Counted from the stretch's first letter, positions 1-60,209 are shown. The stretch: 60,209 bases of DNA from Caryophanales bacterium (GCA_016287865.1 JAEEXP010000004.1:1-60209), one strand, 5' to 3'. The notes: generated by a model not told the origin, from the sequence alone. Translations and numbers: made by a program.

Positions 1-1506
1 TGAATCATATTTATCTTGTTCACCTGTATCTATTAATGCGACTTTAAAATGTTGTCTTAAAAGCGCCGCATCTCCTTGACCAACATCAAAGAATTTAACT
101 TTAGGAAATAAAGTAAATGCGGATGAAAAATAATTCAAAGATAATATAAATGCCAAAGATACTAAAGCTAAAGCTTTATCCTTCTTTTCTTTTCTAATCA
201 GAAACAAGAATATAGTTCCTATCAGAAGTATTAAAAATAGTGGGCTTTTAATACTAAATCTAATCATTATGTTTAAATCATTGGATAGATTAATCATATA
301 GTTAGATAGTTTACATATCCATTCATAGATAAATGATAGAGGAGATATTAATACAATCAAATAGCTAAGCGGAATAAAGGCATATGAGAATATAAGGCCA
401 AATAGTATTGAATATAAAACTGTAAATAATGATACTTCGTGATTGAAATATAGTAAAAACGGTATATTAAACATAGTAATAATTAACGTTAATTTAAATG
501 TGTTTATATTCTTATTTAATAAGTATATAAGTCCTGTGGATAGATATGATAAATATAGACCTATCGATAATATTTAAAATGGATTTAGTAATAAATTAAT
601 AAATAAACTAAAAGACAAGACATCAAGCCTATTTTGATCTAGTTTTAATAATGAACATAAAGAAAATATTACATTCATAATTACTGCACGTTTTATAGAT
701 ACTGATCCATTAGTAATTAATGAGTATAAAACAAGCATTACTATCACAACTATCTCTTCTATTTCTAGTGGAATATTAAAGATAGACAAAACTTTTTTAA
801 TTATTCCTTTAATGATAGAGATATGCAATCCAGATATCGCAAATAGATAAATAATACCCAATTCTTTTATTCCATCACTCATTTCGTTTTCAAATTCGTT
901 AATGCCTAAAATCAACTCTTTTAAATAGAGTTTTCCGTATGTATCAAAGTTATTATCTATATATGAAATAATACTTCCTTTAAGTGAATAAATAGAAAAC
1001 GTATGCTTTAAATAGGTATAAGAGGTTAATTCAACCTCTTTCACTATTCCTTTTCTTATCTTATATCTATCGTAGGAAAATATGCCTTCAATCTGTCTTG
1101 AATTTATGAATACTTCTTTATAATTTATAGATACTTTATCACCTATTCTTAAATCATTTCTATTCTTATAGTAAACCTTTATAAAGTATCCTTTATCTTT
1201 AATCAATAAGTGTTTTTCATCTTTATAAGTTATTATTCCTTTTATAGTTGACGAAAGATTATATGAATTATAAAGAATGACATTCAAGAAATATATAATA
1301 AAGAAGATCAACGATAATACCAACGAATAATAAAATAATATCTTCTTCTTTTTATAAAGAAATATTTCATATCCAATATAGATTATTAAGAATAATGGAT
1401 GAATTAAAGATACATATAAAAATAATACAGATATAGCTAAATATATAATTAAAGAAGATATTTCATCATACCGTAATATCTTCTTTAATTGATTCAAATA
1501 GCGCAT
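1..1506 (-). pseudogene. comEC: comEC DNA-uptake channel gene, interrupted by an in-frame TAA; 3' end outside window
   Basis: ComEC is the membrane channel that carries single-stranded DNA into competent cells. The part from 1506 down to 577 encodes a short hydrophobic start, the OB-like domain and the first Competence-domain helices, including the family motif IYLFAISGLHISI. It stops at TAA (574-576) straight after LLLNPF. The same frame then stays open from 573 to 1: ILSIGLYLSYLS continues the conserved NPF-x-(L)FSxGFxLSF motif, more membrane helices follow, and the metallo-beta-lactamase-like motif FFDVGQGDA appears near the window edge. One codon, probably TTA or TAT, has therefore become TAA; no frameshift is needed. 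I chose ATG 1506 over GTG 1509 because GGATGGG lies upstream. The 5' end overlaps comEA by about 40 bases. Alternatives are a sequencing error, stop read-through, or two separate polypeptides. Confidence 0.85.
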
Positions 1507-2047
1507 CACCTATCCCATCCACATTCTTTAATTCTTCAACGTTTTTAAAGAACCCATGATTATTTCTATAAGCAATAATACTTTGAGCTTTTCTCTCTCC
1601 TATTCCCGTTAAGCTCATTAATTCTGATAGACTTGCGGTATTAATATTTATCTTTCCTTTTTGTATACCCATTTTAATTGTGTAACTATCACTATCTACT
1701 GATTTAGAAATATAAATAGATGAATTAGTTTCTACTATTTCCGCTAAATTTAGCGCATCAGTATTCGCAAGTGGAGTTAATCCTCCGGCCATTTCTATTA
1801 CTTCATAGATTCTCACATCGCTATGATCAAAGACATAGATTCCAGGATAATTAACTGCGCCTTTAATCTCAACTATAATAGACACTTCTTCAATATTAGT
1901 TTTAGGTTTATTTGTCTTTATGGTTGTCTCTATTGAAGTGGTCTTTTTTACTCTATCAAAATGACCACCTTTATATAGAAAATTAAATAAGACCACAAGC
2001 ACTACTGCGGCTGAGATAATAGATACAAGTATAATAGTTTTCTTCAT
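1466..2047 (-). CDS. comEA: ComEA-like competence DNA-binding protein (SLBB + helix-hairpin-helix)
   Basis: This 193-residue protein has an N-terminal membrane anchor (about residues 4-25), a charged linker, an SLBB-type domain (about 55-115, with VEIKGAVNYPGIY) and a C-terminal tandem helix-hairpin-helix domain (about 133-190, with INTASLSELMSLTGIG and VDGIGDALFESI). That order is typical of ComEA, the receptor that binds transforming DNA outside the membrane and hands it to ComEC. The gene lies directly upstream of comEC and overlaps its start. Its Shine-Dalgarno GGAGGTG (2056-2062) sits in the downstream arm of a perfect hairpin, so translation or read-through may be controlled there. With comEC interrupted, its role in DNA uptake is doubtful. 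Confidence 0.9.
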   Translation of the reverse strand: MKKTIILVSIISAAVVLVVLFNFLYKGGHFDRVKKTTSIETTIKTNKPKTNIEEVSIIVEIKGAVNYPGIYVFDHSDVRIYEVIEMAGGLTPLANTDALNLAEIVETNSSIYISKSVDSDSYTIKMGIQKGKININTASLSELMSLTGIGERKAQSIIAYRNNHGFFKNVEELKNVDGIGDALFESIKEDITV

Positions 2048-2048
2048 A

Positions 2049-2095
2049 TAAAAAACACCTCCTATATTAATAAACGCTTAAGGAGGTGTTTTTTA
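2049..2095 (-). terminator. Hairpin between rsfS and comEA that also contains the comEA Shine-Dalgarno
   Basis: Two perfectly complementary 14-base arms (2049-2062 and 2082-2095) surround a 19-base loop. On the minus strand the downstream arm reads GGAGGTG followed by six T, so it fits an intrinsic terminator. The GGAGGTG is also the ribosome binding site of comEA, whose ATG is eight bases further on. Confidence 0.65.
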
Positions 2096-2107
2096 GTCAA
2101 AATATTT

Positions 2108-2428
2108 TTATTCAATATTAATTTTCTTGTATTTAATGTATAAAGAATCAAGATTGTATAGGTTTCTAGCTTCTTCTGTCATGATGTTTAAGATAATAGA
2201 ACCCATATCAATTAAAATCCAACCAGATTCATCAGTACCTTCGATATGATTATATCCAATGTTTTCTTCCCAAATCTTTGAAACGATTGAGTTTAATTCT
2301 CTTTTATTGTGGGCAGTACCGACAATAAAATAATCAAAGAATGGTGAAGACATTTCAAGATCATATACTGATATATCTTCAAGTTTTGTTTCTTTTAATG
2401 CTTTAGTTACTTGTTCTAATTGTGTCAT
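2108..2428 (-). CDS. rsfS: Ribosomal silencing factor RsfS
   Basis: This 106-residue protein belongs to the RsfS/YbeB/Iojap family, which binds ribosomal protein uL14 and blocks subunit joining when nutrients are scarce. The family pattern is clear: a short helical start, DISVYDLEMSSPFFDYFIVG, then the central motif with GTDESGWILIDMGSIILNIM and a C-terminal YNLDSLY. Length is normal. It follows yqeK with no gap (yqeK ends at 2429), and the yqeG-yqeH-yqeK-rsfS order is the one commonly seen in Bacilli. The hairpin at 2049-2095 follows it. Confidence 0.93.
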   Translation of the reverse strand: MTQLEQVTKALKETKLEDISVYDLEMSSPFFDYFIVGTAHNKRELNSIVSKIWEENIGYNHIEGTDESGWILIDMGSIILNIMTEEARNLYNLDSLYIKYKKINIE

Positions 2429-2998
2429 TTATTTTACTAATTCCTCAAAATATTTTTTGGTTTCAAATGTGATAGGGGCAATATATCTTTTTGCCTCAGT
2501 AAGTTCACTTACTACTACATTTATTGCGTATAATACAGCTTTATCTAAAGATTCATTATATGCGATATTAGCGCATATTTTAGACTCTTCTGATGTGCGT
2601 CCTGGTTCAATGAAATCTGCGACATAGATGATTTTTTCAAGTAAAGACATATTAGGACGACCCAGTGTATGATTCTTAATTGCGTTTAATATATCTATAT
2701 CATCTATTCCAATGTAATCCATTGCGTAGATATAGCCACTATATGAATGAATTGCGCCACCTGGGAGTTCATCTATAGCATCAGGTCCTAAAGTCTTTGT
2801 GATGAGTTCTAATTGCTCATCCATATCCATATTTTTAGTCACATCATGAAGAGATGCGGCGATTCTAGCTTTATTTATATCTCCGCCATAGATTTCTGCG
2901 AGTTTAATAGCGGATTCAACTACTCCTAGTGTATGGTTATATCTTTTCTTATTAACCATACGTTTTGTGTATGTTAGATAATCTTTACTATAATCCAT
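2429..2998 (-). CDS. yqeK: YqeK-type HD-domain phosphohydrolase
   Basis: This 189-residue HD-domain protein matches YqeK, for which symmetrical Ap4A hydrolase activity has been described in Gram-positive bacteria. Visible metal-binding elements are RYNHTLGV near residue 21, the HD pair in ASLHDVTK near 50, GGAIHSYSG near 81 and IKNHTLG near 108. The C-terminal YVADFIEPGR motif is also family-typical. Its ATG shares a base with the yqeH stop (TAATG), so the two are translationally coupled. NadD, which often precedes yqeK in Bacilli, is absent here; yqeH is directly upstream. Confidence 0.9.
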   Translation of the reverse strand: MDYSKDYLTYTKRMVNKKRYNHTLGVVESAIKLAEIYGGDINKARIAASLHDVTKNMDMDEQLELITKTLGPDAIDELPGGAIHSYSGYIYAMDYIGIDDIDILNAIKNHTLGRPNMSLLEKIIYVADFIEPGRTSEESKICANIAYNESLDKAVLYAINVVVSELTEAKRYIAPITFETKKYFEELVK

Positions 2999-4128
2999 TA
3001 AATGATAGCTTTCCTTACATAGATTCCTACCATTACTGGTGCATATACTCTAACATAGAATGGTCCTCTTAAAGAAATAAATCCTAAGCCAGATATAACG
3101 ATATCGTGTTTCTCAGTATCTCTAATATGGAATTCAGATACTGCGAACTTTGGAAGATTTTCTTGGGCTGAGAATGGTGGAGTTAAGAGTGAATAAAGTT
3201 TTGTTTCATAGAATGCATCTGCGTTTTGAGTTTTGCATCTATGGACATTTAATTTATTAGAGAAATAAAGTGTAACGTTATTCTTTCCGCCTTTCTCTCC
3301 ACTTAAGAAGTCAAATCTTGCGAGTCCTCCAATAAATAGAGTTTGTTCACTATCTAGTTGATATACTAGAGGTTTTACTTCTTTTTGTGGCACAGAAATC
3401 TTTAATGATTTCTTTGTTAGATATCTTAAATATTGATGTCTATTTAATACTCCCGGAGTATCATAGATTTTAGTCTTTTCATCCAGAGGGAAACCAATAA
3501 AGTTTAATGTTGTATTAGGAGCGTATGAAACTGTTAAAGGTTCTAGGTCTGTACAATGAAGTCTCTTAAGTAATTGATTGATTAATTTAGATTTGCCAAC
3601 ATTAGATGAACCAACTACATATACATCTCTACCATTTCTAAATCTATCAATAGAATCCATTAATTCTTCAATATATAAGCCTTTCTTAGATGAGATTAAT
3701 ACTGTATCACAGACATTTAATCCTTCATCTATACACATATTCTTAATCCAAGCTAAGATCTTTTCTTTCTTAACTGATGATGGTAGTAAATCAACTTTAT
3801 TAGCTGCGAGTACTACATCATTTTGTCCAGTTAATCTCTTGATGTTTGGAAGGAATGAACCAGAGAAATCAAATATATCTACAATTAAAACAACTAGAGC
3901 ATTTTCATTTTTAATTGTAGAGATTACCTTTAGATAATCTTCTCCAGTAATATCGTTAGATATTATTTCATTATAATTTTTAATTCTAAAACATCTTTGA
4001 CAAATTACTTCTTCGCCTTTAGATTGTTTTTCAATTAATACTTCTTTTGGAATATATCCATCTATACTCTTATCTTCAGTTTGAATTAAAGCGCCACATC
4101 CTGGGCATCTAAGTTCTAGTTCGCTCAT
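2998..4128 (-). CDS. yqeH: YqeH-type circularly permuted ribosome-assembly GTPase
   Basis: This 376-residue protein begins with a CPGCG...CQRC zinc-binding segment (about residues 8-45). A GTPase domain in permuted order follows: G4 NKVD near 111, G5 SSKKG near 147, G1 GSSNVGKS near 174 and G3 DTPG near 223. The remainder is the C-terminal domain. YqeH is needed for small-subunit (30S) biogenesis in Bacillus. Its ATG overlaps the yqeG TGA stop by four bases (ATGA), indicating coupled translation within the yqeG-yqeH-yqeK-rsfS unit. Confidence 0.95.
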   Translation of the reverse strand: MSELELRCPGCGALIQTEDKSIDGYIPKEVLIEKQSKGEEVICQRCFRIKNYNEIISNDITGEDYLKVISTIKNENALVVLIVDIFDFSGSFLPNIKRLTGQNDVVLAANKVDLLPSSVKKEKILAWIKNMCIDEGLNVCDTVLISSKKGLYIEELMDSIDRFRNGRDVYVVGSSNVGKSKLINQLLKRLHCTDLEPLTVSYAPNTTLNFIGFPLDEKTKIYDTPGVLNRHQYLRYLTKKSLKISVPQKEVKPLVYQLDSEQTLFIGGLARFDFLSGEKGGKNNVTLYFSNKLNVHRCKTQNADAFYETKLYSLLTPPFSAQENLPKFAVSEFHIRDTEKHDIVISGLGFISLRGPFYVRVYAPVMVGIYVRKAII

Positions 4129-4670
4129 ATTTTTCTTTCCCCTAGTTTTAAATCTACATATACTTCATTCAACTTCTTTTCAATGCTTCTTAACTTCATT
4201 CTTTCAAAGAATCTATTGATTCTTGTATACCAATGTTCTGTCTCTGGTTTAATTGGATCAACTAGGATTGAATAGAATCCCAGTTTACTTGCGAATTTCA
4301 AGTCAGTCATCACTTGATCTCCAATTAAGATAATTTCATCAGCAGAATATTTGTTATATTTCATATATTTAACTACTTTACCAGTAAATGGTTTACCTAA
4401 ATCATATAGGCCATCTACCCCAAGTTCTCTCATAAACGTAGTAACTCTTCCTTTATGATTGTTTGATAAAATAGTTATCTTAAATCCTGTAGATTTTATA
4501 TTTTCAATCGTTTTCTTAAGTTCATCAGTTGCGTGGTGAGTTTCATAATCCGCTAGAGTATTATCCAAATCAAAAAAGATAATCTTCTTACCCTCGTTAA
4601 ATAGTGTTTTATAGTCGATATCTTTTATTCTTTTCCTATACTCATTAGGGATATATTTTCTTAAGCCCAC
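4125..4670 (-). CDS. yqeG: YqeG family HAD-IIIA phosphatase
   Basis: This 181-residue HAD-superfamily hydrolase shows FFDLDNTLADYE (motif I, about residues 32-43), ILSNN (motif II, about 77), a lysine in GKPFTGK (motif III) and IGDQVMTD (motif IV). That set and length match YqeG, the phosphatidylglycerophosphatase-like protein that heads the yqeG-yqeH operon in Bacilli. The substrate is not shown by the sequence. The start is GTG at 4670, supported by GAGGT eight bases upstream; no in-frame ATG lies nearby. The gene is first in its operon and has its own promoter at 4694-4722. Confidence 0.9.
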   Translation of the reverse strand: MGLRKYIPNEYRKRIKDIDYKTLFNEGKKIIFFDLDNTLADYETHHATDELKKTIENIKSTGFKITILSNNHKGRVTTFMRELGVDGLYDLGKPFTGKVVKYMKYNKYSADEIILIGDQVMTDLKFASKLGFYSILVDPIKPETEHWYTRINRFFERMKLRSIEKKLNEVYVDLKLGERKI

Positions 4671-4684
4671 AACTAAAACCTCAG

Positions 4685-4722
4685 GATATTATTATTATAT
4701 AATATCTGTCTATATGTTTCAA
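4685..4722 (-). promoter_or_regulatory. yqeG operon promoter with an inverted repeat around its -10 box
   Basis: On the minus strand TTGAAA (4717-4722) and TATAAT (4694-4699) are separated by exactly 17 bases, close to the sigma-A consensus. A perfect dyad (GATATTAT at 4699-4706 and its complement at 4685-4692, six-base centre) surrounds the -10 box, suggesting an operator or a hairpin at the 5' end of the message. Confidence 0.7.
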
Positions 4723-4729
4723 TTTTTTT

Positions 4730-5659
4730 CTATAGGAAATTGTATGATTTAATAGCTTCTTCTATGATATTAAAGTATTTTTCTATGTTTATTTCAACTG
4801 CGACATATGAGTTAGGTTTTTTACCTAAATAGCCAGGAATATCGCAGTTAGTGCGACCATAACTAGATGATTTAGCACAATCTATTTCAGTATTTACATA
4901 TTTCATTTCAACGACACTTGGATCAATTAAATAAGCAATTGTAACCGGATCATGAAGAGGAGCTCCATCTAAATGGAATACTTTCTTTTGATTATCAATA
5001 AAGACTCTCATTAGTTTAGAAAACATCTCTGAAGCTTTATTATTTATCTTTGAAATTCTATTAACAATCTCGTCAGTAACAAGAACTTTTCTTGTGACAT
5101 CAAGACCCATCATATAAATAGGAATACCTGAAATAAAGCATACGTTTGCGGCTTCAGCGTCACAATTAATATTAAATTCAGCAGCTGGAGTAACGTTTCC
5201 TGCGCCAATAGATCCACCCATTAAAACTATTTTTTCTATGTTAGATTTAATTGATGGGTCAACCATTAAAGCTTTACCAACGTTGGTCATCGGTCCGGTA
5301 GTTACAATAGTTACTTTTTCTTTAGAAGATTTAACAGCGTTAATAATAAATGATACTGCGTCTTCTTTTTCTTCTTTCATTGTATATTTAGGGAATTCAA
5401 AACCATCAAGTCCTGATTCACCATGAATCTTATCGCAGATTACTGCGTCACGATAAAGAGGTTTTGATTCACCTTTATATACTTTATATGGAAGATTTAG
5501 ATAACTAATAACGTTTATTGCGTTTCTTGTTGTCTTTTCAATTGTTTGATTTCCAGATTCTGTGGTAACACCCAATACATTGAATTTCTTATTACTACCT
5601 AAAAGTAGTAAAGCTATCGCATCATCATGTCCTGGATCACAGTCAAATATTATATTCAT
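4730..5659 (-). CDS. Inosine-uridine-type nucleoside hydrolase
   Basis: This 309-residue protein of the IunH/Rih family cleaves the N-glycosidic bond of nucleosides to give ribose and free base. The N-terminal calcium-binding signature IIFDCDPGHDDAIALLL is intact, as are the family motifs VTTGPMTNVGKAL near residue 119, VLMGGS, AEFNINCDAEAANV near 160, and the active-site HDPVTIAYLI near 241. The start has AGGAGA upstream. It lies eight bases downstream of recD2 and probably shares its transcript. Substrate preference (purine, pyrimidine or broad) cannot be read from sequence. It would salvage bases in a fermentative, host-associated or sediment lifestyle. Confidence 0.92.
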   Translation of the reverse strand: MNIIFDCDPGHDDAIALLLLGSNKKFNVLGVTTESGNQTIEKTTRNAINVISYLNLPYKVYKGESKPLYRDAVICDKIHGESGLDGFEFPKYTMKEEKEDAVSFIINAVKSSKEKVTIVTTGPMTNVGKALMVDPSIKSNIEKIVLMGGSIGAGNVTPAAEFNINCDAEAANVCFISGIPIYMMGLDVTRKVLVTDEIVNRISKINNKASEMFSKLMRVFIDNQKKVFHLDGAPLHDPVTIAYLIDPSVVEMKYVNTEIDCAKSSSYGRTNCDIPGYLGKKPNSYVAVEINIEKYFNIIEEAIKSYNFL

Positions 5660-5667
5660 AAATTCTC

Positions 5668-7836
5668 CTATAAATGACTCTTAAGAGTTGTGAGTCTATC
5701 GTTAGAATTAATCTTTATCGCATCATTTAAAACTCTATTATCACCGATAATAACTAGATGTTCCTTAGCTCTAGTTATTGCGGTATAAATAAGTTTCTTA
5801 TTTAATAGAACACTATAATTTGAGAATAATGGAAGTATTACTACTTTAAATTCACTACCTTGTGATTTATGTACTGAGATTGCATAAGCTAGAGCAATAT
5901 TAGAGAGAGTATTTTCTTTATATAATACTTCACTTACTCCAAAATCTACTAATACTTCTTTTTCTCCGAATGTATCTTCTACTATTCCCATATCGCCATT
6001 CATTACAGAATCTTCATATTGGTTTACTAGTTGAATTACTTTATCATCAATAAAGAATCTAGTTAATTCTTCACTATTTTCATCATCTTTTGATACATAA
6101 TTAGGGTTATAGTTCATCTGCATGAACCTATTAACCGCATCTATTCCAACTCCGCCTTTATATATAGGAATTAGTATTTGAATATCTTGGTATAAATCAA
6201 AACCTTGTGATGTGTAGTGGTCTACGCATCTTTTTAATAGTTCAAATAAATCTCTTTGATTTGAATTAATAAATACTAATTCATTGTGATCTATATCTAT
6301 CTCAGTTTCTATTTTTTCATTTAATACATCATAGGCTAAAGATATAATCTTTGAGTTTTCTTTTTGTCTATGAATCTTAGTTAGTTTAGTAGTAATAAAG
6401 TATTTAGAATCAATTAAGTCCTTCAAGATTTGACCAGGGCCAATTGATGGGAGCTGATCACTATCTCCAACTATTACAAGTTTAGTATCGATATCTAATG
6501 CCTCTAATAAATTTTTAAATAGGAATGAGTCTATCATAGATGCTTCATCTACAACCACTACTTTGGCTGGGAGAGGATTATATTTATCATAGGTAAAATT
6601 ACCCATAGTATCATATCCAAGCATCTTATGGATGGTTTTTGCGAAGTATCCAGTTGATTCTTCAATTCTCTTCGCAGCCTTTCCAGTAGGGGCACATAAC
6701 TTCATTTCATCAAGATTAATATCTGTGAGTTCTTTAAGTGTATATATAATTCCTTTTTCAATAGTAGTTTTCCCAGTTCCTGGACCACCAGTAATTATAG
6801 ATACATTATTATTTATAGCTTCATATATCGCACTTTTTTGAGTATCTTCATATTCAATATCTAGAATTGATTCAAGACGTTTGAGGCAAGCATCTATCTC
6901 TTCTTTAGGATATGTTTTAGTGTGAACTTTAGACATCTCTTTAAGTTTAGATGCGATATACTTTTCACTATTATAGATAGATGCGTATGAATAACCATCT
7001 TCATACTCATATATCTTTCTTTTAAATAATAATACTTCAATCGCATTATCTAAAAGTTCTATATCTCCTTTTCCAAACGAAAGATATTTTAATACTTCTT
7101 TATATAAATCATCTTTTCTTGTATAAGTATTTCCATCTTCCATCGCATTATTTAAAAGGACATAATTTATACAAGCTTCAATTCTTGATGGACTTCTTAA
7201 ATTAATACCCATTTTAAGGGCGATTTGGTCAGCCTTAATAAAGGCAACACCTTCAATCTCTTCAATTAAGATATATGGGTCTTTCTTTAATACTTCTATG
7301 GTATTTTCTTTAAACTTATCATATATCTTCATTGAGAGTTTAGGACTTATTCCATATGAATATAAAGTAACTAGTATTGAAGACATATTCTTACTTTGAA
7401 TAAGAGTACTATAAATAGTATCTTTTTTCTTCTTATTCATTGATTCAACTTTATCTAATACATCTTTGTCTTCAAGAATTAAACTTATCGCATCAATACC
7501 TAGTGCATTTACCACTTTTGTCGCAGTGTTTTTACCGATTCCTTTAAATGAGTCACCAGAAAGATAATCAATTAATCCTTCAATTGATTGAGGGAGTACC
7601 CTTTCAACTGTCTCAGCCACAAAGGTATAACCATATTTTTGGTTAAACACAAGTTTACCATTAAAAATATATGTACCCGATTCTTCAAGAGGTGGGAATG
7701 TACCTGTGATAGTGGTAGATTTTTGAAAGTCAAAATAAGGTTCATTGGTTTCCTCGATTATAACCTTGTATACTCCATATGAAGATTGATCATTATAGTA
7801 AACTTTATAGCTTACTTCTCCTTTAATAAAACTCAT
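5668..7836 (-). CDS. recD2: RecD2 / RecD-like SF1B DNA helicase
   Basis: This 722-residue 5'-3' helicase has the RecD2 layout. It has an N-terminal OB-like region (about 1-75), helix-hairpin-helix segments including GDSFKGIGKNTATKVV near residue 95, Walker A TGGPGTGKTT near 353, Walker B VVVDEASMID near 431, GDSDQLPSIG, TKIHRQ, and a C-terminal UvrD-like motif with AYAISVHKSQGSEF. Length is normal for RecD2 without RecBC. It would act in replication-fork and mismatch repair. No Shine-Dalgarno precedes the ATG; a TATAAT box ends only nine bases upstream, so the message may be almost leaderless. The start fits the family N-terminus. Confidence 0.94.
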   Translation of the reverse strand: MSFIKGEVSYKVYYNDQSSYGVYKVIIEETNEPYFDFQKSTTITGTFPPLEESGTYIFNGKLVFNQKYGYTFVAETVERVLPQSIEGLIDYLSGDSFKGIGKNTATKVVNALGIDAISLILEDKDVLDKVESMNKKKKDTIYSTLIQSKNMSSILVTLYSYGISPKLSMKIYDKFKENTIEVLKKDPYILIEEIEGVAFIKADQIALKMGINLRSPSRIEACINYVLLNNAMEDGNTYTRKDDLYKEVLKYLSFGKGDIELLDNAIEVLLFKRKIYEYEDGYSYASIYNSEKYIASKLKEMSKVHTKTYPKEEIDACLKRLESILDIEYEDTQKSAIYEAINNNVSIITGGPGTGKTTIEKGIIYTLKELTDINLDEMKLCAPTGKAAKRIEESTGYFAKTIHKMLGYDTMGNFTYDKYNPLPAKVVVVDEASMIDSFLFKNLLEALDIDTKLVIVGDSDQLPSIGPGQILKDLIDSKYFITTKLTKIHRQKENSKIISLAYDVLNEKIETEIDIDHNELVFINSNQRDLFELLKRCVDHYTSQGFDLYQDIQILIPIYKGGVGIDAVNRFMQMNYNPNYVSKDDENSEELTRFFIDDKVIQLVNQYEDSVMNGDMGIVEDTFGEKEVLVDFGVSEVLYKENTLSNIALAYAISVHKSQGSEFKVVILPLFSNYSVLLNKKLIYTAITRAKEHLVIIGDNRVLNDAIKINSNDRLTTLKSHL

Positions 7837-7845
7837 CTCATATTA

Positions 7846-7851
7846 ATTATA
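7846..7851 (-). promoter_or_regulatory. recD2 -10 box placed directly in front of the start codon
   Basis: TATAAT on the minus strand ends nine bases before the recD2 ATG (7836). Transcription would then begin about two to four bases before the start codon. I see no convincing -35 box and no ribosome binding site. Confidence 0.45.
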
Positions 7852-7930
7852 CTTAAAAAGGTATGGTTTTGTTTGAAATAAATTTAAAGATTTTTAAAAA
7901 TGTAAGATTAATTCATATATTTTAAATATA

Positions 7931-7939
7931 TGTTATAAT
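7931..7939 (+). promoter_or_regulatory. Extended -10 promoter of pepT
   Basis: TGTTATAAT is a perfect extended -10 element (TGnTATAAT) 22 bases before the pepT ATG. The -35 region (near 7912) is weak, as expected for an extended -10 promoter. GGAGG (7951-7955) is the ribosome binding site. Confidence 0.6.
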
Positions 7940-7961
7940 CTTTTTTAGCGGAGGAAATATT

Positions 7962-9170
7962 ATGGACATTATAAAAAGATTTGAAAGATATATTAAAATT
8001 GAAACTACTTCTAATGAATTTAGTAATACATATCCTTCAAGTGATAAAGAATTAGTTCTTCTTAATTTACTTAAAGATGAACTAACTGAAATGGGACTTG
8101 AAGCTACTTATAAGAATGGTTTCACTTATGGAAAACTTAAGAGTGACTGTGGTAAAAAGGATACATTATTCTTAATGGCTCACGTTGACACAGCTCCTGA
8201 TGCATCAGGCAAAGACGTTAATCCATCAATCGTACATTTTGATGGTTCACCTATTACTCTTAAAAATGGTAAAGTATTAGACCCTAAAGTATTCCCAAGT
8301 CTTGAGGTTCACAAAGGTCATGACTTAATGGTTACTGATGGTAATACTCTTCTTGGTGCTGATGATAAAGCTGGTGATGCACTAATTATGGATTTACTTG
8401 AAAGATTAATTGAAAGAGGTCATTATCCTAATATTATAGTCGCATTTAGCCCCGATGAAGAGATTGGAAGAGGCACTGAAGGAATTGATGTGGACTTCAT
8501 TAAAAAAGACGTTGAAGGCAAATTAATCGCCTACACTATTGATGGTGGTCAAATCAATAGATTCAGTCAAGAAAACTTTAATGCCGCACAAGCAGTAGTT
8601 GAACTCTTTGGTACATCAGTACATCCATCAATCGGTAAAGGTGTACTCGTTAACGCTCAAGAACTCGCAGTAGAATTCCATAAACAATTACCTGAATTTG
8701 AAAAACCAGAATATTCAGCTGATAGAGAACCATTTGTTTTACTCACAGGTATGGAGGGTGGCATTGAAAAAGCTACATTAAGATACATCTTAAGAAGTTT
8801 TGATTTAAGTCATCTTGCAGAACAAAAACAATACTTCAAAGATATTGAAGCTAAGATGAATGAAAAATATAATTCAGTTAGAGCTAAAGTTACTATTAGA
8901 GATCAATATTTCAATATGAAAGAAATCATTGATAAATATCCTGACGCAACATTAATTGCTAAAGAAGCTTATAAAAAATTAGGTATTGAATTCATTGATG
9001 ATCCTATTAGAGGTGGAACTGATGGTGCAATGTTATCATATAAAGGTATTCCATGTCCAAACCTACCTACTGGTGGAGATAACTTCCATGGTGTATATGA
9101 ATACTTAGATTTATATGAATTCAATCAAATGAGAGAATTATTAACTAAGATTGCTGATTTATTAAAGTAG
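7962..9170 (+). CDS. pepT: Peptidase T, tripeptide aminopeptidase
   Basis: This 402-residue cytosolic zinc peptidase of family M20B removes N-terminal residues from tripeptides. Metal and catalytic motifs are complete: MAHVDTAPD near residue 73, LGADDKAG near 131, FSPDEEIGRG near 162, YTIDGG near 189, SVHPSIGKG near 216, and the C-terminal RGGTDGAMLSYKG and TGGDNFHGVYE. Length is normal. The start follows GCGGAGG at good spacing. It has its own extended -10 promoter and is followed after 15 bases by the ywaF-like gene. It would supply amino acids from imported peptides. Confidence 0.96.
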   Translation: MDIIKRFERYIKIETTSNEFSNTYPSSDKELVLLNLLKDELTEMGLEATYKNGFTYGKLKSDCGKKDTLFLMAHVDTAPDASGKDVNPSIVHFDGSPITLKNGKVLDPKVFPSLEVHKGHDLMVTDGNTLLGADDKAGDALIMDLLERLIERGHYPNIIVAFSPDEEIGRGTEGIDVDFIKKDVEGKLIAYTIDGGQINRFSQENFNAAQAVVELFGTSVHPSIGKGVLVNAQELAVEFHKQLPEFEKPEYSADREPFVLLTGMEGGIEKATLRYILRSFDLSHLAEQKQYFKDIEAKMNEKYNSVRAKVTIRDQYFNMKEIIDKYPDATLIAKEAYKKLGIEFIDDPIRGGTDGAMLSYKGIPCPNLPTGGDNFHGVYEYLDLYEFNQMRELLTKIADLLK

Positions 9171-9185
9171 GAGTATTAATTTAAA

Positions 9186-10010
9186 ATGGATTATCCATCA
9201 AATAATAGTTGGAGTGAATTCTTTAATGAAGGATTCTTTGGATATGGTGAAAAAGGAGACTTCAAATATTTCTCTTTCTGGCACTTTTTACCTATAGTAC
9301 TATTAATCGCTGGTATAGCACTTACTTATATCTTTAAAGATAAAATAAAGAACTCTAAACATGAAAAACTATTTAGAACAATACTAGGATGTGCGATGAT
9401 GTTTACAGAGATGAGTTACTTCTGGAGACTTCTTTATATTGGTAACTCTGATTTAGGTGAACACAATATGCTTACACGTCTTCCATTCCAAGTATGTGAA
9501 TGGACATGTATCTTCGCAACTATCATGGTGTTTACTGAAAGTAAAAACTTATTTGATATTGATGTATTTGTATGTTTAACTGTAGGATTCTTACCTTTAT
9601 GTCTTCCAGCAGTTATTCAACGTACAGGACCAACTTATTATAGATACTACCAATTCTGGTTAGAACATATTCTTCCAATCTATGCAGTATTCTATATGAT
9701 GTTTGTGAAAGGATTCAAATATGATATTAAACAGATTTGGAAACCTTTAACTTTCTTAATAGTATTAGGTTTAATCTGTATATACCTAAATTCAAAGATT
9801 CCAAACGCCACTTATATGTATCTTCAAGGTGATGATCTAGGAGAAGCATTAACTAGTATGCTTCCAGAAAATCAATTTGGAAGACTTGGTATTTATACCG
9901 CAGTAGTAAGTCTAATATTTGGAATAGAGTTCTTAGTATTCTTCTTACTTAGAAAATTTAAGAAGAATAAGAACGAAAAACTTGAATTAGAAGAAAAGAG
10001 TTCGAATTAA
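9186..10010 (+). CDS. YwaF / TIGR02206-type integral membrane protein
   Basis: This 274-residue polytopic membrane protein has about seven hydrophobic segments. Motifs such as MLTRLPFQVCEWTCIFA, a conserved tyrosine- and tryptophan-rich loop (GPTYYRYYQFWLEH) and a glutamate- and lysine-rich cytosolic tail recall the YwaF/TIGR02206 family, which is of unknown function. The start ATG lies 15 bases after the pepT stop, preceded by GGAG, so it is probably co-transcribed. Its last codons form the left arm of a shared terminator and overlap the convergent transporter gene by four bases. I cannot propose a substrate. Confidence 0.7.
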   Translation: MDYPSNNSWSEFFNEGFFGYGEKGDFKYFSFWHFLPIVLLIAGIALTYIFKDKIKNSKHEKLFRTILGCAMMFTEMSYFWRLLYIGNSDLGEHNMLTRLPFQVCEWTCIFATIMVFTESKNLFDIDVFVCLTVGFLPLCLPAVIQRTGPTYYRYYQFWLEHILPIYAVFYMMFVKGFKYDIKQIWKPLTFLIVLGLICIYLNSKIPNATYMYLQGDDLGEALTSMLPENQFGRLGIYTAVVSLIFGIEFLVFFLLRKFKKNKNEKLELEEKSSN

Positions 10011-10025
10011 TTTTCGAACTCTTTT
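9994..10025. terminator. Bidirectional terminator embedded in two convergent stop regions
   Basis: A perfect 13-base stem (9994-10006 paired with 10013-10025) has a six-base loop. Runs of A on one side and T on the other allow termination both ways. It encodes the last residues of both convergent genes, whose stops overlap at 10007-10010. Confidence 0.8.
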
Positions 10026-10936
10026 TCTATTTGTATAGGTTTTTCTTTTACTTCTTTTTCTTTATCTTCTTTTCTCTTATGAGGAAGTTGAACAATTATT
10101 ACTGGAATAATAATAAGTACGCATCCTACAACTTGAATCCAAGTCATTGATTCATGGAAGATAATGAAAGCAAAGATTGCACCAAACACGCTTTCAAGAG
10201 ACATAATAATGCCTGAAACTGTGGTTGGAAGATTTCTTTCTCCATACATCTGGAAGACAGTGCAGAGTCCACTCGATAGAAGTCCTACCCAGATTACACT
10301 TGGAAGGCCTTTTACATGGAAATTAAAGTCTCCAATAATTGAAAGTACAATTAATGATAAGAATGCCATTACTATTAGGTTTACTACTGAAAGTTGTAGT
10401 GGGTCATCGCCTTCTTTTGTATATTTACCTATTAGCATGATTTGAAGGGCGAAGAATAATGCACCCGCAAGAACTATTAAGTTACCTACTAAATGTTCCT
10501 TATCAAATGAGAATGGTATTTTCACATTAAGAAGGAAACAACCTAGTACTGCTATACCACAAGATACGAAGATGAACCAAGGTTCTCTTCTTTTTATTAC
10601 TATTCTTAATATAATAGGAATTAATACTACATATAAAGATGTAATAAATGAAGTTTCACCAATTGATGTGAGTCTTTGTCCATAAGTTTGAAAGGCGTAG
10701 CCTAAGAAACTTGATATACCAAGGAGTAATCCATGAGTATATATCTTCTTATCCTTCCAATCTTTCTTAACAGTAAATGGAAGAATAACTATTGCGGCTA
10801 TTAAAGATCTAATAAAGATAATAGGAAAAGGACCCCAACCATTGTTTAGGGCATCAGTTACGCCAACATATGATAGACCCCAGATAAGGGCCATGATTGA
10901 AAGTGCGATTGTCGATAGTGTCTGCTTCCTTTTCAT
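10007..10936 (-). CDS. EamA-type (DMT superfamily) membrane transporter
   Basis: This 309-residue protein has ten predicted membrane segments in two EamA repeats, starting with the family pattern ALIWGLSYVGVTDAL and PFPIIFIRSLIAA. A basic, acidic-rich tail (about 285-309) follows the last helix. DMT proteins export or exchange metabolites such as amino acids; the substrate here is unknown. I chose ATG 10936, which has GGAAGGA upstream; a GTG 15 bases earlier (10951) has no ribosome binding site and abuts the proS terminator. It stands alone between two terminators and converges with the ywaF-like gene. Confidence 0.85.
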   Translation of the reverse strand: MKRKQTLSTIALSIMALIWGLSYVGVTDALNNGWGPFPIIFIRSLIAAIVILPFTVKKDWKDKKIYTHGLLLGISSFLGYAFQTYGQRLTSIGETSFITSLYVVLIPIILRIVIKRREPWFIFVSCGIAVLGCFLLNVKIPFSFDKEHLVGNLIVLAGALFFALQIMLIGKYTKEGDDPLQLSVVNLIVMAFLSLIVLSIIGDFNFHVKGLPSVIWVGLLSSGLCTVFQMYGERNLPTTVSGIIMSLESVFGAIFAFIIFHESMTWIQVVGCVLIIIPVIIVQLPHKRKEDKEKEVKEKPIQIEKEFEN

Positions 10937-10952
10937 ATTATCCTTCCACACA

Positions 10953-10975
10953 AAAAGCCATCGGTGATGGCTTTT
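10953..10975 (-). terminator. Terminator of the speB-speD-proS operon
   Basis: The arms AAAAGCCATC (10953-10962) and GATGGCTTTT (10966-10975) surround a three-base loop. On the minus strand the hairpin ends in a run of T just after proS. Confidence 0.85.
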
Positions 10976-10982
10976 CGTTAAC

Positions 10983-12668
10983 TTATTTTGTTAATCTACT
11001 TATAGCTTCATCAATTGATACGACTTCACTAGAGTAAGATTTTCTTATTTTAAATTCTACATTACCTTGGGCTGCATCTCTTCCTACAATAATATGATAA
11101 GGAATACCGATTAAATCCCAATCGTGTGACTTTACTCCAAAAGACTGATTTCTATCATCTAAGATGACTTCTACTCCAGCCTTTTTAAGTGTGTCGTAGA
11201 GTTGCTCAGAGATTGCACCCATCTCATCTTTGAATTTAATTGGGATTATGACAACCTTATATGGTGCAAGGTCATCAGGGAATACAATTCCATGTTCATC
11301 ATGGTATTGTTCAATTATGGCTTGGAATGTTCTTGAAACACCAATGCCGTAGCATCCCATTACTACTGGAGTATCTTTACCTTCTGGATTCACATAATTT
11401 AGGTTCATTGCTTTAGAGTACTTAGTACCGAGTTTAAAGATTTGACCTACTTCTGTGCCTCTTCTTGACTTTAAAGGCTCCTTCTTAATTATATCAAAAT
11501 TTCCTGAAACCGCAAGTCTTAAGTCTGTGACTTCACCCTTGTAGTCTCTTTCATAGTTTACATTCTTTAAGTGATAATCAGCTTTATTTGAACCAACAAT
11601 TTGGTTTTTAACCATAGGCACTTCTGTATCTACAATTATTCTTACATTCTTAAGTCCAATTGGTCCTACAAAGCCAAATACTGAACCTACTGATTCAAAT
11701 TCATTCTCTTTAGCAAAATCAAGATCATATTCACCAACTCCAAGATAGTTAGTAAGTTTAATCTTATTGAGTTCTCTATCGCCTCTAATGAAACATACAA
11801 CTAAAGAATTATCAGTAAAGTTTTTATATACTAAAGCTTTAACGATTCTTTGTTTATCTACATTTAAGTAAGTACTTAAATCTTCGATAGTTTTAACGTT
11901 TGGTGTAGATACTTCTTCAATAGCTTTCATTTCTTCAGAAGAGTTATAATCTTCTGCGACTGTCTCAGCTTTTTCTTGGTCTGCGGCGTAGTTATCATTA
12001 TAAATGATAGTTGATTCACCTACATCTGATAGAGCCATGAATTGATGAGATGATGAACCGCCAATTGCGCCGGTATCAGCGAGTACTGGTACATAATCTA
12101 AGTGAAGTCTATCAAAGATTCTTGAATATACATCATACATAACGTTATATGATTTATCTAATCCTTCTTCATCTTTATCGAATGAATAAGAATCTTTCAT
12201 GATAAATTCTCTTGATCTAATTAACCCAAATCTAGGTCTCATTTCATCACGATACTTAGTTTGAATTTGATATACATTCTTAGGAAGATCTTTATATGAT
12301 CTTGCGAAGTCTTTAGCTAAAGTAGTAAATACTTCTTCATGAGTTGGACCAAGACAGAATTCTCTTTCATTTCTATCTTTAAGTCTCATAAGTTCAGGTC
12401 CATACTTTTGCCATCTACCTGATTCTTCCCAGATTTCTTTTGGTTGAAGGGCACTACATAAGATTTCAAGTGCACCTGATTCATCCATTTCTTCTCTTAT
12501 TACATTTTCAATTTTTCTAAGTACTTTAAGTCCAAGAGGCATAAAGTTATAGATACCTGCGACTTCCTTCTTAACAAGACCAGATCTTATTAAAAGGATA
12601 TGAGAATCAATAACGGCTTCTTGTGGTGCTTCTTTTAAAGTACCAATAATCATATTAGAGGCTTTCAT
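10983..12668 (-). CDS. proS: Prolyl-tRNA synthetase
   Basis: This 561-residue class II synthetase charges tRNA-Pro. It has the bacterial ProS layout: motif 1 and 2 regions near the N-terminus (including LGPTHEEVFT near residue 121, RPRFGLIRSREFIMKD near 146), an editing-domain insertion in the middle (about 220-400) and motif 3 GCYGIGVSRT near 446, followed by the anticodon-binding domain. Its ATG shares a base with the stop of the upstream SpeD-like gene (TAATG). It is therefore the last gene of an operon headed by a ureohydrolase, an unusual partner for a synthetase. I see no T-box leader. Confidence 0.96.
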   Translation of the reverse strand: MKASNMIIGTLKEAPQEAVIDSHILLIRSGLVKKEVAGIYNFMPLGLKVLRKIENVIREEMDESGALEILCSALQPKEIWEESGRWQKYGPELMRLKDRNEREFCLGPTHEEVFTTLAKDFARSYKDLPKNVYQIQTKYRDEMRPRFGLIRSREFIMKDSYSFDKDEEGLDKSYNVMYDVYSRIFDRLHLDYVPVLADTGAIGGSSSHQFMALSDVGESTIIYNDNYAADQEKAETVAEDYNSSEEMKAIEEVSTPNVKTIEDLSTYLNVDKQRIVKALVYKNFTDNSLVVCFIRGDRELNKIKLTNYLGVGEYDLDFAKENEFESVGSVFGFVGPIGLKNVRIIVDTEVPMVKNQIVGSNKADYHLKNVNYERDYKGEVTDLRLAVSGNFDIIKKEPLKSRRGTEVGQIFKLGTKYSKAMNLNYVNPEGKDTPVVMGCYGIGVSRTFQAIIEQYHDEHGIVFPDDLAPYKVVIIPIKFKDEMGAISEQLYDTLKKAGVEVILDDRNQSFGVKSHDWDLIGIPYHIIVGRDAAQGNVEFKIRKSYSSEVVSIDEAISRLTK

Positions 12669-13477
12669 TAGTTCACCTTCCTTACTTTTCTTTGCCAGTT
12701 ACTATCGGCAATTAATACTTCTTTTTCAATCTTAGAATTTACTTTATATAAGTGTTTAGTACCACGAGCTATTAATTCTTCAGATACAGTTTCACCAAGT
12801 ACACCAAATTCTTCACCTAAAGTTGAATAATCAAATGGCGCACAACTGAAGATATCTGCGTAAATTAAGCCTGTTTCATAGTTATAGTGAATTGAAATAT
12901 GAGATTGAGCGATAATAATAATTCCACTCATCCACTTTGTTTCAACTAAACTATCTTTTACTACGTTAGCTCTTGTGATTTCGTCCATTCCAATATTTGA
13001 AACAATATTTTCAAGGAAATCAAACATCTTTTCCATAGTAGGTCTTTCAGTAGTTTTAATTAAAGACATATAATGTGGACCAAAGTCTACATTTGGTTCA
13101 TATTCTTTAAATACTTTTCCTTCAATCTTTCTATCGCTTACATTATAAATTGATAATTCTTTATCGAAATGGAATTCTTTATAGAATAATTTATAGAATA
13201 AGTCTGTATCAAAATCATCTTGGCTAAAGCAATCCACAAAATAACAGCCTCTTAATGGGAATGTATGAATTGTGATATGACCACCTGAAAGTAATTGATA
13301 CGCACTTACACCCACATCTTCTTTAACACTTCCATAATAATATGGGATTAGTGTTGGAGGAGCGATAGGGCTTAATTCCATTTTATAAGATAATTCATTT
13401 AAAAATGAATTGATGTGAAGCATATTTGATAATTGATTTTCTTCACAACCATATGCATCAAGCATTACATGTTTCAT
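12668..13477 (-). CDS. Two-domain SpeD-like (AdoMet decarboxylase family) pyruvoyl enzyme
   Basis: This 269-residue protein is built from two SpeD/SpeH-type domains. The first (about 1-125) starts HVMLDAYGCEENQL and aligns at LLSGGHITIHTFPLRG (62-77), but Gly66 stands where the self-cleaving, pyruvoyl-forming Ser should be, the usual Glu before it is Gly65, and the active-site Cys is Ser or absent. The second (about 130-245) has IIIIAQSHISIHYNYETG (186-203) and YADIFSCAPFD: Ser192, His197 and Cys212 are all in place. Single-domain class 1b enzymes are about 110-140 residues. The catalytic site therefore seems to lie in the C-terminal half only. SpeD decarboxylates AdoMet, but some relatives act on arginine or ornithine. 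The ureohydrolase two bases upstream suggests polyamine synthesis from arginine; no spermidine synthase is visible. Family membership is clear, substrate is inferred. Confidence 0.8.
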   Translation of the reverse strand: MKHVMLDAYGCEENQLSNMLHINSFLNELSYKMELSPIAPPTLIPYYYGSVKEDVGVSAYQLLSGGHITIHTFPLRGCYFVDCFSQDDFDTDLFYKLFYKEFHFDKELSIYNVSDRKIEGKVFKEYEPNVDFGPHYMSLIKTTERPTMEKMFDFLENIVSNIGMDEITRANVVKDSLVETKWMSGIIIIAQSHISIHYNYETGLIYADIFSCAPFDYSTLGEEFGVLGETVSEELIARGTKHLYKVNSKIEKEVLIADSNWQRKVRKVN

Positions 13478-13479
13478 TA

Positions 13480-14367
13480 CTACTTACCTAATTTAACCTT
13501 TAATAAATAAAATAATTCATAGAGTATTTTAAGTCCAAGCCATGATGTAATATCATTCACATCAAGGGCTGGAGATATTTCAACTAAATCCATACTAGTA
13601 ATATTTAAATCTTTAATAAATTCTTCTACTAGTTTGAGCGCATTTTTAGATTCTACTCCAAAGTGTTCTGGAGTTCCAGTACCTGGGGCATAAGATGGGT
13701 CTACCATATCAATATCGAATGATAGATGAATTTCATATTTAGAATCACTATATTTATCTTTGATATACTTGATTACTTCATCAAGTCTATCGTTTAAATC
13801 ATTTGCGTTAAATACTTTAATCTCTTTATTTTTATTTAAGTATTCAACTTCTTGATCCTCATAACTTCTAATTCCAAACATTACTACATTTTCTTTAGCT
13901 ATTCCATTATCGATTGCACGTTTTACTGGAGTCGCATGAGAGAGGATTGAACCATCATAGAAGTCACAGATATCAGCGTGAGCGTCTAAATGAAGTAAAA
14001 CTGGAGTTTTATGATTATCTTGAGCTTTCTTAATGAAAGCCTTCTCAGTAGAAATCGCAACTGCGTGATCTCCACCTAAGAATAAAGTAAATTTATCCTT
14101 TTTAAGTAATTCATAAACTTCTTCTGATAGTTTTTCAAATGATTCTTCATTCTTTTCTAAATGATAATCACCGATGTCAGCTATCTTAAGTGGTTTAATA
14201 TCATCCATACCCATTGTGTATGGAGGTAAATATTCAGATAATTCTCTTAGTCTCTTAGGAGCCTCAGCTGTACCTTTACCCACAGATGCGGATAAATCAT
14301 ATGGAATTCCAGCGATAATTATATCGGCTTCTTCGATATTTTTAACGGTCAAATCTCTAAACGCCAT
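13480..14367 (-). CDS. Agmatinase/arginase-type ureohydrolase
   Basis: This 295-residue binuclear manganese hydrolase has all metal ligands: FLGGDHAVA, LHLDAHADI, and FDIDMVDPSYAPGTGTPE, plus the C-terminal MDLVEISPALD. The APGTGTPE and VEISP motifs fit agmatinase (agmatine to putrescine and urea) or arginase better than formimidoylglutamase; I cannot decide between the first two by eye. I chose ATG 14367 because GAGGT lies at proper distance; an upstream TTG at 14382 would place that site inside the gene. It is followed after two bases by the SpeD-like gene and then proS, so a short polyamine pathway is likely. Confidence 0.85.
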   Translation of the reverse strand: MAFRDLTVKNIEEADIIIAGIPYDLSASVGKGTAEAPKRLRELSEYLPPYTMGMDDIKPLKIADIGDYHLEKNEESFEKLSEEVYELLKKDKFTLFLGGDHAVAISTEKAFIKKAQDNHKTPVLLHLDAHADICDFYDGSILSHATPVKRAIDNGIAKENVVMFGIRSYEDQEVEYLNKNKEIKVFNANDLNDRLDEVIKYIKDKYSDSKYEIHLSFDIDMVDPSYAPGTGTPEHFGVESKNALKLVEEFIKDLNITSMDLVEISPALDVNDITSWLGLKILYELFYLLKVKLGK

Positions 14368-14426
14368 TTTAATACCTCGCAAAGATAATTATATTACATT
14401 AATAATTAAAATTAATCAAATAATTT

Positions 14427-17189
14427 TTAATTATTTAATTTAAGTAAATCTTCTTTTGTGTAAACTCTATTAGTTGATTTAATTGAAAGAGCGTTATCTA
14501 TCGCATCTTTTTCAACTAATATTACTTCCTTTTTAAGTGATTCATTAATCATTTTTGAAATATTAGTAGTGATTAAATCATCACACATAAAATCAATAAA
14601 TATTAAATCAAAAAGTTCAATCTTAGATAAATCATTAATTCCCTTAAATCTTACCGCAAGGTGAAGACCTGCGTTTCTTAAACTGTTTAAAGATTTAAGG
14701 TATTTAATTGTGTTTATATTTTCAACCTCAAAGATAACTTTATCTTTAAGGTTAGCTTTTTTAAATAATATTGAGACATTCTTAACAAAGTTATCGTTAT
14801 AAATAGCTTCACTTGAAATATTCACTATGAATTTAAGAGATGAATTAAGTTCACTCATCATAGTAAATAACTTTTCAACCATTACTTTATCTTTCTTTGT
14901 CTCAAGTTTATTCTTTAATACTACTTCATCAAAGATTGAATAAGAGAGTGCATATGGAAGATTAAATTTAGGAATAAAGTAGTGAATATAATTATCCTTA
15001 TCCATTACTGGGATGAATTCTAAATTATAGTCTTCTTCTTTTAGTTTTCTTATGAGTTCTGTCTCATATGTTTTATATAATGCATATTCTCTTTTTTCAT
15101 CATTATCTAAGAAAACTAAATAATTTTTATTTAGAGAATGTCTAAATCCATATTCAATTAATTCTTCAACTTCTTCATAAGTCTTATTCTTTAAAGCTTT
15201 AGAGGCAAAGACATTTATTTCTTTTTCTCTTAAGCTTTGAGTGTATTTATAAAGTTGAGCGATTCCTTTTGAAATATTTGAATATGAAGACTCAATTAAT
15301 CTCTTATCTGTCTTATCATTGATGATTAAGAAATGATTTTCACCAATATAGAAAAGGTCAGATTTAGGAACACATTGAGATAAATAATTATATAAGGCAT
15401 CAAGCTTTGTAACTCTTGAATCTAGAGTGTCATCCTCATCAATTATTCCAATGTATAAACCCATAACCATATATGAAGAATCTGATTTATTTAAGATGTA
15501 TTCTTTTAAATAGTATTCGTTATAGAAAGATAGAGATGAATTAGTTAAGTATTCTTCGTCCATTATTCTTTCTTTATCTGTCTTAGTCACATCATCAATA
15601 TATGAATAGATTTCACCTTTATATTCGAATGGTTTAAAGGAAATAATAGCCTCAGTGTCTTCTAAGTTAAATGTGTAGATAGTTTTTTTCTTCAAGTTTT
15701 CAATAAAGAAGTCATTAGTTAGACATGCATTATTTAAATATGAGAGATTAAGCATTACACTCTTAGTTTTAAATATTTCACGAGATCTAATGTTTATGAG
15801 TTCTACTTTATCACCCATAAAGTGAACAAGTCCCCTATTCTCAGAAGAAATATTATAAAGAAGCGCATCACCTAAAACACTAGATGATTTTAAAGCTTTA
15901 AGTCTTAAAAGCGTATTAAGTAAAGCGACCTTTATTGTATCTTTAATTCTTTGACTAATATCTCCATTTATAAGTATGTATCCAAATGAGTCGTAACCAT
16001 TAGAAAGATTAATTAATGCATACGTTTCTTCACTTATCTTATAATCAAAGTTAATGTAACCATTAAGTTCGTCGCTATCAAACTTGAAATAATCGCCTAA
16101 ATTATTGTCTCTAATATAGAGTTTTGTGATTTCTCTATCTCTTAGTCTATTTCCTAAATATTCATGATTAATAAATGAATCTTCAGTTTCTTCAATGTAT
16201 ATCATTTCTTTTAGACTTAATCCATTTAAAAGCTTAAAGAAATGGAATACCACATTCTTATAATCGTCATATTTAGATAAAGGATTTATAGAGAATAATA
16301 ATAAATTATTAACTAGTTTGTCTTGATCTTCTTCTTCCTTTAAATAATAAACTGGTTTAATTCTATTTAAGATGTTATCTATTTCATTTACTTCTGTATC
16401 TTTCTTAAGTATCTTTAATAGCTTTCTTGCGGATAAGAGGAATCTATATTTATTTACGTTAGATAGACGGAGTTGTTCCATATCTTTATAACGTAAATAG
16501 AAATTATACGCATCAGTTAGATTATTTAGTTTAATCATTATTTCGATATATCTATCTAGATATTTGAATTTATTAGAGCTCTTAAAGAAGAATGATTGAA
16601 GTGAATTTAGTGCTTCTAAATAGTTTTCTTCTTTAAAGTATAAATCTGATTCAACTAAATAAAAGATATCGTTCTTATGGTTAAAATCAACCATAGATGC
16701 GTAATCATAAGCTTCTTTTGCTTTATCCATTTCATTCTTTCTGGTATAAAGAAGCGCAAGCTTTAAATACTTATTTATTAGCGCATATCTTGAAATATCA
16801 TCTTTAATAGCTAGCAAAGATTCAATAGATAGATCAACTTCATCTAAAGCTTCATAGGCAATGGCTTTATAGAATAATACATTTGAAATATTAATACCTT
16901 CAATATTTAAAGTATCTTTACTTGATAGAAGTTTTAATAATTCATTATAATCTTCTGCCTTAAGCAAGCTTCCTATCCTTAAATCAAGAATACTCTTCTT
17001 CTCAGTTTCACTAAACTTAGTTGATTCATATTCTTTATATAAGTCTAATACTTTAAGATATGAACCATTATCATAATAGAATTTAAGCAAACTAAAAAGA
17101 GACGCATAAATAGGCTCATTAGCGCTTTTTGCGTTTAGTAGATTATTTAATAGTTCAGTCTCTTTTTCATTAAATTCTAATTCATTCAT
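14427..17189 (-). CDS. TPR protein with degenerate GGDEF and EAL domains
   Basis: This 920-residue soluble protein starts with helical TPR-like repeats (about 1-270), followed by a GAF-like region (about 300-430), a PAS-like region (about 450-530), a GGDEF-like domain (about 570-700) and an EAL-like domain (about 705-920). In the GGDEF domain the signature is GENHF (616-620), preceded by LFYI as in real cyclases. In the EAL domain the EAL motif is missing and the DDFGTG loop reads VRFKGIN (846-852), although VNIS (799) survives. It should neither make nor degrade c-di-GMP; a binding or scaffold role is possible. It overlaps the yfcE-like gene by eight bases and is the last gene of an rdgB operon. 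Domain limits are by eye. Confidence 0.65.
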   Translation of the reverse strand: MNELEFNEKETELLNNLLNAKSANEPIYASLFSLLKFYYDNGSYLKVLDLYKEYESTKFSETEKKSILDLRIGSLLKAEDYNELLKLLSSKDTLNIEGINISNVLFYKAIAYEALDEVDLSIESLLAIKDDISRYALINKYLKLALLYTRKNEMDKAKEAYDYASMVDFNHKNDIFYLVESDLYFKEENYLEALNSLQSFFFKSSNKFKYLDRYIEIMIKLNNLTDAYNFYLRYKDMEQLRLSNVNKYRFLLSARKLLKILKKDTEVNEIDNILNRIKPVYYLKEEEDQDKLVNNLLLFSINPLSKYDDYKNVVFHFFKLLNGLSLKEMIYIEETEDSFINHEYLGNRLRDREITKLYIRDNNLGDYFKFDSDELNGYINFDYKISEETYALINLSNGYDSFGYILINGDISQRIKDTIKVALLNTLLRLKALKSSSVLGDALLYNISSENRGLVHFMGDKVELINIRSREIFKTKSVMLNLSYLNNACLTNDFFIENLKKKTIYTFNLEDTEAIISFKPFEYKGEIYSYIDDVTKTDKERIMDEEYLTNSSLSFYNEYYLKEYILNKSDSSYMVMGLYIGIIDEDDTLDSRVTKLDALYNYLSQCVPKSDLFYIGENHFLIINDKTDKRLIESSYSNISKGIAQLYKYTQSLREKEINVFASKALKNKTYEEVEELIEYGFRHSLNKNYLVFLDNDEKREYALYKTYETELIRKLKEEDYNLEFIPVMDKDNYIHYFIPKFNLPYALSYSIFDEVVLKNKLETKKDKVMVEKLFTMMSELNSSLKFIVNISSEAIYNDNFVKNVSILFKKANLKDKVIFEVENINTIKYLKSLNSLRNAGLHLAVRFKGINDLSKIELFDLIFIDFMCDDLITTNISKMINESLKKEVILVEKDAIDNALSIKSTNRVYTKEDLLKLNN

Positions 17190-17691
17190 TTTTATTTATA
17201 GTTATTTCTTTAAAGACACTATAATCAACAGCGTCTACTATTTTTATATTACAAATATCTCCATTTATTTCCATATAGGCAATTGTCGGATACATTGGAT
17301 AAAATGGCATTCCAACACTTCCTGGATTAATAAAATAGATATGGGCATCCTCATCAATTCTAGCTTCATGAGTATGACCATAAAATACTATATCTACATT
17401 CTTACTTTGGGCATACATAGATAAAGTATAGAGAGAATCTTTAACCGAATATCTGTTTCCATGAGTAAGTAAGATTCTAAATTTTCCTATTGTATAAATA
17501 AATGAATAGTCCCAATCTGGATCTAAGTAACTGTTTCCTCTAACTCCAGTTACTCCCATACATTCAAGAATATATGGTTCAACCTCATAGTCCCCAAGTC
17601 CAAATCTATATTCAGGAGATTTATAGTGGACTATCGCATCTTTAACTAAATCAATATTTCCATGTGAATCACTAAATATAATCGCTCTCAC
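17182..17691 (-). CDS. YfcE/MJ0936-type metallophosphoesterase
   Basis: This 169-residue calcineurin-like phosphoesterase shows the metal motifs IFSDSHGN (residues 5-12), GLGDYE near 31, GVRGNSYLD near 48, LTHGNRY near 75 and FYGHTHEA near 98. The family hydrolyses phosphodiesters in vitro; the cellular substrate is uncertain. The start is GTG 17691 within a GTGA overlap with the rdgB stop, and GAGGT lies upstream. The pair rdgB-yfcE is common in Firmicutes. The glycines of GNHD-type motif III are modified to GVRGN, as in this subfamily. Confidence 0.88.
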   Translation of the reverse strand: MRAIIFSDSHGNIDLVKDAIVHYKSPEYRFGLGDYEVEPYILECMGVTGVRGNSYLDPDWDYSFIYTIGKFRILLTHGNRYSVKDSLYTLSMYAQSKNVDIVFYGHTHEARIDEDAHIYFINPGSVGMPFYPMYPTIAYMEINGDICNIKIVDAVDYSVFKEITINKNE

Positions 17692-18269
17692 TTGAATAAT
17701 ACCTCGATTAATTTAATTAATGCATTGTGTCTGTGAGAAATATTATTCTTAGAATCTTCGTCAATTTCCCCGACAGTAGTATTATAACCATCAGGGATAA
17801 ACATTGAATCATATCCAAAGCCATTAGAACCAATTTCTTTATCTATTACTTTGCCGTATACATAACCTTCAGTTTGAATAACTTCACCATTATTTATATA
17901 TGTGATTGCGCAAGTAAAATGAGCTTTAGATTCAGATAAATTTAATTTATGAAGTTCATCAATAAGTTTTAGTCTATTAGCTTTATCATTATGTTCAAGA
18001 CCGCTAAATCTCGCAGAATAAATACCTGGAAGACCACCTAAAGCATCAACTGATAATCCTGAATCATCCGCAATAACAGGAAGATTAGTATAATCACTAA
18101 TAGCTTTAGCTTTAATATAAGAATTCTCTTTAAAAGTATTACCATCTTCAATTATTTCCATATCAAAACTAATATCTTTGAGTGAAAGACAATTAACTGA
18201 ATACTTTTCAAGCATTTCTCTATATTCTTTTAATTTTCCAAGGTTAGTAGTTGCGATTACAATATCCAT
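17688..18269 (-). CDS. rdgB: RdgB/HAM1 non-canonical purine NTP pyrophosphatase
   Basis: This 193-residue enzyme removes ITP, XTP and dITP from the nucleotide pool. Motifs are complete: IATTNLGKLKEY at residues 5-16, the DDSGLSVDALGGLPGIYSAR core near 67, and the C-terminal GFGYDSMF near 150, then SHRHNAL. I set the start at ATG 18269, which matches the family N-terminus; a longer frame to 18344 would run into the divergent protease gene. No Shine-Dalgarno is visible at this start. The gene overlaps the phosphoesterase by four bases. A 10-base-arm inverted repeat (18274-18299) lies just before the start. Confidence 0.93.
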   Translation of the reverse strand: MDIVIATTNLGKLKEYREMLEKYSVNCLSLKDISFDMEIIEDGNTFKENSYIKAKAISDYTNLPVIADDSGLSVDALGGLPGIYSARFSGLEHNDKANRLKLIDELHKLNLSESKAHFTCAITYINNGEVIQTEGYVYGKVIDKEIGSNGFGYDSMFIPDGYNTTVGEIDEDSKNNISHRHNALIKLIEVLFK

Positions 18270-18273
18270 TTTT

Positions 18274-18299
18274 ATACAATATTCTTTAAAATATTGTAT
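18274..18299. promoter_or_regulatory. Inverted repeat between rdgB and the CPBP protease gene
   Basis: Perfect 10-base arms (ATACAATATT at 18274-18283, AATATTGTAT at 18290-18299) flank six bases. On the minus strand it overlaps the extended -10-like TGATACAAT of rdgB. No T-run follows, so an operator is likelier than a terminator. Confidence 0.5.
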
Positions 18300-18334
18300 C
18301 ACATAATGTATAATATTTAATAGAGGTTTTAAAA

Positions 18335-19078
18335 ATGGAAGCAAACGAAAATTTATATAGAGAACAAGAAAGAAAAGTATATTTTAAGCCAATATTAGTA
18401 TTCCTTGGATGTTTTGTGGGAGAGGTTGTCTTATCACTACTTATTCAAATAATATTATACGGAAAAGCAATAGGGGCAACGGTATCTTGGTTTGGCGGAA
18501 AGCTTGGGGCATTAATTGCGTCAATAGCTTTCTTCGTTGGATATTTTAAAGATACAGTAAATAAGATGAAACATCATATATTAGGATTCTTCGTCTTTAC
18601 AGCAATATCATTTGGAATATTCTTCTTATTTGAAATGGGTACTACTCAAATTAGTAATCTACTTGATAAGTTATTTCATGTAGGTGAGTCAACTAACCAA
18701 CAAGGAATTTATGCTTTATTTAAAGCATGTCCAACAACTTTAAACTATGTATTAATTGGAATTACTGTAGTGCTTCTCGCACCAATGCTTGAAGAATTAG
18801 AATTTAGAACTATGGTCTTTGAAGCATTCAAGGGTATTAAATGGATTTATAGTGCCATCATAAGTGCTGTATTATTTGGATTAATTCACCTTGATTTTGC
18901 TCATCTATCATTAATGGAATTCGCATATTTCCCACTCTATGCATTACCTGGATTTGCCTTAGCGTTAATCTATCACTTTAGTGGAAATAATGTATTTGTA
19001 TCATTTACTTGTCATGCATTATTAAATGGAATCAGTTTCATTCAAATAATGATGCATTTATCTGAAATAATTGGTTAA
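18335..19078 (+). CDS. CPBP family intramembrane metalloprotease
   Basis: This 247-residue membrane protein has about six to seven helices. It carries the CPBP (CAAX protease and bacteriocin-processing) motifs: EELEFR near residue 154 (EExxxR), FGLIHLDF near 184 (FxxxH) and CHALLNG near 229 (HxxxN). These residues bind the catalytic zinc within the membrane. Bacterial members process or protect against small peptides or act in signalling; no partner gene is adjacent. GAGGT precedes the ATG and a TATAAT box lies at 18309-18314. The gene is transcribed alone, with a strong terminator at 19091-19113. Confidence 0.88.
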   Translation: MEANENLYREQERKVYFKPILVFLGCFVGEVVLSLLIQIILYGKAIGATVSWFGGKLGALIASIAFFVGYFKDTVNKMKHHILGFFVFTAISFGIFFLFEMGTTQISNLLDKLFHVGESTNQQGIYALFKACPTTLNYVLIGITVVLLAPMLEELEFRTMVFEAFKGIKWIYSAIISAVLFGLIHLDFAHLSLMEFAYFPLYALPGFALALIYHFSGNNVFVSFTCHALLNGISFIQIMMHLSEIIG

Positions 19079-19090
19079 TTATATAAAAAT

Positions 19091-19113
19091 AGCTGGAGAA
19101 TTAATCTCCAGCT
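19091..19113. terminator. Bidirectional terminator between the CPBP gene and yccF
   Basis: The arms AGCTGGAGA (19091-19099) and TCTCCAGCT (19105-19113) have a five-base loop. A T-run follows on the plus strand and A-rich sequence precedes it, so it can serve both convergent genes. Confidence 0.85.
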
Positions 19114-19124
19114 TTTTTTAATTA

Positions 19125-19514
19125 TTAATAAGTAAAATCTCTTCCAAGTGGTAAGAGGACAAATGATGCCATCTTGAAGTATTGTTTACCAAATGGAATA
19201 CCAATAATTGTAATACAGAATAATACACCAATTAGTAAATATGCAAGAGCATATTCCCAACCTGCAAATATTGCCCAAATAATATTTACTACAGTTTTAA
19301 AACCTGTAACATTAACTTCTCTAACTTCTTTTCCAAATGGTAAGAGTACAAACTTTGCGAATTTAAACATTTGTAATCCTACTGGAATACCAATGATAGT
19401 AATGCAAGCAAGAATACCTGAGAGGAATGCGGCAATTGATGCGAATAATCCGCCAAAGATTATCCAAAGTACATTTCCTAAAGTACCCATAGCTCCTGGA
19501 CCTTTTTTAGCCAT
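19125..19514 (-). CDS. yccF: YccF domain membrane protein
   Basis: This 129-residue protein contains two YccF-type repeats, each with a hydrophobic stretch ending in a CITIIGIP motif: CITIIGIPVGLQMFKFAKF near residue 37 and CITIIGIPFGKQYFKMASF near 97. Both repeats end with an FVLLP(F/L)G sequence. YccF proteins are small inner-membrane proteins of unknown function, often near ion-channel or stress genes. It lies 23 bases downstream of the EIIC-EAL gene and may share its transcript. Confidence is high for the family, none for function. Confidence 0.85.
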   Translation of the reverse strand: MAKKGPGAMGTLGNVLWIIFGGLFASIAAFLSGILACITIIGIPVGLQMFKFAKFVLLPFGKEVREVNVTGFKTVVNIIWAIFAGWEYALAYLLIGVLFCITIIGIPFGKQYFKMASFVLLPLGRDFTY

Positions 19515-19537
19515 TATATTTCTCCTTTTATATTAAG

Positions 19538-21625
19538 TTATTCATCAAGTGGTAATGATTTTGAATACAAATGGCCTTGATAGATATCACAACCAAGTTT
19601 GTGTAATATCTCTTTTTGTTCATCAAGTTCCACATATTCTGCGACAACAATCATATTAAGTGAACTTGCAAGATCAACAATTGATTGAACAATTTCCTTA
19701 CAGTTATCTGAATCAACCATTTCTTTAATTAATAATCCATCAATCTTTAAGTAATCAAATAGATTATGTTTAAGATAATTAATAGATGTTTGACCCATAG
19801 AGAAATCATCTATCGCAAGACTTAATCCCATATTCTTGAGTTGTCTTAATTGATCTAATGTCTTATCAGTAAATGATACAGCTGTTTGTTCTGTAACTTC
19901 TATGCAGAAGTTCTTTTCTTTGAAATTATATTTATCATTTAATTTCTTCATGAAATCAAGGAACTCATCAGTAACTACTGTATCACCAGTTACATTAATA
20001 GAAATCTTAATACCACGACCAAACTTCTGATAAATCTTCGCTTCTTCAGATACTGCTTTAGTAAAGATAGCTTCTTCTAATTCTTTAAGCATATTTGCTT
20101 CAACAATTAGTTTAACTACCAGTGGTGGATAGAGCATTCCATAGATTGGATGATTCCACCTTAAAAGTGTTTCAACACCGACACATTCACCTTTATAGTT
20201 ATATTGTGGTTGATATTCTAGTTTTAGATTTCTAGATAAATCATATTTAATGTCTGCGAGTAATTCCTTAGCGAAATCACCTTGTTTATTATTTTGTTCT
20301 GTTAATTTAACGTGTTGTAATAATTGTTCGTTTGTCTTGAAATAATCCATGAAGTTTTCATATAATGCCATATTATTCTTCATAGTATTCTTATCTGAAT
20401 ACCTAACAAATGGGAAATAAATCAATACACCAACTATTAAGTTAACAAGTTGTAGTAATGAACCCGCATAACTACCTGTTGCTATATATCCTCCAAGGAA
20501 GATTGGAGTAGTAAAGGCAACTTGACTTGTAATATATGGAACAATACCAGTTGATATTGCAAGATATGCTATTGAGTAAGTTACGACTGGAGTAACTAAG
20601 AATGGTATTAACATTATTGGGTTATAAATGATTGGAAGACCAAATACCATCATTTCATTGATATTAAATATCATTGGGAATGCTGATGTAGCAGCAAGTC
20701 CTCTTTTTGCCCTATTTCTTGAGAAGATTAGGATTGCAACAAGTAGACATAATGTAGTTCCACATCCACCAATAAGTACAAAGCAATCAAAGAATTCTTT
20801 AGTTAATACTCTTGTAGGTTCAAGTCCTGCAGCAATTTGAAGTTGGTTAATCTCAAGACCTGGATAGAAATATGTAGACATAACACCTTCAAGAGCATCA
20901 TTCCCATGAATTCCAAAGAACCAGAATAATGATGATAGTGCAATAAAGCCTAAGCCCTTAGAAAAACCAGTATTTTCTCCTGCGAATAAATCATTTAATA
21001 ATCCAATATATAAATCATGGAATGATTCCTTATTAGTAACTCTTAAAAGGAATGCATTTCCTATTGCGAACAAAGAAACTGTGAGTGTAATTGGTATTAG
21101 TGTTCTAAGCATTCTATTAAATTCATGATCTGCGCCCAATGTTAATATCTGTGTTTTTCTTCTTAGTGCTATATAGAATGCTCTATAGAATAAAGCGGCA
21201 AAATAACCGGCTATGATAGCATAAAGCATGGATTTAGGACCCATATGATCTATTCCAAAATCAGGTTGATATGCTCCTGCTAATATAAAGAATACAATTA
21301 ATGATGCAATATTTGCTCCAATAATAGGGACATCTGTATCATATTTACTCTTCATATACGCTCTTGAGATTGTATATGTCATATAAACAGATAGAACGCC
21401 AAATGTTGCACTATATACAAAGTTAAACCAATTTAATAAGAATCCATTAGCAAATGATGCAATAAATTCTTTATAGGCTTTTACAGGAAACTCTTTAAAT
21501 ACTAAAGCAAAAGCACCTATTGTTAAAATAGGTATCATATTAACAAGACCAGTTCTAATTGTTTTAACTAGGCTGAACTGTTGTATTTTAGAAGTTAGTC
21601 TATAAAGTCTTGTTCCTCTTTCCAT
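19538..21625 (-). CDS. PTS EIIC membrane domain fused to an EAL c-di-GMP phosphodiesterase
   Basis: This 695-residue fusion has an N-terminal lactose/cellobiose-type EIIC domain (about 1-415, some ten helices, with GIHGNDALEGV near 238 and FNINEMMVFGLPIIYNP near 320) and a C-terminal EAL domain (about 455-695). The catalytic set is complete: ETLLRW (Glu485), Asn544 in SINVTGD, Glu576 in EVTEQ, AIDDFSMG (Asp606, Asp607), LKID (Lys627), AEYVE (Glu663) and Gln683 in IYQG. It should therefore hydrolyse c-di-GMP. No EIIA or EIIB is encoded nearby, so EIIC may act as a sensor of sugar rather than a phosphotransfer porter. It is preceded by a 140-base gap after HU. No active GGDEF protein is in the window. 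Confidence 0.88.
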   Translation of the reverse strand: MERGTRLYRLTSKIQQFSLVKTIRTGLVNMIPILTIGAFALVFKEFPVKAYKEFIASFANGFLLNWFNFVYSATFGVLSVYMTYTISRAYMKSKYDTDVPIIGANIASLIVFFILAGAYQPDFGIDHMGPKSMLYAIIAGYFAALFYRAFYIALRRKTQILTLGADHEFNRMLRTLIPITLTVSLFAIGNAFLLRVTNKESFHDLYIGLLNDLFAGENTGFSKGLGFIALSSLFWFFGIHGNDALEGVMSTYFYPGLEINQLQIAAGLEPTRVLTKEFFDCFVLIGGCGTTLCLLVAILIFSRNRAKRGLAATSAFPMIFNINEMMVFGLPIIYNPIMLIPFLVTPVVTYSIAYLAISTGIVPYITSQVAFTTPIFLGGYIATGSYAGSLLQLVNLIVGVLIYFPFVRYSDKNTMKNNMALYENFMDYFKTNEQLLQHVKLTEQNNKQGDFAKELLADIKYDLSRNLKLEYQPQYNYKGECVGVETLLRWNHPIYGMLYPPLVVKLIVEANMLKELEEAIFTKAVSEEAKIYQKFGRGIKISINVTGDTVVTDEFLDFMKKLNDKYNFKEKNFCIEVTEQTAVSFTDKTLDQLRQLKNMGLSLAIDDFSMGQTSINYLKHNLFDYLKIDGLLIKEMVDSDNCKEIVQSIVDLASSLNMIVVAEYVELDEQKEILHKLGCDIYQGHLYSKSLPLDE

Positions 21626-21732
21626 AAAAACTCCTTATGGTTTTATTAACAATTAATTTTAGCACATAAAGAATTTAATTAAAGTACTTTTTTATAATTA
21701 CATTATTATAATTATAAAATTGCAAAAGAAAA

Positions 21733-21749
21733 GCGAGCAATTAGCTCGC
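21733..21749 (-). terminator. Terminator of the HU gene
   Basis: GCGAGC arms (21733-21738 and 21744-21749) surround a five-base loop. On the minus strand TTTTCTTTT follows, a standard intrinsic terminator after the HU stop. Confidence 0.8.
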
Positions 21750-21764
21750 ATTTCTTATTAAAAA

Positions 21765-22037
21765 CTATCTAACTCTTTCCTTTAGGTTCTTGCCAGGTTT
21801 GAATGTAGCAGCCTTTAATGCAGGAACAGTGATTTCCTCTTTAGTTCTAGGATCATGGCCTTTGTGAGCCTTTCTTTCTTTAACTTCGAAAGTTCCAAAT
21901 CCAGTAACGATAACTTTTTCGCCTTCTACTAATGCTTCTTCGATTACTTCGAATACTGCATCATAAGCTTTTTCAGCTTCAGCTTTAGTTAATCCAGTCT
22001 TTCTAGCTAGATTGCTAATGAGTTCTACCTTGTTCAT
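21765..22037 (-). CDS. hup: HU-type DNA-binding nucleoid protein
   Basis: This 90-residue protein has the usual HU length and motifs: MNKVELISNLARKTGLTKAEAEKA at the start, GFGTFEVKERKA near residue 46 followed by the DNA-gripping arm with KGHDPRT, and the C-terminal FKPGKNLKERV. HU bends and compacts DNA as a dimer. The gene is monocistronic, with a near-consensus promoter (22068-22096), a good AGGAG binding site and a terminator. All this fits a highly expressed gene. Confidence 0.96.
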   Translation of the reverse strand: MNKVELISNLARKTGLTKAEAEKAYDAVFEVIEEALVEGEKVIVTGFGTFEVKERKAHKGHDPRTKEEITVPALKAATFKPGKNLKERVR

Positions 22038-22067
22038 TTAAATGTCTCCTTTATGTGAATATACCTA

Positions 22068-22096
22068 ATTGTATAAACTAATCATTTAAAAGTCAA
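22068..22096 (-). promoter_or_regulatory. HU gene promoter
   Basis: On the minus strand TTGACT (22091-22096) and TACAAT (22068-22073) are separated by 17 bases, close to the vegetative consensus, about 30 bases upstream of the HU ATG. Confidence 0.75.
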
Positions 22097-22139
22097 GTTA
22101 ATTTGTGAGATTTTAAGCAAAAAGTGAAATTTTTATAAA

Positions 22140-22982
22140 TTATTTTCTTTTTCTTTCGATTAGGCTAAATCTATTGAAATCTACTTCATCCTTAATGAAT
22201 TCATTAACTGAATCACATTCAATTCTTCCAGCAATTGGATTCTTAATACTATCTATATTAGAATTAATAGTTGCGTCGACTGTAGAATATTCAAATGCAA
22301 GGTCAGTTTCTTCTAAAGTACAATTAATCATTTTAAGATTCTTCATATAGCAGAATCCTTGATGACTTTTAACTTTACAATTAACTAAAGTAACATTTTC
22401 ACTATTCCATCCAAAGTATTCACCATTAATAATACAATTCTCTAAATATACATTCTTACAGTTCCAGAATGAATCTTTAGAATTTAAAGATGAATTGTAT
22501 ACGATAATATTTCTTCCGCCATCACAAAAATAGTTACCATTAACTGTGATATCATCTATTTCTATATTCTTAGAATTCATGAGTAGATAATCTGCGTTAT
22601 CAAACGTAGAGTCTTTTATACTTACTCTATTACAGGACCAAAGAGTTTCTTCAGCATCACTAAATTTAGTATTTGCTATATTAATGTATGAAGATCTTCT
22701 AAACTCTTTAGGTGCATTAACTGTATTATTTATAAAATTAATTCTTTTAGTATACCAAATGCCACTTCTACTCATTGGTTCAAATAAAGTATCTTTTACT
22801 TCAACATTCTTTGAATACCATAATGGATATTTATATCCAAATGAAGAATTATTAACTTTAATATTATTAGATTCTTTAAGCGGTGATTCGCCATCTTTAA
22901 AGGTTGAATTATTAATTATTAGATTCTTTCCTTTAAATAAACTTCTTTCACCGACTAGTACTTCATTTACTATCTTTTTCAT
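22140..22982 (-). CDS. DUF3737 right-handed beta-helix protein
   Basis: This 280-residue protein matches the DUF3737 family: GERSLFKGKNLIINNSTF at the start, DGESPLKES near residue 31, KYPLWYSKNVEVKD near 51, GIWYTKRINF near 74 and APKEFRRSSY near 90. Short repeats of the type (N/D)xxIxNSxF suggest a right-handed parallel beta-helix. Function is unknown; relatives occur in gut Firmicutes. There is no signal peptide, so it is cytosolic. TAGGT before the ATG is a weak binding site. It is divergently placed from the COG2509 flavoprotein. Confidence 0.85.
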   Translation of the reverse strand: MKKIVNEVLVGERSLFKGKNLIINNSTFKDGESPLKESNNIKVNNSSFGYKYPLWYSKNVEVKDTLFEPMSRSGIWYTKRINFINNTVNAPKEFRRSSYINIANTKFSDAEETLWSCNRVSIKDSTFDNADYLLMNSKNIEIDDITVNGNYFCDGGRNIIVYNSSLNSKDSFWNCKNVYLENCIINGEYFGWNSENVTLVNCKVKSHQGFCYMKNLKMINCTLEETDLAFEYSTVDATINSNIDSIKNPIAGRIECDSVNEFIKDEVDFNRFSLIERKRK

Positions 22983-23125
22983 ACTTTACCTACAAATTAA
23001 TTATAAATTAACTAAAAAATATAATAAAGTAAATTGCTTAAACAATTATTTTTTATCTTTTTCTTCTTTCCCTTTTCTCTATAAAAAAGTGTGTAATAAT
23101 ATATATTGTGTGTGGAGGATTTTAT

Positions 23126-24541
23126 ATGAAATATGATGTAATTATTGTAGGCGCAGGACCATGTGGATACCTTGCGGCTTATGAACTTAAAGAGCTTAAT
23201 TCAAGTCTTAAAGTACTAGTAATTGATAAGGGTCTTGAGATAACTCAAAGAAAGTGTCCTGTATTACTTCATAAATTAGATAAATGCCCTGTAAATAAAG
23301 AGGGAAGACAAGAATGCTTCCCTGCATGTTCTATCACCAATGGTTTTGGTGGAGCTGGCGCATACTCTGATGGAAAGTTCAATATCACTACTGAATTTGG
23401 TGGTTGGTTAAATGATTACATCGATGATACTGAATTATTAGATTTAATTAATTATGAAGATAAAATTAATCTTAAATTTGGAGCTACAGACATTGTAACT
23501 GATCCATACACAGATAAGATTAAAGAAATAGAAAAGAAAGCTATGAGTGTCGGAGTAAAACTTTTAAGAAGTAAGGTAAGACACTTAGGTACTGAAGAAA
23601 ATTTAAAGATTCTTGAAAGAATCTATAAACATTTAAAAGAAAGTGTAGATTTCATGTTTAGAACTGAAGTTCAACAAGTAATATTAGTAGATAATGTCGC
23701 TAAAGGTGTAGTGCTTAAAAATGGCGAAGTAATTGAAGCTAATAATGTGATACTCGCTGTTGGTAGAGAAGGTTCAACATGGCTTGAAAAGATTCTATCT
23801 AAAGAAGGCGTTAAGTTTACTCAAAACCAAGTTGATATTGGCGTAAGAGTTGAAACTTCTAACGTTATTATGGAAGAGATTAATAAGAATCTTTATGAAG
23901 GTAAATTTATCTATCATACAAAATTAGACACAACAGTAAGAACTTTCTGTGCAAACCCAAGTGGTCACGTAGTTATGGAAAACTATAAAGGAATAGTTAA
24001 CGTTAATGGTCACTCATATAGTGATAAAGCGCTAGGCAGTGAAAACACTAACTTCGCGCTTCTTGTCTCGCATAGATTTAGTGAACCATTTAATGAACCA
24101 AATGAATACGCATTAAAGGTTTCATCACTCGCTAACCAACTCGCATGTGGTTCTGTAATCGTTCAAAGATTTGGAGATTTAATTCAAGGAAGACGAACTA
24201 ACGCTAAACGTATTCAAGAAGGTTTCATTAGACCTACTTTAAAAGAGGCTGTCCCAGGTGATTTATCACTATGCATGCCTCAAAAAACTTTAAGTTCTAT
24301 TATTGAAATGATTCAAGTATTAGACAATATCACTCCTGGTATCGCATCAAGCCATACACTCCTTTATGGAGTTGAAGCTAAATACTATAGTGCTCACCCT
24401 GAAATAAATAATACTTTAGAAGTAAAAGGTATTAAAAATTTATACGTTGGAGGAGATGGCGCAGGTATCACAAGAGGTCTCGCACAAGCCGGCGCCTGTG
24501 GAATATATATCGCAAGGAATATAGTAAAGAATAATGGCTAA
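23126..24541 (+). CDS. COG2509-type FAD-dependent dehydrogenase
   Basis: This 471-residue flavoprotein opens with the Rossmann motif YDVIIVGAGPCGYLAAYEL (residues 3-21). The family-specific segment follows with CPACSITNGFGGAGAYSDGK near 66-80. A C-terminal second FAD motif is LYVGGDGAGITRGLAQAGA near 445. This combination matches uncharacterised FAD-dependent dehydrogenases of COG2509; the substrate is unknown. I chose ATG 23126 because GGAGG (23114-23118) sits eight bases upstream and the Rossmann strand begins at residue 3; a GTG at 23108 would precede the binding site. It overlaps the next gene by eight bases and is probably co-transcribed with it. Confidence 0.88.
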   Translation: MKYDVIIVGAGPCGYLAAYELKELNSSLKVLVIDKGLEITQRKCPVLLHKLDKCPVNKEGRQECFPACSITNGFGGAGAYSDGKFNITTEFGGWLNDYIDDTELLDLINYEDKINLKFGATDIVTDPYTDKIKEIEKKAMSVGVKLLRSKVRHLGTEENLKILERIYKHLKESVDFMFRTEVQQVILVDNVAKGVVLKNGEVIEANNVILAVGREGSTWLEKILSKEGVKFTQNQVDIGVRVETSNVIMEEINKNLYEGKFIYHTKLDTTVRTFCANPSGHVVMENYKGIVNVNGHSYSDKALGSENTNFALLVSHRFSEPFNEPNEYALKVSSLANQLACGSVIVQRFGDLIQGRRTNAKRIQEGFIRPTLKEAVPGDLSLCMPQKTLSSIIEMIQVLDNITPGIASSHTLLYGVEAKYYSAHPEINNTLEVKGIKNLYVGGDGAGITRGLAQAGACGIYIARNIVKNNG

Positions 24542-25445
24542 AATTAGGCAATTATATATTCCATTTATGGGATATAAAACATATGTTAGAATTGTAGGAT
24601 ATAACTATAAAAAGACACCTCTTATTCTTCTTCATGGTGGGCCTGGTTCTACTCATAATTCTCAAGAATTATTAGATGAATTAAGCGACGCTGATGAACG
24701 TCCAATTATCATGTATGATCAACTCGGATGTGGTAAATCATATATTGGTGAAGGTCATAAAGAATTATGGAATAGTGATACTTGGGTTAAGGAACTTGAG
24801 AATCTAATTGGTTATTTAAAATTAAAAGAATATCATCTTCTAGGTCATTCTTGGGGTGGCATGCTTGAAATCATTTATACTTGTAGCGGTAAAGAAAGGG
24901 TTGGACTTAAATCATTAACTTTATCTTCTACTCTTGCAAGCGCATCACTCTGGGAAAGTGAAGCAAAAAGACTAATAACTTATCTTCCTCTTAAAGACCA
25001 ACGAATCATTAATGAAGCAATCCAAAAGAATGATTTCTCATCTAAAGAATTCAATAAATCTATGATGGTTTACTATCATAAATATGTATGGCCTAAATTC
25101 ACTAAGAAAGATCCTCTATGCTTAAGACGTAAAAAAGTAAAGTGTCCTGAAGTATACGAAACTTCTTGGGGACCTTGTGAATTTCGTCCATTAGGTAATC
25201 TTAAAGATTATGAATATTTAGATAAGCTAGACAGAATCAATGTGCCAGTTAATATTTTAAGTGGTGCAGATGATGAATCAACTCCACTTCAAAATAAGTT
25301 AATGTATGATGCGATAAAGACAGATAAAAGATGGACAATACTTAGTCCATCTAGACATATGACTTATTTTGAATGTCATGATGAATATATTAAGAATGTG
25401 ATTGAATTCTTAAATTATGTAGATAAAAAGGAACACAACGACTAA
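24534..25445 (+). CDS. Proline iminopeptidase-like alpha/beta hydrolase (S33)
   Basis: This 303-residue alpha/beta hydrolase has the oxyanion motif LLHGGPGSTHN near residue 33, DQLGCGKS near 62, the nucleophile elbow GHSWGG near 104, the acid in SGADDEST near 246, and the catalytic His in SRHMTYFE near 277. HGGPG and GHSWGG are the signature of prolyl aminopeptidases and close tricorn-interacting factors. It would release N-terminal residues from peptides in the cytosol. It overlaps the upstream flavoprotein by eight bases. The stop codon lies in the loop of a strong terminator. Confidence 0.87.
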   Translation: MAKIRQLYIPFMGYKTYVRIVGYNYKKTPLILLHGGPGSTHNSQELLDELSDADERPIIMYDQLGCGKSYIGEGHKELWNSDTWVKELENLIGYLKLKEYHLLGHSWGGMLEIIYTCSGKERVGLKSLTLSSTLASASLWESEAKRLITYLPLKDQRIINEAIQKNDFSSKEFNKSMMVYYHKYVWPKFTKKDPLCLRRKKVKCPEVYETSWGPCEFRPLGNLKDYEYLDKLDRINVPVNILSGADDESTPLQNKLMYDAIKTDKRWTILSPSRHMTYFECHDEYIKNVIEFLNYVDKKEHND

Positions 25446-25459
25446 TTGTGTTCCTTTTT
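25425..25459. terminator. Terminator overlapping the end of the aminopeptidase gene
   Basis: Perfect 14-base arms (25425-25438 and 25446-25459, core GGAACACAA) flank a seven-base loop that includes the stop codon. A T-run follows on the plus strand; the A-run allows termination of the convergent operon too. Confidence 0.85.
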
Positions 25460-25463
25460 TTAA

Positions 25464-25790
25464 TTAACATGCAACCTTTTTTCTTTTGATAAATGGATTA
25501 AAGAGAATGTAGTATACAGGAATAGTTAAGAATAATAGCCATCCTGGATGCCATAGGTTAAATGCAAAACCTAATACAAAGAATCCAGCTACCGCAAGAA
25601 TCGGGTATAAAGATGCTGCGAAATTCTCAGATAATACAATTGGGACAATTATAATTAATGAGAAGATTGCAATTGTAGGAACCCAGATATGAGTGAAGAA
25701 TCCTACAAGGATATATGCGATTAAACAAAGGATAGGAGTTGCAGCTATAATTCTACCTTTATAGCTTTTCCAATTTAATTCGTTATTCAT
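25464..25790 (-). CDS. Small four-helix membrane protein
   Basis: This 108-residue protein has about four hydrophobic segments (residues 14-33, 36-52, 58-74 and 80-97) and a basic C-terminus (FIKRKKVAC). I do not recognise a family with confidence. It is the third gene after the DUF2089 regulator and the HAAS-DUF4097 protein, four bases after the latter, and is co-transcribed from the promoter at 27041-27068. Such operons often encode envelope-stress sensing components, so a membrane partner role is a guess from context. Confidence 0.75.
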   Translation of the reverse strand: MNNELNWKSYKGRIIAATPILCLIAYILVGFFTHIWVPTIAIFSLIIIVPIVLSENFAASLYPILAVAGFFVLGFAFNLWHPGWLLFLTIPVYYILFNPFIKRKKVAC

Positions 25791-25794
25791 AAGC

Positions 25795-26649
25795 TTACCC
25801 CCTTATTGCTTTTGCTATACTTCTAAATTCCTTTCCAGAAATTAAAATATCTCCTGAGATTGATGATGCTGATACATCATCTGTTGTTGTTTCATCAATT
25901 GAAACATCACCTGATACTGTATTAATTGAAACTTTAGATACTATTGCTTTAGTAATACCTACATCACCTGATACTGTATTTAGTGCAAGTCTAGTTCCTT
26001 TAACTTTATGAGCTAATGAATCACCTGATACTGTATTGATATGTACTTCTTCATTAACATTAGCTTCGATAATATTAACATCACCAGATGTAGTAGATAC
26101 ATTTAATGAATTTGAATTCACAAATGTAGCGTGAATGTCACCTGATACAGCTGAAAGAGTTGCTTGATCAAACACTTTATCTCTTGGAATTCTAACAGTA
26201 ATAACTCCACCTTTTCTTCTATTTAGACCAAAGAATTTTGATTTGATATAATCAACAATTACTCCTTCTTCTGTGTTGTTAACAATGTTATACATAGTTA
26301 GATCAACACCACTAAATTCTAAGTGACAATCGCTATCATTTGATTCTTCAATAACTATATCATCACATACAGTCTTAACTTTAAGATTGTATCCTTTTTT
26401 ATAGTTAGCTTTTACTTCATCAAACACTTTCTTTTCATTTTCAGCCTTGTTTTCAATCTTAACATACTTATTAATTACATCATTTGGTGTACCAAGCATA
26501 TTAACGATTTCTTCATCAGTCATTTCTGATTCAAGACCAAATTCATATCTTTTTCTATATTTAAGAATAATACTTAGTTTTTCTTCTTTAGAAAAATCAT
26601 TTAAATCTAATAAATCACTTAATTCATTTAAATATTGTTCTTTTGTCAT
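25795..26649 (-). CDS. HAAS-domain protein with DUF4097 beta repeats
   Basis: This 284-residue protein has an N-terminal HAAS/DUF1700-like domain (about 1-68, with EQYLNELSDLLDL and LGTPNDVINKYV) and a DUF4097 region (about 150-280). The latter consists of repeated strands ending in (V/I)SGD: SGDIHATF, TSGDVNI, NTVSGDSLA, NTVSGDVGI, NTVSGDVSI and SISGDILI. This should form a beta-solenoid. There is no clear membrane segment, unlike many relatives. It overlaps the DUF2089 regulator by one base and lies upstream of a small membrane protein. Such trios are seen in Firmicutes and are linked to envelope-stress-type regulation; exact function is unknown. Confidence 0.85.
   Translation of the reverse strand: MTKEQYLNELSDLLDLNDFSKEEKLSIILKYRKRYEFGLESEMTDEEIVNMLGTPNDVINKYVKIENKAENEKKVFDEVKANYKKGYNLKVKTVCDDIVIEESNDSDCHLEFSGVDLTMYNIVNNTEEGVIVDYIKSKFFGLNRRKGGVITVRIPRDKVFDQATLSAVSGDIHATFVNSNSLNVSTTSGDVNIIEANVNEEVHINTVSGDSLAHKVKGTRLALNTVSGDVGITKAIVSKVSINTVSGDVSIDETTTDDVSASSISGDILISGKEFRSIAKAIRG
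25905..26037 (-). repeat. Direct repeats coding the NTVSGD strands
   Basis: Three near-identical 18-19 base copies start at 25905, 25962 and about 26020, a period of 57 bases (19 codons). They lie inside the DUF4097 gene and encode NTVSGD. Two looser copies follow near 26082 and 26138. Confidence 0.85.
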
Positions 26650-27017
26650 TATAAGTTACCTCCTAGTAGGTCTTCAGCTTCTTCAATAGTTATTTCACCA
26701 TTTTTAAGTCTTCTTTTGATTTCATCTCTTGAAACATTTTCTTCTTCATTAACAGTGAAACCCAATGCTTTAACGAGATCATCGATATTCTTTTTAACAG
26801 TAGGATAAGAAATATTTAAACTTTTTTCTATTCCTTTAATGTTTCCTTCATTTTGAATGAATACTAATGCGAATTCTATTTGTTCTTTAGTTAGATAATC
26901 AAATGGAGATAATGTGAACTCACCAGTTACTTCTGTTTCACATTCTTCACATCTTAATGTCTTAACATAAAGATCATGATTACATATTGGACATTTACCT
27001 ATTACTTGTTTTTTCAT
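26649..27017 (-). CDS. DUF2089-type zinc-ribbon transcriptional regulator
   Basis: This 122-residue protein has a zinc ribbon (CPICNHDLYVKTLRCEEC, residues 9-26), a helix-turn-helix-like middle (LTKEQIEFALVFIQNEG...ISYPTVKKNIDDL, about 43-78) and a C-terminal SHOCT-like helix pair (RRLKNGEITIEEAEDLL, about 101-117). This is the DUF2089 layout, thought to be a DNA-binding regulator. It heads an operon with the HAAS-DUF4097 and membrane genes, so it probably controls its own operon. AGGAGG precedes the ATG, and a strong promoter lies just upstream. Confidence 0.87.
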   Translation of the reverse strand: MKKQVIGKCPICNHDLYVKTLRCEECETEVTGEFTLSPFDYLTKEQIEFALVFIQNEGNIKGIEKSLNISYPTVKKNIDDLVKALGFTVNEEENVSRDEIKRRLKNGEITIEEAEDLLGGNL

Positions 27018-27040
27018 ACAGTCCTCCTTATTACACCTTT

Positions 27041-27068
27041 ATTATAACCCCATTTTTAACAATGTCAA
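27041..27068 (-). promoter_or_regulatory. Promoter of the DUF2089 operon
   Basis: On the minus strand TTGACA (27063-27068) and TATAAT (27041-27046) are both perfect consensus boxes, separated by 16 bases, about 24 bases before the DUF2089 start codon. Confidence 0.8.
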
Positions 27069-27135
27069 TAACAAAAATTAATTTTTTTAATCACATTATT
27101 AATTTTTTTAATTTTTATGCTTAATAAAATAAAAA

Positions 27136-27159
27136 GATAGGCAGAATAATCTGCCTATC
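27136..27159 (-). terminator. Terminator after rubrerythrin
   Basis: Ten-base arms (GATAGGCAGA at 27136-27145, TCTGCCTATC at 27150-27159) surround a four-base loop; on the minus strand TTTTTATTTT follows. It closes the rubrerythrin/superoxide reductase operon. Confidence 0.85.
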
Positions 27160-27177
27160 AGGTGAAAAAGAGAATTT

Positions 27178-27720
27178 TTAATAATTTTCTGCGTTAATTT
27201 CAAAATAACTTTGAGGATGTGCACATACTGGACATACATCTGGGGCTTTAGTACCAACTACGATATGACCACAGTTTCTACATTCCCAAATTTTAACTTC
27301 ACTCTTTTCAAATACTTGTTGCATTTCTACGTTTTTAAGAAGTGCACGGTATCTTTCTTCATGGTGTTTCTCAATTGCTGCAACACCTCTAAACTTTTCG
27401 GCTAGTTCTGGGAATCCTTCAGCTTCTGCAACACGAGCGAATTCTTCATACATATCAGTCCACTCATAGTTTTCACCATCAGCTGCGGCTTCTAGGTTTT
27501 CTTCAGTAGTTCCGATACCATTTAATTCTTTAAACCAAAGTTTAGCGTGTTCTTTTTCATTTTCTGCAGTTTTTAAGAATAATGCACTGATTTGTTCATA
27601 GCCATCTTTTTTAGCTTTAGATGCAAAATAAGTATATTTGTTACGAGCTTCTGATTCACCTGCAAATGCTGCAAGTAAGTTCTTCTCAGTTTGAGTGCCT
27701 TTATATTTGTTTTCTTTCAT
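27178..27720 (-). CDS. rbr: Rubrerythrin
   Basis: This 180-residue protein has the diiron four-helix domain with [10 protein letters not shown] near residue 13, [11 protein letters not shown] near 46 and [11 protein letters not shown] near 116. A C-terminal rubredoxin domain follows, with WECRNCGH and [11 protein letters not shown] (two CxxC pairs). Rubrerythrin reduces hydrogen peroxide to water in anaerobes. I chose ATG 27720, preceded by GGAAGG; a longer frame starting at 27741 overlaps superoxide reductase and lacks this spacing. It directly follows superoxide reductase, giving a complete superoxide-to-water detoxification pair. Confidence 0.95.
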
Positions 27721-27721
27721 C

Positions 27722-28096
27722 TTATGCCTTCCATAAACCATGAAGGTTGCAGTATGCGTATACAGCTACTACTTCATCATTATCACAAAGTGAGAAGCAT
27801 ACTTCAGGTTTATCACCTGGATGAAGTGCTTTTCTTTGATTGCCTAATTTTGTTTGAATAGCTACCCATTCAATATAATGTTCAGGTGCCATAGGATGAT
27901 CAACAGATCCTACTTTTACATGAACCTTATTGCCATTTACTTCATATACTGGTACATGCTTTTCTTGAGATGCATCAACTGAACCAGCTTTGATTTCAAC
28001 CATGTCATCACCACAACACATAGGTGTAACACCAGTTCCTTTTACAATTGCGATGATTTGACCGCAATGTTTACAACGATAAAACTTCATTTCCAT
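27722..28096 (-). CDS. dfx: Desulfoferrodoxin / superoxide reductase (2Fe-SOR)
   Basis: This 124-residue protein has an N-terminal desulforedoxin-like site (CKHCG at 8-12, CCGDD near 28; four Cys) and the catalytic iron site with EKHVPVYE near 45, [10 protein letters not shown] near 69 and CNLHGLW near 117. These are the His4-Cys ligands of superoxide reductase. The enzyme reduces superoxide to peroxide without oxygen release, the anaerobe's alternative to superoxide dismutase. AGGAGG lies at good distance from the ATG. Rubrerythrin follows directly, and two unknown membrane proteins lie upstream. Confidence 0.95.
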
Positions 28097-28123
28097 AAAT
28101 ATATCCTCCTAAATATTTATTAA

Positions 28124-28651
28124 TTATAATAATGAGACAAGTAGCATCATAACTGATGATAATACTAGTCCAATAATTGAGAATACAGTAGCGGCTTTAG
28201 ATAAAGATATTGCACTATTCATTTCTTTAGTCTTAAGTTCTACATTTTCTTTTTTAACTTTTACTTTTGCTATGATTGCTATAATTAATACTACGACACA
28301 GATAACTATTACAATTATTCTAAATATCATAAATAATTGAATAGCTTGTTCTTCTACGGTTATAGAACCAAGAATTTGTTTAAATACTGAAAGAGACGCT
28401 TTTAAAGGCCAAAATCCTTGATTCTTTAAGATAATAATTCCAAATATTAAAACTAAACTTACGAGAAAAGCCCCGAAAAGAATTATTGTAACTACAACTG
28501 ATGCGAATAATCCTCCAATAAATTGAAGTATTGCATCATGCATAGCAACGAAGTCTAATACTAAAGCTAATGGAATTGTAACTAGAATTACGGTTAAAGC
28601 AATAATTGCCAATGTTCTTGGCATATATTTATTCATTTTTTCTTTTGCCAT
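28124..28651 (-). CDS. Unrecognised four-helix membrane protein
   Basis: This 175-residue protein has four hydrophobic segments (about 13-33, 40-74, 100-130 and 150-173) with a lysine-rich start (KEKMNKYMPR) and a lysine-rich loop near 128. No catalytic motif is visible and I do not recognise a family. It follows the 222-residue membrane protein after eight bases and precedes superoxide reductase by 27 bases, so it may belong to a four-gene oxidative-stress operon. A role linked to redox is only suggested by position. Confidence 0.7.
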   Translation of the reverse strand: MAKEKMNKYMPRTLAIIALTVILVTIPLALVLDFVAMHDAILQFIGGLFASVVVTIILFGAFLVSLVLIFGIIILKNQGFWPLKASLSVFKQILGSITVEEQAIQLFMIFRIIVIVICVVVLIIAIIAKVKVKKENVELKTKEMNSAISLSKAATVFSIIGLVLSSVMMLLVSLL

Positions 28652-28659
28652 TAAGCCTC

Positions 28660-29328
28660 CTAAATAATTCCTAGTGGCACAAGTATTGCGAGTAATAGAA
28701 TATTAACTGAAACTAAAACAATTAAAATAATGTTTCTTGTTTTAGGTTTCATATCTGGAATATAGTTAGACGCTAGGAAGAATGGAATATATGTAGTAAT
28801 AAATACTGGGATTGCACCCCACCATTTATAAACCCAAATAAATGAACCATTAGTTGTTCCTGCTAAGAATATTTCAACTACTGAGAAGAGTAGAGCCATA
28901 CCAATAGCTCCAATTAATCTCATAGATATTCCTTTAAACTTTTCTGTTTTAAAGAATCTCTTATCAGGATCATCTCCAAGCATCTTGTATGAAATCATAC
29001 CAGCAATACTAAACATCATAGATAGTTCCCAAGATACACCGATTAATAATACAAATGTAGAACTATCTCCTGATACTGTCCATAAAGGATAACCAGTAAC
29101 CTTACCAATAATAGCGTTCATTATTTCATAGAACCAATGAACTGAATATAAAGCAATACCGGCGATTACTACCTTATAGTTTTTATTCTTGATTTCTGTC
29201 CAGTATACATAAAATACTACAGCAAGAATAAATATGAATGTCCAATTAAAATTGTCAGTAGATCTAACATGTTTAAATGCTTCTTCTACTGCACGCTTTG
29301 CAGCATCGCTGCCTGGTCCGAATAACAT
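28660..29328 (-). CDS. Unrecognised polytopic membrane protein
   Basis: This 222-residue protein has about six hydrophobic segments. Notable are aromatic and acidic residues inside or next to membrane segments, such as YSVHWFYEIMNAIIG near 62-76, GVSWELSMMFSIAG near 97, and VYKWWGAIPVF near 167. I do not recognise a family. GGAGAAAAT precedes the ATG, and a TATAAT box lies about 50 bases upstream. It is the first gene of a probable operon with the 175-residue membrane protein, superoxide reductase and rubrerythrin. Confidence 0.7.
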   Translation of the reverse strand: MLFGPGSDAAKRAVEEAFKHVRSTDNFNWTFIFILAVVFYVYWTEIKNKNYKVVIAGIALYSVHWFYEIMNAIIGKVTGYPLWTVSGDSSTFVLLIGVSWELSMMFSIAGMISYKMLGDDPDKRFFKTEKFKGISMRLIGAIGMALLFSVVEIFLAGTTNGSFIWVYKWWGAIPVFITTYIPFFLASNYIPDMKPKTRNIILIVLVSVNILLLAILVPLGII

Positions 29329-29435
29329 ATTTTCTCCTTTTTATTAAATTACACTGCTTCTTTGTATTTATTATAACCTTATATTAAATAAAAAAATATA
29401 TGTATAAAGAAAAACGCTACAATTAATCAAGATTA

Positions 29436-29464
29436 TTGAAGAATATGTGAAGATAGTATATATT
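29436..29464 (+). promoter_or_regulatory. Promoter of the leader in front of the RhuM-like gene
   Basis: TTGAAG (29436-29441) and TATATT (29459-29464) are 17 bases apart. Transcription would begin near 29471, just before the small ORF, its Shine-Dalgarno and the leader terminator. Confidence 0.6.
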
Positions 29465-29490
29465 AAAGACAGCCAAGGAAGTGATTATAT

Positions 29491-29583
29491 ATGAATAAAG
29501 TAAAACCAAAACTAACTGGCAAACTAAACCTAATTAACTCAAGCCCTATTGAGAAATACTCGATAGGGCTTTTATTTTGCTGA
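29491..29583 (+). CDS. Possible 30-residue leader peptide
   Basis: An ATG at 29491 with AAGGAAG (29475-29481) upstream opens a 30-codon frame ending in TGA 29583. The product begins MNKVKPKLTGKLNLIN and ends in a hydrophobic ILLFC-like tail (GLLFC). The terminator hairpin 29541-29571 lies within its last codons. Promoter, ribosome site and terminator fit a leader peptide or a small independent gene. It has no tell-tale run of one amino acid. No family is recognised and the coding status is uncertain. Confidence 0.35.
   Translation: MNKVKPKLTGKLNLINSSPIEKYSIGLLFC
29541..29575 (+). terminator. Leader terminator upstream of the RhuM-like gene
   Basis: Arms AAGCCCTAT (29541-29549) and ATAGGGCTT (29563-29571), with a smaller GAG/CTC stem inside, are followed by T-rich TTTATTTT. 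It would stop transcription 25-30 bases before the RhuM-like ATG. Confidence 0.7.
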
Positions 29584-29600
29584 AAAAGGAGGAAATAAAT

Positions 29601-30443
29601 ATGCAAAATGAAGAAAAGAAATACGATTTAATCAAATTTGAAGACGGAGAATTAAGCCTAGATGTAAGGGTTGAACCTAATCAAGATACTGTTTGGTTAA
29701 CACAAAAAGATATGGCTTATCTATTTGATGTAGATAGAACAAGAATTACAAGGCATATCAACAAAATATTAGAAGAAAATGAATTACCAAGTTCAGTATG
29801 TGCGGAAAACGCACTAACTGCATCAGATGGTAAAGTCTACACCACTAAATATTATAATCTCGATATGATTATAGCTGTTGGATATAGAGTTAATTCAAAA
29901 CGTGGAACTCAATTTAGACGCTGGGTCAATTCAATCTTAAAGGAATATCTACTAAAAGGCCACATTATTAATGAGGATAGGTGCCTAGCTTGCTCTACTA
30001 ATTTAATTAGTTTAGAGAATAAATATAATGATTTAGAATCGAGAATGAACAACGCAGAAGAAATAATATATAGTAAAAACGCTAAGATTATTTTCGAAGG
30101 TGAAATAGTTGAACCTTATACACTTATAAGAAAAATATTCTTTTTAGCCAAAAAGGAATTAATTATTATTGATAACTATGCGGATGATTTCTTATTAAGC
30201 ATGCTTAAAGATGTTAAGGTTAAGATAACTATTATTACTAAAACTTCTTCTTATTTAGATAATAAAAATGTTCCAAGTAATATATCAGTAATACGCACTA
30301 ACGTCTTTCACGATAGATATATTATTGCTGATGATTTAATTTATATACTTGGAAGTTCTATAAATAGTATAGGCAAGAAAAGATTTAGCATTATCAAAGT
30401 TGAAGACAATAGTAAAGATGAATTGCTTAGCAAAATAAAATAA
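29601..30443 (+). CDS. RhuM-like protein with a phospholipase D-like C-terminal domain
   Basis: This 280-residue protein has an N-terminal RhuM-type region (about 10-120): VWLTQKDMAYLFDVDR, ITRHINKILEE, DGKVYTTKYYNLDMIIAVG and RGTQFRRWVNSILKEYL. A coiled linker and a C-terminal domain follow, with ELIIIDNYADDF near 192 and FHDRYIIADD near 236, then LGSSINSIGKK. HDRxxxxxD resembles a single HKD nuclease half-site with Arg for Lys. RhuM proteins are often found near restriction-modification and mobile genes; their function is unsettled. ATG 29601 has AAGGAGG upstream; TTG 29577 would overlap the leader ORF. It stands alone between two operons, like an acquired accessory gene. Confidence 0.8.
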   Translation: MQNEEKKYDLIKFEDGELSLDVRVEPNQDTVWLTQKDMAYLFDVDRTRITRHINKILEENELPSSVCAENALTASDGKVYTTKYYNLDMIIAVGYRVNSKRGTQFRRWVNSILKEYLLKGHIINEDRCLACSTNLISLENKYNDLESRMNNAEEIIYSKNAKIIFEGEIVEPYTLIRKIFFLAKKELIIIDNYADDFLLSMLKDVKVKITIITKTSSYLDNKNVPSNISVIRTNVFHDRYIIADDLIYILGSSINSIGKKRFSIIKVEDNSKDELLSKIK

Positions 30444-30470
30444 GGCAATCAACCAAATGGCTGATTGCCT
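30443..30470. terminator. Terminator between the RhuM-like gene and the ABC exporter operon
   Basis: Arms AGGCAATCA (30443-30451) and TGATTGCCT (30462-30470) have a 10-base loop. On the minus strand TTATTTTATTTT follows, so it mainly ends the ABC operon. Confidence 0.7.
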
Positions 30471-30476
30471 ATAATA

Positions 30477-32291
30477 CTATTTAGCGTATTGTAATTTAAA
30501 GAGCTGATAATATCTACCTTGAAGTTTTAATAATTCTTGATGACTTCCGGCCTCAACTACACTACCATTCTCAAGGAACATAATTATATCACTATGTTGG
30601 ATAGTTGATAGTCTATGCGCAACCATGATAGTAGTTCCAATTGTTTTAATCTTGTTTAGAGAATCTTGAATTAATACTTCTGTTTCAGTATCAATATTAG
30701 ATGTCGCTTCATCAAGAATAATCATCTTAGGATGGTGAACAATAGTTCTTGCGAATGAGAGTAATTGACGTTCACCTTGTGAATAGTTATTACCTCTTTC
30801 TTTAACTACTTCATCATACTTATTTGGAAGCTTATTAATAAATCTATCAGCATTTACATATTTAGATGCTTCATATACTGAATCATCAGTAATAGATTCA
30901 TCTCTTAGAGTAATGTTTTCTTTAATAGTTCCTGTGAAGAGGAATACATCTTGAAGCATTTCTCCAATATTCTTTCTTAAAGAATAAATATCATAATCTT
31001 TAACGTTTATTCCATCAATTAAGATTTCGCCTTCATCCACATCATAATATCTCATAAGTAGTGATAATATTGTAGTCTTTCCGGCACCAGTAGGGCCTAC
31101 AAACGCAACACTTTGGCCTGGCTTAATGTGGAATGAAACATTATTGATGATATAATCAGTTGCGTCTTTATCATATTTAAATGATACATTTTTAAATTCA
31201 ATCTCACCTTTAAAGTCATCCGCAAGAACTGGAGTTTCATTCATTACTATAGATGATTTAGTATCCATAATAGTGAAGATCTTTTCGGCACTCGCAAATG
31301 CACTTTGCATTGTGTTATATTGTTGAGCGATATTTTGAATTGGGTTAAATACGCTTTGAATATGTTGATAGAATGAATATAAGAATCCGGTAGTAAGAAC
31401 TGAACCAGTTATTTCAGTAATAGTTGGATTCTCAACGAATCTAGAACCAAACGCGAAGATTAGGATTGTTGCTGTGAAATAGATGATATAGATAAATGGT
31501 CTAAAGAACGCAAAGACAAATGTAGATGTTCTATGGCTTCTCATAAGTCTTTCTGATAACTCATCAAATTCTTCTAACTTCTTATCTTCTCTATTAAATA
31601 TTTGAGTAATCTTCATACCTGATAAGTTTTCACTTAAGAAGGCATTGAGTTTAGAGTTATTGTAAGTAACCTTTCTAAATTGAGCTCTAGATATCTTTCT
31701 AAATAGAATAGTCGCAACAACCAGTATTGGAAGTACTGATAAAACAATTAATGATAATAACCATGATGTTACAAACATTAATATAATTCCGTAAATCATA
31801 GTTACTGTATTAGATACAAAGCTAATTAGAACGTTTGTGAATAAATCAGATAGTGAGTTAGTATCATTACATACTCTAGTCACAAATGTTCCAACTGGAG
31901 TTTTATCTAATTCTTTTAAAGATAATAATTCGATATGACTAAAGAGTTCATTTCTTAAATCTACTAGAATTTTTTGGCCTATCTTATTGAGCATTATTCC
32001 TCTTAAATAAGTTAAAGCAAATGATACAGCGATAGATCCAATAATTAGATATCCTCTAAACATTATTTGTTTAAACTCTACACCTTCTTTAAGAAGGTCC
32101 ATAATTTGACCAAAGAATACCGCAAGGTATGCGACAAGGAAACTTGAGACTAATACACTTGGGATAATGAAGAGGAATTGTTTCCAATATTTAAGTGAAT
32201 ACTTTAGTAGTCTCTTGAATAAGAGACCATCTTTCATTTTTCTTGAATCATCGAATTCGTAGATGTCTTTCACGCGTTTTTTCTTACTCAT
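30477..32291 (-). CDS. Heterodimeric ABC exporter, subunit with the consensus Walker B Glu
   Basis: This 604-residue half-transporter has six membrane helices (about 25-320) and a nucleotide-binding domain. Motifs are Walker A GPTGAGKTT near 394, signature NNYSQGERQLLS (degenerate, SQGER instead of SGGQ), Walker B MIILDEATSNID with catalytic Glu, and H-loop VAHRLSTI. ATG 32291 follows GGAGGTG and overlaps the upstream subunit by eight bases; an ATG at 32312 lies before that binding site. Together with its partner it forms a BmrCD/TM287-288-type exporter of drugs, lipids or peptides. Confidence 0.92.
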   Translation of the reverse strand: MSKKKRVKDIYEFDDSRKMKDGLLFKRLLKYSLKYWKQFLFIIPSVLVSSFLVAYLAVFFGQIMDLLKEGVEFKQIMFRGYLIIGSIAVSFALTYLRGIMLNKIGQKILVDLRNELFSHIELLSLKELDKTPVGTFVTRVCNDTNSLSDLFTNVLISFVSNTVTMIYGIILMFVTSWLLSLIVLSVLPILVVATILFRKISRAQFRKVTYNNSKLNAFLSENLSGMKITQIFNREDKKLEEFDELSERLMRSHRTSTFVFAFFRPFIYIIYFTATILIFAFGSRFVENPTITEITGSVLTTGFLYSFYQHIQSVFNPIQNIAQQYNTMQSAFASAEKIFTIMDTKSSIVMNETPVLADDFKGEIEFKNVSFKYDKDATDYIINNVSFHIKPGQSVAFVGPTGAGKTTILSLLMRYYDVDEGEILIDGINVKDYDIYSLRKNIGEMLQDVFLFTGTIKENITLRDESITDDSVYEASKYVNADRFINKLPNKYDEVVKERGNNYSQGERQLLSFARTIVHHPKMIILDEATSNIDTETEVLIQDSLNKIKTIGTTIMVAHRLSTIQHSDIIMFLENGSVVEAGSHQELLKLQGRYYQLFKLQYAK

Positions 32292-34083
32292 GTGACACAC
32301 CTCCGATTTCATCTAATTTTTGAAGACGATAAGTTTCTTTATAGATTTCGTTATTCTCAATTAATTCTTCGTGAGTACCAAATCCAGATAAAGTACCATT
32401 ATCTCCCAAAACTAATATCTTATCCGCATCTTTAATAGATGAAACTCTATGAGCGATTAAAATAGTAGTTTTACCTTTTCTATCTTCTTTTAGATATTTT
32501 AAGATGTCAGCTTCAGTCTTAGTATCAACCGCACTAAGTGAATCATCAAGGATTAACACTTTAGGGTCTTTATATAAGGCTCTTGCGATAGAGATTCTTT
32601 GTTTCTGTCCACCTGATACAGATACACCACGCTCACCAAGCTTAGTTTCATAAGTCTTAGGGAATGCCATAATATCTGAATCAACACCCGCAATTCTTGC
32701 TTCTTTTCTAACCTTATCTTGGTCAGGATCATTTGTTGAGAATGCGATGTTTGATTCGATAGATGCACTATATAAGAAGTTATCTTGTGGAACATATCCA
32801 ATAGATTCTCTTACATCTTTAATCTTATAATCCATAATATCGATACCATCTAAGAATATCTCATTAGGTTCGATATTATATAGTCTTAATAAAAGATTAA
32901 CTAGAGTAGTTTTAGAAGAACCAGTTCTTCCAATAATACCAATAAATTCACCAGCTTTAATTTCAAAACTGATGTCGTTAAGCGCATAAATATCTTTTGA
33001 ATCAGGATACTTAAAGCTTAAGTGGTCAAACTTAATGTTTCCTTTGAAATCCTTAAGTTCAACTGCGTCTTCTTTTTCAATTAAATCACTCTTTTGATCT
33101 AATATGAAATCAAGTCTCTTTAGTGATGCTGTACCTCTTGAATGCATGTTGATGATATCACCTATCGCAAACATTGGCCAAAGGAGAGTATCGAAGTATG
33201 CAACGAGCGCAGTAAGTTCACCGACAGTTAAGCCGTTTAGTCCATCATTACTTGTCTTGTTTAAAACAAATAATGAACCAAATATTACAATTAAGAAGTA
33301 TACTGTCCAAATTAATACTTCTACAAGGACATTGAATAATACAGATAACTTTAAGTATTCAATATTAACTTTTTCGTTATTCTTATTAATCTTTTGGAAA
33401 TCTCTTAATTCTTGTGCTTCTCTAACAAAAGCTTTTACTACTCTAATACCACTGATAGATTCTTGAGTATAATCAGATAATCTTTCAAATGAATCTTGTC
33501 TAGCTTTATACTTCTTTTCCATATACATTCCAACAACTCCACCAAGAACTGCGATTAGAATTAGTGGAATAAGACAGAGTAATGTTACAAGCCAGTTGAC
33601 TTTAAACATATTATATAAAACCATTGGGATAAGGAAGATTGAATCAAATACCATCATTGTTCCCCAACCTAAAGATTCTCTTACAGATTGAACGTCATTA
33701 ATGTAGTAACTCATTAATCCTCCAACCTTATTATCTGAATAGAATGATTGAGATAATGTTAAACTCTTAGCGAAGAGTTCATGTCTCATATCTCTAGCAG
33801 CTCTAAAGCCTACACCAAAGAATCCTATTCTCCAAAGGGCACGGCACACAAATGAAATAGCCAAAATAACCACTAACTTAATAATTAGTGGATTAAGTTG
33901 AGTATTTACAAAGACTTCTCTTGTCACGTCTAGCTCACCATTTAAGCCATCAATAATCTTAGAAATGATTTGTGGTGGGATTACAGAGTTTGCGTAATCT
34001 ACAACTATGAGAGCTAGGATGCCAAGTAAATAAAGATACCAGTACCTTAAATAGTACTTATTTACATTGTGTCCAAATACCAT
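32284..34083 (-). CDS. Heterodimeric ABC exporter, subunit with degenerate Walker B
   Basis: This 599-residue half-transporter has six membrane helices (about 12-320) and a nucleotide-binding domain. Walker A reads GRTGSSKTTL (Ser for the usual second Gly), the signature SVSGGQKQR is intact, Walker B is VLILDDSLSAVD with Asp replacing the catalytic Glu, and the H-loop is IAHRVSSI. Its partner has the opposite pattern, so the dimer has one hydrolytic and one degenerate ATP site, as in BmrCD and TM287/288. The tRNA-Gln gene lies just upstream. The substrate is unknown. Confidence 0.92.
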   Translation of the reverse strand: MVFGHNVNKYYLRYWYLYLLGILALIVVDYANSVIPPQIISKIIDGLNGELDVTREVFVNTQLNPLIIKLVVILAISFVCRALWRIGFFGVGFRAARDMRHELFAKSLTLSQSFYSDNKVGGLMSYYINDVQSVRESLGWGTMMVFDSIFLIPMVLYNMFKVNWLVTLLCLIPLILIAVLGGVVGMYMEKKYKARQDSFERLSDYTQESISGIRVVKAFVREAQELRDFQKINKNNEKVNIEYLKLSVLFNVLVEVLIWTVYFLIVIFGSLFVLNKTSNDGLNGLTVGELTALVAYFDTLLWPMFAIGDIINMHSRGTASLKRLDFILDQKSDLIEKEDAVELKDFKGNIKFDHLSFKYPDSKDIYALNDISFEIKAGEFIGIIGRTGSSKTTLVNLLLRLYNIEPNEIFLDGIDIMDYKIKDVRESIGYVPQDNFLYSASIESNIAFSTNDPDQDKVRKEARIAGVDSDIMAFPKTYETKLGERGVSVSGGQKQRISIARALYKDPKVLILDDSLSAVDTKTEADILKYLKEDRKGKTTILIAHRVSSIKDADKILVLGDNGTLSGFGTHEELIENNEIYKETYRLQKLDEIGGVSHE

Positions 34084-34096
34084 AAATCCCCCTTTA

Positions 34097-34168
34097 CAGG
34101 ACCAGAAGGATTCGAACCTTCGAATGATAGGGTCAGAGCCTATTGCCTTACCGCTTGGCGATGGTCCT
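34097..34168 (-). tRNA. tRNA-Gln, anticodon CUG
   Basis: On the minus strand the 72-base cloverleaf folds with a seven-pair acceptor (AGGACCA with TGGTCCT), D-arm GCC/GGC with AAGCGGTAA loop, a five-pair anticodon stem ATAGG/CCTAT, loop CTCTGAC (anticodon CTG, reads CAG), a five-base variable loop and TTCGAAT T-loop. The discriminator is G. CCA is not encoded, consistent with the cca gene at 53160. The D-loop and G73 fit glutamine tRNAs. Position 1 is A, unlike the usual U1 of tRNA-Gln. Confidence 0.93.
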
Positions 34169-34237
34169 ATAGTTTCTTATAGTATACACTATAATTCAAG
34201 TAATATTGTAAAGAGTGCTTTATGAAAACGTTTTTTA

Positions 34238-34879
34238 TTATCTTGTTCTAATTCTTGCCTTCTTAAATAAAATAGGAAGGAGTATGAAACAGAACGTTGT
34301 AGTAACTATATAGAATAAGAAATATACCTTAAAAAATGTTACAAATTTAGTATTTAAGAAATATTCAGGCATTATCACAAAGAGGAATACATATAGGTCA
34401 GAAATAATAGAAACTGATGTATTAGCTTTAATTAAAGATAATCTCTTTTCAAGCTTATCAGGATCACCTGTCGTATTTAATAATATTCTAGTTAGTAGTG
34501 ATAAAAACGCGATTAATAGGGCAATAGATAATCCAACAATATTAAATGATAGATTATGAATATTACCATAATTTAAAACAATATAAGTTACCATAAAAGA
34601 TAACTGAAGTATAAATAATACAATATTTATAGTGAAAGCGGCTGGAGCACTACCAATAAATTTAGGTGTAGTACCAAACAACCATTTAGTCGCTTCTTTT
34701 TCTTCGTTTGAAACGTGTTCATAAATCTTTGTCTTACATCTTGGGCAAACTTTATCTTCAACCTTTAATACCTTACCGCATATTGGGCATGAGAATAAAC
34801 CTGGGGTTAAAGGTTCACCACAAGACATACAAATAGTTTGAAAATTGTCATTCTGACATCCGCAATGAGGGCAATTCAT
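34238..34879 (-). CDS. Zinc-ribbon membrane protein
   Basis: This 213-residue protein has two N-terminal zinc ribbons, CPHCGCQ...CMSCGEP and CPICGKV...CPRCKT (about residues 3-56). Four to five hydrophobic segments follow (about 85-210) with a basic end KKARIRTR. The substrate or partner is unknown; double zinc ribbons joined to helices are common in membrane regulators. I chose ATG 34879 with TAGGT upstream, because an earlier ATG at 34903 overlaps galE. It lies seven bases after galE on the same strand and may be co-transcribed with it. Confidence 0.75.
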   Translation of the reverse strand: MNCPHCGCQNDNFQTICMSCGEPLTPGLFSCPICGKVLKVEDKVCPRCKTKIYEHVSNEEKEATKWLFGTTPKFIGSAPAAFTINIVLFILQLSFMVTYIVLNYGNIHNLSFNIVGLSIALLIAFLSLLTRILLNTTGDPDKLEKRLSLIKANTSVSIISDLYVFLFVIMPEYFLNTKFVTFFKVYFLFYIVTTTFCFILLPILFKKARIRTR

Positions 34880-34886
34880 AATATAC

Positions 34887-35867
34887 CTACTTACTATATC
34901 CATTAGGATAATTTTCTTTAAATTTTAAAGCTGCCTTGATAGAGTCTTCTAAAGTATGTTTAGGTTCCCAACCAAGTACTTCTTTTGCTTTTAAAGCTGA
35001 TGCAACTAGTGTATCAGGGTCACCTGGACGTCTTGGTCCGATTTCATAGTTAACCTTTTTACCTGATACTTTTTCTACTGTCTTAATAATTTCAAGGTTA
35101 GATGAACCAGTAGTTGTGCCTAAGTTAAAGAAATTAGATTCATTTCCTTTTTCTAAGTATCTTAAAGCTTTAACATGTGCATCTACTAAATCAACAACGT
35201 TGATATAGTCTCTTACATTAGTTCCATCTTTGGTATTATAGTCATTACCAAATACTTGAAGTTTTTGTCTTAAACCAAGTGCAGTATCAAGAACAATTGG
35301 GATTAGGTGAGTTTCAGGTCTATGATCTTCGCCTTTAGATCCATCATCAAGTGCACCACATACATTAAAATATCTAAGTGCAACATACTTCATTCCATAG
35401 GCTTTATCAAACCATTTCATAATTTCTTCCATCATACATTTAGTTTCACCATATGGGCTTGATGGGTTAAATGGTAGTGATTCATCAATTACACTCACAT
35501 CTTGCATGCCGTAAGTTGCGGCACTAGATGAGAATACAATCTTTTTAACATTATTATCTACCATTACTTTTAAGAGTTCTAAAGTACCATATACATTATT
35601 AATAAAGTATTCATATGGTTTTTCACAAGATTCGCCTACTTGTGATTTAGCTGCGAAATGAATAACAGCATCGATTCTTTCTTCTTTAAATACTTTATCA
35701 AGAGCTTCTTTATCTCTTATATCAACATTATAAAATTTATAACCTTTAATAGCATCTAAATGACCTCTTTCAAGGTTATCAACAATAACAACTTCATCAG
35801 TTTTACTTAAAATTTCAGTGCAACAAGAGCCAATATATCCAGCTCCACCAGTAATTAGTACTTTCAT
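34887..35867 (-). CDS. galE: UDP-glucose 4-epimerase
   Basis: This 326-residue extended short-chain dehydrogenase interconverts UDP-galactose and UDP-glucose. Motifs are the NAD-binding GGAGYIGS (residues 7-14), FAAKSQVGES near 71, SSSAATYG near 112, catalytic SPYGETK near 137, NVCGA near 169 and NVRDYINV near 216. Length is slightly shorter than the usual 330-340 residues. GAGGTG precedes the ATG. The gene is divergent from galM-galT-galK across a 129-base region that must hold both promoters; a TATAAT box is visible on the minus strand near 35901-35906. No gal repressor is in the window. Confidence 0.95.
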   Translation of the reverse strand: MKVLITGGAGYIGSCCTEILSKTDEVVIVDNLERGHLDAIKGYKFYNVDIRDKEALDKVFKEERIDAVIHFAAKSQVGESCEKPYEYFINNVYGTLELLKVMVDNNVKKIVFSSSAATYGMQDVSVIDESLPFNPSSPYGETKCMMEEIMKWFDKAYGMKYVALRYFNVCGALDDGSKGEDHRPETHLIPIVLDTALGLRQKLQVFGNDYNTKDGTNVRDYINVVDLVDAHVKALRYLEKGNESNFFNLGTTTGSSNLEIIKTVEKVSGKKVNYEIGPRRPGDPDTLVASALKAKEVLGWEPKHTLEDSIKAALKFKENYPNGYSK

Positions 35868-35996
35868 ATTTTTTCACCTCTTTTAAAATAATCATATCAT
35901 ATTATAAAAAATAGTGTTATACTTTAAGTGAAAAAAGTAAAAAATTGTTGTTTTTAATGGACTTTTTGAAAAATATATACAATTTTTGAGGTAACT

Positions 35997-37010
35997 ATGT
36001 ACAAAGTAATCATTCATCCAAACAATCTAAAATTCATTGAGTTTTATAACCGTGACAATTTCCACGTAATCCTTTCAAATTACGGTGCATCTATCTATGA
36101 AATTGGTTCGGTTGATAAAAGAGGAGTGACTGAAACAGTTACTCTTAGTCCAATTATGATTAAGTACTACAATAACCCTAAATTTTATGGTTTAACTGTG
36201 GGAAGAGTCGCAGGACGTCTTAAAGATGCGAGATTCAAAATTAGAGACATACCTTATCGTATTCAACCTAACGATGGAGCTAATCTTCTTCATTCAGGTT
36301 TCCACACTTTAGCTCATCAAATATTTGATTATAATATTGATGACTATGAGGATAAGACAGTAGTTACTTATTCTATTCATGTTAAAGATATGGAAGATTC
36401 ATTCCCTGGAGATTTAGATTTCAGAGTTGTCTATACTCTTTATAAAGATGAAGACACTCTTAATGTTAGATATCTTGCGATGTCATCGAAAGATACAGTA
36501 CTTAATATTACTAACCATTCTTATTTCAATCTTTCAGGTAATCTATCTAGAACCGTGGAAGATGAATATTTATCTATTAATAAAGAAAAAGTTGGATTAA
36601 TGGATGAAGATTTAATTCTTGAAAGATTTATCGACGTTCCAAAAGAATTTGATTTTAGAACTCCAAAAAGAATTGATACTCACTTAAAAGATAAAGAGAT
36701 TAGAGAACTAGTTACTCATGGATATGACCATATCTTTAGTGGTTCTGATCCACTCAAAGTAACTTTATATGATAAAACATCAGGTAGATTCTTAGAGATT
36801 ACTTCTTCTTATAAAGATGTAGTTATATATACTAATAATACAAAGAGCGATTCAGTACTATTAAATCAAGTATTTGATAAAGAATATTTAGGTATCGCTA
36901 TTGAACCAGGAAGATATCATAAAGTTCTTGAAAAGGATGGATACCTAATTAAAGCTAATACTTTATATAATCATGAAATTAATTACCACTTTTCAGTTAA
37001 AGGAGAATAA
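35997..37010 (+). CDS. galM: Aldose 1-epimerase (mutarotase)
   Basis: This 337-residue protein interconverts the anomers of galactose before phosphorylation. Family motifs are YGASIYEIG near residue 24, VGRVAGRLKDARF near 65, LLHSGFHTL near 94, the catalytic His in ITNHSYFNLSG near 172, GYDHIF near 242, and the catalytic Glu in GIAIEPGRYH near 301. Length is normal for GalM. GAGGT lies four bases before the ATG, close but usable. It is the first gene of galM-galT-galK-DUF362-SGNH, two bases before galT. Confidence 0.93.
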   Translation: MYKVIIHPNNLKFIEFYNRDNFHVILSNYGASIYEIGSVDKRGVTETVTLSPIMIKYYNNPKFYGLTVGRVAGRLKDARFKIRDIPYRIQPNDGANLLHSGFHTLAHQIFDYNIDDYEDKTVVTYSIHVKDMEDSFPGDLDFRVVYTLYKDEDTLNVRYLAMSSKDTVLNITNHSYFNLSGNLSRTVEDEYLSINKEKVGLMDEDLILERFIDVPKEFDFRTPKRIDTHLKDKEIRELVTHGYDHIFSGSDPLKVTLYDKTSGRFLEITSSYKDVVIYTNNTKSDSVLLNQVFDKEYLGIAIEPGRYHKVLEKDGYLIKANTLYNHEINYHFSVKGE

Positions 37011-37012
37011 TT

Positions 37013-38533
37013 ATGCTTGAAAGAATAGTTGAAGAAATCATACATTATGGAGTTAAGCATTTATTCTTAAATGAAGATGACGTAATGTTCGTAAGAAATG
37101 AAATATTAAATGAATTAGGCCTTGATAAACCATACGATGGTGATCATTTAAGATTTGATGAAATAGATTATCTTGATTCACCTACACCTATTATTAATAA
37201 ACTTAAAGAAGAAATGCCTGAAATAGATGATAGAAAGATTGAAAGAATCATGTCTTTTATCACGCCTATGCCTAGCCAATTAATCTCTAATTTTAAAGAA
37301 CTCAAAGAAAATAGTGTAGAAGATGCGACTAGCTACTTCTACTATCTTATGACTAGAAATAACTATATTAAGGTAGATGATATTAAAAAGAATCTATCTT
37401 GGATATATGAAGGTGAAGCTAATAATCTTAAGATTACTATTAACTTATCTAAACCAGAAAAGAATAATAAAGATATAGCTAAACTTGTAGGAGCTAAATC
37501 TACTACTTATCCTAAATGTTTACTCTGCTATTCTAATGTAGGTTTCTATGGAAGCGAGGGTAAACCTGCTAGATCAAATATTAGAGTTGTGCCTCTAATG
37601 CTTAATGGCGAAGATTGGTTTATGCAATATTCACCATATGCATACTATAAAGAACACGCAATCGTAATCAATAAAGTTCATACTCCAATGAGGATAACTC
37701 ACGAAACATTTAGAAAACTAACCGATTTCGTAGATGAATTCCCTAATTATTTCATTGGAAGTAATGCGGATCTTCCAATTGTAGGTGGTTCAATCCTTGA
37801 CCATGAGCATTATCAAGGTGGTCTTGAACTTATGCCTATGATTTATTCAAAGACTAGATATGAATTTAAACATAAAGATTATCCAGAATTAAGTATTAAT
37901 TATTTAAACTGGTATAACTCTGCGTTTAAATTAGTTTCTAAGAATAAAGAAGATATTATTAACTTCGCATCATTACTATTTGATACATTTATCACTTATA
38001 CTGATGAATCTATTGATTTGGTTCATGAAGATTATAATGGAAGACATTCAACCATCACTCCAATTGTAAGAAAGAATAATGGAAACTATGAAGCTTACAT
38101 TATTCTAAGAAATAATAGATGTAATGAAAAATATCCTGACGGTATTTTCCACGCTCATTCTCAATACCACAATATTAAAAAAGAAGGTATTGGATTAATT
38201 GAGGCTATGGGTTTATTTATTCTTCCACCTAGACTAAAGAATGAACTTGAATTAATTAAACAAATTTTATCTAATGACGAAGACTCAATAAGAGAAATCG
38301 TAGAAAAGAATCCATCTCTTGAAAAACACTTATCTTTAATCAATAAACTAGTAGTTAAATATAGAAGATCTAATAACTATGAAGTAGCTGATGAAATTGT
38401 CAAAAATGAAGTTGGACATATCTGCGAAAACATTTTAAGAAACACTGGTATATTTAAAGATACAATTGATGGACAATTAGCTCTATTTAATTTCATAGAG
38501 CAACTTAACTTGGAGGTAATTAATAATGACTAG
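37013..38533 (+). CDS. galT: Galactose-1-phosphate uridylyltransferase, class II
   Basis: This 506-residue protein is the long Gram-positive (class II) form of GalT, which exchanges UMP between UDP-glucose and galactose 1-phosphate. The size, the core segment SNVGFYGSEGKPARSN near 173, the active-site-like VGGSILDHEHYQGG near 256, and HSTITPIVRKNNG near 344 are all family-typical. The extended N-terminal helical region (1-150) is absent from class I enzymes. AAAGGAG precedes the ATG and the end overlaps galK by eight bases. Confidence 0.94.
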   Translation: MLERIVEEIIHYGVKHLFLNEDDVMFVRNEILNELGLDKPYDGDHLRFDEIDYLDSPTPIINKLKEEMPEIDDRKIERIMSFITPMPSQLISNFKELKENSVEDATSYFYYLMTRNNYIKVDDIKKNLSWIYEGEANNLKITINLSKPEKNNKDIAKLVGAKSTTYPKCLLCYSNVGFYGSEGKPARSNIRVVPLMLNGEDWFMQYSPYAYYKEHAIVINKVHTPMRITHETFRKLTDFVDEFPNYFIGSNADLPIVGGSILDHEHYQGGLELMPMIYSKTRYEFKHKDYPELSINYLNWYNSAFKLVSKNKEDIINFASLLFDTFITYTDESIDLVHEDYNGRHSTITPIVRKNNGNYEAYIILRNNRCNEKYPDGIFHAHSQYHNIKKEGIGLIEAMGLFILPPRLKNELELIKQILSNDEDSIREIVEKNPSLEKHLSLINKLVVKYRRSNNYEVADEIVKNEVGHICENILRNTGIFKDTIDGQLALFNFIEQLNLEVINND

Positions 38534-39749
38534 AAATGTAGGTATTATTTATGGTAATAAAGAAAAATGGTATCAAAATAGAAAAGACAAAGTAGCATCT
38601 TTATTCGAAAAATACTACAATGAAAAACCTAGTCACTTCTTCTCATCTCCAGGACGTGTAGAAGTTCTTGGAAACCACACAGATCACAATAATGGATACG
38701 TAATGGTTTCAGCCATTGACCTTGACATTTTTGCAGCAGTAAAAAAGAGAGATGATAATATGGTTATCATCAATAGTGAAGGCTATCATGATAACACTAT
38801 TAATATTTCTTCTTTAGATAGACTTGAAAGCGAAGCTGATTCATCTAATGGACTAATCAGAGGTGTACTCTTTAAATTACATGAACTCGGATATAAAGTT
38901 GGCGGATTCAGCGCCATTACTGATTCAAACATCTTTAAAGGTGCAGGCCTATCATCTAGTGCCGCATTTGAAGTACTCGTTGGTCAAATTATGAATGTTT
39001 TATATAATGATTCAAAGATTGATAGAGTAACACTCGCAAAAGTTGGCCAATTTGCTGAAAATGTATATTATGGCAAACCTTCAGGCTTACTAGATCAAAT
39101 GGGTGTATCTTTAGGTGGATTTAACTTTATTGACTTTAAATCTACTAAAGAACCTCAAATCACAAATTTCAATTTCCAACTTAAAGATTATAGAGTAGTT
39201 TTAGTAAATACTGGTGGATCACACGGTAACTTAACTAGTTATTATGCATCTATTAAAAACGATATGATTAATGTCGCTAAATACTTTAATAAAAATACTT
39301 TAAGAGAAGTTGAAGAAAAAGAATTTTTAGAAGCTATCCCAAGAATAAAGAGAAAACTTGGTGGAAGAGCAATTCTAAGAGCTATGCACTATTTTGACGA
39401 AAATAAGAGAGTGTTATGTGCTTATGAAGCATTAAAGAATGGTGATATTGATACTTTCCTTAAGATGGTTAATGAAAGCGGCGAATCATCATATAAATTA
39501 CTTGAAAACTGTTTCGTACAAAAAGATTCTAAACAAGGAATCGCACTTGCGCTAAATGTATCTAAAAAGATTTTAAAGAATGGCGCTTGTAGAGTTCATG
39601 GTGGTGGATTCAAAGGCACAATTATCGCATATGTTCATGTATCAGAACAAATCGCATACATTGATACAATGAAGAAAATATTTGGAGAAAGAAACGTAGT
39701 AAAATTAAACTTAAGACCTATTGGAGCAAATGTAATAGAGGAGGAATAA
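38526..39749 (+). CDS. galK: Galactokinase
   Basis: This 407-residue GHMP kinase phosphorylates galactose. It has the galactokinase signature in PGRVEVLGNHTDHNNGY near residue 42, the ATP loop GAGLSSSAAFEV near 139, catalytic GKPSGLLDQMG near 183, and C-terminal GGGFKGTIIAYV near 358. The first motif reads GNHTDHNNG where most galactokinases read GEHTDY. Its ATG lies eight bases inside galT, with GGAGG upstream, so coupled translation is likely. It is slightly longer than the Bacillus enzyme. Confidence 0.95.
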   Translation: MTRNVGIIYGNKEKWYQNRKDKVASLFEKYYNEKPSHFFSSPGRVEVLGNHTDHNNGYVMVSAIDLDIFAAVKKRDDNMVIINSEGYHDNTINISSLDRLESEADSSNGLIRGVLFKLHELGYKVGGFSAITDSNIFKGAGLSSSAAFEVLVGQIMNVLYNDSKIDRVTLAKVGQFAENVYYGKPSGLLDQMGVSLGGFNFIDFKSTKEPQITNFNFQLKDYRVVLVNTGGSHGNLTSYYASIKNDMINVAKYFNKNTLREVEEKEFLEAIPRIKRKLGGRAILRAMHYFDENKRVLCAYEALKNGDIDTFLKMVNESGESSYKLLENCFVQKDSKQGIALALNVSKKILKNGACRVHGGGFKGTIIAYVHVSEQIAYIDTMKKIFGERNVVKLNLRPIGANVIEEE

Positions 39750-39751
39750 AA

Positions 39752-40642
39752 ATGTCAAAAGTTTATTTCATTAAAGACATTAGCAGTGCTTCATTAATTA
39801 AGATTTTTAATGCATTAAATGTAGATCTAAAAGGTAAAGTTGCGGTTAAGCTTTCATCTGGTGAACCTGGTGGTCACAATTTCTTAAATGCAAAAATGAT
39901 TAAACCATTAGTTGATAAAGTAAATGGTACAATAGTTGAATGCAATACTTCTTATGGCGGAAAACGTTTTGAGACTGAATCACATGAAAAAGTAATGATT
40001 GACCATGGTTTTGGTAAAATTGCAAACTTTGAAATCTTAGATAAAGTTAGTGATATGCCTCTTCCAGTTAAAATTGGAAAACATCTTAAAGAAAACTATG
40101 TTGGTAGTGGAATTAAAAACTATGATTCTATTCTTATGCTTTCTCACTTTAAAGGTCATACAATGGCAGGGTTTGGTGGAGCACTTAAGAATATGTCTAT
40201 TGGGCTAGCTTCAAGAGAAGGTAAATGTTTCATCCACTCTGCAGGTAAATCTAAAGATTCAAAAGCTTTCTGGAGTGGAAAACTTGGTCCATTCCCTTCT
40301 CAAGAAGATTTCATTGAATCTATGGCTGAAGCATGTGAATCAGTAATGGATTATATGGGAAGAGAAAATATCGTATATATCAACGTTGCAAATAACTTAT
40401 CAGTTGACTGTGACTGTGACTCTCATCCAGAAAAACCATGTTTAGATGATATTGGTATCTTTGCAAGTTTAGACCCTGTTGCAGTTGATAAAGCATGTAT
40501 CAATGCTGTATTAACTTCTACTGACAAAGGTCGTGAACATTTCCTTGAAAGAGTTAACACAAGAAAAGGAACTCATATTTTAGATTATTCGGCTGAAATT
40601 GGCCTTGGATCTAAAGAATATGAATTAGTTATTATTGAATAA
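39752..40642 (+). CDS. DUF362 domain protein without ferredoxin module
   Basis: This 296-residue protein is a DUF362 domain: GKVAVKLSSGEPGGHNFLN near residue 29, CNTSYGGKR near 65, LSHFKGHTMAGFGGALKNMS near 130, FIHSAGKSK near 163, and VDCDCDSHPEKPC near 219. The GH-GFGGALKN core defines the family. Four clustered cysteines (CxC...C) may bind a metal, but the usual 4Fe-4S ferredoxin half is absent. The biochemical role of DUF362 proteins is unknown. GAGGAGG precedes the ATG two bases after galK, so it is part of the galactose operon. No conventional galactose gene is expected here. Confidence 0.82.
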   Translation: MSKVYFIKDISSASLIKIFNALNVDLKGKVAVKLSSGEPGGHNFLNAKMIKPLVDKVNGTIVECNTSYGGKRFETESHEKVMIDHGFGKIANFEILDKVSDMPLPVKIGKHLKENYVGSGIKNYDSILMLSHFKGHTMAGFGGALKNMSIGLASREGKCFIHSAGKSKDSKAFWSGKLGPFPSQEDFIESMAEACESVMDYMGRENIVYINVANNLSVDCDCDSHPEKPCLDDIGIFASLDPVAVDKACINAVLTSTDKGREHFLERVNTRKGTHILDYSAEIGLGSKEYELVIIE

Positions 40643-41379
40643 TGAATATAAAGAAGTTAAATATTATATATTTATCGATAATTGGTATACTTACTGCGCT
40701 TCTTATTGCAATATCTATATCATTTATGATATTTGTACATAAAAATAAACAATTAACACCCGTGAAATATAACGATTATTATTACAACAAATGTGACACT
40801 TATGTCATAGAAAACCAAACATTTGAAAGAGGCCAAATAATATTTTTAGGAGATTCAATCACAGATTTATTTCCTCTTAACGATTATTTTAGTGACTTAA
40901 CACTTAAAACTTATAATAGAGGAATAGGTGGAGACATTACACAAGGTGTAATTGATAGACTTAGAATATCTGTCTATGACTTAAAGCCATCAAAAATAGT
41001 TCTCTTAATTGGTATTAATGATATAGACGCTGGTAGACCAGTTAATTATATAGTTTCTAACTATAATAAAATTCTTTCATTGATAAAAGAGAATCTTCCA
41101 AACACAGAAGTTTATTGTATGTCTTTATTATCTCAAAACGATGATATAGAGCAATATACTACTATTAGAATTAAAAATACTATTCCAAAAATCATGAAAC
41201 TAAATGATAATATCAAAAAATTAGCTAAAGATTTTGGATATACTTATGTAGATTTATTCTCTGAAACAATTAAAAAAGAGAATAATACTCTTATTAAATC
41301 ATATAGTGATGATGGTCTACATCTAAACGCTAATGGTTTTGAAGTTTGGACTAGAGTAATTAAACCATATTTAGAATAA
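40642..41379 (+). CDS. Membrane-anchored SGNH/GDSL hydrolase
   Basis: This 245-residue protein has one N-terminal membrane segment (about 9-31), so its catalytic domain faces outward. All SGNH blocks are present: LGDSITD near 71 (Ser), NRGIGGD near 94 (Gly), LIGINDI near 126 (Asn), and DDGLHLNANGF near 224 (Asp, His). The family removes acetyl or acyl groups from sugars or lipids. Its ATG shares a base with the DUF362 stop (TAATG). As the last gene of the gal operon, it may act on a galactose-bearing acetylated glycan; that is inference. Confidence 0.87.
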   Translation: MNIKKLNIIYLSIIGILTALLIAISISFMIFVHKNKQLTPVKYNDYYYNKCDTYVIENQTFERGQIIFLGDSITDLFPLNDYFSDLTLKTYNRGIGGDITQGVIDRLRISVYDLKPSKIVLLIGINDIDAGRPVNYIVSNYNKILSLIKENLPNTEVYCMSLLSQNDDIEQYTTIRIKNTIPKIMKLNDNIKKLAKDFGYTYVDLFSETIKKENNTLIKSYSDDGLHLNANGFEVWTRVIKPYLE

Positions 41380-41380
41380 A

Positions 41381-41405
41381 AAAATGCAGGATTTTCCTGC
41401 ATTTT
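41381..41405. terminator. Bidirectional terminator after the galactose operon
   Basis: Eleven-base arms (41381-41391 and 41395-41405, core ATGCAGGA) have a three-base loop, with A- and T-runs on the two sides, between convergent genes. Confidence 0.85.
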
Positions 41406-42187
41406 TATTTGCTTAATAATTCTTTTAAATCTCTAAGTTCAGATGTATTGTTGAGATATTCTTTATGTAAAATAGAATCTTTAAAATAAATCTTTAAGCC
41501 ATAAGGTTCAAAGCCTTCTTTTGCACCTAATGTTTTAACAATTCTATACTTATCATCCACTATTTCAAGTGCTGCATAATTAGAAATTAAGATACCTACT
41601 GTATCTAACTTTTTAACGAATTCTATTGAAGTTTCTTCTCTTCCTTCACTATCAGCATGTGGTACAAAGAATCCATCAATAAAATCAAGACAATTACACA
41701 TAGTTAAAGGTAATGTGAAATCATTAGCTGCGATTCTATTAGAATCAGTTGAACAATATTTAAACCAACAATTAGCTCCAGCTGATACACCAGATAATAC
41801 TTTTCCTTTATCAAAAGCCTCTTTTAATAAGATATCAATCTTATTCTTCTTCCATATTTCAATCATTTCTACTGTATTACCACCAGTTTCAAAAATGATA
41901 TCAGCTTTATCAAAGTATTCTTTAGATAATTCAAAATTCTCTAAGTCATTATTATCAAGGAATAATGTAGTAGCACCTAAAGTTTCATAGTTTTCTTTTA
42001 TTACTTCATAATTAATTCTTTGCATATCAAGCGGTTGTGCTTGAGCTAAGAACAAGAGTACTGGATGAGTTTTACCTGTGAGTCTAATTATTTCTTCATC
42101 CATATTTTTGATTTCATATTTAGATTTTTCAGTTTTAGAGTAATATCTTCCATTACCGCCGCCACCGATTGCGAATATTTTAGCCAT
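41405..42187 (-). CDS. Peptidase E-like (S51) protein
   Basis: This 260-residue protein is an S51 family member: IFAIGGGGNGRY at the start, FLAQAQ near residue 46, FETGGNTVEMI near 98, the nucleophile in SGVSAGANCWF near 132-142, and DGFFVPHADSEGR near 170. The family includes alpha-aspartyl dipeptidase (peptidase E) and cyanophycinase; without cyanophycin genes nearby, a dipeptidase is more likely. It overlaps the phosphotransferase gene by eight bases and forms the end of a walJ-kinase-S51 operon. Confidence 0.85.
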   Translation of the reverse strand: MAKIFAIGGGGNGRYYSKTEKSKYEIKNMDEEIIRLTGKTHPVLLFLAQAQPLDMQRINYEVIKENYETLGATTLFLDNNDLENFELSKEYFDKADIIFETGGNTVEMIEIWKKNKIDILLKEAFDKGKVLSGVSAGANCWFKYCSTDSNRIAANDFTLPLTMCNCLDFIDGFFVPHADSEGREETSIEFVKKLDTVGILISNYAALEIVDDKYRIVKTLGAKEGFEPYGLKIYFKDSILHKEYLNNTSELRDLKELLSK

Positions 42188-43100
42188 TCTTTAATACCTC
42201 TTTTTCATATTCTAGAATTTTATCATTCTTAATTAAATCAATTAGTTCTCTATTCTTATTTAAGAAGAAATAACCAATATCATTAAAATCTAAATTAAGA
42301 ATTTCATTATATCCTAAATGGTATTTCTCTTTAGCAACCAAATACCATTGCATATTAATAAAGGTTCTCCATAAGATTAAATATAATAATTCATCTTTTG
42401 AATGATTCTTCTTATATTCATTAAGTAAAAGAATTGAATACTTAAATTCTAAATTACCAAAAGTTGCGATGTCATATAAGTAATCATTGTTAGCTGCGAA
42501 CTCAAGATCGATAATATAAACCTTACCATCATCTGATAGCACTAAATTAGATGGTTGAGCATCATTATGACATGGATAAAGCTCTCTATTTATCAATTGT
42601 GAGCGTTTTGTGAGAAGCACATTTTTAGACTCATTATAGAGTTCATTTAAGTCATCTTTATGAACTTCATTCTCCATTTTTGTCAAATAGTCAAAAGGCT
42701 TGTAGTCATAGTCAAACTTATTCATTTGATGGAACGACTTAAAAGAATTAGATACCTCTTTAATATAGTTTTTATAATCAAGCGAATTTAAAGATGTACC
42801 GTCAATATATTCATAGATTCTTAAATCTAAATTCTCTTTATCAAAGTAAACACATTTTTGAACGAATGGATTATTCTTAGTTACATTTAAGGCACTTAAT
42901 TCATAGTCACGATTCACAAATCTGAGGCCATTTTTCTCTGTATAATGAACTGCGTATTTCTTATTATTCACGCTAAAAAGATAGGTTAAATTTGACATTC
43001 CACCTTCGTGTTTCATTATAAATTTTATATCATCTTTATTTGCATGTAATTCATTCACAAATATATTTATTATTCTTTCATTAATATCTTTATTAATCAT
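42180..43100 (-). CDS. Choline/ethanolamine kinase-like phosphotransferase
   Basis: This 306-residue protein has the choline-kinase fold: MKHEGGMSNLTYLF near 27 (phosphate loop), the catalytic loop CHNDAQPSNLVL near 183 and the metal motif YIIDLEFAANNDY near 200. LicA-type members phosphorylate choline for surface decoration, while others act on ethanolamine or thiamine. No choline transporter or cytidylyltransferase is nearby, so the substrate is open. I chose ATG 43100 with GAGGT upstream (shared with the walJ stop region); an upstream TTG at 43145 would lie inside walJ. Confidence 0.83.
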   Translation of the reverse strand: MINKDINERIINIFVNELHANKDDIKFIMKHEGGMSNLTYLFSVNNKKYAVHYTEKNGLRFVNRDYELSALNVTKNNPFVQKCVYFDKENLDLRIYEYIDGTSLNSLDYKNYIKEVSNSFKSFHQMNKFDYDYKPFDYLTKMENEVHKDDLNELYNESKNVLLTKRSQLINRELYPCHNDAQPSNLVLSDDGKVYIIDLEFAANNDYLYDIATFGNLEFKYSILLLNEYKKNHSKDELLYLILWRTFINMQWYLVAKEKYHLGYNEILNLDFNDIGYFFLNKNRELIDLIKNDKILEYEKEVLKNG

Positions 43101-43101
43101 A

Positions 43102-43884
43102 TTAAACCTCAATAAACTCTGTTGGTTTAGACCTACCACTAACAACTATATTTAAGTTCTCTAATGATACATTAATAGACTTAAAATATCTTTTATATTC
43201 AGATAAAGCTAATAGATCACTATTACATTCTTGAGATAAGTGGAATAACACTAGATTCTTTGTCTTTGGACCTTTAAGTTTAGAGAATAACTCTGCGCTT
43301 AAGGCATTAGACAAGTGTCCATATTCCCCTAAAATTCGCTCTTTCAGTAGCCAAGGACGTTGACTATTTAAAAGTAGTGCTTCTTCATGATTTGATTCAA
43401 GAATATATGCATCTGAATTAACTAGTTCTTCATTTACATTTAATATTCCAGTAGCAGTAATATAAGTTAGTTTCTTATCTAAAGATATAAAACTAAATCC
43501 CATAGGATCAGCTGAGTCATGTGATACACTAAATGTCTTCACTGTCATATCATCAACTATGAATTCTGTGTCAGGCTTAATAAATTTAAAGTTAATTGGA
43601 GAGATTTGTTCCTTTACTTTTATATCCATATTTTGATATGCCTTTTTTGACATATATATAGTTGAATCATATTTCTTCACAATTGAGGCTAGACCTGATA
43701 TATGGTCCGTGTGTTCATGAGTAATAAATATAGCATCTATTTGATCTACAAAAGCATTTAATAAATTTAATCTATTATATAAAGCTCTAACACCTAATCC
43801 AGCATCAAGTAGATAACATCTACCATTATTTATTAAGATTGTCGCATTACCTTGTGAAGATGAACCTAGTACTGATAATTTCAT
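43102..43884 (-). CDS. WalJ/YycJ-type metallo-beta-lactamase fold protein with an altered metal site
   Basis: This 260-residue protein matches WalJ (YycJ): VLGSSSQGNATILI at the start, THEHTDHISGL near 55, SVSHDSADPMGF near 118, SDAYILESNHE near 154 and LGEYGHLSN near 184. In WalJ-like proteins the bridging metal ligand Asp lies in a TDTG motif; here the site reads ITATG (near residue 141), Ala for Asp by a single GAT to GCT change. One or both metals may be lost. WalJ is a 5'-3' exonuclease-like protein linked to WalRK in Firmicutes; no walRK is here. It is first in a three-gene operon with an extended -10 promoter. Confidence 0.88.
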   Translation of the reverse strand: MKLSVLGSSSQGNATILINNGRCYLLDAGLGVRALYNRLNLLNAFVDQIDAIFITHEHTDHISGLASIVKKYDSTIYMSKKAYQNMDIKVKEQISPINFKFIKPDTEFIVDDMTVKTFSVSHDSADPMGFSFISLDKKLTYITATGILNVNEELVNSDAYILESNHEEALLLNSQRPWLLKERILGEYGHLSNALSAELFSKLKGPKTKNLVLFHLSQECNSDLLALSEYKRYFKSINVSLENLNIVVSGRSKPTEFIEV

Positions 43885-43902
43885 ATTAATACCTACGTGC
43901 TT

Positions 43903-43911
43903 ATTATATCA
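43903..43911 (-). promoter_or_regulatory. Extended -10 promoter of the walJ-like operon
   Basis: On the minus strand TGATATAAT is a perfect extended -10 element, 18 bases before the ATG at 43884. TAGGT is the ribosome site. The -35 region is weak. Confidence 0.55.
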
Positions 43912-43978
43912 CTACACATTTTCTTATTAAAAAATTATACTCAAAATTTGTCTAAAAATATTTATATTTTTTATTTAA

Positions 43979-44005
43979 TTGTGAGGGTTTTATAAAACAT
44001 CACAA
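43979..44005. promoter_or_regulatory. Inverted repeat upstream of the foldase-like operon
   Basis: TTGTGA (43979-43984) and TCACAA (44000-44005) flank a perfect 12-base palindrome GTTTTATAAAAC (43987-43998). The two halves are offset by one base. It ends nine bases before the -35 box of the foldase operon. Confidence 0.5.
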
Positions 44006-44013
44006 ATTTTTCA

Positions 44014-44042
44014 TTGTCATTAATAAATATTAATGATATATT
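44014..44042 (+). promoter_or_regulatory. Promoter with operator-like dyad, foldase-like operon
   Basis: TTGTCA (44014-44019) and TATATT (44037-44042) are 17 bases apart. A perfect inverted repeat (TCATTAAT at 44017-44024, ATTAATGA at 44029-44036) fills the spacer. The first ATG (44081) follows AAAGGAG. Confidence 0.6.
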
Positions 44043-44080
44043 ATATATCGGAAATTTTTTTGAAAAGGAGTTTTATTATT

Positions 44081-47000
44081 ATGGGGAATTTTGGAAAAAG
44101 ATTACTTATAATTCTTCTAGCTGTTACAGTGATCGTCGCACTTGCAGTTGGAGGTAACGCATATCAAAACAGAAACAAAAACCATAGAGTTTCTAAAGAG
44201 AGTGCGGTTGTCTATGAAGGACAATATAATAATGTTTCATACAAAGTTACAAAAGGTGATGTATGGAAAACTATGCTCAGTTCATCACCTATGTCTACTA
44301 TCAATGAAATCATAGACAAACAATTACTTAAGAGTTACATTGATGCTCAAACTGATGAAGCAGTTCAATCAGAAATCGAGTATTTAATTTATAACTCTAA
44401 TGATCAAGATGAAATCAATAAGATTAAAGCTGATCAAACTAAAGACGAACAATTAAAACAATCATTCTATAACAAGCTTTACGTTCTTGGCTATAAACAA
44501 AATGGTGAAGAAGGTCATAAGATTGAAGATTACGCTAAGTTAATGCTCGCTTATGGCGAATATGCTAAGTATAGACTTGAAAACGGATTAAAGATTGGTT
44601 CTCTTGAACCTAAACTAGATGATGAATCTATCAAATCTGCATTAAAGAATGAAAAGAAAGACACTTTTGCTATTACTATTAGATTTAATAGTGAAAAGGA
44701 AGCTACTGATTTATATAAGAAATTTAAATTAGCAGTTGTAAATTCTTCTTTAAGAAAATATGTTGGTGATTCTTTATACGTTTTAGATAAGAATACTGAT
44801 GGTTCTTATTATCTCGACATCCTTTTAAAACCTGTTAAATTAGAAGTTGAAGTTGAACTTGAAAATGGTGAAAAGAAAACTGTTAATGTACCAAACGTTA
44901 AAGGTTTAAAGAAGACTGATGATAAATATGTATGGGATAACACTAGACCTGGATGGGAATACGATGGCAATACATATCACTTTGTATTCGAAAGCGATAA
45001 AGCAGATGAAAATGGTTCTTATGCCGCAACTACTTATGATGCATCTACTGCTGCTTCTAACGCCGTTGACTTTGATGATGTAACAAGCTTCTATGCTTCT
45101 AGTTCTTCTATGAACACAGCAGTATTATCAAATGACAACTTCTTAGAAGTATATCTCTATCTTTATAACGAAGTTTATGAAAATCAAAGATATGAACTTC
45201 CATCACTTGCTGATAGCATTGATGTATCTGGAAACAATCTTGAAATATTCTCTTCAATCTTTGGTATTGAACTTAATGCTAATGATTTATTCGAAGCAGA
45301 AGACGTTGCTAAAATTAATGCAGCTATTAAAGCTTACAACTTAGTAATTGTTGAATGGGAAGAGGAAGGCGTTAAACATCAAGAAGTAAGAAAATACGTT
45401 GGTAATGACGAATACGTAGTATCTGTAGTTGATGGTGTTGCTGAAAGCAAGAACGGTTTTGCTGTATACAAGAAAGCAAATGGTGAAAGCGTTCCTAACT
45501 ATAAGATTCTCGTTGATGAAAATGGTGCACCAGTACTTGATAAGGATAAAAACTTCCAATATGTACTTGATGAAAACGGTGAAAGAATTGCTAATGATTC
45601 TAAGAAATCTATTAATGATCAAACTGTATTCACAAGAGAAAACACAATTACTCCAAGCCATATTCTTCTCTACTCTGCATTCTTTAATTTATATGTAGAT
45701 TATGAAGCTGAATATTCTGCTGAATACAAGCTATTCGCTTCTCAAGTTAAAGAATTCTTATATTTCAACTATGAAAAATTAAACTCTAAGAGAAGTGATG
45801 TTGCAAAACAAATCTTCACAACACTTACATTCGAAGAATCTGCTACTGGTGGTTATTTAACAAAGGCTACTTCTGTTACTGCAGCTAATAGTTCCGAAAC
45901 CCCTTATTATATGATTCTCAAACTTGGAAACTCAACATACTCTGATCCAACAGAAGCTGAAATCCAAGCATACAAAGAAAAACAAATAAGTAATTATATT
46001 AAGACTGCTAACCTTCCACAAATGGCTGCTGCAGAACTCAGAAAAGAAGCTGGTATTCAATTATTCGATGAATATTTTGGATATGAATATGCATCTATTC
46101 TTAATAAGAACGACGACACTAATAAATATGGTGTATCTGATTCTTCTGAATACTACAAAGTTAAAGGTTACAACAATAAAGTATTAGCTAAAACAACTAA
46201 GGCTGTAACTGTTAATGGCCAAGAAGTTGGTAAGATTAAAGTTACTTCTGATGAATTATACAATTACTCACTTGAATCAAGCGGTTCTTCTTACATCTCT
46301 AACGCTATTTTAAATAAAGTTCTTCTTTCTATGAATGACTTTGAAACTATTCATGGTAAATCAAGAAATTATTTAACAAGCAAGAACTGGAAGATGCAAG
46401 AATACGCTCAAGCTACTCAAAGTTATAACTATGCATTTGAATACTATAAGAACATGTATTCTCAATATGGAATCAGTTATTATAAGTCAATTAATGAATT
46501 CTTATATAACTATGGTTCTAGAAACTTCGACGATATGGTTCTTGCATTTGAAAGAGCTACAATGAGAAATGTATTCTTATACAATGCACTTGTTGGTGAT
46601 TTATTCGAAAACAAGAATGGTTATGTTCACAGCTTATCAAATTATGCATTAACTTCTACTGATCCAACAGTTGAAGGTTCTACTGATAAATATTTATTTG
46701 GTGGAGATAAGTTCAAAGATTTATACAATGACTACTTCTCTGCTAATGTATTCCATGTATTATTCTATGTAGATTATAACGAAGATGGAACACCAGATGA
46801 TTACGATGCATTCCTCAAACAATTTGATGAAACAACTGGCCACAAATATTTAATGGACGATAACGGCGATCCACTAACACTTAATGATTGGAATAAAGCT
46901 GTAAGCGAACTCCTTGATGAAATCTATGATTATATCAATAGTAACTTAGATTGGTCATCATCAAGTATTTCACTCTCTAACTTCATTAAAGAATACAATG

Positions 47001-47623
47001 AATCATCACTTAGAGATGGCGATTACATCGATTATAAGAAACTTGGTTTACAACTTGAATTCGAATCACTCGGTGAAGTAACTAACTTCAACGTAACTAA
47101 TTATGTTGAAAGATTCAGAGAAGGCGTTAAGAAAGTATATGCTAAACTTGAAAAAGTTGATAAAGACTTACTCGGTTATTCTATTGCTGATGAATTAACA
47201 CCATCTGAATTCGGTTTACACTTAATCTTCGAAACAGCAGGTTCTAACTATGTTAAACCTACATTCAAATATACTGATACAAATACTAACTATTCAGAAT
47301 TCTTAAGGAATGACAATGAAGAAGTTACAGATGCTCAAATCGCAATCTATATCTTAAGAGCTGTATATACTAATATTTATGGCGATACAGATAACCCAGA
47401 AAAGAATGCTGGATTCCCATATCCAAATATTCCATCTGAACTCGATAAAGCATTCAGCTTATACTTCGAATCTTATATCAACACAATGTTAGATACTTCT
47501 ACTTCTTATCATTCTAACTACATTATGCTTAACCAATTAGCTAAAGAAGCTAGCGATTATCAAAAGGAATTCAAAGAGCTTAGAGATATTTACTACTCAA
47601 TGCTCTTTGGATCATTAGCTTAG
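44081..47623 (+). CDS. Giant extracytoplasmic PrsA/SurA-like protein (1180 residues)
   Basis: No family is recognised with certainty. A membrane anchor (about residues 5-26) is followed by an extracytoplasmic region. Near 48-80 SYKVTKGDVWKTM and INEIIDKQLLKSYI resemble the N-terminal chaperone segment of PrsA/SurA, and a similar block VNGQEVGKIKVTSDELYNY starts near 707. The segment 890-1050 has the landmarks of a parvulin domain: FHVLFYVDYN for xHILV, FIKEYNESS near 967 for LAKEYSxD, and GLHLIFETAG near 1044 for GYHIIxV. The next gene is a paralogue with the same landmarks. I infer a giant, divergent foldase/chaperone. ATG 44081 has AAAGGAG; an upstream ATG at 44033 has none. Codon use is rich in AAC, TTC and ATC, as in highly expressed genes such as fba. 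Confidence 0.6.
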   Translation: MGNFGKRLLIILLAVTVIVALAVGGNAYQNRNKNHRVSKESAVVYEGQYNNVSYKVTKGDVWKTMLSSSPMSTINEIIDKQLLKSYIDAQTDEAVQSEIEYLIYNSNDQDEINKIKADQTKDEQLKQSFYNKLYVLGYKQNGEEGHKIEDYAKLMLAYGEYAKYRLENGLKIGSLEPKLDDESIKSALKNEKKDTFAITIRFNSEKEATDLYKKFKLAVVNSSLRKYVGDSLYVLDKNTDGSYYLDILLKPVKLEVEVELENGEKKTVNVPNVKGLKKTDDKYVWDNTRPGWEYDGNTYHFVFESDKADENGSYAATTYDASTAASNAVDFDDVTSFYASSSSMNTAVLSNDNFLEVYLYLYNEVYENQRYELPSLADSIDVSGNNLEIFSSIFGIELNANDLFEAEDVAKINAAIKAYNLVIVEWEEEGVKHQEVRKYVGNDEYVVSVVDGVAESKNGFAVYKKANGESVPNYKILVDENGAPVLDKDKNFQYVLDENGERIANDSKKSINDQTVFTRENTITPSHILLYSAFFNLYVDYEAEYSAEYKLFASQVKEFLYFNYEKLNSKRSDVAKQIFTTLTFEESATGGYLTKATSVTAANSSETPYYMILKLGNSTYSDPTEAEIQAYKEKQISNYIKTANLPQMAAAELRKEAGIQLFDEYFGYEYASILNKNDDTNKYGVSDSSEYYKVKGYNNKVLAKTTKAVTVNGQEVGKIKVTSDELYNYSLESSGSSYISNAILNKVLLSMNDFETIHGKSRNYLTSKNWKMQEYAQATQSYNYAFEYYKNMYSQYGISYYKSINEFLYNYGSRNFDDMVLAFERATMRNVFLYNALVGDLFENKNGYVHSLSNYALTSTDPTVEGSTDKYLFGGDKFKDLYNDYFSANVFHVLFYVDYNEDGTPDDYDAFLKQFDETTGHKYLMDDNGDPLTLNDWNKAVSELLDEIYDYINSNLDWSSSSISLSNFIKEYNESSLRDGDYIDYKKLGLQLEFESLGEVTNFNVTNYVERFREGVKKVYAKLEKVDKDLLGYSIADELTPSEFGLHLIFETAGSNYVKPTFKYTDTNTNYSEFLRNDNEEVTDAQIAIYILRAVYTNIYGDTDNPEKNAGFPYPNIPSELDKAFSLYFESYINTMLDTSTSYHSNYIMLNQLAKEASDYQKEFKELRDIYYSMLFGSLA

Positions 47624-47637
47624 GAGGAGGCAAACAT

Positions 47638-50139
47638 ATGAAAAAATTATTAAGTTTAGTTTTAGTATTAGTATTAGGCCTCTCTCTTACAGCTTGTAAG
47701 AAAGAAACTACTAAGACTGATTACGTTAATCCACAAGTAACTGAAGGTAATGTTAAAGCCTTCGAAACTACTGTTAATGAAAAGACATTATCATTAACTA
47801 AGAATGAAATTTATAACACTATTAGATCTAACGCTGGTTTATCTCTTCTTCTTGAAGAATTAGATTCACAACTCTTAACTGAAGTTGAAGCTACTGAAGA
47901 TTTAGTTAAAGCTAGAAGAAATAGACTTATCTATGGTGTACAAACTGATGCAGAAGTTGCAGCATTATCAGCTGAAGATAAAGCTGAATGTGAAGAACAT
48001 TTTGCTCAACAAATGAATTACATGGGCTTAATTACTGAAGCACAACAAACTGCTTATATCAATTTATTAGCTAAAAGAGATAAAGTTACTAAGAATTACT
48101 TAGTTGCTGAAGCTAATGATTCTAAGAGTGATTTCTATGTATCAAATTCTACTCTTGAATCTTACTACAACGATTATATTTTCGAAGCTGATAGAAGAGC
48201 TATCGTTATCGACTTCGATAACCAAAGTTCATTAAGAAACACTCTTAAAGCTTATAACCTCGTTATCTTCAACTCTGAACTTAGAGGATATAAGGGAACT
48301 GAACCAATCGAAAACGTTACTCAAAGTCAATTAAACTTCGATAATACTGAAGTCTTAACTGACGCACAAATCTTAGCTAAATTCGTTGAAATCTATAACA
48401 ATGTTTATAGCTATAAGACTCAAGTTACAGTTGATAGCGTTGCTACTGAACAACAATTTGTAAGAAACTATAAGACTTTATCTGAAAATGCATCTGCTCT
48501 TGCTAAATACATTTTCAAGATGAACAAGAATGATTACACTTATACTACTTATAGATCTACTACTTCTTTAGGTACAACTTATTCATTAATCTTCGCTCTT
48601 GATGAAAACACTAAAGCTGATTTCACTGCGGAACAAAGAGAAGCTATTCTTGAAAAGTACTTAAATGATAGAATCTATCAAAGCTACTATCAAAACCTCG
48701 CTTTAAATGAATTAAGAACTGCTAAAGGTCTTAAGTTCTATGATTTATATTTAGCTTATGACTATTATGTAAATGTTGATCAATCATTTGATTATAGCAA
48801 AGCTGAAGGTGACAGCGAATTATTAGTATCTGCTGGTAACGTTACTATCAAAGCTAATGATTATTACAACTACGCTATGAATATGAGCCAAGCTAGATTT
48901 GTAACTCTTGCACTTCTTCAAAAAGCTGTAGAACAAACTAGAAGTTATTCAATCGCTTATGGAACTGAAAGAGATTTAAATAAGAATGGTTCATTAAGAA
49001 AGATTTATTATTTCGATAAGACTAAATCTGATTTAACAACTAACTATAAAGCTGAAACTTATGGTTCAGAAGAAATGTATTTATATCAAAAGTATGGTGT
49101 TACATCTGTTGAAGCTGAAACATTAAAAGATACAATTTCTGACCTTAAGGGTTGGTTCGTTGCTGATGCAGTTCTTTCTTCTGATGAGAACGGTGTATAT
49201 TCATTCGTTTCTGAATTCGAAGCTAAAGCTCAAGAAATCATCGATGAATACTACAACAACTTCTACAATTTAAAGCCTTATAGACTCACAGTATATACAG
49301 ACTATAACCAAGACTATGTTGCAGATGATCTAGCTAATGTTAAAGCTAATCCAGATCAATATGGAATTAGCAACGCTACAGCTCAATCAATCGACAACAA
49401 GCTTGCTCAACTCTACACTGTTATTACTTCTAAGTTTACAGATGAAACTAAGGAAGAAGACGTTGAAACTGTATTAAGCGATTTCGTTAAAGAATATAAC
49501 GCATCATCAATTACTGATGGCGTATATAGCGAATATAAGAAACTCGGTTTAAGAGTAGCTTATAAGAAGATCTCTGCTTCTTCATCTTCTACTGCTGATG
49601 TAACATATCAAAACTATGGTTATAATCAAACTGCAGAAGTTAATCAAGCATTAAAACAATTATTCGCAAACGTTGTATCTGATTCAACTAAAGCTTATTA
49701 CTACTTAAATGAAATGGTTACTGATGTTAATGGTGCACACTTATACGTAACTACTAAAGGCGGCGTAACAAGAATGCCATCATATAAATATCAACCAAGC
49801 GAATCTGAAGTTGGCAAATATAATGCTGGTGCTGTAAACGCAGAAGATAAACCTTCATTAACTCAAGTTGGTAGTGCAATCAATTTATACTTATATTCAT
49901 TAATTGCAAGTAAGGCTGACCTTGCTAAGACTAACTTCAAAGTTGAAGGTTATCCACTAGAATTCCCAGGCAGTGTTGATGTAACAATCTACAGAACTGC
50001 TGTTGGAAACTATTTCATTAACGATAACTTCATTTATGGACTTATCGCTCAAGAAGTTGCTAAGACACTCACAGATGCTAACCAAAAGGCAGCATTCGAA
50101 AAAGTATCTGATTACTACTTCTTCGAACTTAATGAATAA
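47638..50139 (+). CDS. Giant PrsA/SurA-like lipoprotein (833 residues), paralogue of the previous gene
   Basis: A lipoprotein signal (MKKLLSLVLVLVLGLSLTAC, lipobox LTAC, Cys20) exports and anchors the protein outside the cell. Near residues 43-75 ETTVNEKTLSLTKNEIYN and LLLEELDSQLL recall the PrsA/SurA N-domain, with a second similar block VSAGNVTIKANDYYNYAM near 396. Parvulin-like landmarks follow: YRLTVYTDYNQDY near 547, FVKEYNASS near 615, KKLGLRVAYK, and GAHLYVTTKGG near 698. The order and several phrases (KEYN-SS, YKKLGL, VDYN/TDYN) match the upstream protein, so the two are paralogues. GGAGGAGG precedes the ATG 14 bases after the first gene. A membrane-anchored plus lipid-anchored foldase pair is my inference. 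Confidence 0.62.
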   Translation: MKKLLSLVLVLVLGLSLTACKKETTKTDYVNPQVTEGNVKAFETTVNEKTLSLTKNEIYNTIRSNAGLSLLLEELDSQLLTEVEATEDLVKARRNRLIYGVQTDAEVAALSAEDKAECEEHFAQQMNYMGLITEAQQTAYINLLAKRDKVTKNYLVAEANDSKSDFYVSNSTLESYYNDYIFEADRRAIVIDFDNQSSLRNTLKAYNLVIFNSELRGYKGTEPIENVTQSQLNFDNTEVLTDAQILAKFVEIYNNVYSYKTQVTVDSVATEQQFVRNYKTLSENASALAKYIFKMNKNDYTYTTYRSTTSLGTTYSLIFALDENTKADFTAEQREAILEKYLNDRIYQSYYQNLALNELRTAKGLKFYDLYLAYDYYVNVDQSFDYSKAEGDSELLVSAGNVTIKANDYYNYAMNMSQARFVTLALLQKAVEQTRSYSIAYGTERDLNKNGSLRKIYYFDKTKSDLTTNYKAETYGSEEMYLYQKYGVTSVEAETLKDTISDLKGWFVADAVLSSDENGVYSFVSEFEAKAQEIIDEYYNNFYNLKPYRLTVYTDYNQDYVADDLANVKANPDQYGISNATAQSIDNKLAQLYTVITSKFTDETKEEDVETVLSDFVKEYNASSITDGVYSEYKKLGLRVAYKKISASSSSTADVTYQNYGYNQTAEVNQALKQLFANVVSDSTKAYYYLNEMVTDVNGAHLYVTTKGGVTRMPSYKYQPSESEVGKYNAGAVNAEDKPSLTQVGSAINLYLYSLIASKADLAKTNFKVEGYPLEFPGSVDVTIYRTAVGNYFINDNFIYGLIAQEVAKTLTDANQKAAFEKVSDYYFFELNE

Positions 50140-50150
50140 TTAAACATATT

Positions 50151-50186
50151 AAAAGAGATATTAGCCTCAAAACTAATATCTCTTTT
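50151..50186. terminator. Terminator after the foldase-like pair
   Basis: Perfect 14-base arms (50151-50164 and 50173-50186, core GAGATATTAG) have an eight-base loop and a T-run on the plus strand; it may also serve the convergent yhaM operon. Confidence 0.85.
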
Positions 50187-50203
50187 TTTATTTGTTTATT
50201 TAA

Positions 50204-51124
50204 TTATTTAGATAATTTATGTTTATAAAACTTCTCTTTATCGTTTGTTTGAATTGGTTCAGTAAACTCAAGTGGTTTAGTTCTTGATAGAGCTTCTACT
50301 ACTGGTTGGATTTTCGCATCGCTCATGTCACATAAATGAACTATTAAAGCTTCAATTATTTGAGGACGTCTTGGGGAACCAAAATCTGGTTCACTATGAT
50401 GGCTTAAAATCACATGAGCTAAGAGTTTTGCCTCTTCAGTATCACTATAACCTAGACGTTCTGCGCTTGTGAATACTAAGGCAGTGCCTAATGAGATATG
50501 TCCAAATAGTTTTCCTTCAAGAGTAAATTTACCATCACTCATTTCAATAATCTTAGCGATATCATGGAGAATTATTCCTGAATATACTAAATCTTTATTG
50601 ATATGAGGATATAACTTTATATAAGCTTTTCCAAGCATGAGGACACTGTGTGTATGATACATTAGTCCTCCTTTATATGCGTGATGGAATTTAACTGCGG
50701 CTGGAGATACGATAAAGTCATTTTTATATTTATTATAGATATCAAGAGTAATATCCTTAATAATCTTATTTTCAATAGAATCAATTGAATCCTCTATATC
50801 TTTGATATAGGCTTCCTCATTAATTACGATACCGCCGAAAAATTTGTCTTTTAGCGCACGTTTATCATCATCTCTCATATCTTTATCATCATCAAGCGAA
50901 TCAAGCGATAAAACCGCAATATAGTTCTTGTCTTTAAATACTTCACCCTTTCCATGGAAGTGATAGATTTTTCCAACTTCTACTTCCATCTTTTTAGATA
51001 TTCTTAAAACCACAGTATTTAATTCAGAGTCTTTAACTATGATTGAATGAGATTCATATGTTGAATCATTTATAGCTTCAACTAGTCCATATAAATCATA
51101 GATTTCTTGTAGTTTAATTTCCAT
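50204..51124 (-). CDS. yhaM: YhaM-type 3'-5' exonuclease (OB fold + HD domain)
   Basis: This 306-residue protein has an N-terminal OB-like domain (about 15-85) and a C-terminal HD domain with FHHAYKGGLMYHTHSV near 146, GIILHDIAKI near 181 and HVILSHHSEPDFGSPRRP near 236. This is the YhaM layout, a manganese-dependent 3'-5' exoribonuclease of Gram-positive bacteria. The start overlaps the end of pulA by 11 bases, so translation is coupled. It is the last gene of the lipoprotein-cca-pulA-yhaM operon. Confidence 0.92.
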   Translation of the reverse strand: MEIKLQEIYDLYGLVEAINDSTYESHSIIVKDSELNTVVLRISKKMEVEVGKIYHFHGKGEVFKDKNYIAVLSLDSLDDDKDMRDDDKRALKDKFFGGIVINEEAYIKDIEDSIDSIENKIIKDITLDIYNKYKNDFIVSPAAVKFHHAYKGGLMYHTHSVLMLGKAYIKLYPHINKDLVYSGIILHDIAKIIEMSDGKFTLEGKLFGHISLGTALVFTSAERLGYSDTEEAKLLAHVILSHHSEPDFGSPRRPQIIEALIVHLCDMSDAKIQPVVEALSRTKPLEFTEPIQTNDKEKFYKHKLSK

Positions 51125-53159
51125 TTATCTCTCTCCTATAAATCGATAAGCCAATTCCTTCTACTTCATTTGAATTATGTTTTAAATTAGATAATTCTAA
51201 ATTAAATCCTTCAAGGTTAAATTCATGACTATCTAAATCATTCTTAAATAGAATGGCTATTTCTTCATCATTATCTTTTAAAGTATAAAGAATCATTGAA
51301 TCATTTAATCTAATAACGTCAGTATTCTCTTTAATCTCAGTTTGAGTATCATATAAGAATACATTATGGTTCTTTCTAAATTGAATGATTTTCTTAATGA
51401 AATCTATATATTCTTTATTATCTTTAACTAAATCCCATCTTAAACTATTAAGTTCATCACCAACGTTATATGTATTAGAATTATAGTTTTTACTCATAAA
51501 TAATTCTTGGCCTTGATGAATAAATGGAATTCCAAGTGAAAGGATATTCATAGAAGTCGCGAGAATTGATCTAGCTTTAAGTTCATCTTTAGGCATATCT
51601 CTTTCTTCATTTGAAATTGAATCCACAAGTGTCATATCATCGTGACATTCTACATAGTTAATTGATTGAGATGCATATTTAAATAAATATCTATCTATAC
51701 AAGAACCTGTGAGAGTATATTTAAGTGTATCAAAATCATTATATCCTTTAGAGAACGCCTTAACTGCGTTTCTTTCTCTATCATTAAAGAAACCCACAGA
51801 GTGAATAACGTTTCTATTAAACATATGGGCTAGTGAATCAGCTTGGTTTGAATAAACCATCTTCCATCCTTCACCAAATATTAAGATATTTTTATCGATG
51901 TAATCAGTTTCTTGAGCGATATCATTAATAGTTCCAAGATCAATTAAACCCATAAGGTCAAATCTAAAACCATCAATACGATACTCATTAAGCCAATAAA
52001 GAAGTGAATCCATAATAAATTTATGAACCATATTTCTCATACTTGATACATCGTTCTTACAACCTGAATATTCAGTTCTAATACCTTCATGGTTATAGTT
52101 ATAGAAATATCCAGGACATAATATTTCAAATGGGAATGTATCAGGATCAAACACATGATTATATACAGCGTCCATAATGACGCATAGTCCTTCTTTATGA
52201 ATAATATCTATCGCATATTTTAAATCATTTATTCTTTGATAAGGATCATCTGGGTTTAATGTGTATAGTCCAGATGGAACATTTAATTCTCTTGGGTTAT
52301 ATCCCCAGTTATATTTCTTAAATCTATCTAGTTCATCTACATCATCAAATGAATAGAAAGGCATAAGTTCAATATGAGTAATACCTAAATCTTTTAAGTA
52401 TTTAAGTCCAAATCCTTGATTATTTAAAATATCATCCACAAAGAACTTATAAGTACTTCTTTCATTTTTTTCTTTAAAGGCTGAAGTAAAATCTCTAAAT
52501 GAAGTTTCATAAATAATAGATTTAAGTTTATTATCAGGTCTATTATTCTTAAGATACTTCATTTGATAGAACTTTGATTTATCTACCACATAATTATATG
52601 TAGAATTCGCATTAGATGAGATAGCGTAAGGGTCTAGAGTCACCTTGGTTTCACCATTCACATAGACATGATATCTATATTTATATCTATCTAAGTCTTT
52701 ATCAATCACAACTCTCCATACGCCTTGATTTTTATATTTAACCTCAACAAATTCAGTTTCACCTTTTGGAGATACTAATTCTAGAGTAATCTTTTTAGCG
52801 ATAGGACTCCAAATCTTAAATTTAGTAAATTCTTTACTATAAACATATCCCAAATCATTCTTTTTATAATAATAGATTTGGTCAAAGAGCGGACTTCTAA
52901 CTATTTTACCTTCAAATAGTTCTGTCTTATTATTAAATTCATCTGAAACATAATATGTTTGAGGCAAATCTATATACGCATCAAAAGTAACGATTAGTTT
53001 TTCAAAATCGCCAAGAGATATGGTTTCTTCTATATTTAAATCAATAATTTCATTATTTCCCTTTAAGAAATATTTATTATTTGGATGATAATTATTCTTA
53101 TCGATAATAATAGTTATTTCATCAAAATCATCCAAATAAGCATAAAAAGTATTTTTCAC
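51114..53159 (-). CDS. pulA: Type I pullulanase (alpha-1,6-glucan debranching enzyme)
   Basis: This 681-residue GH13 enzyme has N-terminal beta domains (about 1-200, the second CBM48-like) and a catalytic barrel with the pullulanase signature KYNWGYNPRELNVPSG near 282, VIMDAVYNHVF near 323, the nucleophile in YRIDGFRFDLMGL near 395, the acid in ILIFGEGWKM near 424 and YVECHDDMTLVD near 502. No signal peptide is present, so it works on internal glycogen or imported branched maltodextrin. It abuts cca with no gap. No other glycogen gene is in the window. Confidence 0.93.
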   Translation of the reverse strand: MKNTFYAYLDDFDEITIIIDKNNYHPNNKYFLKGNNEIIDLNIEETISLGDFEKLIVTFDAYIDLPQTYYVSDEFNNKTELFEGKIVRSPLFDQIYYYKKNDLGYVYSKEFTKFKIWSPIAKKITLELVSPKGETEFVEVKYKNQGVWRVVIDKDLDRYKYRYHVYVNGETKVTLDPYAISSNANSTYNYVVDKSKFYQMKYLKNNRPDNKLKSIIYETSFRDFTSAFKEKNERSTYKFFVDDILNNQGFGLKYLKDLGITHIELMPFYSFDDVDELDRFKKYNWGYNPRELNVPSGLYTLNPDDPYQRINDLKYAIDIIHKEGLCVIMDAVYNHVFDPDTFPFEILCPGYFYNYNHEGIRTEYSGCKNDVSSMRNMVHKFIMDSLLYWLNEYRIDGFRFDLMGLIDLGTINDIAQETDYIDKNILIFGEGWKMVYSNQADSLAHMFNRNVIHSVGFFNDRERNAVKAFSKGYNDFDTLKYTLTGSCIDRYLFKYASQSINYVECHDDMTLVDSISNEERDMPKDELKARSILATSMNILSLGIPFIHQGQELFMSKNYNSNTYNVGDELNSLRWDLVKDNKEYIDFIKKIIQFRKNHNVFLYDTQTEIKENTDVIRLNDSMILYTLKDNDEEIAILFKNDLDSHEFNLEGFNLELSNLKHNSNEVEGIGLSIYRREINGN

Positions 53160-54323
53160 TTAAGCTATAGTTCCTTTCAAATACTCAACTAATTTTTGAG
53201 TATCATTTTCTACCTTATTATATATAACTGCCTTTTCAAGTTCAGTTATATAATCTTTAATATCTTTTGAATCTTCAATCTTTAAAGCATCTTTAATATC
53301 ATTTCCAGTGATATTTAATTCTTTAGCTTTCTTAATTGGAAGATTATTTACGAGTTCATCTAAATCACTTAGTTTATATGGGCAACTCTTAATTAATGAC
53401 AAAGAGGCTTGAGCTTCATATAAAGCTTGAATATCTCTATCAAAAATATCAAATGGAGTGAGTTTTCTTTCTTTAAGTAAATTCATAAAGAACATTGCAT
53501 CTTCAATATATCTTCTTTCCTTTTTTGTGAATAACACATCATTTGTGACTTCGCCTTTAAGGAATGAAGCTAAAACCATTAGATTCATAAACTTAAATGG
53601 TTTGTATGCGACGTTAATTAAACCTAAAGCTTCGTTGATATCTGGAAGTGATTTAAAGATTCCTGAATCAAGCATTTGAGGAAGCACACTCTTAAAGTAT
53701 GGAGCTTCCACTGTTTCTTCAAGTTCAGTTCTTATACGTTCTTTAGATAAGTATTTAACTAGATTTGCGTTAGATACAATTCCCTCAAAAGTTAATGAAT
53801 CAATCTTAAAATCTAAACGTGCCGCAAAGCGGAACGCTCTAAACATTCTTAATGCATCTTCATTAAATCTTCTTTTAGGAGAACCAACACATCTTAATAT
53901 ATGAAGTTTTAAATCATTAATTCCGCCAACGTAATCAATTAATTTTAAATCTTTATCCATGCACATAGCATTCACAGTAAAGTCTCTTCTTTTAACGTCT
54001 TCTTTTAAAGACAAAGAAACTTTAGATTCTGGATGTCTATGATCTTTATAAGATTTATCTACTCTATAAGTGGTGATTTCATATACATAATCACCTTCTC
54101 TAACGTTTACAGTCTTAAACTTTAATGATTTAGAGAAATTATTTGGGAATAGTTCTTGAACTACGTTTGGTAAAGCGTTGGTTGTGATATCAATATCTTT
54201 TCCTTCCATTCCAAGCTGATAGTCCCTAACAAAACCTCCAACCATATAAGCTTCATAGCCTTTTTCGTTGAGTTTTTCGAGTATTTTAATTGCGCCAGCT
54301 AATAATTTATTATCGTTTTCCAT
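53160..54323 (-). CDS. cca: CCA tRNA nucleotidyltransferase
   Basis: This 387-residue class II enzyme adds CCA to tRNA 3' ends. Motifs are MVGGFVRDYQLG near residue 26, KDIDITTNALP near 37 (DxD metal site), KRRDFTVNAM near 91, EDALRMFRAFRFAARLDF near 140 and SKERIRTELEE near 174. Length is normal. It would be essential here because the tRNA-Gln in this window lacks an encoded CCA. The gene follows the lipoprotein by two bases and abuts pulA. Confidence 0.95.
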   Translation of the reverse strand: MENDNKLLAGAIKILEKLNEKGYEAYMVGGFVRDYQLGMEGKDIDITTNALPNVVQELFPNNFSKSLKFKTVNVREGDYVYEITTYRVDKSYKDHRHPESKVSLSLKEDVKRRDFTVNAMCMDKDLKLIDYVGGINDLKLHILRCVGSPKRRFNEDALRMFRAFRFAARLDFKIDSLTFEGIVSNANLVKYLSKERIRTELEETVEAPYFKSVLPQMLDSGIFKSLPDINEALGLINVAYKPFKFMNLMVLASFLKGEVTNDVLFTKKERRYIEDAMFFMNLLKERKLTPFDIFDRDIQALYEAQASLSLIKSCPYKLSDLDELVNNLPIKKAKELNITGNDIKDALKIEDSKDIKDYITELEKAVIYNKVENDTQKLVEYLKGTIA

Positions 54324-54325
54324 AT

Positions 54326-55540
54326 TTATTCCTGTTTAAACATATCAAGTAAAGCTTTTACTTCATCAAAATCAACTACAAAGTAGTTATCTTTATTTGT
54401 ATCAAATTCAACATCGGTTTCATGAGAAGTCTCAACATCAATACTAGCTAATTTAATAGCGCCAGCATATAAAGATAAACCTATTGAGTTAGAAGCACCT
54501 GTTTCTTTAGTTTGAGTAAAGATTAATTTAGCATTAATCATTGCATCAACATCTAAATCAATATCAACTTTTAATGATTCAAGTAGTTCTTTTACTCCAG
54601 TTATTTCAAATTCATAACCAAATTCAGTTTTAGTCTCATCATCTATTACTTTAATTGCATTAGTTCTTTCTTTTAAATCCTTAACAACTGGATCAACCAT
54701 AGAATTAATTTCAGCGTTTAAAGATAATAATTTCTTAGTTTGACCTTCGTATTCTTTTTTCTTTATTGTATAAATGATAGTTTTTACAACATCAGCAGTT
54801 CTATCAACATTAATCTTTCCATCAGAATCCATTAATCCAATTAAAGTTAATGTTCTAATTAGATTAGTAGTTGCGGCACCTACAGTTCTATTTGAACTTA
54901 ATAAAATAGTAGCTAATAGTCCACGAATTGTAGTAGATAAGAATGAAGATATACCTCCAAGATCAATATCAATATAATCAGTAAGTTTGAAGTTTAAAAG
55001 ACTAGTCATATTTACTGCATATTTAATATCTTTAAGTTCTTTATAATCTTCTGAAGCTAAATATTCATCTTTATCTAATGCTTCTTTTTCAATCTTTCTT
55101 GCAGCAAGCACATCTTTAGATACGCTAACAAATAAGAAATCTTCTGTTTCTGAATTTTCTAAATCTTTAAGACTTAATATTACAGAAATATCAGGATTAA
55201 GACCAGTTCCTTTATCTAATTTAAAATTAAATAATAGTTTTCCGGCTTTGTCTTCAGTTAAATCAATACCAATAGTGGCTTTAGTTGTTGAACCTTTTAA
55301 ACTAAATGTATAATAAGCAACTCTAGATTTATTAGATTTAGCCGTCTTTATCATTTCTTTATAGTAATAATCTGTAAGTTCATCATTAGTTAATGTTGTG
55401 GTAGGTTTAGTAGTTTGATTTGACTTTGTTGTAGTCGTACTAGAAACAGGGCTAGTTTTTGTAGCCTCAGTTTTCTTATCACAAGATATAAGAGTTAATG
55501 ATAATAAACATAATAATACTGCAATAAAAATCTTCTTCAT
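54326..55540 (-). CDS. Lipoprotein of unknown function
   Basis: This 404-residue protein has a lipoprotein signal (MKKIFIAVLLCLLSLTLISC, Cys20), a Ser/Thr/Lys-rich linker (about 22-50) and a globular domain with no family I recognise. Features are YYTFSLKGSTTKATIGIDL near 80-98 and DIDLGGISSFLSTTIRGLL near 196-214; many segments could form a beta-rich lipid- or ligand-binding domain like LolA or LppX, but that is a guess. I chose ATG 55540, since AGGG sits upstream at usable distance; GTG 55549 is an alternative. It heads the cca-pulA-yhaM operon with its own promoter. Confidence 0.75.
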   Translation of the reverse strand: MKKIFIAVLLCLLSLTLISCDKKTEATKTSPVSSTTTTKSNQTTKPTTTLTNDELTDYYYKEMIKTAKSNKSRVAYYTFSLKGSTTKATIGIDLTEDKAGKLLFNFKLDKGTGLNPDISVILSLKDLENSETEDFLFVSVSKDVLAARKIEKEALDKDEYLASEDYKELKDIKYAVNMTSLLNFKLTDYIDIDLGGISSFLSTTIRGLLATILLSSNRTVGAATTNLIRTLTLIGLMDSDGKINVDRTADVVKTIIYTIKKKEYEGQTKKLLSLNAEINSMVDPVVKDLKERTNAIKVIDDETKTEFGYEFEITGVKELLESLKVDIDLDVDAMINAKLIFTQTKETGASNSIGLSLYAGAIKLASIDVETSHETDVEFDTNKDNYFVVDFDEVKALLDMFKQE

Positions 55541-55550
55541 AATAATCACC

Positions 55551-55591
55551 CTTAATATCTAAATTATATAGATATTAAGCATTTTTTTCAA
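55551..55591 (-). promoter_or_regulatory. Lipoprotein-cca-pulA-yhaM promoter centred in an 11-base-arm inverted repeat
   Basis: On the minus strand TTGAAA (55586-55591) and TATAAT (55563-55568) are 17 bases apart. The -10 lies in the seven-base centre of a perfect inverted repeat, CTTAATATCTA (55551-55561) and TAGATATTAAG (55569-55579). The ribosome site follows the repeat at once. This is the same layout as the yqeG promoter. Confidence 0.7.
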
Positions 55592-55619
55592 CAATAACAC
55601 ATATTTATCATTTAAATTA

Positions 55620-55628
55620 TGATATAAT
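55620..55628 (+). promoter_or_regulatory. yigZ extended -10 element, probably leaderless transcript
   Basis: TGATATAAT is a perfect extended -10 element. It ends six bases before the yigZ ATG at 55635, so transcription should start at or next to the start codon. No Shine-Dalgarno is present. Confidence 0.6.
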
Positions 55629-55634
55629 TTAGTC

Positions 55635-56234
55635 ATGTCAAAGTCTATTAAAGAAACCACTGAATCTGAGATAACAATTGAAAAATCGACTTTTAAATCG
55701 ATTCTTTATCATATTGAAAGTGTGGATGAGGTGAAAGATATTTTAAAAGATCTAAATAAAGAGTTTTATGATTCTACTCATATCGTTTATGCATACGTTT
55801 TAGGGGATATTATGCATTCGACCGATAATGGTGAGCCTAAAGGAACCGCAGGAGTACCTACTCTTGAGGTATTAAAAAAGAACGATTTAAACAACGTTCT
55901 TGCGGTTACTATTAGATATTTTGGCGGAATAAAACTAGGTGCTGGAGGCTTAATTAGAGCTTATACAGAGAGTATTGTTGAATGCATTAAAAATTCACAA
56001 CTTACTCAAGAAGCTAATGTTATTACCTTTGAAATTGTTTTTGATTATAAGTATATTTCATTTATAGATAAAAAGATATTAAAAGCCATTAAAGTATCAA
56101 AAGAATTCCATGATACAGTTTCATATACTATTACTTTTAAGTCAGAAGATTACTCTCACTTCTTAGAAGAATTAGCTCCACTAGGACTTAACTATCTTAT
56201 TAGAGGCGAGATTATAGAGAAGGTGTATTTATGA
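55635..56234 (+). CDS. yigZ: YigZ/IMPACT family protein
   Basis: This 199-residue protein belongs to the YigZ/IMPACT family. It has FKSILYHIESVDEVKDIL near residue 21, the core YVLGDIMHSTDNGEPKGTAG near 55-74 and VTIRYFGGIKLGAGGLIRAY near 91-110, and a short ferredoxin-like C-terminal domain (about 130-195). Family members bind nucleic acid or ribosomal factors, but their role is unclear. The gene seems leaderless: the extended -10 element ends six bases before ATG. Its TGA overlaps apbE by four bases (ATGA). Confidence 0.9.
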   Translation: MSKSIKETTESEITIEKSTFKSILYHIESVDEVKDILKDLNKEFYDSTHIVYAYVLGDIMHSTDNGEPKGTAGVPTLEVLKKNDLNNVLAVTIRYFGGIKLGAGGLIRAYTESIVECIKNSQLTQEANVITFEIVFDYKYISFIDKKILKAIKVSKEFHDTVSYTITFKSEDYSHFLEELAPLGLNYLIRGEIIEKVYL

Positions 56235-57259
56235 GAAAATTATTAAATACACTTATTCTTTTTATGGGGCTTCTGCTTCTATCATCATGTAAAGCAAGTA
56301 AAGCACAAGTTCGTGATTACACTTATTTTGATACTATGATTAGAATTACTATCTATTCAAATGTAGATCAAAAAGAAACATTCAATAAAACAAACGAAAT
56401 CTTAAGAGATTATCATATTATCACAAATAGGTATGAAGAAGAAACTAATAATCTTAAAGGAATATATTCACTAAACAAAAATAAAACAAATGTTAAAGTT
56501 GATAAAAGATTAATTGAATTACTCAAAGACTCGATTAAAAATTATGGGGTTTCAGAATACTTTAATATTTTAATCGGTAGTGTAAGTGATTTATGGCATC
56601 CTTACTTTGAATCCTATAATGAAGCTGATGAAACAAACAATGAAAAAAACACTTCTCTTCCAGATGCTTCTTCTTTAATAGTTGAAAAAGATACATCAAA
56701 AATTGTTATTGATGAATCTAATGAAACTATCACACTTACTGACAATATGAGTATAGATTTAGGTGGAATAGTAAAAGGATATGTTTCTAAAATACTAATT
56801 GATTATTATGAATCTCTAAACCTTAAATACATTATCGATATGGGTCAATCAAATATTTACACAAATTATGGTAACCCAAAAAGAAAAGATAATGGTTATT
56901 ATGTAGGATTAATTAATCCAAGCGATAAAAAGAACGTTTATTCTATTATTAATTTAAAGCCAGGTTATTCAATAGTTACATCAGGTGATTATCAAAGGTA
57001 CTTTACTTATAGTAATAGAATCTATTCACATATACTTGATATAAACACTAAAGAAAGCGCAGTAACTGATATAAGATCTATTTCTATTATTCTTAAAGAC
57101 CCGATGATTGGAGATATCTATTCTACTAGTTTATTTATGATGAGTTCAGTGAAGGCAATTGAATTTGTGAATAGTCATGATGATTTAGAATGCATTATTT
57201 ATAAAAATAATGGTGAAATAGTTAAATCATCAAAAATGAATCAATATATAATCAAATAA
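56231..57259 (+). CDS. apbE: ApbE-type FAD:protein FMN transferase lipoprotein
   Basis: This 342-residue lipoprotein (signal to about residue 19, lipobox LSSC) attaches FMN to threonines of exported flavoproteins. Motifs are YTYFDTMIRITIY near 30, DLGGIVKGYVSKI near 176, YIIDMGQSNIYTNYG near 200, VTSGDYQRYF near 247 and the Asp in IGDIYSTSLFMMS near 296. The usual HIIDPxTG motif reads HILDINTKE, a weak variant. No Rnf/Nqr or other flavinylated target is in the window. It overlaps the leaderless yigZ by four bases. A strong terminator follows. Confidence 0.9.
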   Translation: MRKLLNTLILFMGLLLLSSCKASKAQVRDYTYFDTMIRITIYSNVDQKETFNKTNEILRDYHIITNRYEEETNNLKGIYSLNKNKTNVKVDKRLIELLKDSIKNYGVSEYFNILIGSVSDLWHPYFESYNEADETNNEKNTSLPDASSLIVEKDTSKIVIDESNETITLTDNMSIDLGGIVKGYVSKILIDYYESLNLKYIIDMGQSNIYTNYGNPKRKDNGYYVGLINPSDKKNVYSIINLKPGYSIVTSGDYQRYFTYSNRIYSHILDINTKESAVTDIRSISIILKDPMIGDIYSTSLFMMSSVKAIEFVNSHDDLECIIYKNNGEIVKSSKMNQYIIK

Positions 57260-57260
57260 A

Positions 57261-57298
57261 AAAATAACTCTTATGGGGCTAGCCATAAGAGTTATTTT
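57261..57298. terminator. Bidirectional terminator between apbE and the zinc-ribbon gene
   Basis: Perfect 16-base arms (57261-57276 and 57283-57298, core AACTCTTATGG) surround a six-base loop, flanked by A- and T-runs. Confidence 0.87.
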
Positions 57299-57305
57299 AA
57301 TTATT

Positions 57306-57632
57306 CTAAATATCTTCAAGTAATAAGAGAATTCCAGGAACTGTTCCACAGAATAATAAACAACAGATTTTATATGCGAGAGATATTTCTTCGTTATTTT
57401 TAACTCTATTGTTTAAATAAACTGTCATAGGAATCATCCAGCATAGAGGAATGATTGCAAAACCAGTAAAAACTGTGAAAACAATCATAATAATTCTTGC
57501 TGCTTCTCTCATTGTTTGTTTATTTGAATTAGATGCTGATGCTTTAGGTGCTTGACCTACTGGGCATCCACAACCAGTACATACTACTGCTTCATCTACT
57601 AATTCTTTTCCACACTTAGTACAATATTTCAT
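57306..57632 (-). CDS. Zinc-ribbon two-helix membrane protein
   Basis: This 108-residue protein has an N-terminal zinc ribbon (CTKCGKE near residue 4 and CTGCGCP near 18), a Ser/Asn/Lys linker (30-42) and two hydrophobic segments (about 45-70 and 85-103). The family resembles zinc-ribbon-TM2-like proteins of unknown function. AAGGAG precedes the ATG. A 10-base-arm AT-rich inverted repeat lies directly upstream of this ribosome site. Convergent with apbE and downstream of mntP on the same strand. Confidence 0.8.
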   Translation of the reverse strand: MKYCTKCGKELVDEAVVCTGCGCPVGQAPKASASNSNKQTMREAARIIMIVFTVFTGFAIIPLCWMIPMTVYLNNRVKNNEEISLAYKICCLLFCGTVPGILLLLEDI

Positions 57633-57645
57633 TTATGTAAGCTCC

Positions 57646-57673
57646 TTAAAATATTTTATTATCAATATTTTAA
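57646..57673. promoter_or_regulatory. AT-rich inverted repeat upstream of the zinc-ribbon gene
   Basis: Perfect 10-base arms (TTAAAATATT at 57646-57655, AATATTTTAA at 57664-57673) have an eight-base centre that reads GATAATAA on the minus strand, a possible -10. The ribosome site overlaps its end. It has no T-run. Confidence 0.35.
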
Positions 57674-57687
57674 CACTTTTTAATTAA

Positions 57688-58320
57688 TTAAATACCTAAA
57701 TAATGAGATAACAATACCCAAATACCTAAAAGTATTAAAATGCATCCACCTATTATTACGGTAATCTCATATTTACCCTTAAATAATTTGTATATTACTT
57801 TACCAAGACATAAACCAATAATACAGAAGATAAATGTAATAACCATAATGATTACGATATGAAGCCAAATAGTAGACATAGTAGAAATTCCACCATGAAG
57901 ACTTACGCCTACGGCCATCGCATCTATTGATGTCGCAATAGCCATAATAAATACTTCTTTATATGAAAATTTCTTTGGTTCTTTTTCCTCAGTACATTTA
58001 GTATCTTTAATACCTTCTATTAGCATCTTTATACCAATAAAGAGTAATAGGCCAAATGATACCCAAGTAATTACGATAGATAAGATATTTCCAGTCTTTT
58101 CTCCGCCAGATTCTCCTACAAGTTTAGTAATTAATTCAATTAACAAGAAACTTGATAGAGGCATAACAGCTTGGAATAGGCCAAATAGTGATGCGATAAA
58201 TACTGATTTCTTTTTGTTTATATCGCTATAAACTAAACCATCAGTAACAGATACTGCGAAAGCATCCATCGCAAGAGCTATACCAAATAATATAATTTGA
58301 ATAATAATTTCCGCGGTCAT
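57688..58320 (-). CDS. mntP: MntP manganese efflux pump
   Basis: This 210-residue membrane protein has six helices in two repeats with the family's acidic motifs: FGIALAMDAFAVSVTDG near residue 12 and MAIATSIDAMAVGVSLHGG near 126. The Asp in each motif lies in the transport path for Mn(II). An acidic/lysine loop (about 105-118, CTEEKEPKKF) joins the halves. MntP exports excess manganese. No yybP-ykoY riboswitch is evident in the short AT-rich upstream region. It is divergent from the aldolase gene. Confidence 0.92.
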   Translation of the reverse strand: MTAEIIIQIILFGIALAMDAFAVSVTDGLVYSDINKKKSVFIASLFGLFQAVMPLSSFLLIELITKLVGESGGEKTGNILSIVITWVSFGLLLFIGIKMLIEGIKDTKCTEEKEPKKFSYKEVFIMAIATSIDAMAVGVSLHGGISTMSTIWLHIVIIMVITFIFCIIGLCLGKVIYKLFKGKYEITVIIGGCILILLGIWVLLSHYLGI

Positions 58321-58510
58321 AGAATAATCCTACCTAATTATAATCACTTTTAATACTATATCATAAAAGGAATATTTTTAATTATAAATAATTAATAATA
58401 TTATTTTTATAGTTTTATGATTACCATATGATTTTAATTACCATTAAAAATATAGTATAATAATAAAGGTTATATATAATATATAAAAGTTTAAAGGAGA
58501 TTAATTAAAT

Positions 58511-59377
58511 ATGCCACTAGTTAATGCAAAAGAAATGATGATTAAAGCAATGGAAGGACATTATGCTGTAGGTGCATTCAACATCAACAACTTAGAATGG
58601 ACTAAAGCTATTCTTGAAGTTGCAGAAGAATTACATAGCCCTGTAATGCTCGGTGTATCTGAAGGTGCTAAAAAGTATATGACTGGTTTCAATACAGTTA
58701 CACAAATGGTTAAAGCTATGGTTGAAGATATGGGAATCACTGTTCCAGTAGCTCTTCACTTAGATCATGGAACATATGAAGGTGCACAACAAGCTTTACG
58801 TGCTGGTTTCACTTCTGTTATGTTTGATGGTTCACATTATCCACTAGAAGAAAACTTAGCTAAGACAAGAGATATCGTAGCTAAAGCTCACTTCTTAGGT
58901 GCTACAGTTGAAGCTGAAGTTGGTACAATCGGCGGTGAAGAAGACGGAGTTATCGGAAGAGGCGAAGTTGCTGATCCAGAAGAATGCTTCACATTAAAAG
59001 AAACAGGAATCGATATGCTCGCTGCTGGTATTGGAAATATCCATGGTAAATATCCAGCTAACTGGCAAGGTCTTGATTTCGACGCTTTAAAGAAGATTAA
59101 AGAAAGAGTTGGTGATATGCCACTTGTTCTTCACGGCGGAACTGGTATTCCAGAAGACCAAATCAAGAAAGCTATTTCTTTAGGTGTTTGTAAGATTAAC
59201 GTAAATACTGAATGCCAATTATACTTCCAAGAAGCTATTAGAAAATATATCGAAGCTGGAAAAGATAGAGAAGGCAAAGGATTTGATCCTAGAAAACTCT
59301 TAGCTCCAGGTGTAGAAGGAATTAAAGAAATCGTTAGAATCAAAATGCAAATGTTTGGTTCTGTAAACAAAGCTTAA
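58511..59377 (+). CDS. fba: Class II fructose-bisphosphate aldolase
   Basis: This 288-residue zinc-dependent enzyme splits fructose 1,6-bisphosphate in glycolysis. Motifs are AFNINNLEW near residue 23, the zinc-binding HLDHGTYEGAQQALRAGF near 83-100, FDGSHYPLEENL near 108, EAEVGTIGGEEDG near 136, VLHGGTGIPEDQ near 207 and INVNTECQ near 233. Length is typical. Codons end often in C (AAC, TTC, ATC), as expected of a highly expressed gene. AAAGGAGAT precedes the ATG; a TATAAT box is at 58456-58461. Its own terminator follows. Confidence 0.96.
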   Translation: MPLVNAKEMMIKAMEGHYAVGAFNINNLEWTKAILEVAEELHSPVMLGVSEGAKKYMTGFNTVTQMVKAMVEDMGITVPVALHLDHGTYEGAQQALRAGFTSVMFDGSHYPLEENLAKTRDIVAKAHFLGATVEAEVGTIGGEEDGVIGRGEVADPEECFTLKETGIDMLAAGIGNIHGKYPANWQGLDFDALKKIKERVGDMPLVLHGGTGIPEDQIKKAISLGVCKINVNTECQLYFQEAIRKYIEAGKDREGKGFDPRKLLAPGVEGIKEIVRIKMQMFGSVNKA

Positions 59378-59389
59378 TAAGTAAATAAA

Positions 59390-59414
59390 AAGGAGTAAGT
59401 TCGTCTTACTCCTT
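59390..59414. terminator. Terminator after the aldolase gene
   Basis: Arms AAGGAGTAAG (59390-59399) and CTTACTCCTT (59405-59414) have a five-base loop and a T-rich stretch on the plus strand. Confidence 0.85.
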
Positions 59415-59420
59415 CTTTTT

Positions 59421-59843
59421 TTATTTACCTGAATAGAATTCTGTTTTCGTTTTATTTGTTTCTATTAAAACAGAACTTTGTCTAAACACTACAACAAGTT
59501 TATCGCATAATTTATGTACGGCATCAATATCTGTATCACTTAAATAGATAATTAGTGTATATTCTTGATAGAATGTTTCACCATCTTTCCATCCACCTTC
59601 TGCCTCACTAATAGTGTATCCACCAAAATCTTCAACAAGAATTTCTTTTAGTTTATTCTTACAAGCATCTTTTGATTCAAATACCATTTGATTAGTATCT
59701 TTATCATTAGTTCCAAGGTATAAAACATATTGTTTATCATCTCTATATGAGAATGAAATAATTGATAATACTAATGCGACAAACGCAACAATGAATGAAC
59801 AAAGTGCAGTAGCTATACAAAATATATTAAGTTTCTTTTCCAT
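59421..59843 (-). CDS. Anchored hypothetical protein, possibly DUF3574-like
   Basis: This 140-residue protein has one N-terminal membrane segment (about 7-32) and a small extracytoplasmic domain. The segment YVLYLGTNDKDT near residue 39, followed by GGYTISEAEGGWKDGETFYQEYTLIIYL near 74-101 (I give only the pattern GGWxxGxxxxEYTLII), recalls the DUF3574 pattern of a GxW turn and a Glu-strand. I am not sure of the family. AAGGAG precedes the ATG. It is convergent with the aldolase and divergent from the aquaporin. Function unknown. Confidence 0.65.
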   Translation of the reverse strand: MEKKLNIFCIATALCSFIVAFVALVLSIISFSYRDDKQYVLYLGTNDKDTNQMVFESKDACKNKLKEILVEDFGGYTISEAEGGWKDGETFYQEYTLIIYLSDTDIDAVHKLCDKLVVVFRQSSVLIETNKTKTEFYSGK

Positions 59844-60022
59844 AATATCTCCTTAAAATAATTATGGTTTATTATCACATTATTCAATTGTCTTTACAAT
59901 AATTCACAACATTCTAACAATTAAATAACTTTTATAAGCTTATTTTACTCATAAACTTTTCATAAATTAAAATTATTGTATAATACAGGTATGTAATTAC
60001 ATTAAACCATGGAGGGTAAAAT

Positions 60023-60209
60023 ATGGTTAAAAAGTTTTTTTCTGAATTCCTAGCAACAGCCATTCTAGTATTAATCGGTTGTGGAACAGCTATGGGACTC
60101 ACATTCGCAGGACAAGCTGGAACTGCTGGCGCAGTAGTAGCTATTGCAGCAGCATTCGGTATGTCTATTATGGTTCTCGCATACACTGTAGGACCAATCA
60201 GTGGCGGTA
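60023..60209 (+). CDS. Aquaporin / MIP family channel, truncated by the window edge
   Basis: Only the first 62 residues are present. They show a short basic start (MVKKFFSEFLATAILVLIG), the glycine- and alanine-rich first helices and the sequence AYTVGPISGG, which precedes the first NPA motif (expected GHxNPA) in aquaporins and glycerol facilitators. The start has GGAGGG at 60011-60016, and a TATAAT box at 59979-59984 is a likely -10. Whether it transports water or glycerol cannot be seen from this fragment. The reverse-strand frame across it is not a gene. Confidence 0.88.
   Translation, partial: MVKKFFSEFLATAILVLIGCGTAMGLTFAGQAGTAGAVVAIAAAFGMSIMVLAYTVGPISGG

Follow-up and report, generated by a model that had tools for sequence, protein, structure and literature searches.

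In Gram-positive bacteria, folding after translocation depends chiefly on PrsA, a factor whose importance in Bacillus is linked to the cell wall. SurA, a protein of the Gram-negative periplasm, has two parvulin domains in addition to a chaperone domain of the SurA_N type. The PrsA foldase of Bacillus, Listeria and Staphylococcus (PDB 4WO7, 5HTF) is an exported, membrane-anchored lipoprotein of about 290-330 residues, in which an NC chaperone domain is arranged around the parvulin domain; it consists of one unit and forms a homodimer. The prsA gene adjoins yhaM in Listeria and Staphylococcus and is found near yhaM in Bacillus (PMC3921577). Active-site residues of several PrsA proteins have been tabulated, and some accepted members of the PrsA family have no parvulin histidines (PMC12524980). 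One such member, PpiC of Enterococcus faecium (PDB 9IBN), reportedly acts as a PPIase and foldase all the same (PMC12524980). PpiC is also a single unit and homodimerizes via domain swapping. Tandem PrsA pairs encoded by neighbouring genes are found in the class of bacteria considered here (family f21; loci L113, L115, L119-L121 and L124-L127). The first protein of these pairs is anchored by a transmembrane (TM) segment and carries a Rotamase domain, and the second is a lipoprotein with a degenerate parvulin; both are of normal size.

The window analysed, a stretch of 60,209 nucleotides from a Caryophanales bacterium, encodes a pair of giant proteins, termed P1 and P2. These are similar to PrsA in export, membrane anchoring, an NC chaperone domain around a parvulin domain and a gene position next to yhaM. 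They differ from PrsA in being 833 to 1180 residues long, with two units per chain and additional insertions; the second parvulin-like domain also has an acidic loop, and a TM-anchored protein is paired in tandem with a lipid-anchored one. The tandem resembles that of f21, but the f21 proteins have one unit each. As in PpiC, the parvulin histidines are missing, here from the first unit, but PpiC lacks a second unit. SurA also differs, as one chaperone core serves both of its parvulins whereas each half of the giant proteins has its own N-domain, and the gene neighbourhood of SurA is unrelated to that of prsA, in which the giant proteins are encoded. The best explanation, in which confidence is good, is that both proteins are extracytoplasmic foldases of a divergent PrsA type, with two PrsA-like units fused per chain.

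Two exported proteins encoded by one operon

P1 and P2 are homologous exported proteins whose two genes make up one operon. The features of the operon and its flanks are:

43102..43884, - strand: metallo-beta-lactamase-fold protein (YycJ-like), the other flank, conserved there in several families
44014..44042, + strand: promoter-like TTGTCA-17-TATATT with extended TG, 5' of P1; a consensus match only, such sites in the region not exceeding the chance number
44081..47623, + strand: P1 gene; open reading frame for a 1180-amino-acid two-unit PrsA-like protein with an N-terminal transmembrane anchor
44084..44155, + strand: P1 N-terminal hydrophobic helix, residues 2-25, from the sequence and a helix at 2-25 in the model; resembles an uncleaved anchor, no lipobox
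44768..45760, + strand: P1 insertions, about residues 230-350 and 380-560, with none in P2, from the alignment; pLDDT mostly below 50
47622..47629, + strand: P2 ribosome-binding site AGGAGGAG, overlapping the P1 stop
47638..50139, + strand: P2 gene; open reading frame for an 833-amino-acid two-unit PrsA-like lipoprotein
47686..47697, + strand: P2 lipobox LTAC, residues 17-20 (Cys20), from the sequence
50151..50186, no strand assigned: terminator-like hairpin common to the operon and the convergent yhaM
50204..51124, - strand: yhaM-like 3'-5' exoribonuclease, the conserved prsA neighbour

The P1 start is the ATG at 44081, which is preceded by AAAAGGAG; the longest open reading frame begins at 44033. 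P2 starts 14 bp past the P1 stop and has AGGAGG upstream. A preliminary description of this DNA had placed two giant, related open reading frames of 1180 and 833 residues at 44081-50139 and had proposed that they differ in anchoring, and these points are borne out. Homology between P1 and P2 is shown by BLASTP (E 2e-15), and their alignment spans the full length of both proteins, with the insertions relative to P2 situated in the first half of P1. PrsA proteins are exported, anchored outside the membrane and usually lipoproteins; P2 has the lipobox, and the genome also has a gene for signal peptidase II (LspA), while P1 displays a TM anchor instead. Landmark motifs said to be shared are present in both proteins, as FHVLFYVDYN, KEYNESS and GLHLIF in P1 and YRLTVYTDYN, KEYNASS and GAHLYV in P2, but they are not identical, the first P2 motif being without the first parvulin histidine.

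Two PrsA-like units in each protein

As single sequences, P1 and P2 have no usable match in Pfam, NCBIfam or PDB sequence models. The Pfam Rotamase models likewise match neither protein, and the parvulin domain is visible only by profile-profile comparison and fold. Matches such as that to Cas9_C_2 (E 0.006) did not pass the cut-off and were dismissed as chance.

Against a PrsA profile made from 23 Rotamase-containing proteins of the class, the P2 family matches with Prob 98.8 and E 5.7e-17. The first half (residues 1-384) matches nearly the whole PrsA chain, i.e., N-domain, parvulin and C-terminal helices (Prob 98.9, E 1.4e-17), and the second half (from residue 385) matches as far as the GYHII motif (Prob 98.5, E 2.2e-15). 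Reversed and column-shuffled profiles of the P2 family stay below 1% probability. The P1 family shows two matches to PrsA, with Prob 97.2 and 96.1. Since both halves match PrsA independently, each giant protein represents two tandem PrsA-like units plus a C-terminal helical tail, as follows:

44081..46150, + strand: P1 first PrsA-like unit, about residues 1-690; profile columns 43-207 match PrsA, E 3.1e-9; parvulin-like part split by low-confidence insertions
46178..47248, + strand: P1 second PrsA-like unit, about residues 700-1056; profile columns 700-1088 match PrsA, E 2.9e-11
47638..48789, + strand: P2 first PrsA-like unit, residues 1-384, from profiles and model; N-domain, parvulin-like domain without either histidine, C-terminal helices
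48790..49791, + strand: P2 second PrsA-like unit, residues 385-718, from profiles and model
49792..50136, + strand: P2 C-terminal helical tail, residues 719-833, from the model at low confidence; unmatched to PrsA

A direct profile comparison of the first and second halves of the P2 family gives no match (Prob 0.9), and duplication of one unit into the other, as against fusion of two diverged genes, is therefore not claimed. Pools of proteins from families f7, f10, f12/16 and f18 also have two PrsA matches each in profile-profile comparison. The reversed control of the f12/16 pool reached 13%, which makes this pool less convincing. Pfam still recognises a Rotamase domain in the second unit of the f10 proteins (best E values 2e-7 to 6e-13), and this links the giant proteins to accepted parvulins.

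An AlphaFold2 model of P2, based on 26 aligned sequences, none of them a PrsA, has a mean pLDDT of 76 and displays two helix-plus-sheet units. PrsA or PrsA-like foldases account for all of its 17 top-ranking PDB matches, and 12 of these have E values below 0.001. With 0.33-0.51 of the target, the TM-scores against PrsA are modest, which is attributed to differences in the arrangement and relative positions of the domains. The P1 model is poor (pLDDT 65); the best seven PDB matches are to PrsA or PPIase structures, none of them with an E value as low as 0.001. The preliminary description had envisaged remote PrsA/parvulin foldases with SurA_N-like helix blocks occurring twice and a single parvulin segment. 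The PrsA-type fold is supported by the profiles, the P2 model and the yhaM adjacency, and the NC (SurA_N-like) chaperone domain is indeed found twice per protein by profile and structure matches over both halves. The layout of two SurA_N domains and one parvulin does not hold, as the parvulin-like domain is also present twice.

Gene position and relatives of the pair

In sampled genomes of the class, of the proteins encoded on one contig with yhaM, 44 of 48 giant proteins and 24 of 27 Rotamase proteins have their genes within 6 kb of it; where a genome has two giant proteins, the paralogue nearest yhaM was taken for the gene-order count. Orientation relative to yhaM is mostly convergent. Adjacency to yhaM is typical of prsA genes without defining them. 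A Rotamase domain match is present in 63 of 149 genomes of the class and in none of the 61 genomes of the order. The position beside yhaM together with the lack of Rotamase matches in the order indicates that the giant proteins occupy the place of prsA. A penicillin-binding transpeptidase was not found in 60 of the 61 genomes of the order; thus the bacteria of the order are very probably wall-less cells, with the foldases acting at a bare membrane surface. This very probably wall-less group has kept the prsA gene slot, and the protein encoded there has become a two-unit giant. As the giant proteins are missed by domain databases, the bacteria appear devoid of a parvulin foldase.

A search of related genomes for the pair detected homologues in the majority of the order, with hits in 48 of 61 genomes when P2 was the query and in 56 of 61 when P1 was. 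The family extends well beyond this genome and is widespread in the class, and these large unannotated surface proteins can now be named. In f1, the family to which the window belongs, the pair is in tandem. Family f2 usually has one copy of about 840 amino acids. Family f3 has two copies that are not linked, of about 870 and 1100-1150 amino acids; Candidatus Izemoplasmatales bacteria are among its named records. By a profile search of the class, giant proteins are also found in f5, f7, f12, f16 and f18, and more weakly in f10; in f7 and f18 they often form a TM-anchored and lipid-anchored pair. In the diverse alignment A1 no segment was sufficiently conserved for pattern scanning, and the pattern was therefore built on one family only; organism names accordingly stem from that family alone, several of them being Izemoplasmatales. 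In the literature as far as it was covered, no account of this family was found for PrsA-like proteins of Acholeplasma, Tenericutes or Izemoplasma.

In phylogenetic trees the f1 pair clusters together, as do the copies of f3, f7 and f18. One ancient duplication common to f1 and f3 is rejected in an AU test, with p values of 0.005 and 0.0003; the result comes from 22 sequences, and long branches call for caution. With the tree grouping, this suggests that the TM-anchored and lipid-anchored pair arose more than once, and from the sequences the f1 pair and that of a sister family seem to be independent duplications.

Putative function and a candidate calcium site

The equivalents of the parvulin active-site histidines are:

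46754..46756, + strand: P1 His892, first parvulin histidine equivalent (FHVLFYVD); H in 13 of 14 P1-type proteins
47219..47221, + strand: P1 His1047, second parvulin histidine equivalent (GLHLIF); H in 14 of 14 P1-type proteins
49738..49740, + strand: P2 His701, second parvulin histidine equivalent, the first being Arg549

In the second unit of f1 P2 proteins, the first histidine is present in 0 of 7 and the second in 6 of 7. In the first unit, the first-histidine position is Ala, Ser or Thr, and once Gly; the second is mostly Tyr, otherwise Ser, Thr, Phe or Val.

Judged by homology and gene context, the giant proteins probably fold cell-surface proteins in place of PrsA. P1, by its transmembrane helix, and P2, by its lipid, would both be held on the outer face of the membrane, where they may take over proteins coming out of the Sec channel. 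By joining two units in one chain, each protein might covalently mimic the bowl-shaped dimer of PrsA. The parvulin-like domain of the first unit, devoid of both histidines, would offer a chaperone surface. The second unit of P1 retains both and is a likely prolyl isomerase; with Arg in place of the first histidine, P2 may be mainly a chaperone. This division into a possibly catalytic P1 and a chaperone P2 is a suggestion only, because PpiC is reported active without the parvulin histidines; for the same reason, loss of the histidines is suggested not to exclude function.

An alternative is that P1 and P2 are PrsA descendants that are no longer foldases, but structural or adhesive surface proteins reusing the PrsA fold on wall-less cells. 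Large size, fast divergence and the P1 insertions are consistent with this, as is the histidine loss in the first unit and at the first position in the P2 second unit; without penicillin-binding proteins, moreover, the client class known from walled bacteria is gone. However, P1-type proteins keep both histidines in the second unit, nothing else PrsA-like is present in the order and the gene position is preserved in nearly all genomes, and the alternative is deemed unlikely. Very improbable is a SurA-like chaperone, with parvulin domains inserted into one substrate-binding core. SurA shares the two parvulin domains, and SurA and PEB4-type structures are found lower in the PDB ranking of the P2 model, but SurA comes far below the PrsA structures, the genes lie in a prsA-type neighbourhood, and an N-domain with a parvulin-like domain in each half fits the one-core layout worse than the two-unit PrsA layout. 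That the PrsA resemblance stems from low complexity or biased composition, as the empty single-sequence searches and the deviating composition of several relatives might imply, is scarcely credible, since reversed or column-shuffled P2-family profiles give no match, structure and gene neighbourhood agree independently, and the resemblance, with homologues in most genomes of the order, is far above chance.

Within the favoured two-unit PrsA foldase, an EF-hand-like acidic loop is found right behind the first strand of the second parvulin-like domain, with the consensus D-x-[DN]-x-[DN]-[G or Y/F]-x-x-[DN]:

46772..46798, + strand: P1 acidic loop DYNEDGTPD, residues 898-906, directly after parvulin strand 1
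49300..49326, + strand: P2 acidic loop DYNQDYVAD, residues 555-563; D555 and D563 invariant in 25 sequences of alignment A1

In Pin1, the corresponding loop after the first parvulin strand reads phosphorylated substrates. A loose loop pattern is present at the equivalent position in 25 of 26 P2-type proteins; 12 of 14 P1-type proteins have it, 11 of these at the equivalent position, and it is found in none of the 23 PrsA proteins. The chance expectation is about 0.05 per shuffled protein. Loops of the type Dx[DN]xDG bind calcium across many folds, including strand-loop-helix (PMC3123361). With a further acidic ligand, the P1 loop fits this motif fully; the P2 loop, which has Tyr at the Gly position, lies in a strand-loop-helix context in the model. 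Calcium binding is plausible from the motif. It is tentatively proposed that the second parvulin-like domain carries a calcium site, the loop at the phospho-reading position of Pin1 having turned into an EF-hand-type DxDxDG loop. If so, extracellular calcium would act as a switch, structural or regulatory, for a double-PrsA foldase at the surface of naked wall-less cells, and the catalytic/chaperone pair would have been re-invented through independent duplications. The many natural variants of the giant family can serve to ask whether PrsA works as a dimer, whether isomerase activity is relevant and whether calcium can act directly on a parvulin. In the alignment, the acidic loop, not seen in f18, is also displayed by f12/16 and most f7 proteins.

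Insertions and the yhaM neighbourhood

Two segments interrupt the first PrsA-like unit of the 1180-residue, transmembrane-anchored giant protein, P1.

about 44768-45760, + strand: insertions in P1, residues 230-350 and 380-560

Both are modelled with very low confidence and are without a recognised fold. Downstream in the window, the exoribonuclease-like gene yhaM forms a block with a pullulanase-like gene and the CCA-adding enzyme (50204-55549) that is conserved throughout the Izemoplasmatales (loci L061-L070). In genome G016, the slot expected for yhaM after the long giant is occupied by a gene for a 1640-residue lipoprotein-like product (L066, 10115-15037), and yhaM lies about 8 kb away.

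Isolated matches in two genomes

A genome-wide search found no penicillin-binding transpeptidase in 60 of the 61 genomes of the order; the sole match, in G050, may represent contamination. Two cyclophilin matches are present in G000, on contigs C61 and C80, and C80 also carries a partial signal peptidase II (LspA) match, the second in that genome. As the reported contamination of G000 is 6.7%, C80 may be foreign DNA.

Paired proteins of smaller size

Family f21 of the same class (L113, L115, L119-L121, L124-L127) has a pair of PrsA proteins of ordinary size encoded in tandem, a transmembrane-anchored protein with a Rotamase (parvulin) domain followed by a lipoprotein whose parvulin is degenerate. 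No published description of such a pair was found in a literature search that was not aimed at it. Families f9 and f20 (L129-L133) have two adjacent genes encoding lipoproteins of about 520-630 residues each, and their PrsA-like identification is confined to the first part of the protein and does not extend to the second.
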